Of a stretch of 64,000 nucleotides of DNA, positions 1-64,000 are shown piece after piece. The DNA is from Candidatus Hinthialibacter antarcticus. Its GTDB lineage: Bacteria; Hinthialibacterota; Hinthialibacteria; Hinthialibacterales; Hinthialibacteraceae. Positions within the stretch are counted from its first letter, which is position 1, and each line of letters begins with the position of its first letter. The stretch spans positions 1 to 64,000 of the forward strand of contig JAVCCE010000066.1 in assembly GCA_030765645.1 (NCBI GenBank). Reading direction: 5' to 3'. The position numbers and the translations under genes are program-made. The notes below the pieces were generated by a model. That model saw nothing but the letters and a program-made list of their open reading frames with translations. It was not told the DNA's origin and did no database searches.

Positions 1-19
1 CATGATATAGTAAACTCGT

Positions 20-95
20 GGACATTCTGTATGCCTTTCTGAACTAGAGATCGCCGTTTCTAAATTCAGAATATACAGTAATGTCCATTCTTTTT
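20..95 (+). terminator. Possible long imperfect hairpin followed by a T run
   Basis: The arms at 20-32 and 73-86 are complementary apart from one bulged base. An inner TCTGAA/TTCAGA pair falls within the loop. A run of six T follows at 90-95. This could end a plus-strand gene lying before the window. The loop is long for an intrinsic terminator, so the call is weak. I see nothing else clear before the first gene at 239. Confidence 0.3.
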
Positions 96-238
96 TACAC
101 AAAAGTACTCAAATACCGGAAGAACCAGATTTATGTATCATAACAATATTTTGACTTTTTTATAAAGCCAACTAGCCAATATGGTCAAATTGGATTCGGT
201 GATTTATGATATAGCATCTGGTCAAATAAGAAAAGATT

Positions 239-2683
239 ATGAACCCAATCTCTTTTTCAATAAACGTATTACTGATTTCGCCGCAGGATGAAGTCGTCCA
301 ACAGATCAAACCGATTTTCGGCGAGTATGGGTTCAGCGTGTTATCGGTTTCCTCTAAAAAAGCCGCGCTCCGCGTTCTATATTCAAATTATATTTCTTTG
401 GTTGTGGTTGATGGAACTCAGGACCAACAAACAGCGCTTCGAATATGCCAAAATATTCAACTCTCGCAACTTTTTTCAGAACGGCCCCTGCTTCTCATTC
501 ACAACGAAGACCAACCAACCAATCTTCAAGAATGGCTCGATGCTGGAGTAACAGATTTCATTACAGCACCCATTTGCTCTGACGCGCTTTCGTTTCGCCT
601 TCGCGTGATAAAGAACCATATTTTAAAACATTCTCATCACAAGAAAATGCTGAATCAAATATCTGATCGAGGCATTTATTCTCCAAATGATTTTTTTTCC
701 GAATTCGTCAAGAAAATCGCGAAAACCTTCAACGTTAAGTATGGCATCATCAGCAAACGCACTGACTCTTTCGCTTGGCGCACGAAAACGCTTTCGTTTT
801 GGAGCGTTGATCAATGGGGGAAAAATTTTGAATACGATTTGGACGGCTCGCCCTGCGAAACAGTATTCCAGGACGGGCCTCAATGGTATGGAACTGACAT
901 TCAAGAACAATTTCCTAAAGATAAAGCATTAAAAAAACACAACATTTTGTTCTATTTGGGCGTCCCGCTTCAAAACAGGCATGGCGAAGTGATTGGACAC
1001 GCCTGCATATTACATGACCAGCCAGTCGCGTATGATCCCTATCTTGTTTCGGTGATGAACGTCTTCGCTGTTCAGGCCGCAAACGAAATGGAGTTCCGTT
1101 CTGAACGGGCTGATAGCGCCAGGTTGAAAGCCATTACTGAGAATCTGGATGTGGGATTATTGTTGGAAGATGAAGCGCGACGGATTCAAGTGATTAATGC
1201 AAATTTCTGTGAATTGGCGCAGATTAAACAAGCGCCGAATGAATTAGTTGGATTAACCGCCAGCGAGTTCGCAGGCGGTATCGAAGCGCAGGTTGTCGAT
1301 AGAGAGCGCTTTCAGGTCCGCACAAACGAACTGTGTCAGCTCAAAGAGCCAGTGTTGAACGAAGAGTGGATTCTCAAAGATGAGCGCATTATCAACCGGG
1401 ACTATTTTCCTGTATTTGAGAATGAAACCTACAAAGGTTGTTTGTGGTTGTTTCGGGACGTGACGTATGAGAAATCGAAAGAATTTCAACTGAATGACAT
1501 ACAAGAGCAAGAAATCGAAATCGGTTCCAAAATTCAAAAAACATTATTACTGGGCATAACGCCGACGGACATTCCCGCCTTGGATGTGGCTGCGCTCAGT
1601 ATTCCCTCTAAACGAATTGATGGTGATTTTTACGATTTTTTCCACGTTGATGAAACGCGCCTGGATGTCTTGGTCGGCGACGTCATGGGGAAGGGAGTTC
1701 CCGCCGCCTTGCTGGGCGCCGCCGTAAAAAGCCATTTTCAACGGGCGATGCGCAAACTACTCGCAGCCCGCCCGGGCGGCTGGCCCGAACCGAGAGAAAT
1801 CGTTGCGCGGGTTCACCATGCGATGACGGAGCAACTCATCGAACTGGAAAGTTTCTTCACGCTGTTTTATATGCGCTTCGACGTCAAACAAAGCGAATGC
1901 GTGTTTCTTGATTGCGGACACATGCCGACCATTTGGTTTCAAGCGAAATCTCAAACCAGCCGATTCATTCAGGGCGAGAACCTACCGATTGGCGTTTCCG
2001 AATCAGAACAATTTGGGCAACGGGCCTTTTCGTTTGAGCCAGGCGATTTTTTTGTGATGTATTCTGACGGTTTAACGGAAGCGCCTTCGCCAAGCGGCGA
2101 ATTATTTGGCATCGAACGCTTAAAAGCGTTCGTCGATCAGAACCATACCCTCTCACCCAATGAATTAATCGACAAAATCCATAAGCATTTAGCGGCCTAT
2201 ACGCAGTCTCCGCATTTTTCAGATGATTTGACTTGCGTTGTCGTAAAAATTTGTGAATACGGGGTCGCAACGCCGTCTCGAAGACTACAGGACCATTTTG
2301 AAGGTTCTCTTGTAGAATTAGAACGAGGCAGACAGTTTTTAAAAACATTTTATGATGAAAGCCAAATAAAACCCGATCAAAATTTCATGCAGCAACTTAC
2401 ATTGGCGATGAACGAAGCGGCGGCCAACATCATCCAACACGCCTATGATGGAGAAGAAGATGGACAGTGGGAGATGATTATTGAAGAATTTCAAGACCGC
2501 TGGGTGTTATCGCTTCTGCATAACGGAACGCCATTTGACCCGGATGAGGCGCCGGAACCTGATTTTGACGGGTCGCGGTCTTCGGGGTTCGGCGTGTATA
2601 TTATCCGCAACAGCGTGGATGAGGCGGTCTATGGGCGCCACGACGACGGGCGCTGTTTAATTCAACTGATGAAGCGATTTTAA
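239..2683 (+). CDS. Receiver-GAF-PAS-SpoIIE phosphatase-HATPase signalling protein (RsbU/RsbW-like fusion)
   Basis: This 814-residue cytoplasmic protein has five regions in order. They are a receiver-like domain (about 8-125, candidate phospho-acceptor Asp58), a GAF domain (about 150-285), a PAS domain (about 295-415), a PP2C/SpoIIE phosphatase (about 440-665) and an RsbW-type HATPase (about 680-814). The phosphatase shows IDGDFYDFF, GDVMGKGVPAALL, YSDGLTEA and SDDLTC. The HATPase has the N-box NEAAANIIQHAY and a GFGVYII glycine motif. Families of this kind dephosphorylate or phosphorylate STAS antagonists. The next gene, 20 bases downstream, is a STAS protein, so both act in one partner-switching module. 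Carrying kinase-like and phosphatase domains on one chain is notable. No transmembrane segment is seen. The cognate sigma factor or output is not in the window. Confidence 0.88.
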   Translation: MNPISFSINVLLISPQDEVVQQIKPIFGEYGFSVLSVSSKKAALRVLYSNYISLVVVDGTQDQQTALRICQNIQLSQLFSERPLLLIHNEDQPTNLQEWLDAGVTDFITAPICSDALSFRLRVIKNHILKHSHHKKMLNQISDRGIYSPNDFFSEFVKKIAKTFNVKYGIISKRTDSFAWRTKTLSFWSVDQWGKNFEYDLDGSPCETVFQDGPQWYGTDIQEQFPKDKALKKHNILFYLGVPLQNRHGEVIGHACILHDQPVAYDPYLVSVMNVFAVQAANEMEFRSERADSARLKAITENLDVGLLLEDEARRIQVINANFCELAQIKQAPNELVGLTASEFAGGIEAQVVDRERFQVRTNELCQLKEPVLNEEWILKDERIINRDYFPVFENETYKGCLWLFRDVTYEKSKEFQLNDIQEQEIEIGSKIQKTLLLGITPTDIPALDVAALSIPSKRIDGDFYDFFHVDETRLDVLVGDVMGKGVPAALLGAAVKSHFQRAMRKLLAARPGGWPEPREIVARVHHAMTEQLIELESFFTLFYMRFDVKQSECVFLDCGHMPTIWFQAKSQTSRFIQGENLPIGVSESEQFGQRAFSFEPGDFFVMYSDGLTEAPSPSGELFGIERLKAFVDQNHTLSPNELIDKIHKHLAAYTQSPHFSDDLTCVVVKICEYGVATPSRRLQDHFEGSLVELERGRQFLKTFYDESQIKPDQNFMQQLTLAMNEAAANIIQHAYDGEEDGQWEMIIEEFQDRWVLSLLHNGTPFDPDEAPEPDFDGSRSSGFGVYIIRNSVDEAVYGRHDDGRCLIQLMKRF

Positions 2684-2703
2684 GCAGTGAAAGGAAATCC
2701 AGA

Positions 2704-3054
2704 ATGAATTGTCTTTCCAGTGAAATTGGGGACGTTCTGATTATTCAATTCCGGTTTGAAACTCTCGATGCGAATAATGCCAAAATGGTACGGCAAGAAG
2801 TTGACCCCATCATACAAGACCGGAAAAAAGTCGCGGTCGATATGTCAGAGGTGCAATTTATTGATAGTTCAGGGTTGGGTACCTTGTTGACCTTCTATCG
2901 AAAAGTGAAATCCGTTGAAGGCAGCCTTTTACTATACGGCATGACCTCACAAGCGATGTCGCTGTTTGAGTTAGTGAAAATGGACCGTATTTTTGAAGTC
3001 GTCGAATCGCAAGACGACGCGATTCACGCACTGAATGGAGATGCGCAGCAATAG
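2704..3054 (+). CDS. STAS-domain anti-sigma-factor antagonist (SpoIIAA/RsbV-like)
   Basis: This 116-residue single STAS domain carries the hallmark VQFIDSSGLGTLL. The likely phosphorylated serine is Ser55, the first Ser after Asp54. In this family the unphosphorylated form binds an anti-sigma or HATPase partner, and phosphorylation by RsbW-like kinases releases it. An AAGGAAATCC ribosome-binding site precedes the start. It follows the SpoIIE/HATPase fusion by 20 bases and is almost certainly co-transcribed with it, so the upstream protein is its natural kinase and phosphatase. The output target is unknown. Confidence 0.9.
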   Translation: MNCLSSEIGDVLIIQFRFETLDANNAKMVRQEVDPIIQDRKKVAVDMSEVQFIDSSGLGTLLTFYRKVKSVEGSLLLYGMTSQAMSLFELVKMDRIFEVVESQDDAIHALNGDAQQ

Positions 3055-3083
3055 GCGAAAACAAAAATCGCCCAAAATTGGCT

Positions 3084-3449
3084 TTATTGCGGAATCCGTT
3101 CTTGAATCGCGTTGATTAACAGTGATTCATCAACAATTGGCTTGGTGATGTATTCGTCAAACCCTTTCGACAAATATTTTTCGCGGTCGCCAGCCATTGC
3201 GTGCGCGGTTAAGGCAATCACCGGGATATGTTTTAACCGCTCATCTTTTCGAATCAATGACAAGACCTCCACGCCGTCCATTTCAGGCAAAGAAATATCC
3301 AGGAGAATTAAATCCGGGATTTCGGTCTTCATGCCTTTGAGCGCTTCCGGGCCGGTTTCATATTCTGTGATCTCATAATCGTCTTCTAAAATTGCAGAGA
3401 CGAGTAATCGGTTATCAGGGTTGTCTTCGATTACGGCAATTGTTTTCAT
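3084..3449 (-). CDS. Single-domain response regulator (CheY/DivK-like)
   Basis: This 121-residue stand-alone receiver has the acidic pocket VIEDN, phospho-acceptor Asp51 in LILLDISLPEMDG, the switch Thr in ALTAHAM and the conserved Lys in ITKPI. It has no output domain, so it probably acts by protein contact or as a phosphate shuttle. Its start overlaps the stop of the upstream Hpt gene by one base (TAATG), showing translational coupling. Receiver plus Hpt suggests a phosphorelay fed by a hybrid kinase elsewhere. The pair converges on the STAS gene, with 29 bases between stops. Confidence 0.92.
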   Translation of the reverse strand: MKTIAVIEDNPDNRLLVSAILEDDYEITEYETGPEALKGMKTEIPDLILLDISLPEMDGVEVLSLIRKDERLKHIPVIALTAHAMAGDREKYLSKGFDEYITKPIVDESLLINAIQERIPQ

Positions 3450-3793
3450 TAATTTCTCTCAACTAAAATCGTTTTCATCGCTTGGATGGTGTTGTTAAAA
3501 CACTCGTCGAGCGCAACCATCCCCTGTATTGCTTCTTCTGCTTTTCCTTCGCGGGCGAGCCGTTCTATATTTTCAGCGGCGTTAAAAAGCGGATGAGCGC
3601 CGAAGTTGCCTGCACTGGATTTGATGGCGTGCACAGAGTCAGACAGCTGTTTTAAATCGAGTTCTTGTCTTGCCTCTTGCGCAAGCTGATAGTTCTTTGG
3701 CGCATGATTCAGAAACAGCTGAATCATTTTCTCAACCAGAGCGTCGCCGCCAATCTCTTTGATCCGTTCAATCGCACTGTCATTAATATACAT
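3449..3793 (-). CDS. Histidine phosphotransfer (Hpt) domain protein
   Basis: This 114-residue helical Hpt protein has His55 in the HAIKSSAGNFGA motif as the phosphorylatable residue. The start at 3793 (MYINDSAIERI) is preferred over longer reading because the Hpt fold begins there and an AGAGAAAAAG stretch lies upstream. Longer versions would run into the neighbouring gene. Hpt proteins relay phosphate between receiver domains. Its partner is probably the coupled receiver immediately downstream, and possibly the receiver-like domain of the protein at 239-2683. The sensor kinase is not in the window. Confidence 0.88.
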   Translation of the reverse strand: MYINDSAIERIKEIGGDALVEKMIQLFLNHAPKNYQLAQEARQELDLKQLSDSVHAIKSSAGNFGAHPLFNAAENIERLAREGKAEEAIQGMVALDECFNNTIQAMKTILVERN

Positions 3794-3810
3794 TCTTTTT
3801 CTCTCAGTGA

Positions 3811-4680
3811 TTATATGATGTCTTGCAATGCTTGCCACAAACCCCGGTAGTATTTCATGACCCGGATCGGATCGTCGCTGCCTTGAATTTCCGCCATGCA
3901 AAACCCTTTGAAGCCAATTTCGTTTAAGCCTGCGTATAGTTTACGGTAAGGGTATTCTTCGTCATATAAATCGCGCATGTGTACGCTGAAAATTTTCGAT
4001 TTGAGTAGATCAAAGTTTGCGTCCCAACCAAGGCCCGATAAATCATTGGCGTTTGAATTCCAACAAACTCCAACATTGGGATGATCGGCGGTATCCATCA
4101 TAGTTTTCATGTGGCGCGGATCCGATGTATCACGACCATGTACTTCAACGCGAATCTGGACGCCGTAATCGGCGCCGAATGCCCCAACTTCACGCAAAGA
4201 GAGGCCGATTTGTTCCAGCGTTTTTTCTTTCGGAACGTCCTTCGGCAGCGCATTCGGGCGCACTTTGATGCCGGAGGCGCCAACGTCATGCGCCAGTTTC
4301 ATATACTCTTTTGTCGCTTCTATATCTTTCTTCAACTTTGCTTGGTCCGGGGTGTGATAATCAAATGCGCTGCCGAGTCCAATCAAAGTAATGGGGGAAT
4401 CTTCAAACTGTTTTTTTGTCTCTTTGCGCTGAGAGGCGCTCAGGCTGACTTCAACGCCATGCGCATGGGTTGTACGTAATTCGACGCCTTGAAACCCAGT
4501 CTCGCTGCAATTTTTGATGATGGTATCAACATCCCAATCTTTGGCCATGTTGTAGGTGACAAGCCCTAATTTCAAGTCGCCGTTTTTCGAAGCGGCCTGG
4601 GCCGACAGGTTTGATTGCGTATTGAAACCGATGAAAGCGGTTCCTGCCCCAAGCGTTTGCAGCATCGTTCTACGTTTCAT
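3811..4680 (-). CDS. Exported TIM-barrel sugar phosphate isomerase/epimerase-like protein
   Basis: This 289-residue protein has an N-terminal Tat/Sec-type signal (MKRRTMLQTLGAGTAFIGF). A xylose-isomerase-like TIM barrel (AP_endonuc_2 family) follows. Likely metal-binding acids occur in segments such as GVELRTTHAHG, VRVEVHGRD-type and FSVHMRDLYDEE. The start at 4680 is chosen for its AAGGGGAAAT ribosome-binding site and the signal peptide. The longer reading adds 39 residues with no signal. Substrate is unknown, and this family covers inosose, hydroxypyruvate and ketohexose isomerases. A second such protein is at 28451-29377. The position behind the Hpt gene gives no functional clue. Confidence 0.82.
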   Translation of the reverse strand: MKRRTMLQTLGAGTAFIGFNTQSNLSAQAASKNGDLKLGLVTYNMAKDWDVDTIIKNCSETGFQGVELRTTHAHGVEVSLSASQRKETKKQFEDSPITLIGLGSAFDYHTPDQAKLKKDIEATKEYMKLAHDVGASGIKVRPNALPKDVPKEKTLEQIGLSLREVGAFGADYGVQIRVEVHGRDTSDPRHMKTMMDTADHPNVGVCWNSNANDLSGLGWDANFDLLKSKIFSVHMRDLYDEEYPYRKLYAGLNEIGFKGFCMAEIQGSDDPIRVMKYYRGLWQALQDII

Positions 4681-4850
4681 ACAATTTCCCCTTGAATCGC
4701 GATTGATCGTTAAGGTGCGTATATAGTGAAGCACAATCGACGGTGTGTCGATATCTTTCTGTAAAAAATTTATTTTGATAATACCCCACCGCGACAAAAA
4801 AAGGTATGATCCTATTATAAATTAATGAAACGATTGAAAGGATGCCTGAT

Positions 4851-5213
4851 ATGCAACCGAATGATACTGACTCAAGTTATCACCGTTTCTACCGTGATGG
4901 CGCCCCTTACATGGGGAGTTTTGAAGAAGTCGTATCCAAATTGGTCATTGCGCAAAAAGGGAGTTCGGAATATTTGGTGCCGAGCATTTTAACTTTGATG
5001 AAAGGCATTCATGACCGCTTGGCTGATCTTCAAACGTTGCTTGGCGAAACGGAAGACCTGATTGAACAAGCGCGCGAAAAACAATCTGACCCTGCGGAAA
5101 TCGGCAAACTCATTTCGGTTTGCGTTGAACTGCAACGAATACAAACCAACATGGTAGGCAATGTTGAAGGTTGCGTCGATGATATCCTAGACCACGCCTT
5201 GCCTCGTGAATGA
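4851..5213 (+). CDS. Small helical protein of unknown function
   Basis: This soluble, acidic, mostly helical protein of about 120 residues has no signal peptide or membrane segment, and I recognise no family. A coiled-coil-like stretch (IHDRLADLQTLLGETEDLIEQ) sits in the middle. The ATG at 4851 is spaced well from a GAAAGG ribosome-binding site. The ATG at 4842 directly abuts that site and is less likely. It lies 13 bases before the enolase-superfamily gene and is probably co-transcribed with it. Function is not inferred. Confidence 0.7.
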   Translation: MQPNDTDSSYHRFYRDGAPYMGSFEEVVSKLVIAQKGSSEYLVPSILTLMKGIHDRLADLQTLLGETEDLIEQAREKQSDPAEIGKLISVCVELQRIQTNMVGNVEGCVDDILDHALPRE

Positions 5214-5226
5214 CTCGGTTTAAATT

Positions 5227-6669
5227 ATGATTTCGATTCAATCCTTTGAATTTCATGTATTGAACATGAAAACGCGTATGCCCTTTCAATACGGCATCGC
5301 TTCGCTCACTTCGCTGCCCCATTTGATTGTTCATGCTCATGCTCAAATAGACGGCGTCTCTCAAATAGGGCTCTCGTCGGAAGGGCTGCCACCCAAATGG
5401 TTTACCAAAAACCCGCAAACGCATTTCAATGATGACTTGCCGGAATTGATCGAAGTCATTGAGGCCGCTTGCAGGCACATGGTCTCAGCAGGCGAATGTG
5501 AATCACCATTCAAATTATGGAAATTGACGTTTGATGCGCAGCGAGAATGGGCTGACTCAAAGGGATACCCGCCGCTTTTATGGGCGTTTGGAGTAAGCCT
5601 GGCGGAACGCGCAATGATTGATGCGTTTTGCAAAGCGAAACACATCCCATTTGTTCAAGCGCTGCACCAAAATTTGTTTGGAATTGATTTGAGCGTAATT
5701 CACCCCGAGCTGGCTGGGACGGCGCCATCGCAATGGCTGCCGCATACTCCCGCAACTCGTTTGACGGTGCGCCATACGGTCGGGCTTGGCGATCCAGTCC
5801 GAGAGGCTGACATCACTGATGCAAACCGGATCAATGATGGTTTGCCGCAATCATTAGAATCATGTATTCAGACGTATGGCATTAACCATTTCAAAATAAA
5901 AATTTGCGGCGACAAGGAAAAAGATTTAGACAGGTTGCACCGTCTAGCCGACTTGTTTCAATCTCTCGATCTTGATGAATATGCATTTACATTGGATGGA
6001 AACGAACAGTTTCGCGATGTTGATGCGTTCCGTTCATTTTGGCAATTGGCAAATTCAGACAATGGCCTGAGCAATTTTTTCTCTCACTTATTATTTGTCG
6101 AGCAACCTCTACACCGCGACGTTGCGCTATCTGAACAGGCCGCCTCTCAACAATTGGCTTGGAAAGACCGCCCGCCGACAATCATTGATGAATCCGATGG
6201 AGATACCGATAGTTTGCGTTTAGCGCTGAACAATGGATATATCGGAACCAGTCACAAGAATTGTAAAGGCATTTTTAAGGGAATCGCCAATGCTTGCTAC
6301 ATACAGCATCTTAATGTCAACGCTGAGAATCAACCGTATCAGATAAGCGGGGAAGACCTCGCGAACGTGGGGCCAGTCGCGTTGCTCCAAGACCTGGTAT
6401 TAATGTCGGCGCTCGGCATAACGCATGTAGAACGCAACGGTCATCATTATTTTAAGGGTCTTTCCATGTGGCCAGAACAATTGAATGAAGATGTGATAAT
6501 GACCCACGCTGATTTATATGAAATGAGTTCAACTTCATTTCCAACAATGAAAATTACGAATGGTTCCATTGAAATTAAATCGTTATTGCAATCTCCATTC
6601 GGTTGTGGAGTCGCATTAAATTGTTCTGAGCATATTCCATTAAAGGATTGGGCGATCAGTTCGTTGTGA
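5227..6669 (+). CDS. Divergent enolase-superfamily enzyme (mandelate racemase/muconate lactonizing-like)
   Basis: This 480-residue cytoplasmic enzyme retains the active-site pattern of the superfamily. It has a K223-I-K225 motif, acidic metal ligands at Asp257 (LDGNEQ), Glu292 (FVEQP) and Asp321/Glu322 (IDESDG), and a second-side lysine near 344-347 (SHKNCKG). The capping domain occupies about 1-150 and the barrel about 175-430. At 480 residues it exceeds the usual 350-400, with extra sequence around 150-215 and at the C-terminus. The family abstracts a proton alpha to a carboxylate, but the substrate here cannot be told. The exported sugar isomerase-like gene nearby hints at sugar-acid metabolism, which is inference only. 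Confidence 0.75.
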   Translation: MISIQSFEFHVLNMKTRMPFQYGIASLTSLPHLIVHAHAQIDGVSQIGLSSEGLPPKWFTKNPQTHFNDDLPELIEVIEAACRHMVSAGECESPFKLWKLTFDAQREWADSKGYPPLLWAFGVSLAERAMIDAFCKAKHIPFVQALHQNLFGIDLSVIHPELAGTAPSQWLPHTPATRLTVRHTVGLGDPVREADITDANRINDGLPQSLESCIQTYGINHFKIKICGDKEKDLDRLHRLADLFQSLDLDEYAFTLDGNEQFRDVDAFRSFWQLANSDNGLSNFFSHLLFVEQPLHRDVALSEQAASQQLAWKDRPPTIIDESDGDTDSLRLALNNGYIGTSHKNCKGIFKGIANACYIQHLNVNAENQPYQISGEDLANVGPVALLQDLVLMSALGITHVERNGHHYFKGLSMWPEQLNEDVIMTHADLYEMSSTSFPTMKITNGSIEIKSLLQSPFGCGVALNCSEHIPLKDWAISSL

Positions 6670-6784
6670 TAATTTTTTTATAAAATACACCGAAATAGCA
6701 GTTTAGCTATTGTGAATTTCTGAAGAGAAAGTAGTCTTTAGTAGATAAATTCACTTTAATTTTATGCAGCAGTGGGAGAGCAGA

Positions 6785-8125
6785 ATGAACAACTATGTGA
6801 AGTCAATCTCTATTGCAAGTCTGTGTTTCCTTACCCTCGTTTCAGTTTCCCCGACGTTCGCCCAATCAACCACAGACGAAATTCAAACGTTAAAAGAACA
6901 AGTCCAGATGTTGATGCAGCGCGTTCAGACGCTTGAAGAGAAAAATTCTTCATTGCAAAACCGACTAGAAAGCACACAATCATCGGTTGAAACGACAAAA
7001 GAGCAAATTAAAACCGTTTCAGAACAGACGCAATTAAACGCAGCGCACCAAACCAACGTCGTTTCATCAAAGTATGGCGCCAACCTTTATGGCTATGTAA
7101 AACTGGATGCGTCTTATGATGACTCGCGTTTACAACCAGGGAATTACGCGCTCTATGCGTTGTCAGACAGCAGTGGCTCTGATGATGATGAATTTAACGT
7201 AACAGCGAACCAATCGCGTCTCGGCTTTGATTTAATTGGTCCGACCATCGGTAACGCAGAAACTGGTGGAAAAATCGAATTCGATTTTTATGGAGGCGGG
7301 GCAGAAAACAAAGCGCACATGCGTATGCGCCACGCCTATGCGCAAATTGATTGGCCTGAATATGAAATGAGCCTACTTGCAGGCCAGACATGGGATGTCA
7401 TCTCTCCGCTTGTTCCTGCTACATTAAATTTCCCCGTAGCTTGGTCCGCTGGTAACATTGGCGCAAGAAGACCACAACTGCGATTAACTAAAAACTATTC
7501 GATGACTGAGTCTACTGACTTACTGTTGCAGGCTGCCATTACCCGCACGATTGGCGACGATGTAGCAGGGCAGGATACTGGCAGCGATTCCGGCTTTCCC
7601 GGCGTACAAGGTCGCTTGGCATATTCGTTCCCGTTATTGACAGACAAGCCAACAACCATTGGCGTCTCTGGCCACTACGGACAAGAAGAGCATGATGGTA
7701 TCAATAAAGATTTAGATACATGGTCACTCAATGTTGACGTTGATTTCCCCATCTGGGAACGGATTGGCCTGAAAGGCGAATTCTTCACGGGAACCAACCT
7801 TGACACCTATTTCGGTGGTATTCTTCAAGGTGTAAATACGACTATCGGTGAAGAACTACCCACCACAGGTGGATGGGCCGCGTTGTCTGTTACTCCAATG
7901 GATAAGGTGAATTTGAACTTCGGCGCCACTTATGAATCTCCCGATGATTTCTATGTAATGACAGACGGCCGCACTCAAAATAGTTCCTATTTTGGAAACA
8001 TTTACTACATGTTTGATCCATCTTTGATCCTTGGTTTTGAAGCTTCCTACTGGGACACAAAGTATAAAGATTTGGATGACGGCGATGCGTTGCGCTTCCA
8101 GACTTCCGTTATCTATAAATTCTAG
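6785..8125 (+). CDS. Outer-membrane porin with N-terminal coiled coil (DcaP-like)
   Basis: This protein of about 446 residues has a Sec signal peptide (MNNYVKSISIASLCFL...FAQS). A periplasmic coiled coil at about 25-75 (EIQTLKEQVQMLMQRVQTLE) follows. The rest is a beta-rich barrel ending in the typical terminal Phe (VIYKF). Aromatic, alternating strands such as NLYGYVKLDASYDDS and YMFDPSLILGFEASYWD fit a DcaP/trimeric-porin-like channel. The start at 6785 is preferred for its GGGAGAG site. An ATG seven codons upstream lacks one. It is monocistronic and ends at a strong terminator. The transported solute is unknown. Confidence 0.85.
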   Translation: MNNYVKSISIASLCFLTLVSVSPTFAQSTTDEIQTLKEQVQMLMQRVQTLEEKNSSLQNRLESTQSSVETTKEQIKTVSEQTQLNAAHQTNVVSSKYGANLYGYVKLDASYDDSRLQPGNYALYALSDSSGSDDDEFNVTANQSRLGFDLIGPTIGNAETGGKIEFDFYGGGAENKAHMRMRHAYAQIDWPEYEMSLLAGQTWDVISPLVPATLNFPVAWSAGNIGARRPQLRLTKNYSMTESTDLLLQAAITRTIGDDVAGQDTGSDSGFPGVQGRLAYSFPLLTDKPTTIGVSGHYGQEEHDGINKDLDTWSLNVDVDFPIWERIGLKGEFFTGTNLDTYFGGILQGVNTTIGEELPTTGGWAALSVTPMDKVNLNFGATYESPDDFYVMTDGRTQNSSYFGNIYYMFDPSLILGFEASYWDTKYKDLDDGDALRFQTSVIYKF

Positions 8126-8150
8126 TACACCAAATTAATCAACACGTAAA

Positions 8151-8183
8151 ACGCTCCTGATTTAAAGTCAGGGGCGTTTTTTT
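8151..8183 (+). terminator. Intrinsic terminator after the porin gene
   Basis: A 10-base-pair stem (ACGCTCCTGA with TCAGGGGCGT, one G-U pair) has a 7-base loop. It is followed by seven T, 25 bases after the porin stop codon. Confidence 0.9.
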
Positions 8184-8268
8184 ATGGTATTGCCTATTGA
8201 CAACTATCCATCTCATCCTCAAAGATAAACAGCAGTATTTATTTGTTATTGTATAAAGGGGAAAGTCA

Positions 8269-9366
8269 ATGAAATTTATTATCCGGTTATTCATTTTTGC
8301 ATTACTCATCATCTCGCCATTTAGGTCGAATGCAGACTTATTATTTGACGGCTTCGACAACGACGGCGCTGCAACAAACGGCGTGGGGACGGACGGCGCT
8401 TGGAACCTGCCTCCTGATTCTGACTATCAAGTCGCCTTTGAAGCGCAAAAGGTCCATCAAGGCAGCGGGGCGCTAAAAGTATCCTGGGACGGAAAAGATT
8501 TGTGGTCGAGTTTTGTTTTTAGCGACCTCGACAAGGCAGGAAACGTCGGCAGCCTGTTTCAAGATGCGGACGCAGTGCGCATGGCGATTGCAGGCCCCGC
8601 AGGCCGCATCATTATCAAACTGATTGATTCCGAGGGCTTCGCAACAGGCGACGTTGCAAGCCTTGATGCGTCGGGAAGCGACGAGTACGAAATCGTTGAA
8701 TTTCCGATCACGTCGGCGTTTAACTTTCCCATTGATCCATCCGGGATCAAAGAATTTGTCATTCTACCAGATGCAGGCCAGCAAGGTACAGCGGCTGATA
8801 TCTATATTGACAGCATTGAACTCATCCAGGGCAGCGGCGACGGCGCAACCGTGATTGGCGTTGTTGATAATTTCGACAATGACAATTCAATTCAAGATGA
8901 TCCGAATACCGCCGATTCGACGCCGTCAGCTTTTTCGCTGCTCCCAGGCCCGTTCGTTACGTCAGTTGTTGACGACCCCAGCGGAGCGGACAATAAAGTC
9001 TTACGGGTTGATTACAACACCAGCCCATGGAATGTGCTTTGGGTTACGGACCTCGACGTGACCGATTGGAGTGAAGTTGAAACCATTTCAATTGATGTAT
9101 ATGGATCAGCCAATGGGATACTACTCAAATACAAAGACGCCAGCGGCGCCGAACAGGAACCGGGCGGGGGGCTGCAAGACCACGTCGGCGATCAATGGGA
9201 TACGCTAACCTGGGACTCCTTCACAGTTTCAAGCATTGATATCTTTAACATGGATAAATTGATTGTATTTATCGAAGGCCCCAACGGCGGAGAAGGTACC
9301 ATCTATCTTGATAACTTAACCCTGACCGGGCCGCTTACAGCAATTCAACAATGGAGTTTGTATTAG
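8269..9366 (+). CDS. Secreted protein with two galactose-binding-like (CBM-type) beta domains
   Basis: This 365-residue protein has a Sec signal peptide (MKFIIRLFIFALLIISPF). It then has two tandem beta-sandwich-like modules of about 160 residues each, roughly 23-188 and 195-358. Both begin with an FDGFDND/VDNFDND motif and end with an IYIDSIEL/IYLDNLTL strand. This layout matches carbohydrate-binding or discoidin-like domains. No catalytic domain is present, so it may bind surface or environmental glycans. The start has an AAAGGGGAAAG site. It ends at a shared terminator facing the interrupted gene on the other strand. The ligand is unknown. Confidence 0.72.
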   Translation: MKFIIRLFIFALLIISPFRSNADLLFDGFDNDGAATNGVGTDGAWNLPPDSDYQVAFEAQKVHQGSGALKVSWDGKDLWSSFVFSDLDKAGNVGSLFQDADAVRMAIAGPAGRIIIKLIDSEGFATGDVASLDASGSDEYEIVEFPITSAFNFPIDPSGIKEFVILPDAGQQGTAADIYIDSIELIQGSGDGATVIGVVDNFDNDNSIQDDPNTADSTPSAFSLLPGPFVTSVVDDPSGADNKVLRVDYNTSPWNVLWVTDLDVTDWSEVETISIDVYGSANGILLKYKDASGAEQEPGGGLQDHVGDQWDTLTWDSFTVSSIDIFNMDKLIVFIEGPNGGEGTIYLDNLTLTGPLTAIQQWSLY

Positions 9367-9382
9367 ATCACAAAGAACAAAA

Positions 9383-9416
9383 ACGCCCCCGCCGAATTCA
9401 GTGGGGGCGTTTTCTA
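9383..9416. terminator. Bidirectional intrinsic terminator between convergent genes
   Basis: A perfect 8-base-pair GC-rich stem, ACGCCCCC with GGGGGCGT, has a 12-base loop. T-rich tracts lie on both sides, TTTTCTATTTT on the plus strand and a T-rich run on the minus strand. It serves the secreted protein gene at 8269 and the minus-strand gene ending at 9433. Confidence 0.85.
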
Positions 9417-9432
9417 TTTTATCGAACATCGC

Positions 9433-10182
9433 TTAATAGACTGACCACGCCCCGACTTCATCTTCTGCGTACGGATTTTTGAATATCCGTACTACCGGTT
9501 CATCAAGAACGAGTCCGAATGCGCTTGATATTTGCTTAATTGTATCTGAAAGCCCGGGCATGATGGTGCTCGCCGATACGACCGCCGCGACTTGGTTGTT
9601 GAGCGCGCACCGGGGTTGTTGTTGGTCGCCAACGGCTACCTCTCCGATTGCGCCGCCATAGTCAATAAATTCCGGGTCGCTTCTCCAGTTTTCATAAATG
9701 GGAAAACTCGGTCCGAACGGGTCGCCGTCTTTGTTGAAGAAACGCCCAAAAACTTGCGAGTGACCGTCAATGCTGTCGCCGCCAAAGCGTTTATCTTCCC
9801 AAATGACAAAGACGTTACCGTTTTCATCCATGTCGCAAAACGTGCGGTCTATCATTGCAACTTCGTCTTCAATGACAACATCATCAAATCGAACATAATG
9901 GCTGACGGATCCATCTAAGTTGTAATAGATGAGAATGCCGATTGAATCGGGGCCAGAACTTATCATGGCGGATTTGACAACTACATCTTTTCCATTGCTT
10001 GCCAGAGATATGTTATCGCCGCGGCCTCCAGTGGATTCAGGAATCACAAATCCGGGATCGATTTCTTGCCCAGCGATATCCGCATGGTCAGGTTGCGCGG
10101 GCGTAATCGGCGAACCATCGTTGTTGTACCAACGGATATAGTTGCCGTAATCAATGACGAATCCGCCTCCAAACGCCGTCAT
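9433..10182 (-). CDS. 3-prime part of an interrupted secreted beta-repeat protein
   Basis: This 249-codon reading frame lies in the same frame as the upstream fragment ending at 10186. Only a TAA stop and one AAT codon separate them. It has no signal peptide and no clear ribosome-binding site of its own. Its repeat pattern continues that of the upstream part: a FVID strand, then NNDGSPI, then an ASNGKDVVV strand. The C-terminal part contains FVIWEDKRFGGDS, typical of beta-propeller-like repeats. If the stop is real, this half would be made only by re-initiation at the ATG three bases past the stop, and it would lack an export signal. It is probably a relic. I recognise no named family. Confidence 0.6.
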   Translation of the reverse strand: MTAFGGGFVIDYGNYIRWYNNDGSPITPAQPDHADIAGQEIDPGFVIPESTGGRGDNISLASNGKDVVVKSAMISSGPDSIGILIYYNLDGSVSHYVRFDDVVIEDEVAMIDRTFCDMDENGNVFVIWEDKRFGGDSIDGHSQVFGRFFNKDGDPFGPSFPIYENWRSDPEFIDYGGAIGEVAVGDQQQPRCALNNQVAAVVSASTIMPGLSDTIKQISSAFGLVLDEPVVRIFKNPYAEDEVGAWSVY

Positions 10183-10185
10183 ATT

Positions 10186-10986
10186 TTAGAAGACGCTAGA
10201 TGACCCTCCACCTAAATAAAGACCATCTTCATCTGTATGAGGGGCGAAAGGCCCAAATCGGACGGAGCCATCAGGCGCAAGAATAATTGCGATCGATACT
10301 TGAGGGGCGTCTGCGGCGATTTCATCTAGAAAATCGTCTGAAATCTGCCGGTCTTCTCCCAGCGCCACGATATCGCCGTTGCTGAGTATCACGGCGCCCA
10401 CGTCTCGATATTCACCAGGTTCCGCTGTTAAGGTTCCAAACGCATTGATGCTGGAACCGATGGGGTTTCCATCGTTATCAAACAATTGGATGAGCGAAAA
10501 GGCTTCATCGCCGACTTCATCCGCGTGTTCAAGTCCAAACTCAGCAAAGGCCTCTCCCTGGTTATGAACAACAAAGCCAGTTCCATTTGCCTTGTCTGCA
10601 TGGGCGCCAAGCGTGAAATAGCCCCAAGACAAGCCCGTCCCCGCATAATCCACCCAAGGAACCGGCGTTCCATCGGCGTTATAATTGCCGGGTGTTGGAA
10701 GGTCATTGAGTTGCTGCCCATCTGGGCCGAACAAAATGAATTCCGTCCCGCCGACAATTCCAGGAATTTCTAAATCGGAACCGCGTTTGAATACGGCAAT
10801 ATTTCCGTTATTGAGCGCGATAATCCAAACGCTGTCAAAGTTGCCTTCGTCTGCGCCATAGACCCGCCAGGGCGCCATATCACCGGTGATCGGTTCGATC
10901 CCGGCGTCTTCGGGTGAACTTGCGGGCTGCGAATATCCAACCAAACAAAGAAGCGATGCGAACACTACAAAGCCAATGTGTTTCAT
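10186..10986 (-). CDS. 5-prime part of an interrupted secreted beta-repeat protein
   Basis: This 266-codon part starts with a Sec signal peptide (MKHIGFVVFASLLCLVGYSQ). Aspartate- and glycine-rich beta repeats follow, such as IIALNNGNIAVFKRG, LIQLFDNDGNPIG and VILSNGDIVALGEDR. Similar repeats occur in WD40-like or integrin-like propellers and exported cell-surface proteins. It stops at TAA (10186-10188) inside a repeat unit and the same frame resumes at once. The undamaged gene would encode about 516 residues. The stop may be a nonsense mutation, a strain variant or a sequencing error. The start has a TAAGGGGAAAC site. Confidence 0.68.
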   Translation of the reverse strand: MKHIGFVVFASLLCLVGYSQPASSPEDAGIEPITGDMAPWRVYGADEGNFDSVWIIALNNGNIAVFKRGSDLEIPGIVGGTEFILFGPDGQQLNDLPTPGNYNADGTPVPWVDYAGTGLSWGYFTLGAHADKANGTGFVVHNQGEAFAEFGLEHADEVGDEAFSLIQLFDNDGNPIGSSINAFGTLTAEPGEYRDVGAVILSNGDIVALGEDRQISDDFLDEIAADAPQVSIAIILAPDGSVRFGPFAPHTDEDGLYLGGGSSSVF

Positions 10987-11130
10987 TCTGTTTCCCCTTA
11001 GTCAATTGATATTTGATAGACGAGATGTGATTTAATCTAAAAGAAATTTGGTTCAGATGTCAAGCAATAATTTTTTGGGGAGAATGGGAATGGGGAATTA
11101 AAACAAATGAAGTGTTTGTTGAATAAAAAA

Positions 11131-11204
11131 TACGCCCAGCAGGACTCGAACCTGCAACCCTCTGCTTAGAAGGCAGATGCTCTATCCGGTTGAGCTATGG
11201 GCGC
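11131..11204 (-). tRNA. tRNA-Arg (anticodon UCU)
   Basis: This 74-base cloverleaf reads from 11204 to 11131. The acceptor arms are GCGCCCA and TGGGCGT, with discriminator A. The anticodon loop is CTTCTAA, giving anticodon TCT for AGA/AGG codons. The T arm is GCAGG-TTCGAGT-CCTGC. The 3-prime CCA is not encoded, and a T-rich run follows. Confidence 0.95.
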
Positions 11205-11258
11205 GTTTTTTTATTATAAACGGTGATTGGTTTTGGACAATCACAACAGAAAGAAGCA

Positions 11259-12290
11259 TCAATATTTTTTACCAAAAAGCATGAAACTCATAATGCCAAC
11301 GGCGATGCCCAAACCGCTGGTGAAAGCATCAATGATATTAAGAAACGCGCCTTTTAGTGTGAACACGATTCCCCGATGTCGAAAGAGATACTTCATGTAG
11401 CCGTCAATCAAATAGGCGTACAAAACCAGCAATGGAGCAATCACCAACAACCAGTTCATATTGCCCGAACATCCCATCCAGACGCTTGCCGCAGCAATCA
11501 GGTAGATCAAAGGGATGCGCAACATCGCCGCCAGCGAATTGGTGCCGAAACGCCCTCGTTCGGCAGTGGACGGCGAAGGTTCTTGTTGTTTTTCTGCTCG
11601 ATTGCGAAGCAGCAACTTTGCCAGGTCGCGGGAACGACGATACTGGTTGCGTATAAATCCCCAAGCGGTCAGTTTTTTGTTATGAAGAACTTCAATGTCG
11701 CGCGCGAGCCAGATGCGAAAGTTGCTGCGAATTAAGTTGCGGCCTAGCGTACGGTCTTCGACGGATGCGTCGCGGATATTTTCGTCGAAGCCGCCGCATT
11801 GCATAAACGCGTCTTTTTTCACTGCCGTCAGCGACGTGTAGGTGGTGTCGATCCAATCCGGTAATTGAGTGAGAACAAAACGGTTATACAAATTTTTGTA
11901 TTGCGAACAAAAATTGGCGAACGGGCAGACGTTTGAAAAGACGCCCTGGACGCATTCCGCATTAGATTGTTGAAAATGTTGATCTAATTTTTGCAACAAC
12001 GCTTTGGGGACTAACACATCGCTGTCGGTGAAGACGATCACATCATATTTCGATTCAGCGGCGCCTTTGTTACGGGCGGTCGCCGGGCCGCTGTTTTGTT
12101 CAAGAGTAACCACGCGGGCGCCTGCGTCGAGCGCGAGTTGGGCGGTGTTGTCGGTCGAAGCGTCGTCAACAATGATGACTTCAAACGCAGCGCCTTCGAG
12201 TTGCATCACGCTGATCAAAGTGTCGGGCAGCGTCTTGGCGCCATTATAAACAGGGATCACGATTGAATAACCGCGTTTGGTATCACTCAT
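11259..12290 (-). CDS. Family 2 glycosyltransferase with C-terminal membrane segments
   Basis: This 343-residue GT-A glycosyltransferase begins SIVIPVYNGAKTLPDTL. It has the nucleotide-sugar aspartates (VIIVDDASTD) and a DxD-like FTDSDV. An acceptor-side VEDRTLGRNL (ED motif) is also present. Two to three hydrophobic helices after residue 255 anchor it to the inner membrane. Its start overlaps the stop of the upstream GT4 gene by four bases (ATGA), so the two are translationally coupled. They probably act in the same surface glycan or glycolipid pathway. Donor and acceptor are unknown. Confidence 0.88.
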   Translation of the reverse strand: MSDTKRGYSIVIPVYNGAKTLPDTLISVMQLEGAAFEVIIVDDASTDNTAQLALDAGARVVTLEQNSGPATARNKGAAESKYDVIVFTDSDVLVPKALLQKLDQHFQQSNAECVQGVFSNVCPFANFCSQYKNLYNRFVLTQLPDWIDTTYTSLTAVKKDAFMQCGGFDENIRDASVEDRTLGRNLIRSNFRIWLARDIEVLHNKKLTAWGFIRNQYRRSRDLAKLLLRNRAEKQQEPSPSTAERGRFGTNSLAAMLRIPLIYLIAAASVWMGCSGNMNWLLVIAPLLVLYAYLIDGYMKYLFRHRGIVFTLKGAFLNIIDAFTSGLGIAVGIMSFMLFGKKY

Positions 12291-13411
12291 TGCTTTACAA
12301 TCCGGTCATACATTTCAATCACGCGCTTTACCATCTGTTCTTCAGAAAAAATCGTTCGAACTCTCTCGACGGCGTTGCTGGCGTAGTCTTTTAGGCGTTC
12401 AGGGGACTGCGCCAATTCGAGTATTGTATTCGCGAATCCATCTGCGTCTAATGCGTCGAAGAATAAGCCGCTCGTTCCGCTTTGGATTACGCTCTCAACA
12501 CCGCCGACCCGGGTCGAGATCACCGGCGCTTGCGCCGCCATCGCTTCAAGAATGGTATGGGGAACGCCCTCCGAATGCGAAGAACAGACATACAGGTCCA
12601 GCGCCCATAACGCCGGGCGGACATCTTCAAGAAACCCCGTGAAATGGACGCAGTCGGCTAACTGAAGGCGCTTGGCCTGTTGTTTTAGCGCATGGAGTTC
12701 GGGGCCGTCCCCAACAAGGACTAAACGAGCATGAGGCAGGGAACTCTTCGCTTTCGCGAATGCCTCTAGCAGGATGTCATATCCCTTGATTGGCGCCATG
12801 CGACCAACCGAACCGATGACGAAGGCGTCCTCTGGTAGGTTCATTGCTAATTTGTATGAGGCTTTATTCTGTGAAATTTGATACCGACCATAGTCGATCC
12901 CATTTGGAACCAATTCAATTATCCTAATAGAAGAAGACAGCTGTTTGAAATAGGATTCCAATTGTGGAGAAATCACTTGGACGGCGTCGGCGCTTCGCAG
13001 AAAATGATTGTTGATGCGATGTGATATTTGACCGATCCAACGATTGTCGTAATCGGTATAGGTCAAGTTCGGAACGCGCGCCGCCCACGCAGCGGAAGTT
13101 TTCTTTGCGATGAGCCAGGCCATACTGTTGGAACGAATTCCAAACGTGTGAACCACAGCGGCGTTATATTCACTCACGAGTGTTCTTAGGCGATCCGATG
13201 CGCCCAGCACGTCAAAACGGCTGCTCATCGGCAGAAAGCGCGTCGCGATTTCTAAAGCAGCCGCTTGTTTCTCAAGTTCACCATGATTGGCGATGGAGAC
13301 AATCACGGGCGTGTACGGGCTGCCTTCAAGGCGTTTCGCCAATGAGAGAATGTGGCGTTCTACTCCGCCAAAGTTGCCGTCTATGCGACATAACAATACA
13401 ACCCCGCTCAC
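12287..13411 (-). CDS. Family 4 glycosyltransferase (GT-B fold)
   Basis: This 374-residue retaining GT4 enzyme has an N-terminal acceptor domain and a C-terminal Glyco_transf_1 domain from about 180. The latter shows IGSVGRMAPIKGYDILLEAF and LVLVGDGPEL. The EX7E-like nucleotide-sugar site is SEGVPHTILEAMAAQAPVI. It is the first gene of the coupled GT4-GT2 pair. The prepilin gene lies upstream on the same strand with a likely terminator between. The role is probably surface polysaccharide synthesis. Confidence 0.9.
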   Translation of the reverse strand: MSGVVLLCRIDGNFGGVERHILSLAKRLEGSPYTPVIVSIANHGELEKQAAALEIATRFLPMSSRFDVLGASDRLRTLVSEYNAAVVHTFGIRSNSMAWLIAKKTSAAWAARVPNLTYTDYDNRWIGQISHRINNHFLRSADAVQVISPQLESYFKQLSSSIRIIELVPNGIDYGRYQISQNKASYKLAMNLPEDAFVIGSVGRMAPIKGYDILLEAFAKAKSSLPHARLVLVGDGPELHALKQQAKRLQLADCVHFTGFLEDVRPALWALDLYVCSSHSEGVPHTILEAMAAQAPVISTRVGGVESVIQSGTSGLFFDALDADGFANTILELAQSPERLKDYASNAVERVRTIFSEEQMVKRVIEMYDRIVKQ

Positions 13412-13433
13412 AAAAAAACTCCTAAGAAAGAAA

Positions 13434-13462
13434 CAAGGATGGCCCAGAAAGAACCATCCTTG
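13434..13462 (-). terminator. Probable terminator of the prepilin-like gene at 13495
   Basis: A perfect 9-base-pair stem (CAAGGATGG with CCATCCTTG) has an 11-base loop. Read on the minus strand it is followed by TTTCTTTCTTAG. It sits between the prepilin stop and the GT4 start. A plus-strand T run also flanks it. Confidence 0.65.
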
Positions 13463-13494
13463 CGTTTTTCATCTCTGTAAAGAGAAGCAGCGAG

Positions 13495-14097
13495 TTATTG
13501 ATAGATTCTAGCGCTGGATGAGACGATATCTCCGCTTGAGTTCAACCCATTTGAGATAGAGTAAAACGCGCCGCCGTCTCCATTTGTGCCTGCTCTGCTT
13601 GGGCTATTCAAGACGCGCAAGCCGCCTGCCCAGTCTGTCCATTGCCAATCGGTATCCCGGTCAGGTCCTAATGACACCATCACATAGATTACGCCTGCGG
13701 CATTGTATTCTTTGATGCGAATGGCGACTTGGTCCTCTGATTGCCCGGCGCGTAACGGCGCTCCATAATCGCAAAATCTCCGTTCGCTTTCTTCTGCTTG
13801 TGAGAAGAACGGATCGCGAGCAGCGTCAATACTGCTCAAATACGAGACCGGAGTGGTTAGGGGTACATAACTGCGGCCATCTGCGGTTTCACCCCCCAAG
13901 TCAGGCGGCGCCCAACCACGATCCAGCTGATATTGAGCAACTGCAGATTGCACGGCTTTCAAATCAGCATAGGTACGCGCCATTTTCGCCCGAAATTGAG
14001 CGTTTAAAAAGTTTGGAACCGCAATGGCCGCTAAAATCCCGATAATGGCAACGACAATCAATAACTCAATCAGGGTAAACCCTTTATTCGGAGTCAT
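13495..14097 (-). CDS. Type IV prepilin-like (pseudopilin) protein
   Basis: This 200-residue protein has a class III prepilin signal. The leader MTPNKG is cut before FTLIELLIVVAIIGILAAIA, the N-terminal hydrophobic helix. The globular part (about 60-200) resembles GspG-type major pseudopilins, with many aromatic residues. A second prepilin at 60027-60617 has an almost identical helix but a different head. No pilus or type II secretion ATPase or prepilin peptidase is in the window, so the machine is encoded elsewhere. Families of orphan pseudopilins like this are common in Planctomycetes-like and BRC1-like genomes (general knowledge). Confidence 0.87.
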   Translation of the reverse strand: MTPNKGFTLIELLIVVAIIGILAAIAVPNFLNAQFRAKMARTYADLKAVQSAVAQYQLDRGWAPPDLGGETADGRSYVPLTTPVSYLSSIDAARDPFFSQAEESERRFCDYGAPLRAGQSEDQVAIRIKEYNAAGVIYVMVSLGPDRDTDWQWTDWAGGLRVLNSPSRAGTNGDGGAFYSISNGLNSSGDIVSSSARIYQ

Positions 14098-14313
14098 CAG
14101 AAACGCTCCCCCCTTGCGTTGATAAAGAAAAATTTTGAGTGATCTGATTGATTGTAATGAAGATTCATTGCTTTATCAATTAGAATTTCGGGAGTGTTAC
14201 TAAAAATAAATAACGCCAATCACTTTTCACTTCGGTGCAAATTGACTACTATTTTAAGAGTCCATAGATAAACATAGGCTGATTGCAGTCAAAATTCACG
14301 ATGGAGGACGGCT

Positions 14314-14934
14314 GTGGCAACATTGCAGGAAATTGAATCAGAAATGGAAGAGCTCCAGATGCTGATGAAGATCTGGAACCAATTTTACAAAGTTTTAAAC
14401 ACGACGTTTGCAGAAGAAAAAGCAGACCAAAAAGCGTTGGATCGTGAATTTCAACGCATTAAACAAATCGTGGCTGAGCATCATGGTCACTTTATGAAAG
14501 TTATCAAGAAAGATTTTCATATTGGTCAATCGGTAATGACTACGGTAAAGCGTACCATTTCAATTGATGGGTTTTTGGGGCTGAGCGACCTTGAAATTCG
14601 TAAAACCCTGATCGAATGGCACGACGCCAACATCCTTCTGAATGAAACGCTGGGTTCATTGGAATGCGAACGGGACCGGATTAACCGCGGCCTCGCGCAA
14701 AAAGATAAAAAGAAATTGAATAAGTCCGATACCAGTTTCTTCCAGAGCGGGACATTCAAATTGTTGCTGAATGTAATTGTCATTGCCGCCGTGATTGGCG
14801 CTTTGGTGGTATTTTGGGAACCCATTTCTCAATCCTCCATCTATCAAGGGTACTTAGCCTGGATGATTGACCCCATTTTGAATATGATTGGCATCACCAC
14901 AACGACCCCTGAAGCAGCGGCGCCCGCTGGTTGA
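14314..14934 (+). CDS. Membrane protein of unknown function with cytoplasmic helical domain
   Basis: This 206-residue protein starts with GTG after a strong GGAGGA site. The first 145 residues are highly charged and helical (IESEMEELQMLMKIWNQFY). One hydrophobic helix lies at about 149-168 (LLLNVIVIAAVIGALVVFW). A second weakly hydrophobic stretch (about 175-195) and a short Ala-rich tail follow. No catalytic motif is seen and I do not recognise the family. It stands alone between divergent and downstream genes and ends at a strong terminator. Confidence 0.72.
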   Translation: MATLQEIESEMEELQMLMKIWNQFYKVLNTTFAEEKADQKALDREFQRIKQIVAEHHGHFMKVIKKDFHIGQSVMTTVKRTISIDGFLGLSDLEIRKTLIEWHDANILLNETLGSLECERDRINRGLAQKDKKKLNKSDTSFFQSGTFKLLLNVIVIAAVIGALVVFWEPISQSSIYQGYLAWMIDPILNMIGITTTTPEAAAPAG

Positions 14935-14963
14935 TCATTGCCTACAGAATTGATTTTTCAAAA

Positions 14964-14992
14964 GGGCCGAAATTTTATTCGGCCTTTTTTTT
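14964..14992 (+). terminator. Intrinsic terminator after the 14314 gene
   Basis: A 7-base-pair GC-rich stem, GGCCGAA with TTCGGCC, has a short AT loop. Eight T follow, about 30 bases after the stop codon. Confidence 0.9.
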
Positions 14993-15047
14993 ATGCGCGT
15001 TCGTTATACTGATAGTGACAATTCTTGATCGGAGAAAGTTTGCATCA

Positions 15048-16442
15048 ATGAAAGCCCGTATACTCGTAGTGGAAGACGATTCCCGCTATTCCGCTCGGAT
15101 CCAAAAGAACCTCAACCTCGAAGGGTATGAAACCGTATCCGCCTCTTGCGGCGAAGAAGCACTACAAGCGCTTTCGGAGCAACAATTCGATTTAGTCATG
15201 TCTGATATCAAGATGCCGGGGATGGACGGCGTCTCGCTGCTTAAACAAATTTCCGCCCGCAAAGACCTCGGTCATGAAATGCCGGTCATCATGTTGACGT
15301 CGGTTGATTCGGTGCGCGTCGCTGTCGACGCCATGCGGGAAGGCGCATCTGACTACATCACCAAAGACGCAGACCGCGAAGAGATTTTGCTGCGTATCGA
15401 AAATGTGCTGGATCGCGCCAAAATGCAAGAAGTGAACAATAGTTTGCGGCGCCATCTTCACGCCGCCCACGATGCGGGAAGCCTGGTCGCAGAATCGGAC
15501 GGAATGAAAGCCATTCGCGATGAAATTCACGCGGTGGCTGACGCTGGCGCTTGTATTCTCATCGTAGGTGAAACTGGCGTTGGCAAAGAAATCGTCGCAC
15601 GCTACATCCATCGTTGCAGCCCACGGGCCGAAGCGCCTTTCATTGACGTGAATTGCGCCGCCTTACCGAATGACAACTTGTTTCAATCTGAAGTATTCGG
15701 ACATGAAAAAGGCGCATTCACTGGAGCATCCGTCCGTAAACGCGGCAAACTGGAACTTGCGGATACGGGTACAATCTTTCTTGATGAAATCGGCGATATG
15801 CCGCTTGAAAGCCAAGGTAAAATACTACGCGCGATCGAAACCAAAGAATTTGAACGACTGGGCGGCAGCCAGAAAATCAACGTTGATATCGCAATTATCG
15901 CCGCGACCAACAAAGACTTGAATGCGGAAGTCCAAAATGGTTTTTTTCGTCAGGATTTATTGTTTCGGCTTGATGTGATTCGTATTACGATTCCGCCTTT
16001 GCGCGAGAGACAAGCCGATATTTTGCCGCTTGCCACCCGCTTCTTAGATGAATACGCCCGGAAATATAACCGCCCATCTCCATCGGTTTCAAAAGAAGCA
16101 ATCGTGTTACTCGAAGCCTATTCGTGGCCCGGCAACGTGCGGGAATTAAAAAACCTGATTGAGCGGATCGTCATTCGAAATCGCGACTGCAAAGAAATTG
16201 ATAAGGCATTAGTCAGCCGGGAAGGGCTGAGCGCTGATGGGGCGCAGACTCTGCGCTCGAATCAAGATTTTCCCTCGCTAGAAGAAGTTGAAAAGAAGAC
16301 AATTTTGCAAGCGTTAGAGCAAAGTAACTGGGTGCAAAGCGAAGCGGCGAAGTTGTTGAAAATCTCCGCAGACCGCATTAATTCCCGCATCAAAAAGTAT
16401 AACATTCAGCACTCTTCATGGCGCTCGCACAAGCCCGTTTAG
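15048..16442 (+). CDS. NtrC-family sigma-54-dependent response regulator
   Basis: This 464-residue activator has a receiver (1-120, phospho-acceptor Asp53 in VMSDIKMPGMDG), a sigma-54 AAA+ domain (about 145-370) and a Fis-type helix-turn-helix at the C-terminus. The AAA+ domain has Walker A GETGVGKE, the sigma-54 contact loop GAFTGA, Walker B GTIFLDEIG and the arginine-finger region FRQDLLFRLDV. The C-terminal helix-turn-helix reads QSEAAKLLKISADRINSRI. The start at 15048 is chosen because the receiver begins there and GGAGAAAG precedes it. A longer upstream reading is excluded because it would run through the terminator. No partner kinase is adjacent. Targets are unknown, and the neighbouring hox operon is only a positional candidate. 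Confidence 0.93.
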   Translation: MKARILVVEDDSRYSARIQKNLNLEGYETVSASCGEEALQALSEQQFDLVMSDIKMPGMDGVSLLKQISARKDLGHEMPVIMLTSVDSVRVAVDAMREGASDYITKDADREEILLRIENVLDRAKMQEVNNSLRRHLHAAHDAGSLVAESDGMKAIRDEIHAVADAGACILIVGETGVGKEIVARYIHRCSPRAEAPFIDVNCAALPNDNLFQSEVFGHEKGAFTGASVRKRGKLELADTGTIFLDEIGDMPLESQGKILRAIETKEFERLGGSQKINVDIAIIAATNKDLNAEVQNGFFRQDLLFRLDVIRITIPPLRERQADILPLATRFLDEYARKYNRPSPSVSKEAIVLLEAYSWPGNVRELKNLIERIVIRNRDCKEIDKALVSREGLSADGAQTLRSNQDFPSLEEVEKKTILQALEQSNWVQSEAAKLLKISADRINSRIKKYNIQHSSWRSHKPV

Positions 16443-16500
16443 ATATCCTGCGCATTTGATATTGTATACAAATCAGCATAAGCGCCCTGGATTATAAGTG

Positions 16501-16968
16501 TTATGTAATTGGATCCGGAACCGCTTCGTTTCTGATTATCAATTCAATTGAATCAACCAATTCAGGCAGCAGCGCTGTGATTTTAGGGGAGAGAGACTCT
16601 TGAAACCCGAAAGTTTCGCCCACAATTGAAACGATGTAGGCTCGGGGTTCTTTACCGTACAATTCTCGAGCCATCGCTAAAATCGTTTCGGGTTTTGAGA
16701 AGTGGTTTATGGGTTCATGGTATGGACTCGCGGCTTCAAAGGAGCGCGTTTTGATTTCTCCCGGCTCGCCTTGGGCGTCAGCATCAATCAAAATAACGAG
16801 ATCGTATTGGCTGAATTCTTCCGCCCATTCCGGCGTTAATTGGTGACAAGTTTGGATTGCCACATTTGCGTCTTGATTGCGTTCTTTCAACTGAGACGCA
16901 GCAATCCATCCGATGCCGTCGTCGCCGCGCAAGGGATTTCCATATCCAAGAACTAAAATGTTGCTCAT
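16501..16968 (-). CDS. hoxW: NiFe-hydrogenase maturation protease (HoxW/HycI family)
   Basis: This 155-residue endopeptidase of the HycI/HybD/HoxW family begins ILVLGYGNPLRGDDGIGW. The nickel-sensing acids are expected in that first motif and in LVILIDADAQGEPGE. A His-containing segment (INHFSKP) follows. It removes the C-terminal tail of HoxH after nickel insertion. The ATG at 16968 overlaps the hoxH stop by four bases (ATGA), so production of substrate and protease is coupled. A longer reading runs into hoxH and is rejected. It is the last gene of the hox operon. Confidence 0.9.
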   Translation of the reverse strand: MSNILVLGYGNPLRGDDGIGWIAASQLKERNQDANVAIQTCHQLTPEWAEEFSQYDLVILIDADAQGEPGEIKTRSFEAASPYHEPINHFSKPETILAMARELYGKEPRAYIVSIVGETFGFQESLSPKITALLPELVDSIELIIRNEAVPDPIT

Positions 16969-18392
16969 GCGTCTCTCGATTGAGTGTCTAACAATGCGCC
17001 TTCCGCATCGTATAGTTCCATGTGCAGCGGCATTTGTCCTAAGGCGTGGGTCGAGCAGCTCAAGCAAGGATCAAAGGCGCGGATGACGGCTTCGACGCGA
17101 TTCAGAGCGCCTTCTTTGATCTCGCCGCTTTCAATAAAGTGCTTGGCGACTTGCTGGACGCCCTTGTTCATCGCTAGATTGTTATGTCCGGTCGCGATGA
17201 TTAAATTCGCCCATTCCATTAAGCCCTGGTCGTCAACTTTATAATGATGAATCAGCATTCCACGCGGCGCTTCTGAGACGCCGATTCCTTCGTGGTTATT
17301 GACGCGGGCCATTGCACGGCAGTCTTTGCTTAAGACGTCCGGGTCGTTCAAAATATTTTCAACTTCTTCAATTCCATAAAGAATTTCAACCAAGCGGGCA
17401 AAGTGATAATGGAACGAACTCAACACGGCGCCGCGTCCCATCGCCCGAAACTCGGCCCATTCCTGGTCGGCAAGCGGCGTCCCGCAACGGTCGATGATAT
17501 TGAGACGCGCCAATGGGCCAACGCGATACATTCCCTCTGGATAGCCCATGGGTTTGTAATAGGGGGATTTTAAGAACGAATCCGGCTCTACCCGCTCGCC
17601 GATGATTTCTGCATATTTGTGGTCATCGAGTTTGTTGACGATAATGCGCCCTGCGGCGTCAACAACACGGAACTTTCCGTCATAGAATTCGAGCTGGTTT
17701 TTGTCGTTGACCAGCCCGACAAATAGTGACGGGAAATTCGCAAAGGTGCGTGTTTCTTCGGCGAAATCATCTAGAATCTTTTTGTATACATCCAGCGCTT
17801 CCTGGGTGATTTTCTTCGCTTCTGGAATCCGTTCGAGGATCATTTCGCGTTTTTTAGGATCTAACGGCTTATTGACGCCGCCCGGCACCACCCATGCAGG
17901 GTGAATGCGTTTGTCGCCCAGCCATTCAATAATTTGCTGACCGAATTTGCGTAATCGAATGCCTTTGCGGGCGAGATCAGGATTGGCGTTCATCAATCCA
18001 AACACGTTCCGATCTTCCGGCGGCGCGTCCATGCCCAACAATAAATCCGGCGCACTCAGGTGAAAGAAATTGAGCGCGTGCGATTGAATCATTTGGGCCA
18101 AATTGAGCATCTGGCGCAGCAGTTTAGCCGTTCTGGGAATCTGTACGGCTAAAATATCGTCGCAGGCTTTTGAGGACGCAACCAAATGGCTCACCGGGCA
18201 AATGCCGCAGATTCGCGCCATGACGGACGGCATTTCCGTAAACGGGCGCCCTTCGATTAATTTTTCAAATCCACGAAATTGAGTGACGTGAAATTTGGCG
18301 TCATGTACGCGCCCGTCATCATCTAACTGGATGGTGATTTTGGCGTGTCCTTCAATTCGTGTAACAGGGTCAATTGAGATTGTTTTCGGCAT
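16965..18392 (-). CDS. hoxH: Bidirectional NiFe hydrogenase large subunit HoxH
   Basis: This 475-residue catalytic subunit coordinates the NiFe site through two CxxC motifs. They are RICGICPVSH near residue 61 and DPCLSCSTHALG near the C-terminus. The tail after the conserved His (about 26 residues) is the part removed by the protease encoded next. With HoxEFUY it belongs to group 3, most likely the 3d NAD-linked type. It would oxidise or evolve H2 in the cytoplasm. Length and motifs are complete. hoxY ends 32 bases upstream. HypA-F maturation genes are not in the window and must lie elsewhere. Confidence 0.95.
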   Translation of the reverse strand: MPKTISIDPVTRIEGHAKITIQLDDDGRVHDAKFHVTQFRGFEKLIEGRPFTEMPSVMARICGICPVSHLVASSKACDDILAVQIPRTAKLLRQMLNLAQMIQSHALNFFHLSAPDLLLGMDAPPEDRNVFGLMNANPDLARKGIRLRKFGQQIIEWLGDKRIHPAWVVPGGVNKPLDPKKREMILERIPEAKKITQEALDVYKKILDDFAEETRTFANFPSLFVGLVNDKNQLEFYDGKFRVVDAAGRIIVNKLDDHKYAEIIGERVEPDSFLKSPYYKPMGYPEGMYRVGPLARLNIIDRCGTPLADQEWAEFRAMGRGAVLSSFHYHFARLVEILYGIEEVENILNDPDVLSKDCRAMARVNNHEGIGVSEAPRGMLIHHYKVDDQGLMEWANLIIATGHNNLAMNKGVQQVAKHFIESGEIKEGALNRVEAVIRAFDPCLSCSTHALGQMPLHMELYDAEGALLDTQSRDA

Positions 18393-18424
18393 TTCGATGG
18401 CTCCAGAGTGATTGGGTCTTGATG

Positions 18425-18958
18425 TTATGCGCCAAAACGGGTCATTTCGCTTACATCAGGGCATTGACCGTTCAGCAGTTCCGTTAATACATGATGAATG
18501 GCTGCTGCGCTGGGCGGGCAGCCGGGAATATAAAAATCCACTTTAACATACTCATGTACCGGTCGCGTTTGAGGCAGCAACTGCGGTACAACCAAAGTCG
18601 GCGATCCGGGATTTTCATCGACGTTTTCTTCGTACGAACGGCTCATCACTTCTTTCACATTAAAGTGATTACGCATTGACGGTACGTTGCCCGTGACAGC
18701 GCAATCTCCCAGTGAAACGATCATCGCGCTGTTTTTTCGTAGTTTATGAATCTTTTCTAAGTCATCCGTGCTGCTGATCGCGCCTTCAACCAGGGTGATA
18801 TCAATGTCGTCTGGAATAATTTTATGATCGACTAACGGGCTATAAACCAATTCGACCAATTCGTTTAATTCAATTAACAATTCATCCATGTCCAAGATTG
18901 ACATGTGACATCCAGAGCAGCCGTCTAACCATACGGTAGCAAGTTTTTTCTTATTCAT
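18425..18958 (-). CDS. hoxY: NiFe hydrogenase small subunit HoxY
   Basis: This 177-residue electron-transfer subunit has cysteines for the proximal 4Fe-4S cluster. They lie in [12 protein letters not shown] near the N-terminus, [13 protein letters not shown] in the middle and IPGCPPSA towards the end. It is the short cytoplasmic form without signal peptide or distal-cluster domain, as in group 3 enzymes. It passes electrons from HoxH to HoxU. Its start overlaps the hoxU stop by eight bases. Confidence 0.95.
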
Positions 18959-19676
18959 GGTGGCTCTTTTCTTCGCGCATGAGCGACAAATACGGTAAGA
19001 ACTGGCGTTTGGTCATTTCCGCTGTTGATTTGCCCGATTCAAACAACGCGCCTGTCGGGCAAACGTGGACGCACTTTCCACAAGAGGTGCAACTTTCAGA
19101 TACGCCCCAAGGTTGATTGAGGTCGCTGATGATTTTGCAATCAACGCCCCGGCCTAAGACGTCCCACGTATGAGCGCCTTCGATTTCGTCGCACACCCGT
19201 ACGCAGCGCGCGCACAAAATGCAACGGCTCTGGTCGCTGACAAAGCGTTCATGTGACGCGTCTACATCGGTGACCGGGTACAAATAAGGAACGTGAATAT
19301 GTTCCAAGCCCAATTTCTGCGCAAGACTTTGGAGTTCGCAATGTCCGTTGGAAACGCAAACGGAGCAAGTGTGATTCCGCTCTGAAAAAATTAACGCAAG
19401 GATTAATTTGCGATACTTTTGTAACTGTTCTGATTCCGTTACGACTTCCATGCCTTCAAACACACGCGTCACGCAAGCAGGCGAGAGTTTGTTGCTGCCT
19501 TTGATTTCAATCAAACACATGCGGCAGGCGCCGATGGACGTCAGCCCTTCTAAATGACAAAGCGTCGGGATAAAGACGTTGTTTTCCCGCGCGACTTGAA
19601 GAACGGTCTCGCCGGATCGGGCGCTGCAAGGGCGCCCGTTAATGGTGAGTGTTTTAACGCGACCTGATGGTCCCAT
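18951..19676 (-). CDS. hoxU: Hydrogenase diaphorase subunit HoxU (NuoG-like ferredoxin)
   Basis: This 241-residue iron-sulfur protein resembles the N-terminal part of NuoG. It has a plant-type 2Fe-2S domain ([16 protein letters not shown]), a His-Cys 4Fe-4S segment ([15 protein letters not shown]) and two 4Fe-4S motifs ([13 protein letters not shown] and [14 protein letters not shown]). It carries electrons between HoxF and HoxY. The start at 19676 has a GGGAGAATT site. A longer reading would overlap hoxF and is rejected. It lies 14 bases after hoxF. Confidence 0.94.
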
Positions 19677-19690
19677 GATAATTCTCCCTT

Positions 19691-21298
19691 TTACTCGACC
19701 GTCGTACGTGCTGATGGTTTCAACACGGCCGTATATTCGTCCCGGAAAAACCGCAGCGTACTTAAAATTGGGTTGGGCGCTGATTGACCCAAACCGCAAA
19801 GGCTGGTATTTCGGGTTAGTTCACAGAGATCCATCAACAAGTCGAGATCATCAACTGTTGCTTCGCCTGCGGAAATTCGTTGAAGCAGGTTGTGCATTTG
19901 CACCGTTCCCACACGACAAGGGACGCATTTTCCGCATGATTCCGACATGCAGAATTCCATAAAGAACTGCGCGACATCGACCATGTTGGAGGATTCGTCC
20001 ATCACGATCATGCCGCCAGACCCCATCATAGAGCCGAGCTCTTTTAGCGACTCGTAATCAACGGGAATATCTAATAGCGATTCGGGGATGCAGCCGCCGG
20101 AGGGGCCGCCGGTTAGAACCGCTTTGCATTTTCCACCATTCGGGACGCCGCCGCCGATGTCGAAAACGATTTCACGTAGAGAAATTCCCATCGGCACTTC
20201 AATCAATCCAGTATTTTGGATTTGTCCGGCAAGCGCAAAGACTTTGGTGCCTTTGCTGCTCTCTGTCCCAAGCGAGGAATACCATTCAGAGCCTTCGCGC
20301 AAGATCGGGACGATGTTCGCATAGGTTTCGACGTTGTTAATCAGCGTTGGTTTTCCGAACACGCCTTTTTCTGCGGGGTAGGGAGGCCGCGGCTTGGGGT
20401 TGCCTCTGGAACCTTCGATAGACGCAATCAACGCGGTTTCTTCACCGCAGACGAACGCGCCCGCACCCAAGCGGATTTCAATATCAAAATTGAACGGGGC
20501 GCCGAGAATATTATTGCCCAGCACGTCCATTTTTTTCGCTTGGCGAATTGCGTTACGAAGGCGCTCAATCGCCAGCGGATACTCCGCGCGGATATACACA
20601 TACCCTTTTGTCGCGCCGACAGCGAAACAGGCGAGCGTCATGCCTTCAATCACGCGGTGGGGATCGCTTTCCAAAATGCAGCGGTCCATAAAAGCGCCGG
20701 GGTCGCCTTCGTCGGCGTTGCAGACGATATATTTTTCCGGGCCTTCGGCTTTGGCGACTGTTCCCCATTTTAATCCGGTCGGATATCCACCGCCGCCGCG
20801 TCCGCGCAGGCCGCTTTTGGTAATTTCATCAACGACTTCAAACGGTTCCCAGTTGGTTACCACGTCGATCAGTGTTTCATAGCCGCCAACGGCGAGATAA
20901 TCTTCGATGGTTTCGGGATCAATGCGTCCGCTATTTTCCAAAACGATTTTCATTTGCGCTTTGAAGAATGGCGACTCGAGATCGCATTGCAATTCTTTAA
21001 TCGGCTTTTTGCCAAGTGAATCAATGATCTTATCGGCGTGTTTTGGTTCGACTTTTTGATAAAGTACGCCGTCGCTTTCAACAGAGACTAACGGGCCAGC
21101 AGAACATAAGCCCAGGCAACCGACGCTTTTAACGCAGCAATCGTCTTCTTGCGTTGCGCGCTCGTCGAGCGCCACTTTAACCTTATCGCTTCCCGCAGAG
21201 ACGCAGCCCGCCGCCATGCACACGCAAACGTGGTGTTTGACGGCTTTGTTTTCTTCACGAACTTCTTCGGCTTTGTTGCGAATTTCATCCGGCGTCAT
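19691..21298 (-). CDS. hoxF: Hydrogenase diaphorase subunit HoxF (NuoF-like, FMN/NAD-binding)
   Basis: This 535-residue subunit has an N-terminal thioredoxin-like 2Fe-2S domain (about 20-95, VCVCMAAGC and SVGCLGLC). A NuoF core follows with the FMN loop [16 protein letters not shown]-site segment [14 protein letters not shown] and 4Fe-4S motif [10 protein letters not shown]. It oxidises or reduces NAD(P). It ends after the NuoF core and lacks the extra C-terminal 2x4Fe-4S domain seen in many bifurcating HydB proteins, which argues for a plain diaphorase. hoxE overlaps its start by four bases. Confidence 0.95.
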
Positions 21299-21795
21299 GA
21301 TGTTCTCCAGGCCTCCACTTGTTTGACGACTTCATCCGGCGTTTGATTGCCGTAAACCACGCCGTCGTATACCACCACGGGCGCAAGACCGCAGGCGCCA
21401 ACGCAGCGCGCCGTCACGAGAGAGACCTTGTTATCCGGGCTCGTCTCTCCCGGTTTCAGCCCCGCTTTTTGTTCAAGCGCTTTTAATATTTTAGGGACGC
21501 CCTTGATATAACATGCGGTCCCTGTGCAGATGACGCAGGTATGTTCGCCCTGAGGTTTTAAATTGAAGTAATGATAAAAGGTCGCGACGCCGTAAACTTT
21601 GCTGAGTGGAACCCGCAGGCTCGCCGCGACGAATTGAAACGCCTCTTCATCAAGATAGCCGAAAACTTCTTGTACAGAATGGAGGGATTCAATCAACGAA
21701 TGAGGCTCATGACCATGCTTTCGCATGGCTGCTGAAACCATTTTCCACCGCTTGTCGTTCGAGGGCGGAGCAGGCTTTGTGAAATCAGTCCGCAT
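21295..21795 (-). CDS. hoxE: Hydrogenase diaphorase subunit HoxE (NuoE-like 2Fe-2S)
   Basis: This 166-residue thioredoxin-like 2Fe-2S protein has four ligand cysteines in two groups, CVICTGTACYIKG and VTARCVGACGLAP. A helical N-terminal NuoE domain containing YGVATFYHYF precedes them. It pairs with HoxF, and its ATGA overlap with hoxF couples the two. It is the first gene of hoxEFUYHW, so the promoter should lie in the 287-base gap shared with the divergent rhodanese gene. Confidence 0.95.
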   Translation of the reverse strand: MRTDFTKPAPPSNDKRWKMVSAAMRKHGHEPHSLIESLHSVQEVFGYLDEEAFQFVAASLRVPLSKVYGVATFYHYFNLKPQGEHTCVICTGTACYIKGVPKILKALEQKAGLKPGETSPDNKVSLVTARCVGACGLAPVVVYDGVVYGNQTPDEVVKQVEAWRTS

Positions 21796-21971
21796 GGACT
21801 ACTCCTTTCAACCAGACCTAAGATGCACATTCTCTGACGCAAGGCCACCTGGAGTGAAACCGATTCCGTCTATCCAAGCCCACTATCGCAAATGCAAAGA
21901 TAAAAATAAATATAAAAATTGCCCGATTGTGTTATATTAAATCACTAAATAGATAAAAGTCTATCCATGTA

Positions 21972-21985
21972 TTGATCTTAATCAT
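21972..21985. promoter_or_regulatory. Candidate FNR/CRP-family binding site
   Basis: TTGATCTTAATCAT matches the FNR consensus TTGAT-N4-ATCAA with one mismatch. Its centre (21978.5) lies at about -61.5 relative to the start site predicted from the promoter at 22005-22033, the classical class I activator position. It also lies 183 bases before hoxE on the opposite side. It is a sequence match only. Confidence 0.5.
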
Positions 21986-22004
21986 AAAACCTGTATACTT
22001 TTAT

Positions 22005-22033
22005 TTGGCAATAAAGAGTAAATTCGGTATAGT
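22005..22033 (+). promoter_or_regulatory. Sigma-70-type promoter for the rhodanese gene
   Basis: The -35 element TTGGCA (22005-22010) is separated by exactly 17 bases from the -10 element TATAGT (22028-22033). The expected start is near 22040, giving a leader of about 43 bases before the ATG at 22083. Confidence 0.55.
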
Positions 22034-22082
22034 GCTTATAGTTGTTGGTTATAACATTATCCAAACATTGAAGGAAAACCGA

Positions 22083-22607
22083 ATGTCTGAGCCACAAGTC
22101 ATCGATCCGTCATCACTGTATACCATGTTTCAGAATGGACAAAAAGTCTGCTTAATTGATGTCCGTACCCCCGCTGAATACCGCGAGGCGCACGTCGGTT
22201 TTGCCGAATCATTACCTTTGGATGCCTTGAGTCCCGAAGTAATTAAAGAGCAGGGAGATAAATGCTCGCCGCTTTATGTGATCTGTAAATCTGGCAGCCG
22301 CGCCCGCAACGCCTGCATGAAGATGATTGAAAACGGCATTGAAAACGTCGCCATGCTGGACGGTGGAACCGACGCCTGGATTAGCGCAGGATTGCCCGTC
22401 GTCCGCGGAAAAAAGGCGATGTCGATGGACCGTCAGGTTCGTCTGGTGGTTGGAACCATTGTCATGGCGGGATCACTTCTGACGCTCTTGGTTCACCCAT
22501 ACTTTATCGCTGTACCGTTTTTTATGAGCGCAGGGCTGATTTTTTCCGCAATCACTGATTTTTGCGGTTTGGCGCTCATCTTGGGAAGATGCCCGTGGAA
22601 CAAGTAA
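22083..22607 (+). CDS. Membrane-anchored rhodanese-like sulfurtransferase
   Basis: This 174-residue protein has a rhodanese domain at about 5-110. Its catalytic Cys68 lies in the loop CKSGSR, and LIDVRTPAEY is the family signature. A C-terminal pair of membrane helices (about 120-168, DUF2892-like, ending GRCPWNK) follows. The active site faces the cytoplasm if the N-terminus is inside. Likely roles are persulfide transfer or sulfide/cyanide handling. The start at 22083 follows GAAGGAAAACC, and a longer reading adds 37 implausible residues. It is divergent from hoxE, next to a possible FNR-type site. Confidence 0.88.
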   Translation: MSEPQVIDPSSLYTMFQNGQKVCLIDVRTPAEYREAHVGFAESLPLDALSPEVIKEQGDKCSPLYVICKSGSRARNACMKMIENGIENVAMLDGGTDAWISAGLPVVRGKKAMSMDRQVRLVVGTIVMAGSLLTLLVHPYFIAVPFFMSAGLIFSAITDFCGLALILGRCPWNK

Positions 22608-22742
22608 TCAGCAAAAATGCATGAATAAAGTGTAGGAACTTATTTCAATGATTACACAACGAACCATTCTTTGAAGAAAATTTTATACCGGTCAAATTCT
22701 GGCCGGATTTTTTATGAATACATGGATAGTTGGGAACAAATT

Positions 22743-22955
22743 ATGAAATATCATCACATTTGTAACTGTGGACGGCATTTTCACTGTGGCTGCGAGATTG
22801 TTCACCATTTCTGTGAGGAATGTAATTCTGAGTATTTAGGTCCAGTCTGCGAGGTTACGAAAGATTTGCCCGTTGACATTCAAAGTGATGGGCGAGTTCT
22901 CTGTAACGAATGTAAGGGAAAGGTGGAAGTTCCCTTACACAAATGCGGGACATAA
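22743..22955 (+). CDS. Small Cys/His-rich putative zinc-binding protein
   Basis: This protein of about 70 residues carries many paired cysteines: CNCGRHFHCGC, CEECNSEYLGPVC and CNECKGKVEVPLHKC. It reads like two or three zinc ribbons or a metal-binding mini-protein. The ATG at 22743 has GGGA upstream. A TTG at 22671 or ATG at 22722 would lengthen the N-terminus. It sits between the rhodanese and etfB. No family is recognised, and a role in metal or sulfur handling is only positional inference. Confidence 0.55.
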   Translation: MKYHHICNCGRHFHCGCEIVHHFCEECNSEYLGPVCEVTKDLPVDIQSDGRVLCNECKGKVEVPLHKCGT

Positions 22956-23055
22956 TGGTTCGTTAAACAGATAAATTAACGTGCGCATTCCCGTCTTCGC
23001 ATAGACTATTTTGTGTGGAGAACATAATTCGCCATGGGCGGATTAAGTTGCACTA

Positions 23056-23078
23056 TGTGCGAATCTGTGATTCGCACA
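23056..23078 (+). promoter_or_regulatory. Perfect inverted repeat upstream of etfB
   Basis: TGTGCGAATC-TGT-GATTCGCACA has 10-base arms and a 3-base centre. It ends 25 bases before the etfB ATG, just ahead of the GGAGGGG site. GTGC at 23057-23060 could instead pair with GCAC at 23050-23053, giving two exclusive stems. It may be an operator or a leader hairpin. There is no T run, so it is not a standard terminator. Confidence 0.5.
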
Positions 23079-23103
23079 AAATCATTGGAGGGGCCTTGCA
23101 CCT

Positions 23104-23919
23104 ATGCATGTCATCGTTTGTATTAAAATGGTTCCAGACACCACTCTTGTTAAAATTGATCCCGAAACCAACACCTTGATTCGTGAAGGTGTACCTTTTA
23201 TCACCAACCCGTTTGATAACCACGCCATAGAAGAAGCCGTTCGGATGAAAGACAAATACGGCGCTTTTGTTACGGTTATTTCTATGGGGCCGCCTTCCGC
23301 AGAAACGGTTTTACGCCGCGCGTTATCCATAGGCGCTGACCGTGCGGTACTGATTAGCGACCGTGCGTTCGGCGGCGCAGATACATTAGCGACCAGTTAT
23401 GTATTGTCAGAAGCAATAAAAAAATTATCGGAAGAACGCCCCGTCGATCTAGTCTTCTGTGGAATGCAAACCATTGATGGAGACACGGCGCAAGTCGGCC
23501 CCGGAATCGCCTGTCGGCTTGGTCACACGCAACTAACATTAGTTGAAGAAATTATCAATCTTGATGATAAAAACAAAACCATCCGCGTGAGCCGCAAACT
23601 AGAGTCTCATAACGAAATCGTTGAATCCAAAACGCCGGCAATGTTAACGATGGTGCGATCAATCAACCGGCCGCGCTATCCTGCCGTCCCCGCCCGTTTG
23701 AACGCCGAGGTCGCGATGATTCCTGTTTGGTCAAACGAGGTTTTAAAGTTAGACAAAGACCAAATCGGGCTGCGCGGCTCGCCAACTGCTGTTCGCAAAA
23801 TCTTTGCTCCAACCCGAAGTAAAGGAGAAGTCATTGATGGTCTCGGTGAGAATCGAGATAACGCAATTGACCTGTTCATTAAGAAATTACATGAATGGGA
23901 TGTTGTTACTCGAGACTAA
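23104..23919 (+). CDS. etfB: Electron transfer flavoprotein beta subunit
   Basis: This 271-residue EtfB begins with the family motif VIVCIKMVPDT. It contains DLVFCGMQTIDGDTAQVGPG, the loop region that binds AMP or FAD. The segment SKTPAMLTMVRSINRPRYP is also typical. Its length fits bifurcating-type or Acetobacterium-type EtfB. With EtfA downstream it forms a cytoplasmic flavoprotein that takes electrons from dehydrogenases and delivers them to the membrane oxidoreductase encoded two genes on. The start has a strong GGAGGGGCC site. 127 bases separate it from etfA. Confidence 0.94.
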   Translation: MHVIVCIKMVPDTTLVKIDPETNTLIREGVPFITNPFDNHAIEEAVRMKDKYGAFVTVISMGPPSAETVLRRALSIGADRAVLISDRAFGGADTLATSYVLSEAIKKLSEERPVDLVFCGMQTIDGDTAQVGPGIACRLGHTQLTLVEEIINLDDKNKTIRVSRKLESHNEIVESKTPAMLTMVRSINRPRYPAVPARLNAEVAMIPVWSNEVLKLDKDQIGLRGSPTAVRKIFAPTRSKGEVIDGLGENRDNAIDLFIKKLHEWDVVTRD

Positions 23920-24046
23920 ACCGTCACATGATTTGGCTTCAGACAGAATAATTCGTCGCGAGTATGAATCGTTCGCGATATTTTCATCGGCATAGAAAAT
24001 TGTAAAAAGAACTTATTTTGCATAGTGCACAACAGGCAGGTCAACC

Positions 24047-25369
24047 ATGGTAAATAAGAAACCGCGAAAACCTCGCGGCAAAGTAAAGTATTCAGATGGA
24101 AAGTGCATCTCTTGCGGTGAAGTGTGCGTAGCAGAATGCCCTATGGACGCCATTGAAATGATGGATAACGGCGAACCCATAATCCACTTAGCAAAATGCA
24201 ACGGATGCAAAAAGTGTATAAAGGTTTGTCCCTCAGCGGCGTTTGAAGTTTTTTATACGCCGGATGAAGAGAAAATTCTCGAAGAATATAACCGCTTAAA
24301 CCTTGGCGAAGATGCGCCCCCGCCCGATCCCGGTAAAACGCGGGACAGTGAGTGGAAGGGCGTCTGGGTTTTCGTCGAGCAAATGAACGGCGAAGCCCAC
24401 TCGGTCTCATGGGAATTATTGGGCGTCGGCCGCCAATTGGCGCAAGACCTTGGCGTTGAACTTTCGGCCTTTGTACTTGGACATAATGTTTCGCATTTGG
24501 TACGGGAAGCATTTGGCTACGACGCGGATAATGTATATATCATAGATGAACCCGTGTTGGAATATTATCGAACTCAGTCATATCTAAAAGCCTCGTTGAC
24601 GTTATTGCAAAAATATAAACCGGAAATTGTTTTGATCGGCGCCACTGGCTTGGGTCGCGATCTTGCCGGAGCAGTCGCAACGCACATGAAGACGGGACTC
24701 ACGGCGGATTGCACTGGCTTAACGATCAGTAAGAGCGACCGGCTGCTTGAGCAAACCCGTCCTGCATTCGGCGGCAATATTATGGCGACGATTCTTTCTG
24801 AAACAGCCCGCCCGCAAATGGCCTCCGTTCGTCCGCGCGTTATGACGAAACCTGAATATTTGTCTGGCAGGACAGGCAACCTCATCGAAGAACCGTTTGT
24901 GCAGTTAGAAGAAAGCATCACAACAAAGATATTAGAAATTATCCCCATCGACTTAGCCAATACCGTCCAGCTGCAAAGCGCCGAGATTATCGTCAGCGGA
25001 GGGCGGGGCATGATGGGCCCTGAACATTTTTCAATGATTCGTGAGTTAGCCGGTTTGTTGGGCGGCGTGGTCGGCTGTTCGCGCACAACGGTTGACGCGG
25101 GTTGGATGCCGCAAGCGCACCAGGTCGGTCAAACAGGGAAAACCGTTAAGCCTAAACTCTACATTGCTTGCGGGATATCTGGCGCAATTCAACACCTGGT
25201 CGGAATGCAAAACTCAGACAATATCATCGCGATCAACAAAGACAAAAATGCGCCCATATTTGAAGTCGCACACTTGGGGATCGTCGGCGACGTTTTTGAC
25301 GTGCTGCCGGGAGTGATTCAGCAATTGAAACAACACAAACAAGTTGCCGCTGCGCCAGCAGCCGTTTAA
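24047..25369 (+). CDS. etfA: Electron transfer flavoprotein alpha subunit with N-terminal 2x4Fe-4S ferredoxin domain
   Basis: This 440-residue EtfA is extended by about 75 N-terminal residues carrying two 4Fe-4S motifs. CISCGEVCVAECP has an unusual CxxCxxxCxxxCP spacing, while CNGCKKCIKVCP is standard. The EtfA alpha/beta domain (about 105-230) and the C-terminal FAD domain follow, with ILSETARPQMASVRP, VDAGWMPQAHQVGQTGKTVKP and ISGAIQHLVGM. Such fusions are known in LctC and CarE of anaerobes, some of which bifurcate electrons. The nearby membrane Fe-S protein suggests quinone-linked use. Bifurcation is possible but not shown. Confidence 0.94.
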   Translation: MVNKKPRKPRGKVKYSDGKCISCGEVCVAECPMDAIEMMDNGEPIIHLAKCNGCKKCIKVCPSAAFEVFYTPDEEKILEEYNRLNLGEDAPPPDPGKTRDSEWKGVWVFVEQMNGEAHSVSWELLGVGRQLAQDLGVELSAFVLGHNVSHLVREAFGYDADNVYIIDEPVLEYYRTQSYLKASLTLLQKYKPEIVLIGATGLGRDLAGAVATHMKTGLTADCTGLTISKSDRLLEQTRPAFGGNIMATILSETARPQMASVRPRVMTKPEYLSGRTGNLIEEPFVQLEESITTKILEIIPIDLANTVQLQSAEIIVSGGRGMMGPEHFSMIRELAGLLGGVVGCSRTTVDAGWMPQAHQVGQTGKTVKPKLYIACGISGAIQHLVGMQNSDNIIAINKDKNAPIFEVAHLGIVGDVFDVLPGVIQQLKQHKQVAAAPAAV

Positions 25370-25383
25370 GGGAGTCGTACAAC

Positions 25384-27405
25384 ATGAATTTCAGCCGCGT
25401 TATCTACATCTTGCTTCTCCTGTTTGCGTTTGGGTTCTTTTTTCGCAATATATATCGCCTGGTTGCAACGCTCTGCCTGGGCCAGTGGGAAAACCGGTTC
25501 GACCGCTTAGGGCTTCGACTAAAAAATATGCTGGTCTATGCGTTTGGCCAGGCGCGCGTTATTAAAAAGAGTTATGGATTTAACCATTTTTTCATCTTTT
25601 GGGGATTCATGCTTTTATTGATGGCAAATGGCGAGTTTTTAATTCAGGGCGTGTTTCCTGGATTTTCCTGGTCATTTCTGGGCGACTACCCGTATGGCGC
25701 GTTGCTCTTTCTGGCGGAAATCATGTCTGCCGTCGTCATTCTGGCCGTTGTTACCGCCGTAATACGCAGGCTCTTCTTTCGCCCGGCGTACATCGAATTC
25801 AATGCGGACGCGTTTCTTATCTTGGGCATGATTTTCACGCTCATGGTTGCGTATTATGGTTATCATGCGGGAGAAATTGCCTTAGGCGCCGCCTCGAAAT
25901 GGGCCAGTTGGATGTTCGTTTCGAACGCAATCGCATCATTCATTCAATCTCTTTCCGTTGATTCAATCCATGCGTTCACAAACGTCAGTTGGTGGATTCA
26001 CGCTATCGTTCTGCTGTTCTTTATGAACTATTTGCCTTATAGCAAACACTTGCATGTCTTGACTGCAATTCCGAATTGTTTTTTCCGTCGCTTTGAATAT
26101 CCAAGCGTTGTCCCAACGATGGAATTTAAACAAGGAGATTCATTCGGAAAATCAAAAATCACGCAATTTTCCTGGAAAGATTTGCTTGACTTTATGTCAT
26201 GCACCGAATGCGGCCGCTGTCAGGAAAATTGCCCCGCTCACGTTACGGGCAAATCGCTGAATCCCAAACACATCATCCACCAGGGAAAAGTCAATCTGTT
26301 TAAGAATAGCAAGCCGATTCTCGCATCGCGCCCCAGCGATACGTTGGGGCCGGCGCCGGATGACGCGGTAATGGATGCGGCTTTAATCGGCGACGATGGC
26401 GCCATGAGCATCAGCGCAACAGACTTATGGCAATGTACGACGTGCGGCTCCTGCATGACGCATTGCCCCGTCTTTATTGAGCATGTGCCGAAAATAATTC
26501 AGATGCGGCAATACATGGTGATGGAAAAATCAGAGTTCCCTGAAGAATTGATTCAACTGTTTGAGAATTCTGAACAGCGTTCCAACCCCTGGGGCATTGC
26601 GCCGACCGACCGCGCAAAATGGACGGAAGGCTTAGACGTTCCTATACTCACTCCTGGCGATACGTTTGATTATTTGTTCTATGTTGGTTGCGCTGGGTCT
26701 TATGACTCGCGCGCAAAGAGCGTCGTCACCTCGATGACGAAGATACTTAACACGGCGGGCGTTTCATGGGGGATTCTCGGTAACGAAGAGCATTGTTGCG
26801 GCGACTCGGTGCGCCGCGCGGGCAATGAATATGTCTTTTCGCAAATGGCGCGTTTTAACGTGAACCAGTTTCATCGCTACGGCGTAAAAAAAATCATCAC
26901 CATGTGCCCGCATGGATACTCAACCATCAAAAATGATTACCAACAATTTGGGGGAGACTTTGAAGTTATCCACCACACGGAGTTCATCAATCAATTATTG
27001 GATGAAGGCAAACTCCCATTGAAACGCCAAGAGACAAACGGCACGACGGTTTACCATGATTCATGCTATTTAGGACGCTATAACAACATCTATAAAGCGC
27101 CGCGCCAAGTGTTGTCCCGCGTCAATGGCAACCGCCTGGAAGAAATGGACCGTTGCGGCGAATCGAGTTTTTGTTGTGGAGCGGGTGGCGCCAAAATGTG
27201 GATGGAAGAACCCGAAGGCAAGTATATTTACCTTGAACGCACCGAAGAAGCGATGCGCAAAAATCCCTCGACCATCGCGGTGGCTTGCCCCTTCTGTATG
27301 ACGATGTTTGAAGACGGCGTCAAAGAAGCGGCGAGAGGCAAGAAAGTCGTTGTTAGGGATATCGCCGAGATTGTCGCAAACGCGATGGAAGACGGCAAAG
27401 AATAA
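25384..27405 (+). CDS. Membrane-bound Fe-S oxidoreductase, EtfAB:quinone oxidoreductase-like (EMO/HdrD family)
   Basis: This 673-residue protein has five or six N-terminal membrane helices (about 5-240), a NarI-like cytochrome b domain with several histidines. Two 4Fe-4S motifs follow (CTECGRCQENCP and CTTCGSCMTHCPV). Two CCG domains complete it, with EEHCCGDSVRR, DSCYLGRYN and SFCCGAGGAKMW, the non-cubane cluster type of HdrB/HdrD. Next to etfBA this matches the EMO family that passes ETF electrons to menaquinone. It starts 14 bases after etfA with a GGGAG site. Direction (toward quinone or reverse) cannot be told. Confidence 0.9.
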   Translation: MNFSRVIYILLLLFAFGFFFRNIYRLVATLCLGQWENRFDRLGLRLKNMLVYAFGQARVIKKSYGFNHFFIFWGFMLLLMANGEFLIQGVFPGFSWSFLGDYPYGALLFLAEIMSAVVILAVVTAVIRRLFFRPAYIEFNADAFLILGMIFTLMVAYYGYHAGEIALGAASKWASWMFVSNAIASFIQSLSVDSIHAFTNVSWWIHAIVLLFFMNYLPYSKHLHVLTAIPNCFFRRFEYPSVVPTMEFKQGDSFGKSKITQFSWKDLLDFMSCTECGRCQENCPAHVTGKSLNPKHIIHQGKVNLFKNSKPILASRPSDTLGPAPDDAVMDAALIGDDGAMSISATDLWQCTTCGSCMTHCPVFIEHVPKIIQMRQYMVMEKSEFPEELIQLFENSEQRSNPWGIAPTDRAKWTEGLDVPILTPGDTFDYLFYVGCAGSYDSRAKSVVTSMTKILNTAGVSWGILGNEEHCCGDSVRRAGNEYVFSQMARFNVNQFHRYGVKKIITMCPHGYSTIKNDYQQFGGDFEVIHHTEFINQLLDEGKLPLKRQETNGTTVYHDSCYLGRYNNIYKAPRQVLSRVNGNRLEEMDRCGESSFCCGAGGAKMWMEEPEGKYIYLERTEEAMRKNPSTIAVACPFCMTMFEDGVKEAARGKKVVVRDIAEIVANAMEDGKE

Positions 27406-27432
27406 ACACGGCAAATATGATAACGATTGCAA

Positions 27433-27464
27433 CAGCCTGGTGCTTTTCGCCGGGCTGCTTTTTT
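27433..27464 (+). terminator. Intrinsic terminator after the Etf operon
   Basis: CAGCCTGG pairs with CCGGGCTG (one G-U pair) around a 9-base loop. CTTTTTTG follows, 27 bases after the stop codon. Confidence 0.85.
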
Positions 27465-27569
27465 GTTGGTGTGAATTCATATCGAATCTGAAACCGACGC
27501 CCTTGATGCAACAAAACAAAAATATATCAGCTATGTAGGGGCGCAACGCGTACAGTCGTGCTTCTTGCT

Positions 27570-27594
27570 TGAATTCATTTTTTTTATGAATTCA
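27570..27594 (+). promoter_or_regulatory. Candidate operator of the Rrf2-family gene
   Basis: A perfect inverted repeat, TGAATTCAT and ATGAATTCA, has a 7-T centre. It lies about 70 bases before the GTG start at 27664. Rrf2 dimers bind palindromes of this size, so autoregulation is plausible. It could also be an AT-rich hairpin. Confidence 0.4.
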
Positions 27595-27663
27595 GTTATG
27601 ATGAGCCCATGACGCTTAACTGCGCGACGTTAACCTTGTTCAAAGAAAAGCGAAAGCAATACA

Positions 27664-28101
27664 GTGAATTTAACCCGATTTACGGACTATTCTCTACGCG
27701 TTCTTCTTTATTTGGCGTTGCGGCCAAACCAGCGCATTTCGATTAGCGAAATCACCGAATTCTATGGCGTCTCTAAAGACCATTTGGTTAAAGTCGTTAA
27801 TAAACTGGGGGCATTAGGCTACATTCAAACAACGCGTGGGCGTAACGGCGGGATTGAACTAGCCAAACCCCTAAATCAGATCACTGTAGGAGAAGTCGCT
27901 CGCCAAATGGAACCCCATTTTCATCTGGTCGAATGTTTTGAACCGCAAAAAAACCATTGCACTGTAACAAGCGTTTGCCACTTGAAGTTTATTCTGGCTG
28001 AAGCGCTTGAAGCGTTTTTAAGCGTATTAGACCGCTATACGATGGAAAATTTGGTCGTCGATCAAGACCTCGCCAAAAACTTACTCCAAATTGATGACTA
28101 A
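27664..28101 (+). CDS. nsrR: Rrf2-family transcriptional regulator, NsrR-like
   Basis: This 145-residue regulator has an N-terminal winged helix (about 1-75; RFTDYSLRVLLYLAL and TTRGRNGGIELAKP are Rrf2 hallmarks). Three cysteines (C-x7-C-x5-C) lie around 90-105 in VECFEPQKNHCTVTSVC. They match the 4Fe-4S ligand loop of NsrR, which loses its cluster on NO and derepresses NO-defence genes. The start is GTG with a weak site. It lies alone downstream of the Etf operon terminator. Targets may include itself, through the palindrome at 27570-27594. NsrR identity is likely but other Rrf2 proteins have similar loops. Confidence 0.85.
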   Translation: MNLTRFTDYSLRVLLYLALRPNQRISISEITEFYGVSKDHLVKVVNKLGALGYIQTTRGRNGGIELAKPLNQITVGEVARQMEPHFHLVECFEPQKNHCTVTSVCHLKFILAEALEAFLSVLDRYTMENLVVDQDLAKNLLQIDD

Positions 28102-28202
28102 ACCGTAATTTTATTTATCTAGATTTTAGGTGGTTGCTATGAGTTGATGGGGGCAAGGATGGAACGATGGGGATATCGTTATGATCTTAGACTTTTTTGA
28201 AT

Positions 28203-28279
28203 TGGTCGGGGCGAAAGGATTCGAACCTTCGACCACCTGAACCCCATTCAGGTACGCTACCAGACTGCGCTACGCCCCG
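28203..28279 (-). tRNA. tRNA-Pro (anticodon GGG)
   Basis: The cloverleaf reads from 28279. The acceptor arms are CGGGGCG and CGCCCCG, with discriminator A. The anticodon loop is ATGGGGT, giving GGG for CCC/CCU. The T arm has TTCGAAT. The 3-prime CCA is encoded (28203-28205), unlike the tRNA-Arg in this window. Confidence 0.95.
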
Positions 28280-28450
28280 CACATTTGAAGCATGAGAATT
28301 ATATCACCAAGCGCAACCCGCGCTACCCCCCCGCTTTTCACTTTTCTACAGCGCCCCATTGATTTCGACGCCAAACCCTGGAACAATCATTTTACCTACA
28401 TCGTAGACAACTCGTTATTCATTGATTCCATATTCTTAGGGAGAAGCAAT

Positions 28451-29377
28451 ATGTCACTTGACCGTCGTTCATTTATCCAAACCGCAGGGCTAAGCGCTGC
28501 TGCGATCAGTTTTACCAGCGCTCTTGCACACGCCGCTCACCATGAACCCAACATTGGTATGTGCGACTGGAACCTGGGCGGTTCCTGTAAACCGGAATTG
28601 ATTCCAAAAGCCGCTGAAGCCCATCTTAACGGCCTCCAGGTCAGCGTCGCGACCAATCCGAATAACGTACCGTTGCGCGACCCGAAAGTGCGCGAGAAAT
28701 ATCTCGAACTCGGCGAAAAACACAATATCAAATTCTCGTCTGTTGCAGCGGGCAGCATCCTTAATAGCATCCCACTGGCGACCGAGCCTCAATCTGCCGT
28801 CTATGTTATAGACGCGGTCGAAGCGGCGCAGGCGTTAGGCTGCAAGAATATTTTGATGGCGTTTTTTGGTAACGGTGACCTGGTGTTGACCGACGCAACC
28901 AATAAAAAACGTAATTTGAGCAATGATAAATTCAACGAGTTCGAACTTGATTCGCAAAAAGTGACTCGCGTGGTTGAAGTGTTGAAGCAAATCGTCCCGC
29001 GCGCGGCGGATGCAGGGGTTGCGCTGGGCCTGGAAAACACCATCACGGCGAAACAAAACCTTGAGATCATCGAGCGAGTCGGTTCTGAATGGCTGCAAGT
29101 CTATTACGACATTGGCAATTCCACTGGCAACGGCTACAACGTACCTGAAGAAATCCGCCTGCTGGGCAACGATCGTATTTGTGAAATCCACCTGAAAGAC
29201 TGGGACACCCGTTTCTTCCCTGACGGCAAGGGAATGGTTAAATGGGACGAAGTCGCCCAAGCCTGCAAGGACATCAACTACGACAAATGGTATGTACTTG
29301 AAACCAGCGGACGCGACAAGAAATTCATGGAAGATACGCACGAGAACATCAAATTCGCGAAAAACCTGCTCGCATAA
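28451..29377 (+). CDS. Tat-exported TIM-barrel sugar phosphate isomerase/epimerase-like protein
   Basis: This 308-residue protein has a twin-arginine signal (MSLDRRSFIQTAGLSAAA, ending near AHAAHH). An AP_endonuc_2-type TIM barrel follows. Likely metal ligands lie in LGLENT, VYYDIGNS, EIHLKD and VLETSG. The start at 28451 has a TTAGGGAGAAGC site. A longer reading adds 53 residues in front of the Tat signal and is rejected. The protein would work in the periplasm, in sugar or polyol turnover. The substrate is unknown. It is monocistronic with its own terminator and is distinct from the homologue at 3811-4680. Confidence 0.87.
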   Translation: MSLDRRSFIQTAGLSAAAISFTSALAHAAHHEPNIGMCDWNLGGSCKPELIPKAAEAHLNGLQVSVATNPNNVPLRDPKVREKYLELGEKHNIKFSSVAAGSILNSIPLATEPQSAVYVIDAVEAAQALGCKNILMAFFGNGDLVLTDATNKKRNLSNDKFNEFELDSQKVTRVVEVLKQIVPRAADAGVALGLENTITAKQNLEIIERVGSEWLQVYYDIGNSTGNGYNVPEEIRLLGNDRICEIHLKDWDTRFFPDGKGMVKWDEVAQACKDINYDKWYVLETSGRDKKFMEDTHENIKFAKNLLA

Positions 29378-29401
29378 TCTCTCAGATTGACACAACCATT
29401 G

Positions 29402-29434
29402 CGGCCTCTTGGTGTATACTAAGAGGCCGTTTTT
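29402..29434 (+). terminator. Intrinsic terminator after the 28451 gene
   Basis: A perfect 9-base-pair stem (CGGCCTCTT with AAGAGGCCG) has a 10-base loop. TTTTTG follows. Confidence 0.9.
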
Positions 29435-29452
29435 GTATTTTTGGAGATGACC

Positions 29453-30757
29453 ATGCCGGACCCGGTTTCACACCCGCAAGCGCAAGCGATTGCCCACCAA
29501 GCCAAAGCCTCCGGTCTTGCCAAATTGCTGCAAAGCGGGCCGATGAAAGGCCAGGTGCTTTCTTCAGCGAAGGGTCAGGCTGAGGTATTGATTGGGGGCA
29601 AGCAATATACGCTGAGCACCAAAGGCCAGGCGTTTCGCGCTGGTCAACAAGTGTTAGCGCGCTTGGTCGGTGGACAGGTTTCATTGGCGCCATTTAGCGT
29701 CAGCGCCCCTCCGGCTGATTCGTCTCAAAGCCAGGCGCTCGCATCACAATTGCAACAACTCGGCGTACAAGGCGCCACTGCACAGGTGATTGCGCAAGCG
29801 CTGCTGCAAGCGGGCGTTCCATTAAACAAAAGCGTCCTGACGGAACTCATCAATATATTGCCGCAGATTAGCGCCGACCAGATGGCTTCGCTGGCGTTTC
29901 TCTTGAGCCGTGGAATGCCCGTTAATGCGGCGATGGCCGCCTGGTTTACCTATATTCTAAAACCGCGTCCGTCGATGGAAAAATCTTTTGAGCGCTTACG
30001 TAGCGCTTTCAAAGATTTTACGGGAGACCGTGAGTTGCTTGGCTCGCTTCCAACAGAACTACTCGACGCCCTGGATGAAGTCGGCGAACAATTAGAACGG
30101 CGCTTCGCGAATATGCAGGGACAATCCAACGCGGATTTCGAAAAAGAGATCGCGGAATGGTTCAAACGGGCGCTCAGTACGCTTGAGTCACGCTTGCAGG
30201 GCGGAAAAGGCGACCCCGATGACGTGTTGTTGCGCTTGATTCGTTTGCTGCAAGACTTAAAGCCTCACATCAAGGACGCTGAATTAATTGAACGCTGGCA
30301 AGCGTTACATGATGCCGCTCGCGACGCACATGAATCACTGACTGCGCAGGCAGTCAGAAATATTCCGCAACAGAGCGGAGAAGCGCCTGTCTTTTTCGGA
30401 CAAGTTCCGATTCAAGTGGATGGGGATGAACGGACGCTGGAGTTCCGCTATCGGCGAGAACATGACCAGGACGGCGGTACGCTGGATTTGCGCATCGAAC
30501 TGAGTGCGTTGGGGCCACTGCATACTCACATGCTTTGGCGCAAACCTTCGCTTCGAGTTGCAATTCTGGTTGAGTCCGATGACGTTCAGCAACACCTGGA
30601 CGCGATGTTGCACCAATTGGCTGACGGTTTAAAAAATATGGGATTCAAGGTCGATTCGTTGCAAGTTCGAGTGGGCGACGTTCCTGAGACACTAGAACCT
30701 CAACCGTTGCAAGAGACATTTTATGAAGTTCCATCCGGTCTCGATATGCGCGCCTAA
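29453..30757 (+). CDS. FliK-like flagellar hook-length control domain protein
   Basis: This 434-residue protein has a Gln/Ala-rich low-complexity N-terminal half (about 1-130). A helical middle (about 135-310) follows. The C-terminal domain (about 335-415; LDLRIELSALGPLHTHMLWR, then LESDDVQQHLDAMLHQLADGLKNMGFKVDSLQV-type sequence) resembles the FliK hook-length domain. The start at 29453 sits six bases after GGAG, and TTG or ATG codons just upstream are less well placed. No other flagellar or injectisome gene is in the window. Function may be flagellar or unrelated. Confidence 0.65.
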   Translation: MPDPVSHPQAQAIAHQAKASGLAKLLQSGPMKGQVLSSAKGQAEVLIGGKQYTLSTKGQAFRAGQQVLARLVGGQVSLAPFSVSAPPADSSQSQALASQLQQLGVQGATAQVIAQALLQAGVPLNKSVLTELINILPQISADQMASLAFLLSRGMPVNAAMAAWFTYILKPRPSMEKSFERLRSAFKDFTGDRELLGSLPTELLDALDEVGEQLERRFANMQGQSNADFEKEIAEWFKRALSTLESRLQGGKGDPDDVLLRLIRLLQDLKPHIKDAELIERWQALHDAARDAHESLTAQAVRNIPQQSGEAPVFFGQVPIQVDGDERTLEFRYRREHDQDGGTLDLRIELSALGPLHTHMLWRKPSLRVAILVESDDVQQHLDAMLHQLADGLKNMGFKVDSLQVRVGDVPETLEPQPLQETFYEVPSGLDMRA

Positions 30758-31224
30758 GGGTTAAGCCGCCAAATCGAAAACGTCAGTGCGGAAGCGAATG
30801 ACACCCATATTAAATATGGAACAAACAATACTCCGGCAACGCGATCAATACGCCAAAATAAAACGCCCGTCGCAAGAATAGCAATCCATAAAAAAACAAT
30901 CTCAATGGATGCGGCGCCAAGCCAATTTAACGAAAAGAACAAAACCGACCAAAGCGCGTTAAGAAACAACTGCACAAAGAAAGCAATCAATGCCGGTTTG
31001 ATGTTTGTCTCGCCGCGTCGTATCCAAATCCGCCACGCCGCGACCGCCATGCTGAGATACAGGAATGTCCAAACGGGGGCAAACAGCCAATTGGGAGGCC
31101 TCCAGTTGGGCTTATTCAATAACGGATACCAAGTGGTGACGGTTTGAAACGTACACCATGAGGCAAGCGCCTGCACTGTAATACAGAGCAACAAGAATAC
31201 GATAAGCGATTTCCACTGTTTCAT
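30754..31224 (-). CDS. tspO: TspO/MBR-family membrane protein
   Basis: This 156-residue protein has five membrane helices. TspO signatures include WYPLLNKPNWRPPNWLFAPVWTFLY, here recognisable as the PxWxPPxxxFxPVW motif, and ALIAFFVQLFLNALWSVLFF in helix 3-4. TspO binds porphyrins and heme intermediates and affects tetrapyrrole and stress responses. It overlaps the tail of the convergent FliK-like gene by four bases and directly follows the photolyase gene on the same strand. Pairing with a photolyase fits a light or porphyrin stress theme. Confidence 0.93.
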   Translation of the reverse strand: MKQWKSLIVFLLLCITVQALASWCTFQTVTTWYPLLNKPNWRPPNWLFAPVWTFLYLSMAVAAWRIWIRRGETNIKPALIAFFVQLFLNALWSVLFFSLNWLGAASIEIVFLWIAILATGVLFWRIDRVAGVLFVPYLIWVSFASALTFSIWRLNP

Positions 31225-31225
31225 G

Positions 31226-32677
31226 TTATTTCATTCTCTTTAATGTTTGATAGGCTTCAAGCGCATCCTGTCGCGTGATTTTGAGATCAACAACAGGATA
31301 CGGATAATTTTTGCCCAAAGTGACGCCCGCGTCATTCAAGATCGTAGCAGGCGCTTCCCAAGGTTTGTGAATCCATTTGTCAGGTAGATTGTTTATTTCA
31401 GGAACCCATTTGCGAACGTATTCACCATCGCCGTCAAATTTTTCACCCTGCGCTATGGGATTAAATATCCGAAAGAATGGCGCCGCATCGGCCCCGCAAC
31501 CCGCCGTCCACTGCCAGCCGAATGTATTGCTCGCCAAGTCGGCATCGACCAGCGTATCCCAAAACCACCTGGCGCCTTCTTGCCAGGGAACCAACATATT
31601 TTTCACTAACAGCGACGCGACCACCATCCGAACGCGGTTGTGCATCCAACCCGTCGCCCATAATTCACGCATCCCTGCATCAATGATCGGCAATCCTGTC
31701 TCGCCTTTTTGCCATGCCTGGAGAAAACGAGGATTGCTCTTCCAGGGAAAGCGCGAGAATTTCTCTCGCAGCGGATCGGTTGTTGTGTGAGGGAAGTGAT
31801 ACATGAGGTGGTACGCAAATTCACGCCACCCCACTTCACGCAGAAACGCCCAAGCGCTTGTTGAATCGTTTCCTGTATCATTGTTGCTTAACGCAAACAC
31901 AACTTCATGCCAAATCTGCCTTGGACTGATTTCACCGAAATGTAAATACGGAGACATTCGTGATGTCAGCGGTTTGCCTGGGATGTCCCTTCCGACTGAA
32001 TATTCAGACATCGCTTCTGAGATAAAATGTCTCAGCTGTTTTTTCGCGGCGGCTTCACCAATTGACCACGAATTGAGAATCCCGTTATGCCATTGAATTT
32101 TAGGCAACAAATTTAATGTTTCGAGTTTTTGGCTTTTCGGCCAATGTTTGATTGATTGAATTTTATGGGCAGCGCTCGTTGGCTCATCCGGTTCAGGCAA
32201 TGATGTGCAAGTTTTCCAAAATGGAGTGAACACTTTATACGGCTGTTCTTGCTTGGTTTGTATCTCCCAAGGTTCAAACAATAAAGAGCCATTGAAACTC
32301 TTCGCGTCAATATTCTGCTTTTTAAGCTCTGATTTAACGATGGAATCGCGTTGAATGGAATAGGGTTCATAGCGGCGGTTCCAATACACTGCTTGTGCAT
32401 TGGTTTCTTGAATCATCTCTTGAATGATTGGCAGCGATTGTCCCGAACGAATAAGTAAACGCGAATTGCTTGCTTCGAGCGCTTCATTCAACGACTGCAA
32501 CGAGTAATGGAGCCAGACTTTTGATGCGCCGCCAAGTTGCCAATCGGCTTCTTCATCCGGCGACCAAATATAGATAGGAATTATCGGTCCGCCTCGCTCG
32601 ACGGCTGCGTCTAACGCAGGGTTGTCACTCAGCCGCAAATCATTTCTGAACCAAACAATTATAGGAGAATCCGCCAT
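31226..32677 (-). CDS. phrB: Deoxyribodipyrimidine photolyase (cryptochrome/photolyase family)
   Basis: This 483-residue class I photolyase begins IIVWFRNDLRLSDNPAL, the antenna domain (about 5-135). The FAD domain (about 200-470) has TSRMSPYLHFGEISPRQIW, REVGWREFAYH, GLPIIDAGMRELWATGWMHNRVRM and WGWQWTAGCGADAAPFFRIFNP-type motifs. Tryptophans of the electron-transfer chain are visible in these blocks. It repairs cyclobutane pyrimidine dimers using blue light. It lies one base before tspO on the same strand, so the two form an operon. Family length is normal. Confidence 0.95.
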   Translation of the reverse strand: MADSPIIVWFRNDLRLSDNPALDAAVERGGPIIPIYIWSPDEEADWQLGGASKVWLHYSLQSLNEALEASNSRLLIRSGQSLPIIQEMIQETNAQAVYWNRRYEPYSIQRDSIVKSELKKQNIDAKSFNGSLLFEPWEIQTKQEQPYKVFTPFWKTCTSLPEPDEPTSAAHKIQSIKHWPKSQKLETLNLLPKIQWHNGILNSWSIGEAAAKKQLRHFISEAMSEYSVGRDIPGKPLTSRMSPYLHFGEISPRQIWHEVVFALSNNDTGNDSTSAWAFLREVGWREFAYHLMYHFPHTTTDPLREKFSRFPWKSNPRFLQAWQKGETGLPIIDAGMRELWATGWMHNRVRMVVASLLVKNMLVPWQEGARWFWDTLVDADLASNTFGWQWTAGCGADAAPFFRIFNPIAQGEKFDGDGEYVRKWVPEINNLPDKWIHKPWEAPATILNDAGVTLGKNYPYPVVDLKITRQDALEAYQTLKRMK

Positions 32678-32725
32678 TTAAAAATCGTAACTCCGAAATG
32701 AGAATTTACAGAAATGAAATTCCAC

Positions 32726-34102
32726 TTAAGAATAAATTGCCGTCTCTTCACGAAGCGCTTGTTCTAAAGTTGGATGCAGAAATTTAAATTGCGTTGCCTC
32801 TAACCGGTTTGGCGCGACGCGGGCGCTTTGTAAAAGCAAGGCTTCGCCGAGTTCTCCCAACACGGCTTTGATGGCGAATTCAGGGGCGGGAAGCAATGTT
32901 GGTCGATTCAAAACGCCTCCAAGCGATTTCGTAAATTCTTTGTTCTGAACAGAATTCGGCGCCACAGCGTTGACCGCGCCGTCTAAGGTTTCATCAAATA
33001 AACAAGTGCACAATACGCCAATCAAATCATCCAGGGATATCCAACTCATAAACATCGTCCCATCGCCTAAGGGGCCAGCGACGCCGCATTGAAACGCAGG
33101 CAACATCTTCGCCAGCGCTCCGCCTTGCGGCGTCAATACGATGCCGATGCGAGGGTGTACGACGCGAACGTCGGCGTCCCGCGCAGGGTTTGCTGACGAT
33201 TCCCACGCTTGACATACATCAGCGAGAAACCCTTTGCCTTTACTCGAATCTTCCGTAAGGAGTTCATCGCCGCGGTTTCCATAAAAACCAGTTGCCGATG
33301 CAGAAACAAAAACCCGTGGCTTGTTTTGTATTCTTGATATCGCTTCTGCAATCAAGTGCGTTCCTTCGGTGCGGCTGCGCCGAATCGCCAGTTTCTGTTC
33401 TTCCGTCCATTTTTTTGATGCGATTCCTTCGCCCGCGAGATGAACGATTCCATCGAACCCATTAAGAGACTGTTCGTCAATTTTTTCCGTTTGCGGGTTC
33501 CAGTAAATTTCCTTTTGCTCACGATTGGGGGCGCGTCGCACAAGGCGGTGGACCTCATGCCCCGCAGTTGTGAGAAACGCCGAGAGTTGTGATCCAACCA
33601 AACCGCTCGCGCCGGAAATCGCAATTTTCCAAGGGCGTTCTTGTTTGAAAAATTCATGACGCGCGAGATCATTCTGCGTACGCGTATGACGAAAACGAAA
33701 CATGCGCTCAAGCATGGAATGGGTAAACCCGCCGCCAAGCGTTGCCCCCCAAACGCCGCCCGGTAATTCATATTCAACGCGATCCGTTAGGCGGCTTCCA
33801 TCGGGAGTCGGCTCGAACAGGTGTGTGTGCTTCCAATATTTGAACGGGCCTTTTTCTTGCACATCGCAGAATTGTTGATTTTCGATATAATCTTGATGAA
33901 CTGCCGTCCATTGAACCGGGAAACCGAGTTTCTTTATTTCAAATGTTAGGCGCCCGCCATTTTCGATGCCGCCGATTTTTTCGATCACTCGAATGGATTC
34001 CCAGGGCGGCGCCAGGCGCTCAAAGGCGCCAGGGCGTTTATGCCAATTAAATAGCGTCTCAACAGAGACGGGAAATTCACGGTTCGCTTCATAAGTTTGC
34101 AT
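32726..34102 (-). CDS. SRPBCC-NAD(P)-epimerase fusion (TIGR01777 family)
   Basis: This 458-residue protein has two domains. The N-terminal START/SRPBCC-like cavity domain (about 1-155) begins MQTYEANREFPVSVETLFNW. A Rossmann SDR epimerase domain (about 160-455) follows with GASGLVGSQL, VHLAGEGI and SASATGFYG. A DUF1731 C-terminal segment ends in QFKFLHPTLEQALRE. The family is known as YfcH/SulA-like epimerases of uncertain substrate, and the fusion is common in them. It has a GAGGAAAAACC site and follows the methyltransferase gene by nine bases. Confidence 0.92.
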   Translation of the reverse strand: MQTYEANREFPVSVETLFNWHKRPGAFERLAPPWESIRVIEKIGGIENGGRLTFEIKKLGFPVQWTAVHQDYIENQQFCDVQEKGPFKYWKHTHLFEPTPDGSRLTDRVEYELPGGVWGATLGGGFTHSMLERMFRFRHTRTQNDLARHEFFKQERPWKIAISGASGLVGSQLSAFLTTAGHEVHRLVRRAPNREQKEIYWNPQTEKIDEQSLNGFDGIVHLAGEGIASKKWTEEQKLAIRRSRTEGTHLIAEAISRIQNKPRVFVSASATGFYGNRGDELLTEDSSKGKGFLADVCQAWESSANPARDADVRVVHPRIGIVLTPQGGALAKMLPAFQCGVAGPLGDGTMFMSWISLDDLIGVLCTCLFDETLDGAVNAVAPNSVQNKEFTKSLGGVLNRPTLLPAPEFAIKAVLGELGEALLLQSARVAPNRLEATQFKFLHPTLEQALREETAIYS

Positions 34103-34111
34103 GGTTTTTCC

Positions 34112-34759
34112 TCATCTCGGCGGTTTTTGCGCAAATGCGACCAATAGGGAACCACGGTCAAACAGGCCGAATGTACGCTCTGTTACCTTTGATATTAAAG
34201 TACGCCCTTTTGCGGGTTCCTGTTTCAAGGGCGTCCAAATTTCATCGCCCAGGCTGGGAGCAATGATTCCTCCCACATCAAAACCCGCTCGTTCTAAATA
34301 TTGATGAAGCGATGCTTTGCTGAATTGGTTCACCGGACAATCATCCTCCGGGCGGGAAGGGAAGCCGGAACCGTTCCACACTTCCGCAATCAGATAGCCC
34401 GTGCTGTGAATCGCGTCGAATAAAATCCGCAACGATTCGCCTAGTTTTTTTTCGCCGCCAAGCGCGCCGCGAATGCGCACAAGGTCATACGAATTCGCCG
34501 GAAGCCCCACTTCATCTAAGCGGCCTTGCAACGTGAGGACATTTTTATTCATCCAATCATTGGTATACGACTCATCGTCTTCCACGCCGAGACATTCCCA
34601 CCCGTGATTTTGAAAATACTCGAGATACGCGCCATCGCCGGAACCAATTTCCAACAAACGTCCCGTTGCGCCCAATCCGGTCAAACGGGCGATCTCTGCG
34701 TGTTGGCTTTTGGCGGCGCGTTCTGCGTCAGTCCAATGGTAGAAGGCTGGTTTATACAT
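34112..34759 (-). CDS. Class I SAM-dependent methyltransferase
   Basis: This 215-residue protein has motif I LLEIGSGDGAYL and an acidic segment (CLGVEDDE) that should bind the ribose of SAM. A later LPANSYDLVRIRGALG resembles motif IV. It fits the Methyltransf_11/23 type acting on small molecules, lipids or glycan precursors. No signal peptide is present. It is upstream of the TIGR01777 epimerase and separated from the GT2 operon by 44 bases. The substrate is unknown. Confidence 0.85.
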   Translation of the reverse strand: MYKPAFYHWTDAERAAKSQHAEIARLTGLGATGRLLEIGSGDGAYLEYFQNHGWECLGVEDDESYTNDWMNKNVLTLQGRLDEVGLPANSYDLVRIRGALGGEKKLGESLRILFDAIHSTGYLIAEVWNGSGFPSRPEDDCPVNQFSKASLHQYLERAGFDVGGIIAPSLGDEIWTPLKQEPAKGRTLISKVTERTFGLFDRGSLLVAFAQKPPR

Positions 34760-34803
34760 AGGCGCCTTTAATTTAGGTTAAAGCGTTGAATGATTATACT
34801 GTA

Positions 34804-35730
34804 TCAAAAAAAGCGGCGGCGCAAAAAACCTAGCGACCATAAATAAGGCGCTTTGGGTAATTGCGTTGAATAAGCGAAAAAAAGCGGCAGCGCCTGGCGG
34901 TGAAAGTCGCATCGCCAAAACCAATTCCATTCAGCCGGTAAAAATGTTCGGACAAAATAGGAAACGCCAAAATTTTTCAAGATCAGGCGAATGCGTCCAC
35001 GATGGTATTTATAAAAATATTTGAGGCTTTGTTTTTTTGTGCCGAATGTTTCGTAATGATAAACAACCGACGCCGGGACATAATGTGAGCGGTAGCCCAA
35101 TTTGTGGGCGCACATACAAACGTCCAAGTCTTCGAAGTAGAGCGGAAACCCCTCATCCAAACCATTCAAGCGTTGCAACAATTCCGTTCGCAACGCCATC
35201 GAGGCGCCAGTAATATAGGTGACGTCTTTCGGTTGGTCATGTTGCCCTTCATCCAATTCACCGTAGCCGCGATGGTGAGTCAGCCCGTTCGGCTCAAATT
35301 CTCCACCAGCGAATTGAACGGTTTTTCCATCGAAAAAAAGCAATTTCGACCCGGTAATTCCAATTGTTGGATCATCAAGCAGCGGCTGGACTAACGCACC
35401 CAGCCAACCCGGCTGGACGATGGTATCAATGTTAAGCAAAACAATGATCTCGCCGCGCGCCAATGCGATGCCCTGGTTGCAACCTTTAGGGAAGCCGTAA
35501 TTCTCATCATTTTTTATGATCGTAATGCGGTCTTGGTAATCATAGGCGGTCAAAAGAGAACCATCGCTTGAGGCGTTGTCCACCAACAAAATTTCTTTGG
35601 GGCCATACGAATCTTTCAATACGGATTCAATGCAATCGACGATGAATTGCCGTCCGTTGTAATTGAGAACCACAACCGAAACCAGTGGCAAATCAGGCTT
35701 GTTTGAGTAAGTGTTGGAAATAATAGACAT
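34804..35730 (-). CDS. Family 2 glycosyltransferase (rhamnosyltransferase-like)
   Basis: This GT-A enzyme of about 308 residues has VSVVVLNYNGRQFIVDCIES, the nucleotide-binding ILLVDNASSDGS and a DxD-like VLLNIDTIV. An acceptor-side FEDLDVCMCAHKLGYR (ED motif) is also present. The last 60 residues are basic and hydrophobic, probably membrane-associated. ATG at 35730 is chosen, four bases after the preceding stop. A TTG start 30 bases upstream lies inside the previous gene and lacks a ribosome site. It is the last gene of the trxB-mla-radA run and likely modifies surface glycans. Confidence 0.87.
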   Translation of the reverse strand: MSIISNTYSNKPDLPLVSVVVLNYNGRQFIVDCIESVLKDSYGPKEILLVDNASSDGSLLTAYDYQDRITIIKNDENYGFPKGCNQGIALARGEIIVLLNIDTIVQPGWLGALVQPLLDDPTIGITGSKLLFFDGKTVQFAGGEFEPNGLTHHRGYGELDEGQHDQPKDVTYITGASMALRTELLQRLNGLDEGFPLYFEDLDVCMCAHKLGYRSHYVPASVVYHYETFGTKKQSLKYFYKYHRGRIRLILKNFGVSYFVRTFLPAEWNWFWRCDFHRQALPLFFAYSTQLPKAPYLWSLGFLRRRFF

Positions 35731-35734
35731 AAAC

Positions 35735-36805
35735 TCAGGTGGAGGGGTTCTTGTATTCAAGTTCTATCGGTTTGGTAAAAATCAAGCGGCCTGCTGAAGT
35801 TTGTAAAACCGAAGAAACATTTACATGTACATTCTGGCCGATTAATTTTTTGCCGTTCTCAACAACGATCATGGTTCCGTCATCCAGATAGCCGACGCCT
35901 TGGCTTGGCTCTTTTCCATCTTTTAAAACTTGAACTTGCAAATCGTCGCCCGGCATAACCACTGTTTTTAGAGATTGCGCCAGGAGGTTGATATTTAGCA
36001 CGCCTAGGTTTTCGATCTCGGCTACTTTGCTCAGATTGAAATCAAGGGTCAAAAGTGTGCCTTCATATTTTTTGGTCAGCGCGATGAGTTTTTTGTCGAC
36101 CTCTTGAAAATTAGGAAAATCTTCTTCCAAGACTTCAATACTGCCGTCTGCCGCGTTGAGTATTCGTTTTGAAATATCCAGCCCGCGGCGCCCTTTGCTA
36201 CGCTTATTATGGTCGCTCGAATCGGCCAGGGTTTGCAATTCATTTAAGACAAATCCCGGGATTACTAAATGTCCTTCAAGAAATCCGGCGTCTAGTAGTT
36301 CGGCGATTCGCCCGTCAATCAAAATGCTGGTGTCGATCATTTTGCTTCCATACAAGCGGTCTTCACTGCGCGCCAGCAATTTCGTCGCCGTGAAGTCAAA
36401 GCGATTGGCGTAACGCAAACCAGTGGTTACGCCGAAATACCCCAAGAACAGGTGCAGCACAAGACGAGTAAGATCGCGGGGAATAACGCCCAAACCGCTC
36501 GGCAGCGCCGCTTGAATCAACAAGGAAGCGGCGAGACCGCATGAAAGCCCAAGTAAGCCGAAGAACAGAGATTGCGGATAAAAATAGCGCACCTGGCTTT
36601 CGAGAATCACAAAGATCGTCGCAAACGAAAACCCAACCAGACAATAAACCCATAAGTCATTCTTGACGATAAAGGGGTTAATCGCCAACGCGAACGTGTA
36701 AATGATGTAGGTGAAGATAAAAACAAAAACGACCCGGACGCATACCAAAAATGGCGTGTCGCCGCTTTTCTCATTGGTGCTTTTGGGATTCTTGATATAA
36801 GTCAT
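35735..36805 (-). CDS. Integral membrane PIN-TRAM protein (YacL-like)
   Basis: This 356-residue protein has four membrane helices (about 20-135). A PIN nuclease-like domain (about 150-270) follows, with MIDTSILIDGRI, EVDKKLIALTKKY and TLDFNLSKVAEI. A C-terminal TRAM beta domain (about 285-345) has PSQGVGYLDDGTMIVVENG. PIN acids such as Asp in IDTS and TLDFN are retained, so RNase activity is plausible. YacL-type proteins often sit beside RadA/DisA and IspD, which matches the ATGA overlap with radA here. The physiological target is unknown. Confidence 0.92.
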   Translation of the reverse strand: MTYIKNPKSTNEKSGDTPFLVCVRVVFVFIFTYIIYTFALAINPFIVKNDLWVYCLVGFSFATIFVILESQVRYFYPQSLFFGLLGLSCGLAASLLIQAALPSGLGVIPRDLTRLVLHLFLGYFGVTTGLRYANRFDFTATKLLARSEDRLYGSKMIDTSILIDGRIAELLDAGFLEGHLVIPGFVLNELQTLADSSDHNKRSKGRRGLDISKRILNAADGSIEVLEEDFPNFQEVDKKLIALTKKYEGTLLTLDFNLSKVAEIENLGVLNINLLAQSLKTVVMPGDDLQVQVLKDGKEPSQGVGYLDDGTMIVVENGKKLIGQNVHVNVSSVLQTSAGRLIFTKPIELEYKNPST

Positions 36806-38190
36806 GATTGAAAAAATATGGTTTTCACTTCTTCTACCGTTTTAACCCGGTGACATCCATCCAATGAAACGCCTTGCCGCAGCATATCTTTTGCATTGAG
36901 TTCTGGCAACGCGCCGCCAGTGTAGCCTAATTGTCTCGCCTCGCGCAAGCGATGTTCCGCGCCCGGGGCGGGGCGAACTTCACCCGTGAGGCCGATCTCT
37001 CCAAACACAATGGTGTGTGGAGGGACGGGGGTTTCAAAATAACTGGAAAGTATCGCGGCGGCAATCCCCAAGTCGCCTGCGGGTTCTTTCAAATCAACGC
37101 CGCCTGTTACATTCACAAATATATCACGGTTTCCCAATTGAATCGACAAGCGTTTTTCCAACACCGCCAAAATCATTGCCAGACGGTTATTGTCTACGCC
37201 CGATGAAGCGCGGCGGGGAAACCCATGTCCATGAAACGGCGCCGCCAGAGCCTGCACTTCAATCAACAGCGGGCGGGCGCCTTCCATGATGGCGGTGACT
37301 GCTGTGCCCGCAGCGCGTTCGCCCGCAGGGCCGCAAAACACTGACGCGGGGTTCGCGACCTGGTGCAGCCCCGTCCCCGCCATTTCAAACACGCCGACTT
37401 CATGCGCTGCGCCAAAACGGTTTTTTACGCCTCGCAAAAGACGGTATAACTGATGCACGTCGCCTTCAAAATACAACACGACGTCAACCAGGTGTTCCAA
37501 CACGCGCGGCCCGGCGATTTGTCCTTCTTTGGTGACATGACCCACCAGGATGATCGGCGTATCGGTCTCTTTTGCCAGTCGAATCAAAAGCGACGCGCAG
37601 TCGCGCACTTGCGCAACGCTGCCCGGCGAGGACGATAGTTCCGCCCAAGAGGTCGTCTGAATCGAATCAACAATAGCGAGAAAGGGTTTAATCTCTCGTA
37701 TCGACTCGATCATCGCCTCAACGCGAGTCTCAGGTTTAATCAAAAGTTCTGGCGCTTTGGCGCCCAAGCGATCAGCGCGCAGTTTGATTTGCGCGGGCGA
37801 TTCTTCTCCGCTGATATAAAGCACCCGACCATATTGGTTGCTGATTTGTTCGGCGATTTGCAGCAGTAGCGTCGATTTGCCGATGCCAGGTTCACCGCCG
37901 AGCAGCATGGTGGCGCCGGGTAATACGCCGCCGCCCAAAACGCGATCAACTTCTGAAAATCCGGTGGTGATGCGCTGGCTTTGCTCGGTCGAAATTTCGG
38001 ATAACGCGAGTGGTTTTTGATTGTTGGCTTGAATATTCAGCGTTTGTTCGCGCGCATCCGGTTGATGCGCGGTTTCTTCGACGGCGGTGTTCCATTCGCC
38101 GCAGGCGGGGCAACGCCCAAACCATTTTGATTGGGAATGCCCGCACTCTTGGCAGGCATGAATAGATTTTGATTTCGATTGCGCCATCAT
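36802..38190 (-). CDS. radA: DNA repair protein RadA (Sms)
   Basis: This 462-residue RadA has an N-terminal C4 zinc finger (CQECGHSQSKWFGRCPACGEWNT), a RecA-like ATPase with Walker A GGEPGIGKSTL, and the RadA-specific KNRFG loop (GVKNRFGAAHEVG). A C-terminal Lon-protease-like ring domain has AGDLGIAAAILSS and FGEIGLTGEVRP. It promotes branch migration in recombination. Its start is MMAQSK at 38190, close behind mlaD (4 bases). The downstream PIN-TRAM gene overlaps by four bases. Confidence 0.96.
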   Translation of the reverse strand: MMAQSKSKSIHACQECGHSQSKWFGRCPACGEWNTAVEETAHQPDAREQTLNIQANNQKPLALSEISTEQSQRITTGFSEVDRVLGGGVLPGATMLLGGEPGIGKSTLLLQIAEQISNQYGRVLYISGEESPAQIKLRADRLGAKAPELLIKPETRVEAMIESIREIKPFLAIVDSIQTTSWAELSSSPGSVAQVRDCASLLIRLAKETDTPIILVGHVTKEGQIAGPRVLEHLVDVVLYFEGDVHQLYRLLRGVKNRFGAAHEVGVFEMAGTGLHQVANPASVFCGPAGERAAGTAVTAIMEGARPLLIEVQALAAPFHGHGFPRRASSGVDNNRLAMILAVLEKRLSIQLGNRDIFVNVTGGVDLKEPAGDLGIAAAILSSYFETPVPPHTIVFGEIGLTGEVRPAPGAEHRLREARQLGYTGGALPELNAKDMLRQGVSLDGCHRVKTVEEVKTIFFQS

Positions 38191-38194
38191 CGGC

Positions 38195-39700
38195 CTAGAA
38201 TTGAACTTTCATCCCGAGGTTCGGGTATAACTCATCAGTGATGTCTTGTACGCCGCCTTTGAGATAGAGATTTTCCCAAATCAAATACTCGGCGTAGAGA
38301 TCTAAGCGCGCTTGATCTCCATCGGTAACGCCAACGCCTTCCATACCGAGCAGAAGGCGCTCGAGCGCTTGCCAATTTATGCCGCCCGCCAGTTCCGTCT
38401 CAATTAAACCACCGTAAAACGTGAATGCGCCGTATTGATATCCGGCGAGCACTTCGATGCCTTCATGGGAGCCTAAATTATTCCCGCCGCCGTATACATA
38501 AAATGAATCGGTGAGGTCAAACTGCACCCCCATATCGGCGCGTAAGAAAGAATCGTCTGGATCAAAGCGTCCCTCATCAGGGAAATACAACAGTTCCGCA
38601 TTGAATGAAAAGCGATCTGGTACGGAAGAGATGTTCGACAAAACGCCTGAGACTTCTGTTATGGTTGATTTCGCCGCCTGCGCCATTTCGCGGTCATAGA
38701 TCAAGGTTCCAATCAGCCCGCCTTCGCCTTTGATGTCATCGATCAGAAGGTTCACTTTTTGAGAGGCTTTTTTAGCTTCTTCAGTAAACTCGGTCACATT
38801 GGTGAAGGCCAGATCGAGGTTGTCGCGGTTTGAGTCAATCACGTTCTCCATCTTGGCAATCAACGTATCCGCTCGTTCAATGGCGCCGTTTAATTTGGCT
38901 GAAAATTCACTCAGGTTTTTTGTGATAGCCGGTAAATCATCTTTTAAGGGAGCGCGAAGCGAATCGGTAATTTCCGCCGTATGTTTAAACGTCGCTTTGA
39001 AATCGGAGCGCACTTCCTGCGACATACTTCGCATGTCCGAAACAAATAGTTCCGCTGTTGCCATCATGCTGCGTAGATCGTCTGACGCTGCCGCCGCATT
39101 CGCAAGAATCGTTTGTAAGCGCGCTTGTTCGCCGCCAAGTAATTTATTAATATTCGATGAAAAATCTTCCAAATTCTCAATCAATTGGACCATGTTTTTT
39201 TGCATGGTTACATCGCCAAAAATCACGTTCAGCCCTTGTACGGTTTCACGCACTTCTTCGGTCAATTGCACCGCGTTTTCGATGACTTGGTCGATTGCGT
39301 AGGGGCTTTGTCCTTTAATCTTCGCCCCGGGTTCTGCGAGTTCGCCGTTGCCGTACGAAATTTCAATGTATTGCTCGTTACCGACCATCCCCATCGGTTT
39401 AATCGAGGCGATTGAATTGGTCGTAATCAAGGCTTTGGCGTTTAAACTAACCTCAACCACGGTGAAAACTTGCATGGTGGGTTCTTTGATGATCTCGCGC
39501 GCAATGTTGGCGACTTCCCCCACATTGATGCCAGATTGATACACTGGCGAGCGTTCTTCGAGAGTTTGAATTTTATCAAAGTATAAATAATAGGGCTGGC
39601 TTTCGCCTTTATATAAAAACACGCCCATGTTGATCGTGAAAAAAAAGAACACGGCAAACACCGCTAGAACGAACAATCCGAGTTTCGCTTCTTTACTCAT
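38195..39700 (-). CDS. mlaD: MlaD-like MCE protein with C-terminal outer-membrane-barrel-like domain
   Basis: This 501-residue protein has one N-terminal membrane helix (about 7-28) and a single MCE domain (about 35-120, RSPVYQSGINVGEVANI and IKPMGMVGNEQYIEI). A long helical region (about 130-345) follows. The last 140 residues form an amphipathic beta region (YVYGGGNN, VLAGYQYGAFTFYGGL, LYLKGGVQD) ending in terminal Phe. E. coli MlaD is about 183 residues and lacks the last two parts. The layout matches the trans-envelope MlaD of Veillonella, where the barrel sits in the outer membrane. mlaF and mlaE precede it, and mlaA/B/C are absent from the window. Confidence 0.9.
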   Translation of the reverse strand: MSKEAKLGLFVLAVFAVFFFFTINMGVFLYKGESQPYYLYFDKIQTLEERSPVYQSGINVGEVANIAREIIKEPTMQVFTVVEVSLNAKALITTNSIASIKPMGMVGNEQYIEISYGNGELAEPGAKIKGQSPYAIDQVIENAVQLTEEVRETVQGLNVIFGDVTMQKNMVQLIENLEDFSSNINKLLGGEQARLQTILANAAAASDDLRSMMATAELFVSDMRSMSQEVRSDFKATFKHTAEITDSLRAPLKDDLPAITKNLSEFSAKLNGAIERADTLIAKMENVIDSNRDNLDLAFTNVTEFTEEAKKASQKVNLLIDDIKGEGGLIGTLIYDREMAQAAKSTITEVSGVLSNISSVPDRFSFNAELLYFPDEGRFDPDDSFLRADMGVQFDLTDSFYVYGGGNNLGSHEGIEVLAGYQYGAFTFYGGLIETELAGGINWQALERLLLGMEGVGVTDGDQARLDLYAEYLIWENLYLKGGVQDITDELYPNLGMKVQF

Positions 39701-39720
39701 GTTTGGTTCCCATGCTCCTG

Positions 39721-40488
39721 TTATAGATTTGACAGCGGGCCGTCTGAACGACCATTGATGAACTGGCTAATGATGGGGTGATCGGTTTGCTGCGTTTCCT
39801 CTGCAGTTCCGGTGTAAATGATCTCGCCTTGAAACAGCATTGAAATTTTCGAAGCAATTTTAAATGCGCTGGCCATATCGTGGGTAATCACCACGGAGGT
39901 CAGATTGAGCGATTCCGCCAAGTGGTTAATCAATTCATTGATGGCGTCCGATGTGACCGGATCAAGCCCCGTCGTTGGTTCATCATACAAGAGAATTTTG
40001 GGGTTCTGTATGATTGACCGCGCTAGCCCGACCCGCTTTTTCATTCCGCCGGAAAGTTCAGACGGCATTTTGTCGAGAATGTCGCCCAAACGCACCATTT
40101 TTAATGTCTTTATGACGCGTTCACGAATTTCGTCTTCCGGTTTTTTTTGTTCAAACAGGGTGAAGCCAACATTGTGCAATACATCCAATGAGTCAAACAA
40201 CGCGGCGTATTGAAATAACAATCCAACCTTGTTCCTTAATCCGTTCAACTTGGATTCAGGCGCTTTCGATATTTCTTCGCCGTCAACCAAAACATTTCCT
40301 TTGTCCGGCTGCATCAGGCGGCAGATGTGTTTAATCAAGACGCTCTTGCCTTCGCCGCTGCGTCCCATGATGACGCGGGTTTCTCCCGGCTCGATTTCGA
40401 GACAGGTTTTGTTTAAGATTTGTTTGCCGCCCAGCCGTTTATAAACGTCTTTCAGCTGGATCATATATTGGTTCGTTTGCGTATTCAT
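39721..40488 (-). CDS. mlaF: Mla ABC transporter ATPase MlaF
   Basis: This 255-residue ABC ATPase has Walker A GRSGEGKSVL, a Q-loop (LLFQYAALFDSL, the MlaF-typical form) and signature LSGGMKKRVGLARSI. Walker B is ILLYDEPTTGLDP and the H-loop is VVITHDM. It powers lipid movement through MlaE into or out of the MCE ring. It overlaps mlaE by four bases and lies 20 bases before mlaD, a standard E-F-D order. No MlaB-type STAS gene is adjacent, though MlaF usually binds MlaB. Confidence 0.95.
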   Translation of the reverse strand: MNTQTNQYMIQLKDVYKRLGGKQILNKTCLEIEPGETRVIMGRSGEGKSVLIKHICRLMQPDKGNVLVDGEEISKAPESKLNGLRNKVGLLFQYAALFDSLDVLHNVGFTLFEQKKPEDEIRERVIKTLKMVRLGDILDKMPSELSGGMKKRVGLARSIIQNPKILLYDEPTTGLDPVTSDAINELINHLAESLNLTSVVITHDMASAFKIASKISMLFQGEIIYTGTAEETQQTDHPIISQFINGRSDGPLSNL

Positions 40489-41306
40489 GGAATAATTTGA
40501 ATGATCCAGGATGTCAAGAAAAAGTTTGCGACAAGAATCAAAATCGAAGACGTGACCACAGCGCTGGTGGTCGATTCGCCGACGCCTTGCGCTCCAAAGC
40601 CGGTTTCAAATCCTTTTTGGCACCCAACAATGGCTACGATCATCCCAAAGAAAATGGTTTTGATTAGTCCGCTCAAGTAATCTTCAAACCGCAAGAAACT
40701 CCACATATTGGCGTCATATTGGCCGTAGGGGATATTCAAAACCGTGATTCCAACGATGTATCCCCCGCCGATGCCGACGCCAATCGCCAGCACCGCCAGA
40801 GCAGGGAACATGATGGTGGCGGCGATAAAACGCGGGACGACGAGGTAATCAACCGGGTCCGTACCGAGCGTCTTCATCGCGTCAATTTGTTCGGTGACTT
40901 TCATGGTGCCGATTTCCGCTGCGATGCCGGCGGCCACGCGGCCTGCGAGTACCACCGAAGTCAACACCGGGCCGATCTCACGGGCGAAACTGATGGCGGA
41001 GATGCCGCTGGCGTAGACCTTCATGCCGAGCGGTTTGAGTTGCATCCCGGTTTGCAATACCAGCACCATGCCCGTAAACGCAGAGGTCAGCAGCGCAATC
41101 GGGATCGACATAATGCCGATCTGGATCATCTGGTCGACCGTGAGACGAATACGAAACGGAGGCCGAAACGTCAACTGAATCGTTCGGACGAATAAATAAA
41201 ACATACGCCCGGCGGCTTCAAACGTATCAACCGTTTGGCGGCCAATGCGACTTAAAAACGTATCTGCCTGTTGTTCAAGAGTACAGTCAAGCGATTTTTT
41301 ATTCAT
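40485..41306 (-). CDS. mlaE: Mla ABC transporter permease MlaE
   Basis: This 273-residue MlaE/YrbE permease has about five membrane helices. It has the family motif QMIQIGIMSIPIALLTSAFTGMVLVLQ. EIGPVLTSVVLAGRVAAGIAAEIGTMKVTEQIDAM, the coupling-helix region, is split here only for description. The stop overlaps the mlaF start (ATGA). It begins 15 bases after trxB ends. With MlaF and the long MlaD it should form a complete inner-membrane phospholipid transporter. Confidence 0.95.
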   Translation of the reverse strand: MNKKSLDCTLEQQADTFLSRIGRQTVDTFEAAGRMFYLFVRTIQLTFRPPFRIRLTVDQMIQIGIMSIPIALLTSAFTGMVLVLQTGMQLKPLGMKVYASGISAISFAREIGPVLTSVVLAGRVAAGIAAEIGTMKVTEQIDAMKTLGTDPVDYLVVPRFIAATIMFPALAVLAIGVGIGGGYIVGITVLNIPYGQYDANMWSFLRFEDYLSGLIKTIFFGMIVAIVGCQKGFETGFGAQGVGESTTSAVVTSSILILVANFFLTSWIIQIIP

Positions 41307-41321
41307 AAACGTATCGTTTTT

Positions 41322-42284
41322 TTAGTTAGCCGCTGTTGTTTTTTTGTGAGCAATCTTAAATTCATCAACGTGCTTGGTTGCCGCAATCGCAGCCGTCACG
41401 CCGTCGCCTGCGGAACTCGCCAATTGCCGCGCCGCTTCGGTACGGCAATCACCGCAAGCGTATATGCCCGTCATTGACGTTTTCATCCAGAGGTCAACGT
41501 CGATCAAATTGTGCTCATCCATTTTTAGCATGTCTTTGACCAGCGTTGTATTGGGAACGTGACCGACAAAAATGAAAACGCCCTGCGTTTCAAAATCGCT
41601 GGTTTCGTCTGTTTTCAGGTTGCGAAGTTTAACGGATTTCACCACGCCTTCGCTGACAATTTCTTCAACGGCGGAATCCCAAATGAAGTCAATTTTATCA
41701 TTATCAAAGGCGCGTTCTTGCAATACTTTGGTTGCGCGCAATTCATCTCGACGGTGAATAATCGTCACGGACGACGCATAGCGGGTAAGGAACAAGCCTT
41801 CTTCCACCGCCGCATCGCCGCCGCCGACGACCACCACTTTTTTCTCACGGAAAAAAGCGCCGTCGCAAGTCGCGCAATACGAGACGCCGGTTCCGACGTT
41901 TTTCTCTTCGCCAGGGACGCCCAGCTTACGTGGGTCGGCGCCCATTGCGCAAATGACGGTGATTGCGGTCAAATCATGGCGTCCGTCCATAACAACTGTG
42001 AAGGTTTCATCATCATTTTTACGAATTTCCGTCACGGTACCGTTCTTAATGACGGCGCCGAATTTTTCTGCTTGTTTTTGGAAGCGGTCTGACAAACCGG
42101 GGCCGGTTTCAGGCTCAGGGAAGCCTGGATAATTTTCGACGGCTTCCGTCGTCGCGATTTGACCGCCTGTCGGGCCTTTTTCAATGACTAAAGTAGAAAG
42201 GTTTCCTCGTGACGTGTACAACGCCGCCGCCATACCGGCTGGTCCGGCGCCAACAATAATCGTATCCCACTTTGTTTGGTCCAT
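41322..42284 (-). CDS. trxB: Thioredoxin reductase
   Basis: This 320-residue flavoenzyme has FAD motif IIVGAGPAGMAAALYTSR, redox-active CATC in SYCATCDGAFF and NADPH motif VVVGGGDAAVEEGLFL. The C-terminal FAD motif is GIYACGDCRTEAARQLASSAGDG. It reduces thioredoxin with NADPH. It heads the minus-strand run trxB-mlaEFD-radA-PIN/TRAM-GT2. A pair of catalytic cysteines and normal length show a functional enzyme. The promoter should lie in the 155-base gap to the divergent gene at 42440. Confidence 0.95.
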   Translation of the reverse strand: MDQTKWDTIIVGAGPAGMAAALYTSRGNLSTLVIEKGPTGGQIATTEAVENYPGFPEPETGPGLSDRFQKQAEKFGAVIKNGTVTEIRKNDDETFTVVMDGRHDLTAITVICAMGADPRKLGVPGEEKNVGTGVSYCATCDGAFFREKKVVVVGGGDAAVEEGLFLTRYASSVTIIHRRDELRATKVLQERAFDNDKIDFIWDSAVEEIVSEGVVKSVKLRNLKTDETSDFETQGVFIFVGHVPNTTLVKDMLKMDEHNLIDVDLWMKTSMTGIYACGDCRTEAARQLASSAGDGVTAAIAATKHVDEFKIAHKKTTAAN

Positions 42285-42392
42285 CTTCTATGGTTCCTTT
42301 ATTTATAAATTAGTTAATTGCATATTTATTGTATCTCATTGTAACGATCAAACCGAGAAGTGGCTACGGCCCAAAGTTGCAAGTGACCTGTT

Positions 42393-42398
42393 TATAAT
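42393..42398 (+). promoter_or_regulatory. Possible -10 element for the 42440 gene
   Basis: A perfect TATAAT lies about 40 bases before the start codon. No -35 match is seen at proper spacing, so the promoter may need an activator. Confidence 0.3.
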
Positions 42399-42439
42399 AT
42401 GTTAAAAGCATGATAGATTGGTTCTAGAAAGAATGCTTT

Positions 42440-44029
42440 ATGGGGGCGATGATGAATAAACTCATATATTTATGCTTGTTTCTTATTGTTTTCACCAATC
42501 ACTCACAATCGGAAAATTCATTTATTGAGGCGCAAAATAATGGCTGGAAAGCACAAAAAGCCTTCCAACACTGCTACCTCTATCTGAACGGCTGGCTGGG
42601 ACACCGCGACCCGGTTTCGGGCTTGATCCCCCGGAACTTAACCCGATCACATTTTTGGAACGCGCAAGATTCCGCTGCGGACAATTATCCGTTTATGGTA
42701 TTAACCGCCTCAATGCTCGACCATGACCGCTTTGAAGGCGTTTTGCTCGATATGTTGCACACGGAGATTCTATTAACCAACCGTCTTGATAATCTGCCCG
42801 ACGATTTTGATTTTTCTACGCAGACGTTCCGAAAGAGCAAGCCGGATTTGCGGAGCCTCATCTTTGGCGGCTCGGAGTACGTGAAAGACGGGCTCATTCC
42901 ATTGACCGAATGGCTCGGGCCGAGCGAGTGGGCCGACCGCATGATCGGCATTCAAGAATCCATCTGGAAATACGCCTCTATCCAAACCCGGTATGGGACA
43001 ATCCCATCCGAAGATTTCGAGATCAATGGAGAACAGCTCCAAGTGCTTTGCCGTTTGTATTGGATGACGGGAGACCAGCGCTACCAGGAATGGGCATTCC
43101 GCATCGCCGATTATTACCTGCTGGGAAAATCACCGATAGACGGCGTTCGCCTGAGCCTAGACGATCATGGTTGCGAAATCATCAGTGGGTTGGCGGGCGC
43201 CTATTACCTTTCCGCAAAGACTGACCCGGCGCGGCGTGAACGCTATCAACCCGCAATGAAGCAGATGATAGACCGTATTCTAGACATCGCGACCAACGAC
43301 GATGGCTTGTTCTATATGACCGTGAATCCCCAATCGGGCAAAGTGCTCAACGATGAATTAACCGACAACTGGGGCTATGACTACAACGCCGTATTAAATG
43401 TGGGAACCCTGGACGATAACGCTGACTATATTGACGCGGTCAAACATGTCCTTGAGCGCATCGAAGGCTATGTTCATTACCCGTGGGAAAACGGCGGCGC
43501 TGACGGCTACGCGGATTCCATCGAAGGCGGCCTTAATCTGTTAAACCGACTTCCCAATGAAAAAGGCTTTCAATGGGTGGATGATAGCATGGAAATCCTC
43601 ATGGCCAAACAACGGCCTGACGGCGTGATTGAAGGGTGGCATGGCGACGGCAACTTTACCCGTACCACCTTGATGTATGCGCTTTGGAAAACGCAGGGCG
43701 TTCGATTGGAGCCCTGGCGAGCCGACTTGGCGTTTGGCGCCGTAGAAAAGAATGGCGTGTTATATATTGCCATCCAAAGCGATTGGCCTTGGCGCGGCAA
43801 AATCCTGTTTGACCGCCCTCGTCATCGCGATTATTTCAATTTGCCAAGCGATTATCCGCGAATTAACCAGTTCCCTGAATGGTACACGGTTGACGAAAAA
43901 TCAGACTATGCGATGAAGTTGAATCACTCAAATGCGGTCAATCTGTCGGGCGAAAATCTCCTTCAGGGAACGCGCATCGAAACGGATGGCGCGACGCCGC
44001 TATTCATCCAAATAGACAAGATTAAGTAA
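42440..44029 (+). CDS. Secreted alpha/alpha-barrel (six-hairpin glycosidase-like) protein
   Basis: This protein of up to 529 residues has a Sec signal (MNKLIYLCLFLIVFTNHSQS). It has repeated helix-hairpin features typical of (alpha/alpha)6 barrels: LYLNGWLGHRDP, QVLCRLYWMTGDQRYQEWAFRIADYYL in pieces, GYDYNAVLNVG and GYADSIEGGLNLLNR. Aromatic and acidic residues in these loops suggest a glycan-binding cleft. I cannot name a specific glycoside hydrolase family or catalytic pair. The true start may be ATG at 42449 or 42452, which gives a tidier signal. It stands alone. Confidence 0.75.
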   Translation: MGAMMNKLIYLCLFLIVFTNHSQSENSFIEAQNNGWKAQKAFQHCYLYLNGWLGHRDPVSGLIPRNLTRSHFWNAQDSAADNYPFMVLTASMLDHDRFEGVLLDMLHTEILLTNRLDNLPDDFDFSTQTFRKSKPDLRSLIFGGSEYVKDGLIPLTEWLGPSEWADRMIGIQESIWKYASIQTRYGTIPSEDFEINGEQLQVLCRLYWMTGDQRYQEWAFRIADYYLLGKSPIDGVRLSLDDHGCEIISGLAGAYYLSAKTDPARRERYQPAMKQMIDRILDIATNDDGLFYMTVNPQSGKVLNDELTDNWGYDYNAVLNVGTLDDNADYIDAVKHVLERIEGYVHYPWENGGADGYADSIEGGLNLLNRLPNEKGFQWVDDSMEILMAKQRPDGVIEGWHGDGNFTRTTLMYALWKTQGVRLEPWRADLAFGAVEKNGVLYIAIQSDWPWRGKILFDRPRHRDYFNLPSDYPRINQFPEWYTVDEKSDYAMKLNHSNAVNLSGENLLQGTRIETDGATPLFIQIDKIK

Positions 44030-44122
44030 TACGTCAAATAACGTAACGCATATATATAAATTTAGGGCGGTTATGTAATAATAAAAACAAATTTAGCCGT
44101 AGTCTATTTGTTAACGATTCGT

Positions 44123-44128
44123 TATAAT
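44123..44128 (+). promoter_or_regulatory. Possible -10 element for the lipoprotein/secretin operon
   Basis: A perfect TATAAT lies about 83 bases before the GTG at 44211. No convincing -35 is present at 16-18 bases. Confidence 0.3.
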
Positions 44129-44210
44129 AGGTGTAATTCGTATCGCGCAATTAACAGGATTGCGCACAATTTACTCCCGATTATGGGTTTACTGGGGCGT
44201 ATACAAAACT

Positions 44211-45167
44211 GTGAACAAAAACTTCTTGCGAATTTTTTTGCTCCCTGGAATCATTTTCCTTATGCCGGTTCTATTGATTGGCTGCGTAACAACTGATGGA
44301 AAACTTAACGATCAATCCTTTGAATCGCAATTAGACCAAGCCGACAAATACTATGAACGCGGTAATTATCAACGCGCACAATTGCTATATAGCGGTTATG
44401 TCTATTCCTCGTTTTCCAATCAAGAGCGGATCGACTACGCGCTGTATCAGTTGGGGCTATGCCATTATTTGATGGGAGAATACCGTGACGCCTTTCTGAC
44501 GTTGAACGAAGTTGTCACTAAATATCCCAATTTTGATAACGCGCCTCAAGCCAAGCTGGTCATCGCCAAATGTCAGGTGCGCTTACAGAGCGAAAAAGAA
44601 ACCATCACCGAACGCGCTGAAACGATCCACCAAAAGATGGCGCAATATCAAAAATTCATCGAAGAAAGTCCGACCAATGCGGAATATCAATTCAAACTCG
44701 GCGACTTATACTGGCAATCGGGCCAATTCAGTGAAGCGGTCAGCGCCTACCAACGCGCCGCTGAGTTAGACCCCGACTATTTGCGCTCCAATGAAATTCG
44801 CCAGCGCGTCCGTATCACTCAAGACGGGCGCTATGTGCTCAGAGACCCCATGCTCGATATTCAACAAGACCAGGTCATGCGGGTGGATGCGCGACTCGAT
44901 CGCATCTACCGCGACAACTGGCTAGGAGAATATCAGGCGGTGCGCATCAGCGGCTTTGTCCAAAACGAAGGCCTACGCGATGTCAGCGATGCGCAAGTTG
45001 AAGTCTCGGTTTATGATTTTTACGATACCGTTCAAGGGACCAAGGTCGTCCATCTTGGGTTTGTTCCCGCTGGTGGAAAACGCGCCTTCACGGCGCTGTT
45101 TGATGAATTTTCAGGCGAATCAATCGATATCAAAAAATATACAACACAGGTTTTTTATAGCGAATGA
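44211..45167 (+). CDS. TPR lipoprotein, first gene of a double-secretin operon
   Basis: This lipoprotein of about 318 residues has a hydrophobic leader and lipobox LIGC, so Cys25 is probably lipidated. TPR-like helices follow (ADKYYERGNYQRAQLLYSGY, YALYQLGLCHYLMGEYRDAF, FKLGDLYWQSGQFSEAVSAY). A C-terminal beta domain (about 225-318; VRISGFVQNEGLRDVSDAQV and FVPAGGKRAFTALF, FxLYD-like) completes it. The GTG at 44211 fits the signal length best. A TTG at 44160 extends it and cannot be excluded. Its stop overlaps the next start (ATGA). TPR lipoproteins act as pilotins for secretins, a plausible but unproven role. Confidence 0.8.
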   Translation: MNKNFLRIFLLPGIIFLMPVLLIGCVTTDGKLNDQSFESQLDQADKYYERGNYQRAQLLYSGYVYSSFSNQERIDYALYQLGLCHYLMGEYRDAFLTLNEVVTKYPNFDNAPQAKLVIAKCQVRLQSEKETITERAETIHQKMAQYQKFIEESPTNAEYQFKLGDLYWQSGQFSEAVSAYQRAAELDPDYLRSNEIRQRVRITQDGRYVLRDPMLDIQQDQVMRVDARLDRIYRDNWLGEYQAVRISGFVQNEGLRDVSDAQVEVSVYDFYDTVQGTKVVHLGFVPAGGKRAFTALFDEFSGESIDIKKYTTQVFYSE

Positions 45168-46246
45168 AACGACCTCTCGTCTTAACCTCTCGTTTTTTCA
45201 ACCTCCTTATCGCGATTGCGATAGCGTTTGGTATTTGGGTGTCTCCGTTCGCCCATGCCCAAGATGCGCCGAATGCGCCAAATTTAGGTGAAGTCGTCAA
45301 GTCGATTGAAACTGGCGCGAAACCGTTGCAAGTGTTTTTAGAAGTCAATATTTTTGAAGTCCTGCTCAATGATTCAACCGATATCGGATTCGTCTATGAT
45401 TTGTTAGGTGAAGTTGGCGACTTTCGCGGCACCAATTTGGCGGGCGACTCTGTCACCGAAAGCGACTTAAGCGTATTACCAACACAAAACCGCAATCTCT
45501 TGCTCCCCAGCGGCGCCAACGTGGTCGGACGTATTTTTGAAGGCGACGATGGAGAAGTGCTCGCCACCATCCAGGCGCTATCGGAAGACCAACTGGTGCG
45601 GGTGCACGCCAACCCGATCTTATTGACGCTATCAGGGTACACGGCCAAACTGCAAGCGGGCGACGACATCCCCTTCTTGAACCGCATTAACCTCGGCGAC
45701 GCCATTACCGTCGAGACGCAATTCAAGGAAACCGGGGTTACATTACAAATTACGCCGTGGGTCGTCTTCTCTGAAATTGACATCGAAAAAAAAGACCCGT
45801 TCATCTACCTCAACATTGATGCGTCACTAAACTCCGTCACCCGCTTTCGTGAAGAGGAAGGTTTTTTGCAGCCGATTACCGACACCCGGCAATATAAATC
45901 TTCCTTATGGCTCAAGAGCGACGAGCGCGTTTTGATCGGCAGCGTGTTTAAAGATTCCAAATTTGACAGCATTCGCGGCATCCCTCTCTTGATGGATATC
46001 CCCATACTGGGTCGTTTTTTCCGGGGCACCTCTAAAAATAGCAGTATCTCACAATTATTTATTATGATTCGTCCCGGCGTTTTCGACGTATGGGCGGACG
46101 ATTCGTCATTGATGCCGCTCGAACAGCAATCAAAAATGATTCGTGAATTTTTGAAATCCAAAACCTTAGACATCGACCAGCGTCCAGACCCAATCGGTGA
46201 TTTGCGCGACCTGTTCTTAGACGACGCCGCGCCGGAGCAAAATTAA
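45164..46246 (+). CDS. Short secretin-domain protein A (GspD/PilQ C-domain)
   Basis: This 360-residue protein has a Sec signal (MKRPLVLTS...FAHAQ). A short N3-like region (about 50-150, LQVFLEVNIFEVLLND) precedes the secretin core (about 150-320). The core shows VRVHANPILLTLSGYTAKL, TGVTLQITPWVVFSE and the late secretin hallmark GIPLLMDIPILGRFFRG, followed by QLFIMIRP. It lacks the N0/N1 docking domains found in full GspD or PilQ (600-900 residues). It is coupled at both ends, ATGA before and TAATG after. It may make an outer-membrane ring alone or with the next protein. Confidence 0.85.
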   Translation: MKRPLVLTSRFFNLLIAIAIAFGIWVSPFAHAQDAPNAPNLGEVVKSIETGAKPLQVFLEVNIFEVLLNDSTDIGFVYDLLGEVGDFRGTNLAGDSVTESDLSVLPTQNRNLLLPSGANVVGRIFEGDDGEVLATIQALSEDQLVRVHANPILLTLSGYTAKLQAGDDIPFLNRINLGDAITVETQFKETGVTLQITPWVVFSEIDIEKKDPFIYLNIDASLNSVTRFREEEGFLQPITDTRQYKSSLWLKSDERVLIGSVFKDSKFDSIRGIPLLMDIPILGRFFRGTSKNSSISQLFIMIRPGVFDVWADDSSLMPLEQQSKMIREFLKSKTLDIDQRPDPIGDLRDLFLDDAAPEQN

Positions 46247-47367
46247 TGAACGGCGTCAAACGATATTTCACACTAGCTCTCTCGATTGCCGCATCCTGCT
46301 TGTGCATACAACCCGTCATCGCGCAGCCGCCGGATATTGGCCCCATCATTGAAATTTCGGCGAAAATTTTTGAGTTCCGCTATGATACCGAAACCCAATT
46401 TGGCATTTTCTATCAATTTAATAGCACTGACAGCGCGTTGCAGAATAGCGATGTGTTCTTGCATGGCACCGAGAGTTTACTGACCGATGCTCCGATTCCC
46501 GCGTTAGATGTAAGCGGCAGTTTTGCGGATTTGAGTTATGGATCAATCGACTTCAATGTAAAGGCTGCTTTAGACGAAGGCTGGGGAACCGTAATCAGCA
46601 ACCCGACCTTGATAACCGCGAACGGCAAGCCCGCCTCGATTCAAAGCGGCGAGCAGATTCCCTATACGACAGTCAAATTCACCGGTTCGAAGTCAAAACT
46701 GACGCTGCAAGAAAAACCGACCGGTATCAAATTGGTGGTTACGCCTTATATTTTGCCGGGCGATACAACCAATAATATTTTGATGAATTTAGAAATCGAA
46801 TCCAATGATGTTGTTCGCTTTGAGGTGTTCGACCGTGGAGAAGGCGAACGCTTTGAACTGCCTGTCGTATCGCGGCGCAACGTCCAAACCGCCGTTATTA
46901 TTCCCTCGGGTCAGCGGTTATACATCGGCGGTTTGTATTCGCGCAATACGGGCGACATTACCCGCAAAATTCCTATTGTCGGCGACCTTCCCGTGATTGG
47001 CTTCTTTTTGCGGGGTTTTAATAAAAAACGCGGCACGGCTGAAACCATGTTCCAAATCACGCCCACCATTCGCAAACCCGGCTTAGGCATCCAAACTCAC
47101 CTGTCCGGCTTCGATCAAGTTTTAGGGCCGGATGACACCTTGCAAGCCATTATCCAGCAGCAAGAAAGCCCCATTTCTCCAATGCCGGAAGAGACAATGG
47201 TGAAACCACAAAACATCGTCCCCGAACTTCCACAAGAGATCATCGAATCGGCGTCGAAATCCAAGCAAGCCAAATTAAACGCCGCAAAACATGGTGAGGT
47301 CAAACCGACGGCGACTCCATTTCGGGCGAATCGTCGTTCTGGCAAGGCGCATCTGAGGCGCCCGTAG
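46246..47367 (+). CDS. Short secretin-domain protein B
   Basis: This 373-residue protein has a Sec signal (MNGVKRYFTLALSIAASCLC). A short N3-like region (about 30-110) precedes the secretin core (about 110-300). The core shows VISNPTLITANGKPASIQSGEQIPYT, split here only for description, then TGIKLVVTPYILPGD and KIPIVGDLPVIGFFLRG with ETMFQITPTI. A proline-rich, basic C-terminal tail of about 75 residues follows. It differs in sequence from protein A, so the two are not a recent duplication. Its start overlaps the previous stop (TAATG). Its last 68 bases overlap the convergent O-antigen ligase gene. Partner pseudopilins exist elsewhere in the window. Confidence 0.85.
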   Translation: MNGVKRYFTLALSIAASCLCIQPVIAQPPDIGPIIEISAKIFEFRYDTETQFGIFYQFNSTDSALQNSDVFLHGTESLLTDAPIPALDVSGSFADLSYGSIDFNVKAALDEGWGTVISNPTLITANGKPASIQSGEQIPYTTVKFTGSKSKLTLQEKPTGIKLVVTPYILPGDTTNNILMNLEIESNDVVRFEVFDRGEGERFELPVVSRRNVQTAVIIPSGQRLYIGGLYSRNTGDITRKIPIVGDLPVIGFFLRGFNKKRGTAETMFQITPTIRKPGLGIQTHLSGFDQVLGPDDTLQAIIQQQESPISPMPEETMVKPQNIVPELPQEIIESASKSKQAKLNAAKHGEVKPTATPFRANRRSGKAHLRRP

Positions 47368-48571
47368 CTTGGATTGAGTGGTTCGATTGCAATAACGCTG
47401 CCATCCATCCCAGAAAACACCATGTGAATAAATGGTCGTGGGTATTGGTGAGCAGAGAACTGGCGCCCAAAGCGATTACGGAACAAAAAATCGCCTGGTT
47501 TGAATTTCTCGTCGGTTGTGAAAACTGGTTGTAGGCGCCAAAAATCAAATGGACAAATATAATGCAGTATCCCAACCCGGCGAAAATCCCGCATTCCGCA
47601 AGTAAGACGAGAATGCCCGAATGCATCCTTGAAACAGTAAACGGTAGATTTCCCGCCCACTGATTTGAATAGGCCTCATATTGGTTTACGCCCACGCCGA
47701 CTATTGGATGTTGAAAGAACAACTCCAGCGCCAAGCGCCAATTGGAAATGCGCTCTTGCATTCTTGGTTGTTCTAGAATTGCCGTGAAACGCTCAAATAG
47801 CGCACCGTCTCCTCCTCGAAATGCAATGATTCCGCCGAAAAGAGCGGCTGGAACAAGCCACAACAAATAGCGCCTGGGAACCAAACCTGTCATAAACATC
47901 GAGACCACAGTCAGAATGAAAATTGAAACTCCCGGTTTTGATCGCGTTCCTATAATGAGAACACATAGGACGACTGCAAGCACATAAAACCATTGCTGGC
48001 GTTTTGGGTCACCTTCAACACGAGCCATTTGCCAAATGATGGGAAGCCACACACATAAAAAGACCGCGTAGTAATTCCAGTCGAGGAATCCCCCAGTCAA
48101 ATGAATGCCTGTTGGGCTTTCTTGATAAAGAACCCGAAGCATTGATAAACCTGCGGACAGTAGAATTGAAGTTGTTGCGGCGAGAATCCATAATTTATTG
48201 CTTTTCAGATCAAGACCGTGTGCAATACAAAAAAACGTAGCGATATAAATAACAAACTTCACCAGGACATTCAAAACGCCCGGCGTAAGAACCACAAAAA
48301 AACTGGACACCATCACGCCGATGCCTAGAAAAACCATTGCTGACTGAATGGCGCCGTCAAAACGTTTTCGGTTAGAGATTGCGCCGATCAATAGCGAGGG
48401 AAAAGCAATAAGCGCCCCAAGATGCGCCGCTGAAATATCGCCTCCAGGAACCGGCAATAGGGTTCCGTCAAGTGTAGATGCAACCAGCAGCAATGCAGCC
48501 GCCATAACAGGGGAGCCAAGCAGACATCCTGCGCTAACTACAGTTAGAACAACAATCATCCATTCAATCAT
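47300..48571 (-). CDS. O-antigen ligase/polymerase-like membrane protein (Wzy_C/WaaL family)
   Basis: This 423-residue protein has about 10-12 membrane helices. The Wzy_C loop region contains ERISNWRLALELFFQHPIVGVGVNQYEAYSNQW, a family hallmark described here in one phrase as the N-W-x-L...GVGxNxY motif. It probably ligates or polymerises surface glycans or pilin glycans in the periplasm. Glycosyltransferases at 11.2-13.4 kb and 34.8 kb may feed the same pathway. The C-terminal tail is hydrophilic and its last 68 bases overlap the convergent secretin gene. Confidence 0.83.
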   Translation of the reverse strand: MIEWMIVVLTVVSAGCLLGSPVMAAALLLVASTLDGTLLPVPGGDISAAHLGALIAFPSLLIGAISNRKRFDGAIQSAMVFLGIGVMVSSFFVVLTPGVLNVLVKFVIYIATFFCIAHGLDLKSNKLWILAATTSILLSAGLSMLRVLYQESPTGIHLTGGFLDWNYYAVFLCVWLPIIWQMARVEGDPKRQQWFYVLAVVLCVLIIGTRSKPGVSIFILTVVSMFMTGLVPRRYLLWLVPAALFGGIIAFRGGDGALFERFTAILEQPRMQERISNWRLALELFFQHPIVGVGVNQYEAYSNQWAGNLPFTVSRMHSGILVLLAECGIFAGLGYCIIFVHLIFGAYNQFSQPTRNSNQAIFCSVIALGASSLLTNTHDHLFTWCFLGWMAALLQSNHSIQATGASDAPCQNDDSPEMESPSV

Positions 48572-48985
48572 CAGCCAATCCCATCAATCATCTACATAAT
48601 CCTATTCTAAAACGGTTGCAATTTATATATTCGTATTGTAATTAGGCTTAATCGACAAAAATCACATTCAGTCCAGATGAAATTTTGGCAATAAATCCAG
48701 GTGTGCCAGATTGTCAACCTGGCACACCTGGAAATGAACAAATTGGTCGAATGGAGCCATTTTGGCGCAATCTTGTGTTTGGCTTTAGATTCTCGCGGCA
48801 ATTGTCCTAACAATACGCTTAAAGCAGCATATTTAATTAATTCATTTAAGACTAATAAAACAAGGATGTTGCATTGCGGGTCTTTCCACTATTTTTTCTG
48901 AAATTTTGTTTGGCGCCATGATTGCAACTGGTTGAGTTCTGTATTTAAATTTTTTCTGATGATCAATTGAAAGGAGTACCAAACA
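48572..48985. other. Gene-free 414-base region before groES
   Basis: This AT-rich gap contains one striking element, the inverted repeat at 48697-48731. A weak promoter-like pair is TTGCAA (48922-48927) and TTAAAT (48945-48950), with 17 bases between. Short open frames here lack ribosome sites and look non-coding. A classical HrcA/CIRCE element was searched for by eye and not found. Confidence 0.6.
48697..48731. promoter_or_regulatory. Perfect 13-9-13 inverted repeat upstream of groES
   Basis: CCAGGTGTGCCAG, a 9-base spacer (ATTGTCAAC) and CTGGCACACCTGG form a perfect palindrome. It lies 254 bases before groES and 126 bases from the divergent O-antigen-ligase-like start. The 9-base spacer is the same as in CIRCE but the arms are unrelated. 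There is no T run, so an operator is more likely than a terminator. Confidence 0.6.
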
Positions 48986-49273
48986 ATGGCCGTTCAACCT
49001 CTCGCAGATCGCGTATTAGTCAAGCGTCTGGAAGAGAAAGAAGAGAAACAAGGGGGAATCATTATTCCGGACACAGCCAAAGAGAAACCGCAAGAAGCCG
49101 AAGTAATCGCGGTGGGTCCGGGGCGTCGAGCCGATAATGGTGACCGTATTGCGTTGGAAGTAAAGAAGGGCGACAAAGTGCTCGTCAGCAAGTATGGCGG
49201 AACCGACGTCAAAATCAGCGGCGGTGAGCATGTCATTCTTCGTGAAGACGACATTCTCGCAATCATTAAATAA
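48986..49273 (+). CDS. groES: Co-chaperonin GroES
   Basis: This 95-residue GroES begins with [27 protein letters not shown]. That motif is given as two joined parts, the conserved L-A-D-R-V start and the mobile loop [14 protein letters not shown]. The C-terminal roof strand is [13 protein letters not shown]. It forms the heptameric cap of GroEL. An AAGGAG site precedes the start. groEL follows 47 bases later, so this is the standard groESL operon. Regulation is likely through the region that holds the 13-9-13 palindrome. Confidence 0.97.
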
Positions 49274-49281
49274 ATTCGTAA

Positions 49282-50958
<1,677 letters not shown>

Positions 50959-51331
50959 TTGCTGAGACAAACTTGTCTCGAACCGCGCAAGCGGTTTTTC
51001 ATAGATACACGGGGCTGGTCATTGCGACCAGCCCCGCTTTTTTATAGAAACAATTTTTATTGTATCGTTTAATGATATCTATGATTACGAATGAGATAAT
51101 GGAGAGAATTGCATCATGGATAAACTCAAAGACACTTCATCAAAACGAAAACTCCGCCCGCTTCGCGCTCAATGTGATAGAAGACGTGTTTGGTTAAGTA
51201 GCAAATAACAATGTATGAGATTGTTATAATTACGGTTTAGACATTTCCTTCCAACAAAAACTATGATAGGGTTTATTTGGATAAAAAATATTTTACATTA
51301 GTTTGACATTCCAGAAGCGGAGAGTATTAAA
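50959..51331. other. 373-base gap between groEL and the AT-rich lipoprotein
   Basis: It contains the groEL terminator (51010-51043). It also has a 30-codon open frame at 51116-51208 (MDKLKDTSSKRKLRPLRAQC...) with a GGAGAG site, which could be a tiny peptide or a relic of a degraded gene. An alternative frame reads NSARFALNVIEDVFG, which looks like part of a larger protein. The rest is AT-rich. No function is assigned. Confidence 0.4.
51010..51043 (+). terminator. groEL terminator
   Basis: A perfect 11-base-pair stem (CGGGGCTGGTC with GACCAGCCCCG) has a 5-base loop. CTTTTTTTA follows, 51 bases after the groEL stop. Confidence 0.95.
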
Positions 51332-52051
51332 ATGAAAGAAAAAATGATAACGGTTTCTATTATACTCATATGCCTAATAAGTTGTAATAATTATCAAAGC
51401 AGCACTACTGAAAAAAAGAAACTTTCTACAAAAATAGAAACTAACGCTTCTATTCAACGTGTATCTATGATCCCGGAAGATGTTAAATACAATATCATCA
51501 GCGAAAATACACTACATAGTATCAAAAGAACTTTAGAAATAAGATTAAACAAAAAAGTCCCAGAAAAAATACTGAAAGAAATAGCTCTTGAACTCAAATA
51601 TTCTGATTTTAATAATTATGAAAGGACATTTATAACATATTACCTTCTCGATATGACTGTTGGTGCTGGTGCATGGGCGACGACTCATTTTAACCCAGAA
51701 TTAGAAGTCAAGATTCTTGGTCTAACAGAGGAGAAAGAAAATAAATTAATTGAAACAAAGTCTAGTAGCAATCGTGATGTAATTGGGATTTGGTTAGACG
51801 AAAGACCTTATGTTAGTAGTAAAATTACTATTTTTCAAGAAAACAGTAAACTTTATATGGAAAATTTGTTCGATGATGGTAGTGCGTATAAAAAAGAAAT
51901 AAAAGAAGTAAATAACAGCAGGGGTAGAAGATTCGAAAAAATTGAAAAATCTGATTTTGGTGACCACTACATCATTAATATAGATGGAAAACTAGAAATG
52001 CGAGACAATGAAGGTTTGGTCACTGCGGCAAAAAAGATAGAGCAGCAATAA
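51332..52051 (+). CDS. AT-rich lipoprotein of unknown function
   Basis: This 239-residue protein has a short leader MKEKMITVSIILICLISC with a lipobox, so it is probably lipidated at Cys18. The remainder is Lys/Glu/Asn-rich with no recognised domain. A beta-rich C-terminal half (about 150-225) contains IWLDERPYVSSKITIFQE. Codon use is strikingly AT-rich (AAA, AAT, ATA) against the balanced composition around it, which suggests recent horizontal gain. It has a GCGGAGAG site. It is isolated between groEL and the NurA-like gene. Confidence 0.72.
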   Translation: MKEKMITVSIILICLISCNNYQSSTTEKKKLSTKIETNASIQRVSMIPEDVKYNIISENTLHSIKRTLEIRLNKKVPEKILKEIALELKYSDFNNYERTFITYYLLDMTVGAGAWATTHFNPELEVKILGLTEEKENKLIETKSSSNRDVIGIWLDERPYVSSKITIFQENSKLYMENLFDDGSAYKKEIKEVNNSRGRRFEKIEKSDFGDHYIINIDGKLEMRDNEGLVTAAKKIEQQ

Positions 52052-52124
52052 AAGCGATAATACCATGCATCGCACCAACGCTTTTCTATTGAATATCCAA
52101 GATGGAATTGTATTTGCGTTCATT

Positions 52125-53288
52125 TTATGTCACCGGATTTCGTTTGAGCATTTCCTTATTTGTTAATCGCGGCGGCAATCCAGCGTCCAGCATCGTTTGT
52201 TCGATCAGCGCATAAAATACTGCCCGGTCCGGGCCGCGCACTACGGCTTGTTCGTGCGCTTCAGACAATAGTACGGGATACCCGCCGCCGAGTCTCGCTT
52301 GTTGATAACATTGTTCGGCGACAAAATCAACAACGCTTCCATGCTCAGCCGCCCAGCGCGGTAGTTCAATGCGGGCGACTTCGCTGCCAACATGAAGGAA
52401 GAAGTATGAGACGCCGCAGTCATACTCGGCTTTCAACCAGTTGGAATGAAACACCGTCGAGCGTTCGCCCTCTTTAAGATGATGCCGAAACAACATCACG
52501 TCCGTCAAATAAGGGCAAGAACGGTTTTTGATTTCTGCGTCAGGCATTTTCGCCGCCAGTTGAAACCACTTGATGACCTCACGCGAGCCGGAGCCGCTGA
52601 TATATCCCGCGACGGGCGTGTTTTTCTCTTGGAATTTTTTCAACGCCTCCACATAACGATCAAGCGCATATTGTTTATACGTTTTGCTTGCGCTTTGGGT
52701 TTCTTTGCTTTCCAAAAGCCCCCATTGGACGAGGCTGCCGTCAACCAAGCCTAATACTGCATTCGCCTGAGACGCTATTTCAGTTTCTACTAATTCATAT
52801 AGATGTTCTAATTCTTCCTGCGTACGTTCGGTCGAAACATATTCGCGAAAATTAAAATAATCTGTAATTTCGATTTCTTCGATTTCGTATGGGGCGTCAG
52901 GCAGCAGTAATGTCGCCCGGCTTTCAAGCAGCGGCTCGCGATCCAGATTGCCGTAATCAATACGAATCCGGCTGATGTTGATGAGCGCCGCAGACGAAAT
53001 TTCATGTGCGCTAGGGAACACTTGCGAACCGTCCGTTGTGCAAATGATGGCTGGTTCCGGTTCGGCATTGACTGGTTTTTTGAATGCAGGGTCATCGCCG
53101 ATAAAATCAGGCAGGAGGGTCGGGTATTGCTCTAATCCATTCGCTTTTAATTGCGTCCAGTCGACAGCGGCGTCAACTATCATTATGTCGAGAAAACAGG
53201 TGCGCTCTTCGTTCATTTTTTGATGAACATCTTTTTGCGACTCAACGTAGTCTTTTATCTGCGGCTGGACGGACGACCAATCGACCAT
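52125..53288 (-). CDS. NurA-domain nuclease-like protein
   Basis: This 387-residue protein fits the NurA (PF09376) fold. A first acidic DGS motif lies in ICTTDGSQVFPS, and a second DGS in LGLVDGSLVQWGL. A basic and aromatic stretch (SGSGSREVIKWFQL) and a late GGGYPVLLSEAHEQAVV complete it. NurA nucleases resect DNA ends with HerA helicases in archaea and some bacteria. HerA is not in the window. It starts four bases after the UvrD stop region, so it is in an operon with the helicase gene, which suggests a repair unit. Confidence 0.75.
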   Translation of the reverse strand: MVDWSSVQPQIKDYVESQKDVHQKMNEERTCFLDIMIVDAAVDWTQLKANGLEQYPTLLPDFIGDDPAFKKPVNAEPEPAIICTTDGSQVFPSAHEISSAALINISRIRIDYGNLDREPLLESRATLLLPDAPYEIEEIEITDYFNFREYVSTERTQEELEHLYELVETEIASQANAVLGLVDGSLVQWGLLESKETQSASKTYKQYALDRYVEALKKFQEKNTPVAGYISGSGSREVIKWFQLAAKMPDAEIKNRSCPYLTDVMLFRHHLKEGERSTVFHSNWLKAEYDCGVSYFFLHVGSEVARIELPRWAAEHGSVVDFVAEQCYQQARLGGGYPVLLSEAHEQAVVRGPDRAVFYALIEQTMLDAGLPPRLTNKEMLKRNPVT

Positions 53289-53292
53289 GCGA

Positions 53293-55518
53293 CTATACCT
53301 TCTGCAAGCGGGCGTATTCTTGCACCAGCGTTTTCATACCAGCGTCTTGAAACTCAACTGTGATGCGGCTTTTTCCGCCTTCGCCTTGAACGCCCATCAC
53401 CACGCCAAACCCAAACGAGCGATGATTGACCATGTCTCCCGGAAGAAAAATTTCGTCGGGATCAATTTGATTGAAATCTTGATTGAAATTTTTAAGAACC
53501 GAAATCGGGGCCGGGGCGCCGGAATCAATTCCACGCCAGGTCAATTCTTCACGATATTTTGATGGAATTTCTTCAATAAAACGGCTGGGAAGCGCCCAGT
53601 TGCTTTGCCCGTGAATGCGGCGCGATTCGACGTGAGTGAGATATAATTTTTTCATGGCGCGGGTGATGCCGACGTAACAGAGGCGCCGTTCTTCTTCGAC
53701 TTCTTTTTTATCATCTAACGTGCGTGAATGTGGGAACAATTCTTCTTCCATCCCCACCATGAATACATAGGGAAACTCAAGCCCCTTCGCGCTATGAAAC
53801 GTCATAAATTGAATCTGGTCGGAATCGTTCGTGACCGAATCCTGGTCGGAAACCAGCGAGGCGTTTTCAAGAAAGCCTTCCAGCATCATCAGCGTATTAA
53901 TTGGCGCCGAGGTCGCATGTTTCATGTCAGTTTCAAACGCCGCAGCGGCGGAAATCAGTTCTTCGACATTCTCGATGCGCGCATCGGCCTGCGGGTCGGA
54001 TTCATCTTTCCAGTATTGGATGTACCCCGAACGCTTGTATAAGTCGTCCAATAATTCGGGCAGGGAAACGCTCTCGGATTTTTCACGGCAACTGCGGAAA
54101 ATCGAGGCAAAAATTCTAAAGGCATTCTTCGCAGCAGGCGACAAGCCAGAAGATGCATCATCTGCGGCATACCACGCCGCAAGCAAAATCGGCTGATTGG
54201 AGCGGGCGGCGTAATCGTTCAATCTGCCGACTGTGACAGCGCCGAGTTTTCGTTTGGGGATATTCACGACGCGTTCAAATGAAACCGCGTCGGCGGGGTT
54301 AATCAACATCCGGGCGTACGCCAGCGCATCCTTGATTTCGCGGCGGTCGTAAAATGCTGTCCCTGCGACGATGTTATACGGAACGCCGCGTTTGATGCAC
54401 TCTTCTTCAAACGTACGCGACTGGGCGTTGGTGCGGTAAAACACAGCAAATTGCTTGTAGGGAACATTTTCTTGATTATGCAAACGCTGGATTTCATCCG
54501 CGACCCAGAACGCTTCAGAGATGTCATCCGGCAGGCGTATGACTCCAATCGCATCGCCCTCGTCCTGTTGCGTCCAAAGCGATTTACCCAATCGGCCTTC
54601 GTTGCCGTTTATCATTTCGGACGCAGCGGAAATAATGGTTTTGCTCGAACGGTAATTCTGCTCAAGACGCACCACTTTGGCGCCCGGATATTCACGCTCA
54701 AATTCTAAAATATTGCGAATATCTGCGCCGCGCCAACGATAAATAGACTGGTCGTCGTCGCCGACAACACAGATGCGCTGATGGTCACGCGCCAGTTCTC
54801 TCAACAATAAATACTGCGGTTGATTGGTGTCTTGATATTCATCCACCATGATTTGTTTAAAGCGCTTTTGATAAGAAACTCGAACCTCTTCGCGTTCTTT
54901 TAACAAACGTACGGTTTCGATCAACAGGTCGTCAAAGTCTAATGCGCTGTTTGAACGCAAAATTTCCGCATATTTTTTGTAGATGCGCTTAATCATATCT
55001 TCGCGGTAGTCCCGCGCATTGGCGGCGTAATCAGCAGGCCATTCGAAACGGCTTTTGGCTTTGGATATCTCATTGATCGCGGCATTGGCTTTGATTTCTT
55101 GCGTACTGATGTCGCAGGCTTTCATTGCGCGCTTGACCGCCGCCAATTGGTCGGAGCGGTCATAGATGGAGAAATGCGGGTCCAGCCCAATTGCCTTACC
55201 GTCCGTCCGCAGAATTCGTGAGCAGACTGAGTGAAAGGTGCCGATCCACCAGCCGCGTGGATTGCCGCCGACCAAACGGGCGGCGCGATCTTTTAATTCA
55301 CCAGCCGCTTTGTTGGTGAACGTGACAGCCAGAATGTTCCAGGGCGCCAGTTTGCGTTCATGGATCAAATAGGCGAGGCGATAGGTAATGACGCGCGTTT
55401 TGCCGCTGCCTGCTCCAGCGAGAACCAATAATGGCCCATCGACATGCAAGGCGGCCTCCGCCTGAGCAGGGTTTAGTTCCGCCCTCAGCCGTTCTTCAAA
55501 TGTAGAATATGTTTTCAT
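53293..55518 (-). CDS. pcrA: UvrD/PcrA superfamily I DNA helicase
   Basis: This 741-residue 3-to-5 helicase has Q motif LNPAQAEAA, Walker A GAGSGKTRVITYRLA, motif II VDEYQDTNQPQ and motif III VVGDDDQSIYRWRGAD. Motifs IV-VI are present (LEQNYRSS, MTFHSAKGLEFPYVF, EERRLCYVGITRAMKKLYL). The C-terminal Tudor-like domain (about 690-740, GDMVNHRSFGFGVVMGV) is typical of PcrA and contacts RNA polymerase. It acts in repair and in conflict resolution. The NurA-like gene follows four bases later. Confidence 0.96.
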   Translation of the reverse strand: MKTYSTFEERLRAELNPAQAEAALHVDGPLLVLAGAGSGKTRVITYRLAYLIHERKLAPWNILAVTFTNKAAGELKDRAARLVGGNPRGWWIGTFHSVCSRILRTDGKAIGLDPHFSIYDRSDQLAAVKRAMKACDISTQEIKANAAINEISKAKSRFEWPADYAANARDYREDMIKRIYKKYAEILRSNSALDFDDLLIETVRLLKEREEVRVSYQKRFKQIMVDEYQDTNQPQYLLLRELARDHQRICVVGDDDQSIYRWRGADIRNILEFEREYPGAKVVRLEQNYRSSKTIISAASEMINGNEGRLGKSLWTQQDEGDAIGVIRLPDDISEAFWVADEIQRLHNQENVPYKQFAVFYRTNAQSRTFEEECIKRGVPYNIVAGTAFYDRREIKDALAYARMLINPADAVSFERVVNIPKRKLGAVTVGRLNDYAARSNQPILLAAWYAADDASSGLSPAAKNAFRIFASIFRSCREKSESVSLPELLDDLYKRSGYIQYWKDESDPQADARIENVEELISAAAAFETDMKHATSAPINTLMMLEGFLENASLVSDQDSVTNDSDQIQFMTFHSAKGLEFPYVFMVGMEEELFPHSRTLDDKKEVEEERRLCYVGITRAMKKLYLTHVESRRIHGQSNWALPSRFIEEIPSKYREELTWRGIDSGAPAPISVLKNFNQDFNQIDPDEIFLPGDMVNHRSFGFGVVMGVQGEGGKSRITVEFQDAGMKTLVQEYARLQKV

Positions 55519-55619
55519 AAGTTTTGTTCATTTACTTTCATTTCAATACGCAGATGACTTATAATAAGAGGGATATTTTAAAATTCCACGACCCCAAGAA
55601 AGAAAACAATTTCATTCTC

Positions 55620-55844
55620 ATGGCGAAGCAATTTGACCGCATCATATTTAATCCAAGAATCAATAGCGGCAAACCAACGGTTGGGCGCCCTCATATCTTG
55701 GTCTCAGAAATTTTTGAGCAAGTTGCGAAGGGAAAAAAACCCGAAGAACTCATGCGGCAATATCCCGGTTTGGAGCGCGACGACGTCAAGCAAGCCATGC
55801 AATATTCGGCTTACTTATTAGGACAGCCTTTGCCGGAAGAATGA
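55620..55844 (+). CDS. DUF433 small protein
   Basis: This 74-residue protein has the DUF433 helix-turn-helix core (RIIFNPRINSGKPTVGRPHI, then PEELMRQYPGLERDDVKQAMQYSAYLL in parts). DUF433 proteins are often antitoxins paired with a PIN-like toxin gene, but no toxin is adjacent. The start at 55620 fits the family, and a longer reading at 55524 is rejected. Its tail overlaps the convergent membrane protein gene by 34 bases. It may be an orphan antitoxin or a regulator. Confidence 0.82.
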   Translation: MAKQFDRIIFNPRINSGKPTVGRPHILVSEIFEQVAKGKKPEELMRQYPGLERDDVKQAMQYSAYLLGQPLPEE

Positions 55845-56938
55845 TAGGCTTGAGCGGCAAGCACCATTAGCGTTCCAATCAATATCATCCAAAGCGAATG
55901 TTGGAGTAGAACGATAACCACAGAAGCGCCCGCACAAAAAATCACAGCAAACTTACCATTCATTTGATCGCTGGCCCTTTTCAGCCAGACCAGATATAAA
56001 CCCAGCATGACGGGGAAGAGATAAAACGCCAGACGCCAAACATCGGTTGTAAAATACAACTGCAACACACACAGCGCGCCATAAAACGCGATGGCGCGTC
56101 TCCATTGAGCGGATACCCGCAAGAACCCGCCAACGGCAAACGGCGCCAAGCCGATCAAACCAAATTCATAGAATTGCACGGAAGCGATGCGCGACCCGAA
56201 TATACTCAAACTGGATTGCTGCAACTCAAACCAATAATACGCCCAGGTTGGCGCTTCGGTCGGCGGCAGGATATCTTGCAACTCAGACGCCATGACGCCG
56301 AGAGCGATATTGGGGTAGTACATAAAACGAATGAGAAGAAACACAAGAATTGACGGCGCCGAGACCCGAACCAAACGAATGATTGAAGTTTTTGAGAGTG
56401 AAAAACCAAAATGAAATAGATACCATGTTGGCAGCATGACCAGCGCCCATTCTCGATTAAATACGCCTATCAACGTGAACGCTGAAAACAGCGAATCGCG
56501 CCCCGCCGCCATCGCCCAAAATGACGCCAATAGCAAAATGTGAGAACTGGTATCAGTGTTGTTGATGCCGAAATCCTTAAGTAAATCTATCATGCCGTTG
56601 CTGCAACAAAGCAACAGCGCTCCAAGGCTGGCCAGCGGCCAATCAAAACGTATTCCACGCAAGAAGCCATAGAATGAAAGACACAATCCCACGGCGAATG
56701 TGATCGGTATCAAGCCCTCGCCCGGCTTTGGAACCACGCCCGCCAGATTCAAAAAAGCAGACATCAACAAGCGATAGCCGTAAGGACGGTTGACGCCGTA
56801 ATACGGATTGACCGCGCCCGAATTGACATAACCCCATTGCATGGTGGTCGAATGGTCGATCCATTGATAACGCAATAGAAGAATTGCTAAAACGAGAACG
56901 AGCAATACGCCAAGGATGAGAGATTCTTGTTTTGTCAT
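55811..56938 (-). CDS. Multi-pass membrane protein, GT-C-like, unknown
   Basis: This protein of about 375 residues has 9-11 hydrophobic helices. A periplasmic-type loop has GYVNSGAVNPYYGVNRPYGYRLL. A conserved FNREW lies in GVFNREWALVMLPTWY. The pattern resembles bacterial GT-C mannosyl/glycosyltransferases or polymer exporters, but I find no firm catalytic Asp pair. The ATG at 56938 overlaps the previous stop (ATGA). A TTG six bases upstream is less likely. It forms a coupled pair with the protein at 56935-57489. Confidence 0.7.
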   Translation of the reverse strand: MTKQESLILGVLLVLVLAILLLRYQWIDHSTTMQWGYVNSGAVNPYYGVNRPYGYRLLMSAFLNLAGVVPKPGEGLIPITFAVGLCLSFYGFLRGIRFDWPLASLGALLLCCSNGMIDLLKDFGINNTDTSSHILLLASFWAMAAGRDSLFSAFTLIGVFNREWALVMLPTWYLFHFGFSLSKTSIIRLVRVSAPSILVFLLIRFMYYPNIALGVMASELQDILPPTEAPTWAYYWFELQQSSLSIFGSRIASVQFYEFGLIGLAPFAVGGFLRVSAQWRRAIAFYGALCVLQLYFTTDVWRLAFYLFPVMLGLYLVWLKRASDQMNGKFAVIFCAGASVVIVLLQHSLWMILIGTLMVLAAQAYHSSGKGCPNK

Positions 56939-57489
56939 TGCCAAAGGGCCAATCCCGGAGCGTCATAAACGGTAAATTCACAGAGAAATGATTGTGCGTT
57001 TGGATGGTTCACAGAGATTTTGATAAAGGGATATTCTTGAGGTGATCCTATATTATTTAGCCGATCTCTCCAAATTGCCGCCCCGGTCGGGATAATCGAA
57101 CTTAAACTTCTTGTTTTAAAATTCTTTTGACCAATCGAAAGCGAAAATTGGCTTGATCTTTGGTTGAGCGTTAGCCCATAAAAGAAATATAAACTGCCTT
57201 CGTTCAAACGATCCAATTTGTTGTTTGATGATAAACGGTCGATTATAAGAGGATGTTCCTCCGTCAGCCAATAGGTGGATAAGCGCTCTTGTTCAAAATG
57301 TTCACCCCAATTCTTAGGTAAACGCGCTTCAATCAAATTATCTTGAAAAAGCTGATTTTGATCAATTTCTTTGCGCAGAGAATAAATTTTTTCCGGGCGG
57401 GTCATCCAGGCGCCCAGGCAGAAAAATGCAATCAGCAAAAACGCCGTAATTTCAAACCATAAATCAATGCGCCGAAACGAGGCAAACAT
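56935..57489 (-). CDS. Single-helix membrane-anchored protein, unknown
   Basis: This 184-residue protein has an N-terminal membrane helix at about 12-28 (ITAFLLIAFFCLGAWM). A mostly beta, periplasmic domain (about 45-184) follows with LYFFYGLTLNQRS and FIKISVNHPNAQSFLCEFTVYD. No family is recognised. Its stop overlaps the next start by four bases, so it is made together with the GT-C-like protein and may assist it. It faces queF across 175 bases. Confidence 0.7.
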   Translation of the reverse strand: MFASFRRIDLWFEITAFLLIAFFCLGAWMTRPEKIYSLRKEIDQNQLFQDNLIEARLPKNWGEHFEQERLSTYWLTEEHPLIIDRLSSNNKLDRLNEGSLYFFYGLTLNQRSSQFSLSIGQKNFKTRSLSSIIPTGAAIWRDRLNNIGSPQEYPFIKISVNHPNAQSFLCEFTVYDAPGLALWQ

Positions 57490-57521
57490 TGTCTGCTCCA
57501 GGTTGGATTTTTGATCTCGGG

Positions 57522-57615
57522 GCTACAATATCAACATTGTAGCGGATCTGATTTATATGAACGAAATGTATTCAGGCACAATCGGTAAAAATCACAAGGG
57601 AACGTGATTTTTGCC
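57522..57615 (+). promoter_or_regulatory. Two stem-loops upstream of queF
   Basis: The first pairs GCTACAAT (57522-57529) with ATTGTAGC (57536-57543). The second pairs 57584-57595 with 57604-57615 over 12 bases, with one G-U pair. They lie in the gap between two divergent genes and end 49 bases before queF. Neither matches a preQ1 riboswitch motif that I know. They may be a leader or terminator structure. Confidence 0.4.
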
Positions 57616-57664
57616 TTCATCATTTGAAAATGGTTTCACTGAATATAAAAAAAGTGAGGACGGA

Positions 57665-58018
57665 ATGAGCCAGTTAGAAACCTTCGACAACGCCTATCCG
57701 GGGCGTCAGTACATCATCAAAATCATTTGCCCGGAGTTTACCTCCGTGTGCCCCAAAACAGGGCAGCCGGATTTTGGAACGATTCGTATCGCCTATATCC
57801 CCAATCAAAAATGCCTTGAGTTGAAGGCGTTGAAATATTACATGCAGTCGTATCGTAACCAGGGAATTTTCTACGAAATGGTTACCAACAAAATTCTCGA
57901 CGATCTGGTGGCTGCTTGTGATCCGCAATGGATGGAAATTGAAGGCGACTATAGCCCGCGCGGCGGCATTTCGACCACTGTTACCGTCACCCACGGCGCC
58001 AAAATGGACAGCGAATAA
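57665..58018 (+). CDS. queF: NADPH-dependent preQ0 reductase QueF
   Basis: This 117-residue short QueF (YkvM type) has the catalytic cysteine in PEFTSVCPKTGQPDFG. YIPNQKCLELKALKYYMQSYR is the substrate-binding region and the C-terminal TVTVTHG strand is present. It reduces preQ0 to preQ1 for queuosine in tRNA. The start at 57665 has a GAGGACGGA site. A longer start at 57611 adds 18 odd residues. Other queuosine genes are not in the window. Its tail is six bases from the convergent dsbD gene. Confidence 0.95.
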   Translation: MSQLETFDNAYPGRQYIIKIICPEFTSVCPKTGQPDFGTIRIAYIPNQKCLELKALKYYMQSYRNQGIFYEMVTNKILDDLVAACDPQWMEIEGDYSPRGGISTTVTVTHGAKMDSE

Positions 58019-58024
58019 ACTTCG

Positions 58025-59782
58025 CTATTGTATTTTGCTGATATGATCTAAAAATTCTTCCGGTCCGATGAAGCCGGTAATGGTTTCATCGGGCAGATGC
58101 GTTCCGCTTGAATCATAGAAGGTAATCCAAGGCAGGCCATATATATTAAATTTCTTTTGGATCGCGTTTTTGTTTTTGACTTCATCCAGGTTGACCTTGA
58201 TGGTCACAAAGCGGTTTAGCGCCTTGCCTACAGCGTCATCGGAAAAGGTATTGGCTTCGATTTCTTTACAAACCGTGCACCAGTCGGCGTAGAAATCAAT
58301 CATAACCGGTTTGTTTTGTTCGCGGGCGGCGGCGAGGCCCGCTTCAAGATCATGCACCCAACCGACATTCTTGGCCTCAACGCGCGTCAATCCGCCAAAA
58401 ATCATAAAGAGAGAGAGCGTACAGAGAACGACGCCGGTCCCTTTGCGGAGGCGGTCCATCATATTCGTCGTGTGAAACGTCCGATGGACGGCGCCTAACA
58501 ATAGCCCAATCACAAAGACGATAGCCGCGCCTATAAATACTGCGGTGGAATTTACCAGCATATCTTTTAATGGCTGAACCACGTCTTTCAAAAAATATAA
58601 GGCCGCCGTGAAAAGCATAATTCCAAATACGCTTTTTACATTTTCCATCCAGGCGCCGGATTTTGGCAATTTAGTAATCAGCCCTGAAAATGTTCCGAGG
58701 ATGAGAAATGGCAAACCCAAGCCGAACGCATAAACCAACAGCAGTGATAATCCGAAAACAGGATTCGCTTCTTTGGCGACATACGCGAGTAACCCAACCA
58801 GGACAGGGCCTGTGCAAGGGGCGGCAATCACGCCCGCGACCAGCCCCATGACGAAGGCTCCGGCGAAACCTTTGCCGCCTGCGCTGGTCAGTTTGGTCGA
58901 CCAACTTGAAGGCAACTGCAACTCAAATGCGCCGAACATCGAGACGCCCATCGCAATGAAAATGGTCGCAACCGAGCCGATCACCAGCGGGTTGCTCATC
59001 ACCTGTCCGAACAGCGACCCGGTATAGGCGGCGATAAACCCCAACGCTGAGTACGTCGCCGCCAGTCCAAACACATAGGTCAGCGCCAGCGTAAATGCGT
59101 GAAACGTGCTTTTCGCCTCGCGGGCGCCGAACAGCGTAATGGTGATGGGGATCAACGGAAACACGCAGGGAGTCGCGCAAGTCGCGATGCCGGATAGAAA
59201 AATGAAGATAAATGCCAGAAATAAACTATTCGAAAGATATTTTTCAATCTCGCTTTGGGGCGCACTTGGAGTTATTGTCTGCGAGCCGCTTTGTTGCGCA
59301 ACCACCATGCCTGCATTGGCGTTTTCCGTTACGGTGAATGATAACGGATAAGTTTTTGTCTGCGGAAAATAACAAACGGTTTTTGAACATCCCTGATAAT
59401 CAACAACAAACGTAACCGAATGAACGCCCGGCGCCGCATCCGGTTGAACGGTAATCGGCAGGCGAAATTCATTTTCACCGTCGTATATTTCTTTTTCCAC
59501 ATTTTCGAATGGATCGAGTTTGGTATGCGGCGTGGGCAGCGACGCTTCGCCGGAAAGGACGATTGCGCTTTTGTCTAACGCAATCGACGTCATGTCTTTG
59601 TATGTCCAATGATCGGGTTTTACGTTTAATTTTGCGATGATATAAGCCGATTCGCCTTGGGCGATTTCACTTTTTGGTAGTTCAACCGTCCATTCAAAAA
59701 TTTCATCTAAATTGACCCGCTGCGCCCACGCGCTCGCAGAGATCAACATTACATATATGCAAATGTGCAATACGCGAACCAT
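58025..59782 (-). CDS. dsbD: Thiol:disulfide interchange protein DsbD
   Basis: This 585-residue protein has a signal peptide and a DsbD-alpha-like domain (about 20-150, cysteine pair in GCSKTVCYFP). The eight-helix CcdA/DsbD-beta core (about 175-440) carries redox cysteines in GIATCATPCVFP and VIAAPCTGPVL. A C-terminal thioredoxin-like domain has DWCTVC. It moves electrons from cytoplasmic thioredoxin to periplasmic partners. Start 59782 has a GGTGAAAAT site, and a longer reading at 59818 is rejected. It may work with the trxB-encoded reductase. Convergent with queF. Confidence 0.93.
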   Translation of the reverse strand: MVRVLHICIYVMLISASAWAQRVNLDEIFEWTVELPKSEIAQGESAYIIAKLNVKPDHWTYKDMTSIALDKSAIVLSGEASLPTPHTKLDPFENVEKEIYDGENEFRLPITVQPDAAPGVHSVTFVVDYQGCSKTVCYFPQTKTYPLSFTVTENANAGMVVAQQSGSQTITPSAPQSEIEKYLSNSLFLAFIFIFLSGIATCATPCVFPLIPITITLFGAREAKSTFHAFTLALTYVFGLAATYSALGFIAAYTGSLFGQVMSNPLVIGSVATIFIAMGVSMFGAFELQLPSSWSTKLTSAGGKGFAGAFVMGLVAGVIAAPCTGPVLVGLLAYVAKEANPVFGLSLLLVYAFGLGLPFLILGTFSGLITKLPKSGAWMENVKSVFGIMLFTAALYFLKDVVQPLKDMLVNSTAVFIGAAIVFVIGLLLGAVHRTFHTTNMMDRLRKGTGVVLCTLSLFMIFGGLTRVEAKNVGWVHDLEAGLAAAREQNKPVMIDFYADWCTVCKEIEANTFSDDAVGKALNRFVTIKVNLDEVKNKNAIQKKFNIYGLPWITFYDSSGTHLPDETITGFIGPEEFLDHISKIQ

Positions 59783-59904
59783 ATTTTCACCAAGTAAAGG
59801 AATAGAGTATTTTGACACAAAACATCGTATCGAGAATTTGACCGTTTTACAACTATTTCGCTGATACGCTGGATTGAGACTGTGGATTTTCCTTTAGACG
59901 AGCC

Positions 59905-59994
59905 GAGTAGGCGTGGGTACATCTCTCTTCGCTTCAGTGCGGGCTTATAGCCCTCTTTGCACAGGCGCTCACAGAGACGCACCCACGCCTACTC
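59905..59994. repeat. 90-base hairpin-forming element with 14-base terminal inverted repeats
   Basis: GAGTAGGCGTGGGT (59905-59918) and ACCCACGCCTACTC (59981-59994) are perfectly complementary. The interior has a further partial stem (GGGCTTATAGCCC). It lies in the 244-base gap between the prepilin and dsbD. It may be a REP/MITE-type extragenic element, a transcription terminator, or a small RNA. No target-site duplication is obvious. Confidence 0.5.
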
Positions 59995-60026
59995 AACCAG
60001 ATGAATGTGATTGTTCGTTCTAAATA

Positions 60027-60617
60027 TTACTGCTGCCAGGCGTTGACGTTCACATTGCCGCCCGCGCGAACGATATCGCCCATGCTGTTTATACCATTGG
60101 ATGAGTCAAAGACGCCGTCCCAACTACTGTCGCGCCCACCGACTCCGGCCCATTCGCCGTAGCTTTCTTTCTTGTCCGGCCCATACGAAAGAATGATGTA
60201 TCCTGCTTTTTGATGCCCGACCACCACGCCCCAACCATGCTGGTAACAAAAATAGCGATAGGTAGCGTTTTCATATCCACCACTGGGGAATTCAACGCTC
60301 TGGTCTGGCCCGTCATAAAATGGGTCAGACAAATTGACGTCGCTTAGATACGCAATCGGCGTCGTAAGATAACGCATCGAACGAATAAACCCGCCGTCAA
60401 CTACCGATGTTCCCATACCGATCCAATCCGGTGGATACGAGTTACGGTCGAGGTTGTAGGTATCGACGCCGACGGAAATGGTACGCAGGTCGCTTTCCAC
60501 ACGCGCAATCTTCGCTCTCAACTGCGCATTGAGAAAATTCGGCACGGCAATAGCGGCGAGAATCCCAATAATGGCGACAACAATTAATAACTCAATTAAT
60601 GTAAACGCGTTTTTCAT
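60027..60617 (-). CDS. Type IV prepilin-like (pseudopilin) protein
   Basis: This 196-residue protein has the leader MKNA before FTLIELLIVVAIIGILAAIA, the class III signal cut before Phe. The helix is nearly identical to that of the protein at 13495-14097. The head (about 55-196) contains SYGPDKKESYGEWAG and SSNGINSMGDIVRAGG, which echoes the other protein's SISNGLNSSGDIVSSS. They belong to one orphan pseudopilin family. No assembly machinery is adjacent. The start has an AGGGAGAT site. Confidence 0.87.
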   Translation of the reverse strand: MKNAFTLIELLIVVAIIGILAAIAVPNFLNAQLRAKIARVESDLRTISVGVDTYNLDRNSYPPDWIGMGTSVVDGGFIRSMRYLTTPIAYLSDVNLSDPFYDGPDQSVEFPSGGYENATYRYFCYQHGWGVVVGHQKAGYIILSYGPDKKESYGEWAGVGGRDSSWDGVFDSSNGINSMGDIVRAGGNVNVNAWQQ

Positions 60618-60642
60618 CTTATCTCCCTGAACAATTTAAAAA

Positions 60643-62670
60643 TCACAACATGGTTTCGACAAAGGGCGCAATTTTGTCCGGCGGGCCAAGGACGATGAGA
60701 GCGTCGTTGTCGTAGATCACCCAATGGCCTTCCGGGTTCGGCAATATCTTACCATATCGTCTCACAGCGACAGCCGTGAGTCCATATTTTTTTCGCATAT
60801 TAATGTCTTCCAGCGAGCGCCCCACTGCGGGAGAATCCGGCGACACTTGTAACGTATGAATCGCGAATTCAGATGGATTCAATTCAAGGTCGTTGAGCGA
60901 GAGTTTGCGGGGCGAGGGCGAACGGAACATCTGGTAACCGTCCGAACGGATTTTTCCCACCATCTGTTCGATAGAATCTTTTGAAACCAGATACTTCATC
61001 AATACGCGGGTGAAGATTTCGATAGAGGTTTCATATTCTTCGGGGATGACCTCATCTGCGCCCAATTTGAATAGCGGTTGGACTTCCTGCATGAATCGGG
61101 TGCGGGCAATTAGATAGACCGACGGGTTTAAACGCTTGGATAGTTCAATGATGCGCGCCGCCGCCGCCGGGTCGGCAATGGTAATGACTAAAATTCGCGC
61201 AGTGTGGATGCAGGCGTGTTCCAGGACGGCTTCATGCGCGGCGTCGCCGTAAAAAATCGGCTCGCCTTTGGTTTTCTGGGTGCGGACTGTTTCGGGGTTC
61301 ATCTCAATGATAACGTAGGGAATGTTCGCCGCCTGGGCGGTGCGGGCCAGGTTGCCGCCGTTGACGCCAAAACCAATGATGATTACGTGGTCGTTTCTTT
61401 TCGGCCCTGCCGCTTCGTCTTCCGGCTTCATGCCGTGTTTCAAACGCTCCGGCAATGGCAGGCGGTTGGCTTCTTTCGCCAGCAGCGGCGCAAATTGAAT
61501 CACGAACGGCGTGAAGATCATTGAGAGAATCGAGACGGCGAGAAACAATTGATAGGCCGAGTCAGAGATTAAATCATATTTCAAACCAACGCTTGCCAGG
61601 ATGAATGAAAACTCTCCAATCTGACAGATTGCGGCGCCTGTTAAGACCGCAGTGCGCAGCGGCGAGCCGATTAAAATCACCGATGCGCACACCAGGATCA
61701 TTTTTAAACTCATAACCAGTATGGTTGCGATTATGATGAGTGGGAAATGCAGGAAAAAATATTCCACATTGAGCAACATGCCTATCGAGACGAAAAAGAA
61801 ACTGATAAACAAATCGCGAAACGGCAACACGCCGCCCATTGCCTGATGGCTGTATTCCGACTCGGAAATAATCAGCCCTGCCATGAATGCGCCGAGTCCT
61901 AACGATAAGCCCAGCCATGATGTGAACCACGCGACGACCAAGCCAATGGAGATAATAGCAAGCAGAAACATCTCGCTGCTACGGGTGCGGGTGACGCTAT
62001 AGAGTAACTTTGGGACGCCGAACCGCGCCAATAGATATACAACGATGACAATCAATACGCCTTTGGCTCCCATCGCAAAAAACGCCAGCACCGGGTTTTC
62101 GCTTTGCCCGGCCAGAATGGGCGCGATCAACATCATCGGGACAATCATTACGTCTTGAAAAATAAGGATCGCCAACGCATTGCGCCCGTAAGGCGATTCG
62201 ATTTCCGCCCGGTCTTGTAGGATTTTCAGCGCGACCGCCGTACTGCTCAGCGCGATCAGGCAACCGACGAAAACCGATGTATTCATCGGCGCGCCAAAAC
62301 ACATATAGATCAAGAAAAATAAAAAGACGGTCCCGAACGTTTGCAATGACCCGCCGACCAGCGTTTGGATTTTCAGTTTGGCGATTTTGGTGAGTGAAAA
62401 TTCGACGCCAATCGTGAAGAGCAGCAATACCACGCCGATTTCGGCTAAGACTTCGACTTCATGGACGGCTTCAATCCATTGCAACCCGTAGGGGCCGATC
62501 AACATGCCCGTCAGCAAAAACCCGACAATGCTGGGGATTTTAAGTTTGCTGATGACGTACAACACCACCGCAGACAGGCCGACGATGATGGCGAGATCAT
62601 TTAAGATTGGCAATTCGCCAGCGGATTGAGAAGATAAAAATACCAGGTCAGTAAAGACAGCGCTTTGCAT
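60643..62670 (-). CDS. CPA2-family monovalent cation:proton antiporter with RCK domains (KefB/YbaL-like)
   Basis: This 675-residue protein has about 12-13 membrane helices (about 20-405). A TrkA-N domain (about 430-555) has HVIIIGFGVNGGNLARTA and GEPIFYGDAAHEAVL. A TrkA-C domain (about 580-675) follows. The helix core contains LTGMLIGPYGLQW and LSSTAVALKIL. Such proteins exchange K+ or Na+ for protons and respond to NAD(H) or ligand binding at TrkA. It is monocistronic. Ion and ligand cannot be told. The N-terminal extension is slightly hydrophobic. Confidence 0.93.
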   Translation of the reverse strand: MQSAVFTDLVFLSSQSAGELPILNDLAIIVGLSAVVLYVISKLKIPSIVGFLLTGMLIGPYGLQWIEAVHEVEVLAEIGVVLLLFTIGVEFSLTKIAKLKIQTLVGGSLQTFGTVFLFFLIYMCFGAPMNTSVFVGCLIALSSTAVALKILQDRAEIESPYGRNALAILIFQDVMIVPMMLIAPILAGQSENPVLAFFAMGAKGVLIVIVVYLLARFGVPKLLYSVTRTRSSEMFLLAIISIGLVVAWFTSWLGLSLGLGAFMAGLIISESEYSHQAMGGVLPFRDLFISFFFVSIGMLLNVEYFFLHFPLIIIATILVMSLKMILVCASVILIGSPLRTAVLTGAAICQIGEFSFILASVGLKYDLISDSAYQLFLAVSILSMIFTPFVIQFAPLLAKEANRLPLPERLKHGMKPEDEAAGPKRNDHVIIIGFGVNGGNLARTAQAANIPYVIIEMNPETVRTQKTKGEPIFYGDAAHEAVLEHACIHTARILVITIADPAAAARIIELSKRLNPSVYLIARTRFMQEVQPLFKLGADEVIPEEYETSIEIFTRVLMKYLVSKDSIEQMVGKIRSDGYQMFRSPSPRKLSLNDLELNPSEFAIHTLQVSPDSPAVGRSLEDINMRKKYGLTAVAVRRYGKILPNPEGHWVIYDNDALIVLGPPDKIAPFVETML

Positions 62671-62755
62671 TCAAAACCCTCTTATAGATCGACTTTCGGT
62701 TATCTTATCTTACAAGGAAAATTACCGAATAGATGGAAAACGCCTTAGAAAAAGG

Positions 62756-63085
62756 TTAGTTCTTTTGTTGGATTGTTTCACCTAACTTAGAGGGATACCC
62801 GCAGTGAGGACACTTTAATAGCGTTTCGAGTTTCTTTTTGCCGCAGATGTCGCATGGAACAGACAGTCCGCTTGGCATGAGAAAGGCAAACACGATCCAT
62901 CCGGCAATCGGAAATAGCATAGCAATTAACACCCAAATCGTTGGATTATCCATTCCACGATTTTTGGCTTGTTTACCGATCCAAACAGAGACCAATATCC
63001 ATAAAATCAAGAAAATAATCACGGGGATGAGAAATAAGACTAAAAGCATCGCTTCGAATTGTGAGGTTGTGTTTGAATACTGCAT
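62756..63085 (-). CDS. Membrane protein with C-terminal zinc ribbon
   Basis: This 109-residue protein has two membrane helices (about 12-33 and 48-66, in PLDc_N-like FLILWILVSVWIGKQAKNRG and WVLIAMLFPIAGWIVFAFL). A zinc ribbon (about 77-99, CDICGKKKLETLLKCPHCG) follows. It could be a small regulator or adaptor for a membrane complex. Function is unknown. A stand-alone gene between the antiporter and dus genes. The start has an AAAGGGGAC site. Confidence 0.72.
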   Translation of the reverse strand: MQYSNTTSQFEAMLLVLFLIPVIIFLILWILVSVWIGKQAKNRGMDNPTIWVLIAMLFPIAGWIVFAFLMPSGLSVPCDICGKKKLETLLKCPHCGYPSKLGETIQQKN

Positions 63086-63164
63086 ATTTGTCCCCTTTTA
63101 ATAAAAGCGTTACGCAATTATCCCATATTCATTGACGCGCATAAAGAGGGAGCGGCGGGAAAGT

Positions 63165-64000
63165 TTATGCTACGCGCAATGACACCGAGCGATGCGGGGG
63201 CAGGGCGCCTTCGGTCTCTTCGCCTTTGGCGGCGAGATTGGCGTAATAGTCGTCCCAGTCGATGGCTTCTGACCAGGCTTGGATTTTATCCAGCATTCCT
63301 TGCAGGGTTTCTTGTTTGTTCACCTCATCGCGCAAGACGCGCACGCCGGGCAGCCCTTTAATGTACCAGCAGATTTGCTTGCGCATTTCCAGGCAGGCTT
63401 TGCGCTCGCCCTTCCATTCGACCGCGAGATGTAAATGGCGCATCAGCGTTTCGATGCGCTCGACCGGGCTTGGGTCAGGCAACTGTTCGCCCGTATCCAG
63501 GTAATGCTGAATCTGCGGAAAAATCCACGGATTACCATACGCCGCCCGCGCCACCATTACGCCGTCGCAATGGGTTTCGTCGATCATGCGTTTGGCGGAG
63601 ACGGCGTCGACCACATCGCCGTTGCCAATCACGGGGATGTCGAGATAGTCCTTCAGGTCAGCGATCCACTCCCACTGCGCTTGTCCGCCAAAGCCCATCC
63701 GGCGGGTACGGGCGTGAATGATGATGGCGTCGCAGCCTTCGCCCTGGGCGATGTCGCCGATCATGCGGTACATCAGCGATTTGTGGTTAACGCCGGCGCG
63801 AATCTTGACGGAGAGATGCAAATTGGTCGCATTGCGCATCGCGCGGATGACATGCACCAAATTGACCGGGTATAGCGTTAGCCCACAGCCGGATTTATTT
63901 TTGAATACCTTTTTTACTGGACACCCCAGATTCAGGTTGATTCCGGTTACGCCCAAATCTTCGATTTTCCTAATTGCCTCACCAATGATTTCCGGTTCGC
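63165..64000 (-). CDS. dusB: tRNA-dihydrouridine synthase, partial (5-prime end beyond the window)
   Basis: At least 278 residues of a Dus TIM-barrel enzyme are present. The catalytic Cys is in NLGCPVKKV, the tRNA/FMN contact lysine region is VKIRAGV, and IIHARTRRMGF and PVIGNGDVVDA are typical. GVMVARAAYGNPWIF and a C-terminal helical domain also follow. The frame continues past 64000 with the sequence EPEIIGEAIRKIEDLGVTG, so the M-start seen at 63956 is internal. It reduces uridine in tRNA D-loops. A SGCGLTLYP segment replaces the usual G-A-A-L-type loop. DusB is the best guess within the family. Confidence 0.9.
   Translation of the reverse strand, partial: EPEIIGEAIRKIEDLGVTGINLNLGCPVKKVFKNKSGCGLTLYPVNLVHVIRAMRNATNLHLSVKIRAGVNHKSLMYRMIGDIAQGEGCDAIIIHARTRRMGFGGQAQWEWIADLKDYLDIPVIGNGDVVDAVSAKRMIDETHCDGVMVARAAYGNPWIFPQIQHYLDTGEQLPDPSPVERIETLMRHLHLAVEWKGERKACLEMRKQICWYIKGLPGVRVLRDEVNKQETLQGMLDKIQAWSEAIDWDDYYANLAAKGEETEGALPPHRSVSLRVA

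Follow-up and report, generated by a model that had tools for sequence, protein, structure and literature searches.

A probable three-component lipid transporter, MlaEFD, with a predicted trans-envelope MlaD in Candidatus Hinthialibacterota

Introduction

Can three proteins suffice to move lipids between the two membranes of a diderm bacterium? The question is raised by an mlaE, mlaF, mlaD operon of Candidatus Hinthialibacter antarcticus, which lies in a 64,000-nucleotide stretch of contig JAVCCE010000066.1 (here called the window, at its full length) and encodes a long MlaD that may reach from one membrane to the other. A trans-envelope MlaEFD has been described for Veillonella parvula (Grasekamp et al. 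2023, PMC10665443), where the barrel of MlaD has ten strands; the same study reported barrel MlaD to be missing from the PVC and FCB groups. The design, published in 2023 and widespread, is not new, and the present locus is a further example in a little-studied candidate phylum. The OLB16/SURF_12 lineage had been misclassified as Omnitrophica (Seymour et al. 2023, PMC10066038), and OLB16 corresponds to Candidatus Hinthialibacterota (PMC11382960); on these two sources, Omnitrophota was rejected as the host phylum. Isolate SURF_12 belongs to the same family as the window.

Results and Discussion

An ORF check of the locus at 38195-41306 gave the minus-strand gene order trxB-mlaE-mlaF-mlaD-radA, with a 4-base overlap between mlaF and mlaE (Table 1). 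The preliminary description of this DNA, which was made from the sequence alone, had located the three mla genes correctly in both coordinates and strand, and Pfam confirmed their families; it had also reported the operon to lack MlaB, in agreement with the absence of any STAS match in Pfam among the operon proteins and their immediate neighbours. In NCBIfam, model PRK11831 (MlaF) ranks second-best for MlaF and falls below its own cut-off. Neither tolC nor tamB adjoins the operon.

Throughout the family, as far as contigs reach, synteny extends over genes for a TPR protein, a GH-like protein, trxB, mlaE, mlaF, mlaD, radA, a PIN-TRAM protein and a glycosyltransferase. The trxB and radA-like genes are probably not part of the transport system. 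Beside trxB, at 42440-44029 of the window, lies a gene for a conserved 529-residue protein with a weak match to glycosyl hydrolase 76 and 60-67% identity to its counterparts in sister genera.

Table 1. Location of the operon, of the parts of MlaD and of related loci. Plain coordinates are those of the window.
Feature	Location	Strand	Evidence
mlaE, ABC-type lipid permease, 273 aa	40485..41306	(-)	PF02405 260 bits, E=2e-77; TIGR00056 above cut-off
mlaF, ABC ATPase, 255 aa	39721..40488	(-)	ABC_tran PF00005 113 bits
mlaD, long MCE protein, 501 aa	38195..39700	(-)	PF02470 46 bits, above cut-off; full-length conservation in class
MlaD inner-membrane helix, ~residues 7-29	39614..39682	(-)	hydropathy; helix in model, pLDDT about 80
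MlaD MCE domain, residues 34-117	39350..39601	(-)	PF02470
MlaD helical shaft, ~residues 134-358	38627..39301	(-)	AF2 helices, low confidence; hydrophobic periodicity
MlaD C-terminal ten-strand barrel (predicted), residues 364-501, terminal Phe	38198..38611	(-)	AF2, amphipathicity, Foldseek
trxB, thioredoxin reductase, conserved upstream neighbour	41322..42284	(-)	PF07992; synteny
radA-like gene, conserved downstream neighbour	36802..38190	(-)	Pfam domains; synteny
TolC-type outer-membrane efflux protein and MlaE2, same genome	G000:C4 (L053:4335-6611)		
MlaF2 and MlaD2, same genome	G000:C76 (L043:7278-9301)		
MlaD2, 363 aa	G000:C76, L043:8210-9301		
MlaA and hydrolase-like partner, sister genomes	L054:4445-6480, L055:5067-7201, L056:5069-7323		
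MlaA-partner fusion, 640-aa frame	L064, G012:C18	(-)	

MlaD has the make-up of a long MlaD, namely a transmembrane helix, a single MCE domain and an extended helical region. Its hydropathy peaks at 2.45 (19-residue mean) at residue 11, and the MCE domain, for which an HMM search had been proposed, is matched by PF02470 above cut-off. The best profile match is to PDB chain 13hr_I ("Mce/MlaD domain-containing protein", 312 aa, 8 chains; E=1.4e-23) and covers the MCE ring and the first half of the shaft. Within the shaft, hydrophobic residues recur with a heptad-like period of 3.53 residues (power 102, against 53 +/- 13 in shuffled sequences), as expected of long packed helices, and the approximately 225 helical residues would extend over roughly 34 nm if straight, which is sufficient for the periplasm.

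Since the single-sequence AlphaFold model of full-length MlaD was poor (pLDDT 39), the C-terminal domain (residues 326-501) was modelled separately by AF2 with 9 aligned homologues. This model (mean pLDDT 81.8, pTM 0.71, with pLDDT 87-96 in most strand blocks) consists of two helices and ten antiparallel strands, which comprise residues 364-372, 386-395, 400-406, 415-423, 426-433, 436-446, 449-456, 465-475, 478-485 and 492-500. The outcome is the barrel-like fold for which the preliminary description had recommended structure prediction, and the amphipathic strands and terminal Phe noted there are likewise borne out: the chain ends in ...LGMKVQF, and the mean hydropathy contrast between the two faces of the strands is 3.35, compared with 1.61 +/- 0.37 after shuffling inside each strand, and none of 5000 shuffles reached the observed value.

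Foldseek comparison with the PDB returned outer-membrane barrels for all eight matches at E<=0.001 (Rhodopseudomonas porin, OmpA, OprF, Ail), and the full list is made up almost wholly of outer-membrane barrels (porins, OmpA, OprF, Ail, OMPLA, KdgM and designed barrels), with exceptions that include two low-ranked thioesterase chains (3u0a). Designed transmembrane barrels gave the best geometry (ten-strand 8uzl, TM 0.56 by target, rmsd 4.7). Solved barrels are matched at moderate TM-scores, at best about 0.56-0.57 by target length, and many rmsd values are high. The domain as modelled is a membrane-type barrel of ten strands, and its closure is suggested by the strand number, the alternation of residues and the kind of structure that Foldseek matched. 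A sequence search of the PDB yielded no solved relative for the barrel part. Profile-profile comparison of the barrel in the window's family with the C-terminal domains of long MlaDs from eight genomes of other families gave a match with 98.4% probability (E=6.8e-15, 82 columns), and this match across unrelated families places the domain in a barrel family of wide distribution.

Full-length or near full-length MlaD homologues with the same domains are encoded by all 13 class-mates searched, so MlaD is not a chance ORF, and the fusion for which a survey of related genomes had been suggested is kept in every one of them. Identity is 44-59% in five genera of the same family, approximately 32% in three genomes of the order and approximately 19-28% in five further members of the class. 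Conservation extends to the C-terminal domain, where certain Gly, Arg and Asp residues are invariant; an aromatic residue ends the chain in nearly all of the close homologues. A scan of viral contigs for further MlaD homologues found none.

Neither MlaA nor MlaC was detected in the 5.15-Mb genome, as the preliminary description would require: the best Pfam matches, at 11.3 bits for MlaA and 12.6 bits for MlaC, are far below cut-off, although at 96.5% completeness this absence is not proof. Querying the same genome with MlaA of a sister genus also returned nothing, and an overlooked standard MlaA/MlaC pair was rejected on the basis of both searches. The genome does encode an Omp85/BamA protein (195 bits) and LptD (33.5 bits, cut-off 22.4); an LPS outer membrane and a barrel-insertion machine are therefore to be expected. 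The TamB family has no match in this genome; two of the five sister genera have one.

A second, scattered MCE set was located in the same genome, with MlaE2 on contig C4 and MlaF2 and MlaD2 together on C76 (Table 1). MlaE2 and MlaF2 share 36% and 41% identity with MlaE and MlaF of the window, respectively. MlaD2 resembles the window MlaD in its transmembrane helix, MCE domain and helical region but has no barrel and ends after the helices in a short proline-rich tail. Copies related to this set were seen in two of the compared genomes (G003 and G005).

Comparison with known systems

The preliminary description likened the locus to the Veillonella-type bridge, and at the level of architecture this likeness holds feature by feature, except in size and neighbours. 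In both organisms MlaE, MlaF and a long MlaD are encoded in one operon without MlaB, in the genome of an LPS diderm that has neither MlaA nor MlaC, and in both MlaD combines a transmembrane helix, one MCE domain, a long helical region and a ten-strand C-terminal barrel, the last at model level here. The V. parvula MlaD is shorter, however (419 residues, compared with 501), as is its shaft (approximately 150 residues, compared with approximately 225). The present locus further differs in that no tolC or tamB lies beside the operon and no TamB family match occurs in the genome, in the additional scattered MlaE/F/D set, and in its phylum.

With the Escherichia coli system (MlaFEDB, MlaC, MlaA) the homology extends to MlaE, MlaF and the MCE domain of MlaD, whereas the E. 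coli MlaD is short (183 residues, compared with 501) and transport there requires MlaC and MlaA, both absent here; the marks of a six-component proteobacterial Mla (MlaA and MlaC, and an MlaD of approximately 180 residues) are thus lacking. The mycobacterial Mce1 needle (8fed) shares an MCE ring and a helical needle with the window MlaD, and the two show profile matches. Mce1 is, however, a heterohexamer in which each chain gives one strand to a single small barrel (PMC10665443), whereas each MlaD chain of the window carries a whole barrel, at model level. Our data add the candidate phylum OLB16/Hinthialibacterota as a lineage with an intact, class-wide conserved and probably trans-envelope MlaD, and they accord with the proposed ancestral status of an MlaEFD that has a long MlaD.

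Proposed mechanism and alternatives

We consider it very likely that the operon encodes a lipid transporter of three components, MlaE, MlaF and a trans-envelope MlaD, of the V. parvula type. The moderate TM-scores, the poor full-length model, the MlaA that accompanies the same barrel in six sister genomes and the barrel-less MlaD2 elsewhere in the genome count against this assignment. A mechanism is proposed where MlaE and MlaF would form the inner-membrane ABC transporter and six MlaD chains would place an MCE ring upon MlaE. The long helices of MlaD could then bundle together as a hollow, periplasm-spanning shaft, with the ten-strand barrel of every chain anchored in the outer membrane, and phospholipids would travel inside the hydrophobic ring and shaft. 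MlaF would supply the power, most likely for transport out of the outer membrane and into the inner one, and neither MlaC as shuttle nor MlaA as outer-membrane extractor would be needed.

A variant of this mechanism, rather than its opposite, is that the barrel serves merely as an outer-membrane anchor while a separate partner hands the lipid over, MlaA in the sister genera and another protein here. A ten-strand barrel was stated to be too narrow for a phospholipid in the case of Veillonella (PMC10665443), and MlaA accompanies the barrel MlaD in six of the 13 class-mates, both of which would fit a mere anchor. Yet MlaA is found neither here nor in two other genera of the family and three order-mates, and MlaC hardly anywhere in the class, so that in those genomes the system must work without both; we regard the variant as a serious possibility, though one that we do not favour. 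Far less probable, in our judgement, is that the chain ends in a soluble beta domain or in hairpins that form an incomplete set, which is the case in most long MlaD proteins. No more than about 10% of MlaD sequences are predicted to have a barrel (PMC10665443), and barrel closure here rests on strand lists and Foldseek scores; the ten high-confidence strands with alternating faces, the conserved terminal Phe and the membrane barrels matched by Foldseek nevertheless speak for a membrane domain.

The cargo and its direction bear on a further alternative. Mycobacterial MCE systems take up fatty acids or cholesterol, MCE systems being known to differ in substrate, and the MlaD chain of the window shows weak matches, below cut-off, to Mce4_CUP1 and Mtu_fam_mce. 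The complex might accordingly handle another hydrophobic substrate or transport in the anterograde direction. We think this unlikely, as the permease clearly belongs to the MlaE family and the nearest characterized architecture, that of Veillonella, acts on glycerophospholipids (PMC10665443).

MlaA in sister genomes

The preliminary description also proposed that the lineage belongs to a minimal-Mla class. Apart from the second MlaE/F/D set, this stands for the genome of the window, which has no MlaA or MlaC, but not for the lineage as a whole: MlaA coexists with a barrel MlaD in three of the five sister genera within this family (G001, G002 and G003) and in three other members of the class (G009, G012 and G013). 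Contamination was judged an unlikely source of the MlaA in G001-G003, where the proteins are 59-62% identical between the three genera and share a conserved neighbour. Given this coexistence in six genomes, the barrel need not replace MlaA, and sister genera that have the same barrel MlaD and differ in MlaA offer a natural test of what MlaA contributes.

Among the MlaA-bearing genomes, MlaC occurs solely in G009. There, contig C572 (L057:4198-7709) carries a complete mlaE-mlaF-mlaD(short)-mlaC-mlaA cluster of proteobacterial type in addition to the barrel MlaD of the genome; at 7% contamination of this assembly, the origin of the cluster is open to doubt.

In G001-G003 mlaA either overlaps or directly adjoins a gene whose product has approximately 420 residues, and in G009 (contig C1218), G012 and G013 MlaA and this partner share a single open frame (Table 1). 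The partner, roughly 400 residues long across these genomes and encoded at L054:4445-5695 in one of them, has no Pfam match. Its motifs (G-x-S-x-G at residue 175, an upstream VIPGLN stretch and a C-terminal GGHLG) suggest a resemblance to alpha/beta hydrolases. The genome of the window lacks this partner as well as MlaA, and a literature search on an MlaA-hydrolase fusion gave nothing relevant; a phospholipase tied to MlaA would be unusual. Tentatively, and with less conviction than for any of the above save the alternatives of a different cargo or a soluble domain, we suggest that trans-envelope MlaD is the constant core throughout the class and no substitute for MlaA, which would have been gained or lost separately, usually without MlaC and coupled, by adjacency or fusion, to the serine-hydrolase-like protein. 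If so, MlaA and this protein would constitute an outer-membrane unit for phospholipid degradation that acts beside the MlaEFD bridge or feeds it.

The two genomes G012 and G013 also belong, together with G010, to one family in which MlaD is longer still, at approximately 600 residues, and carries an acidic tail of approximately 75 residues beyond the barrel (L017, L018 and L020).
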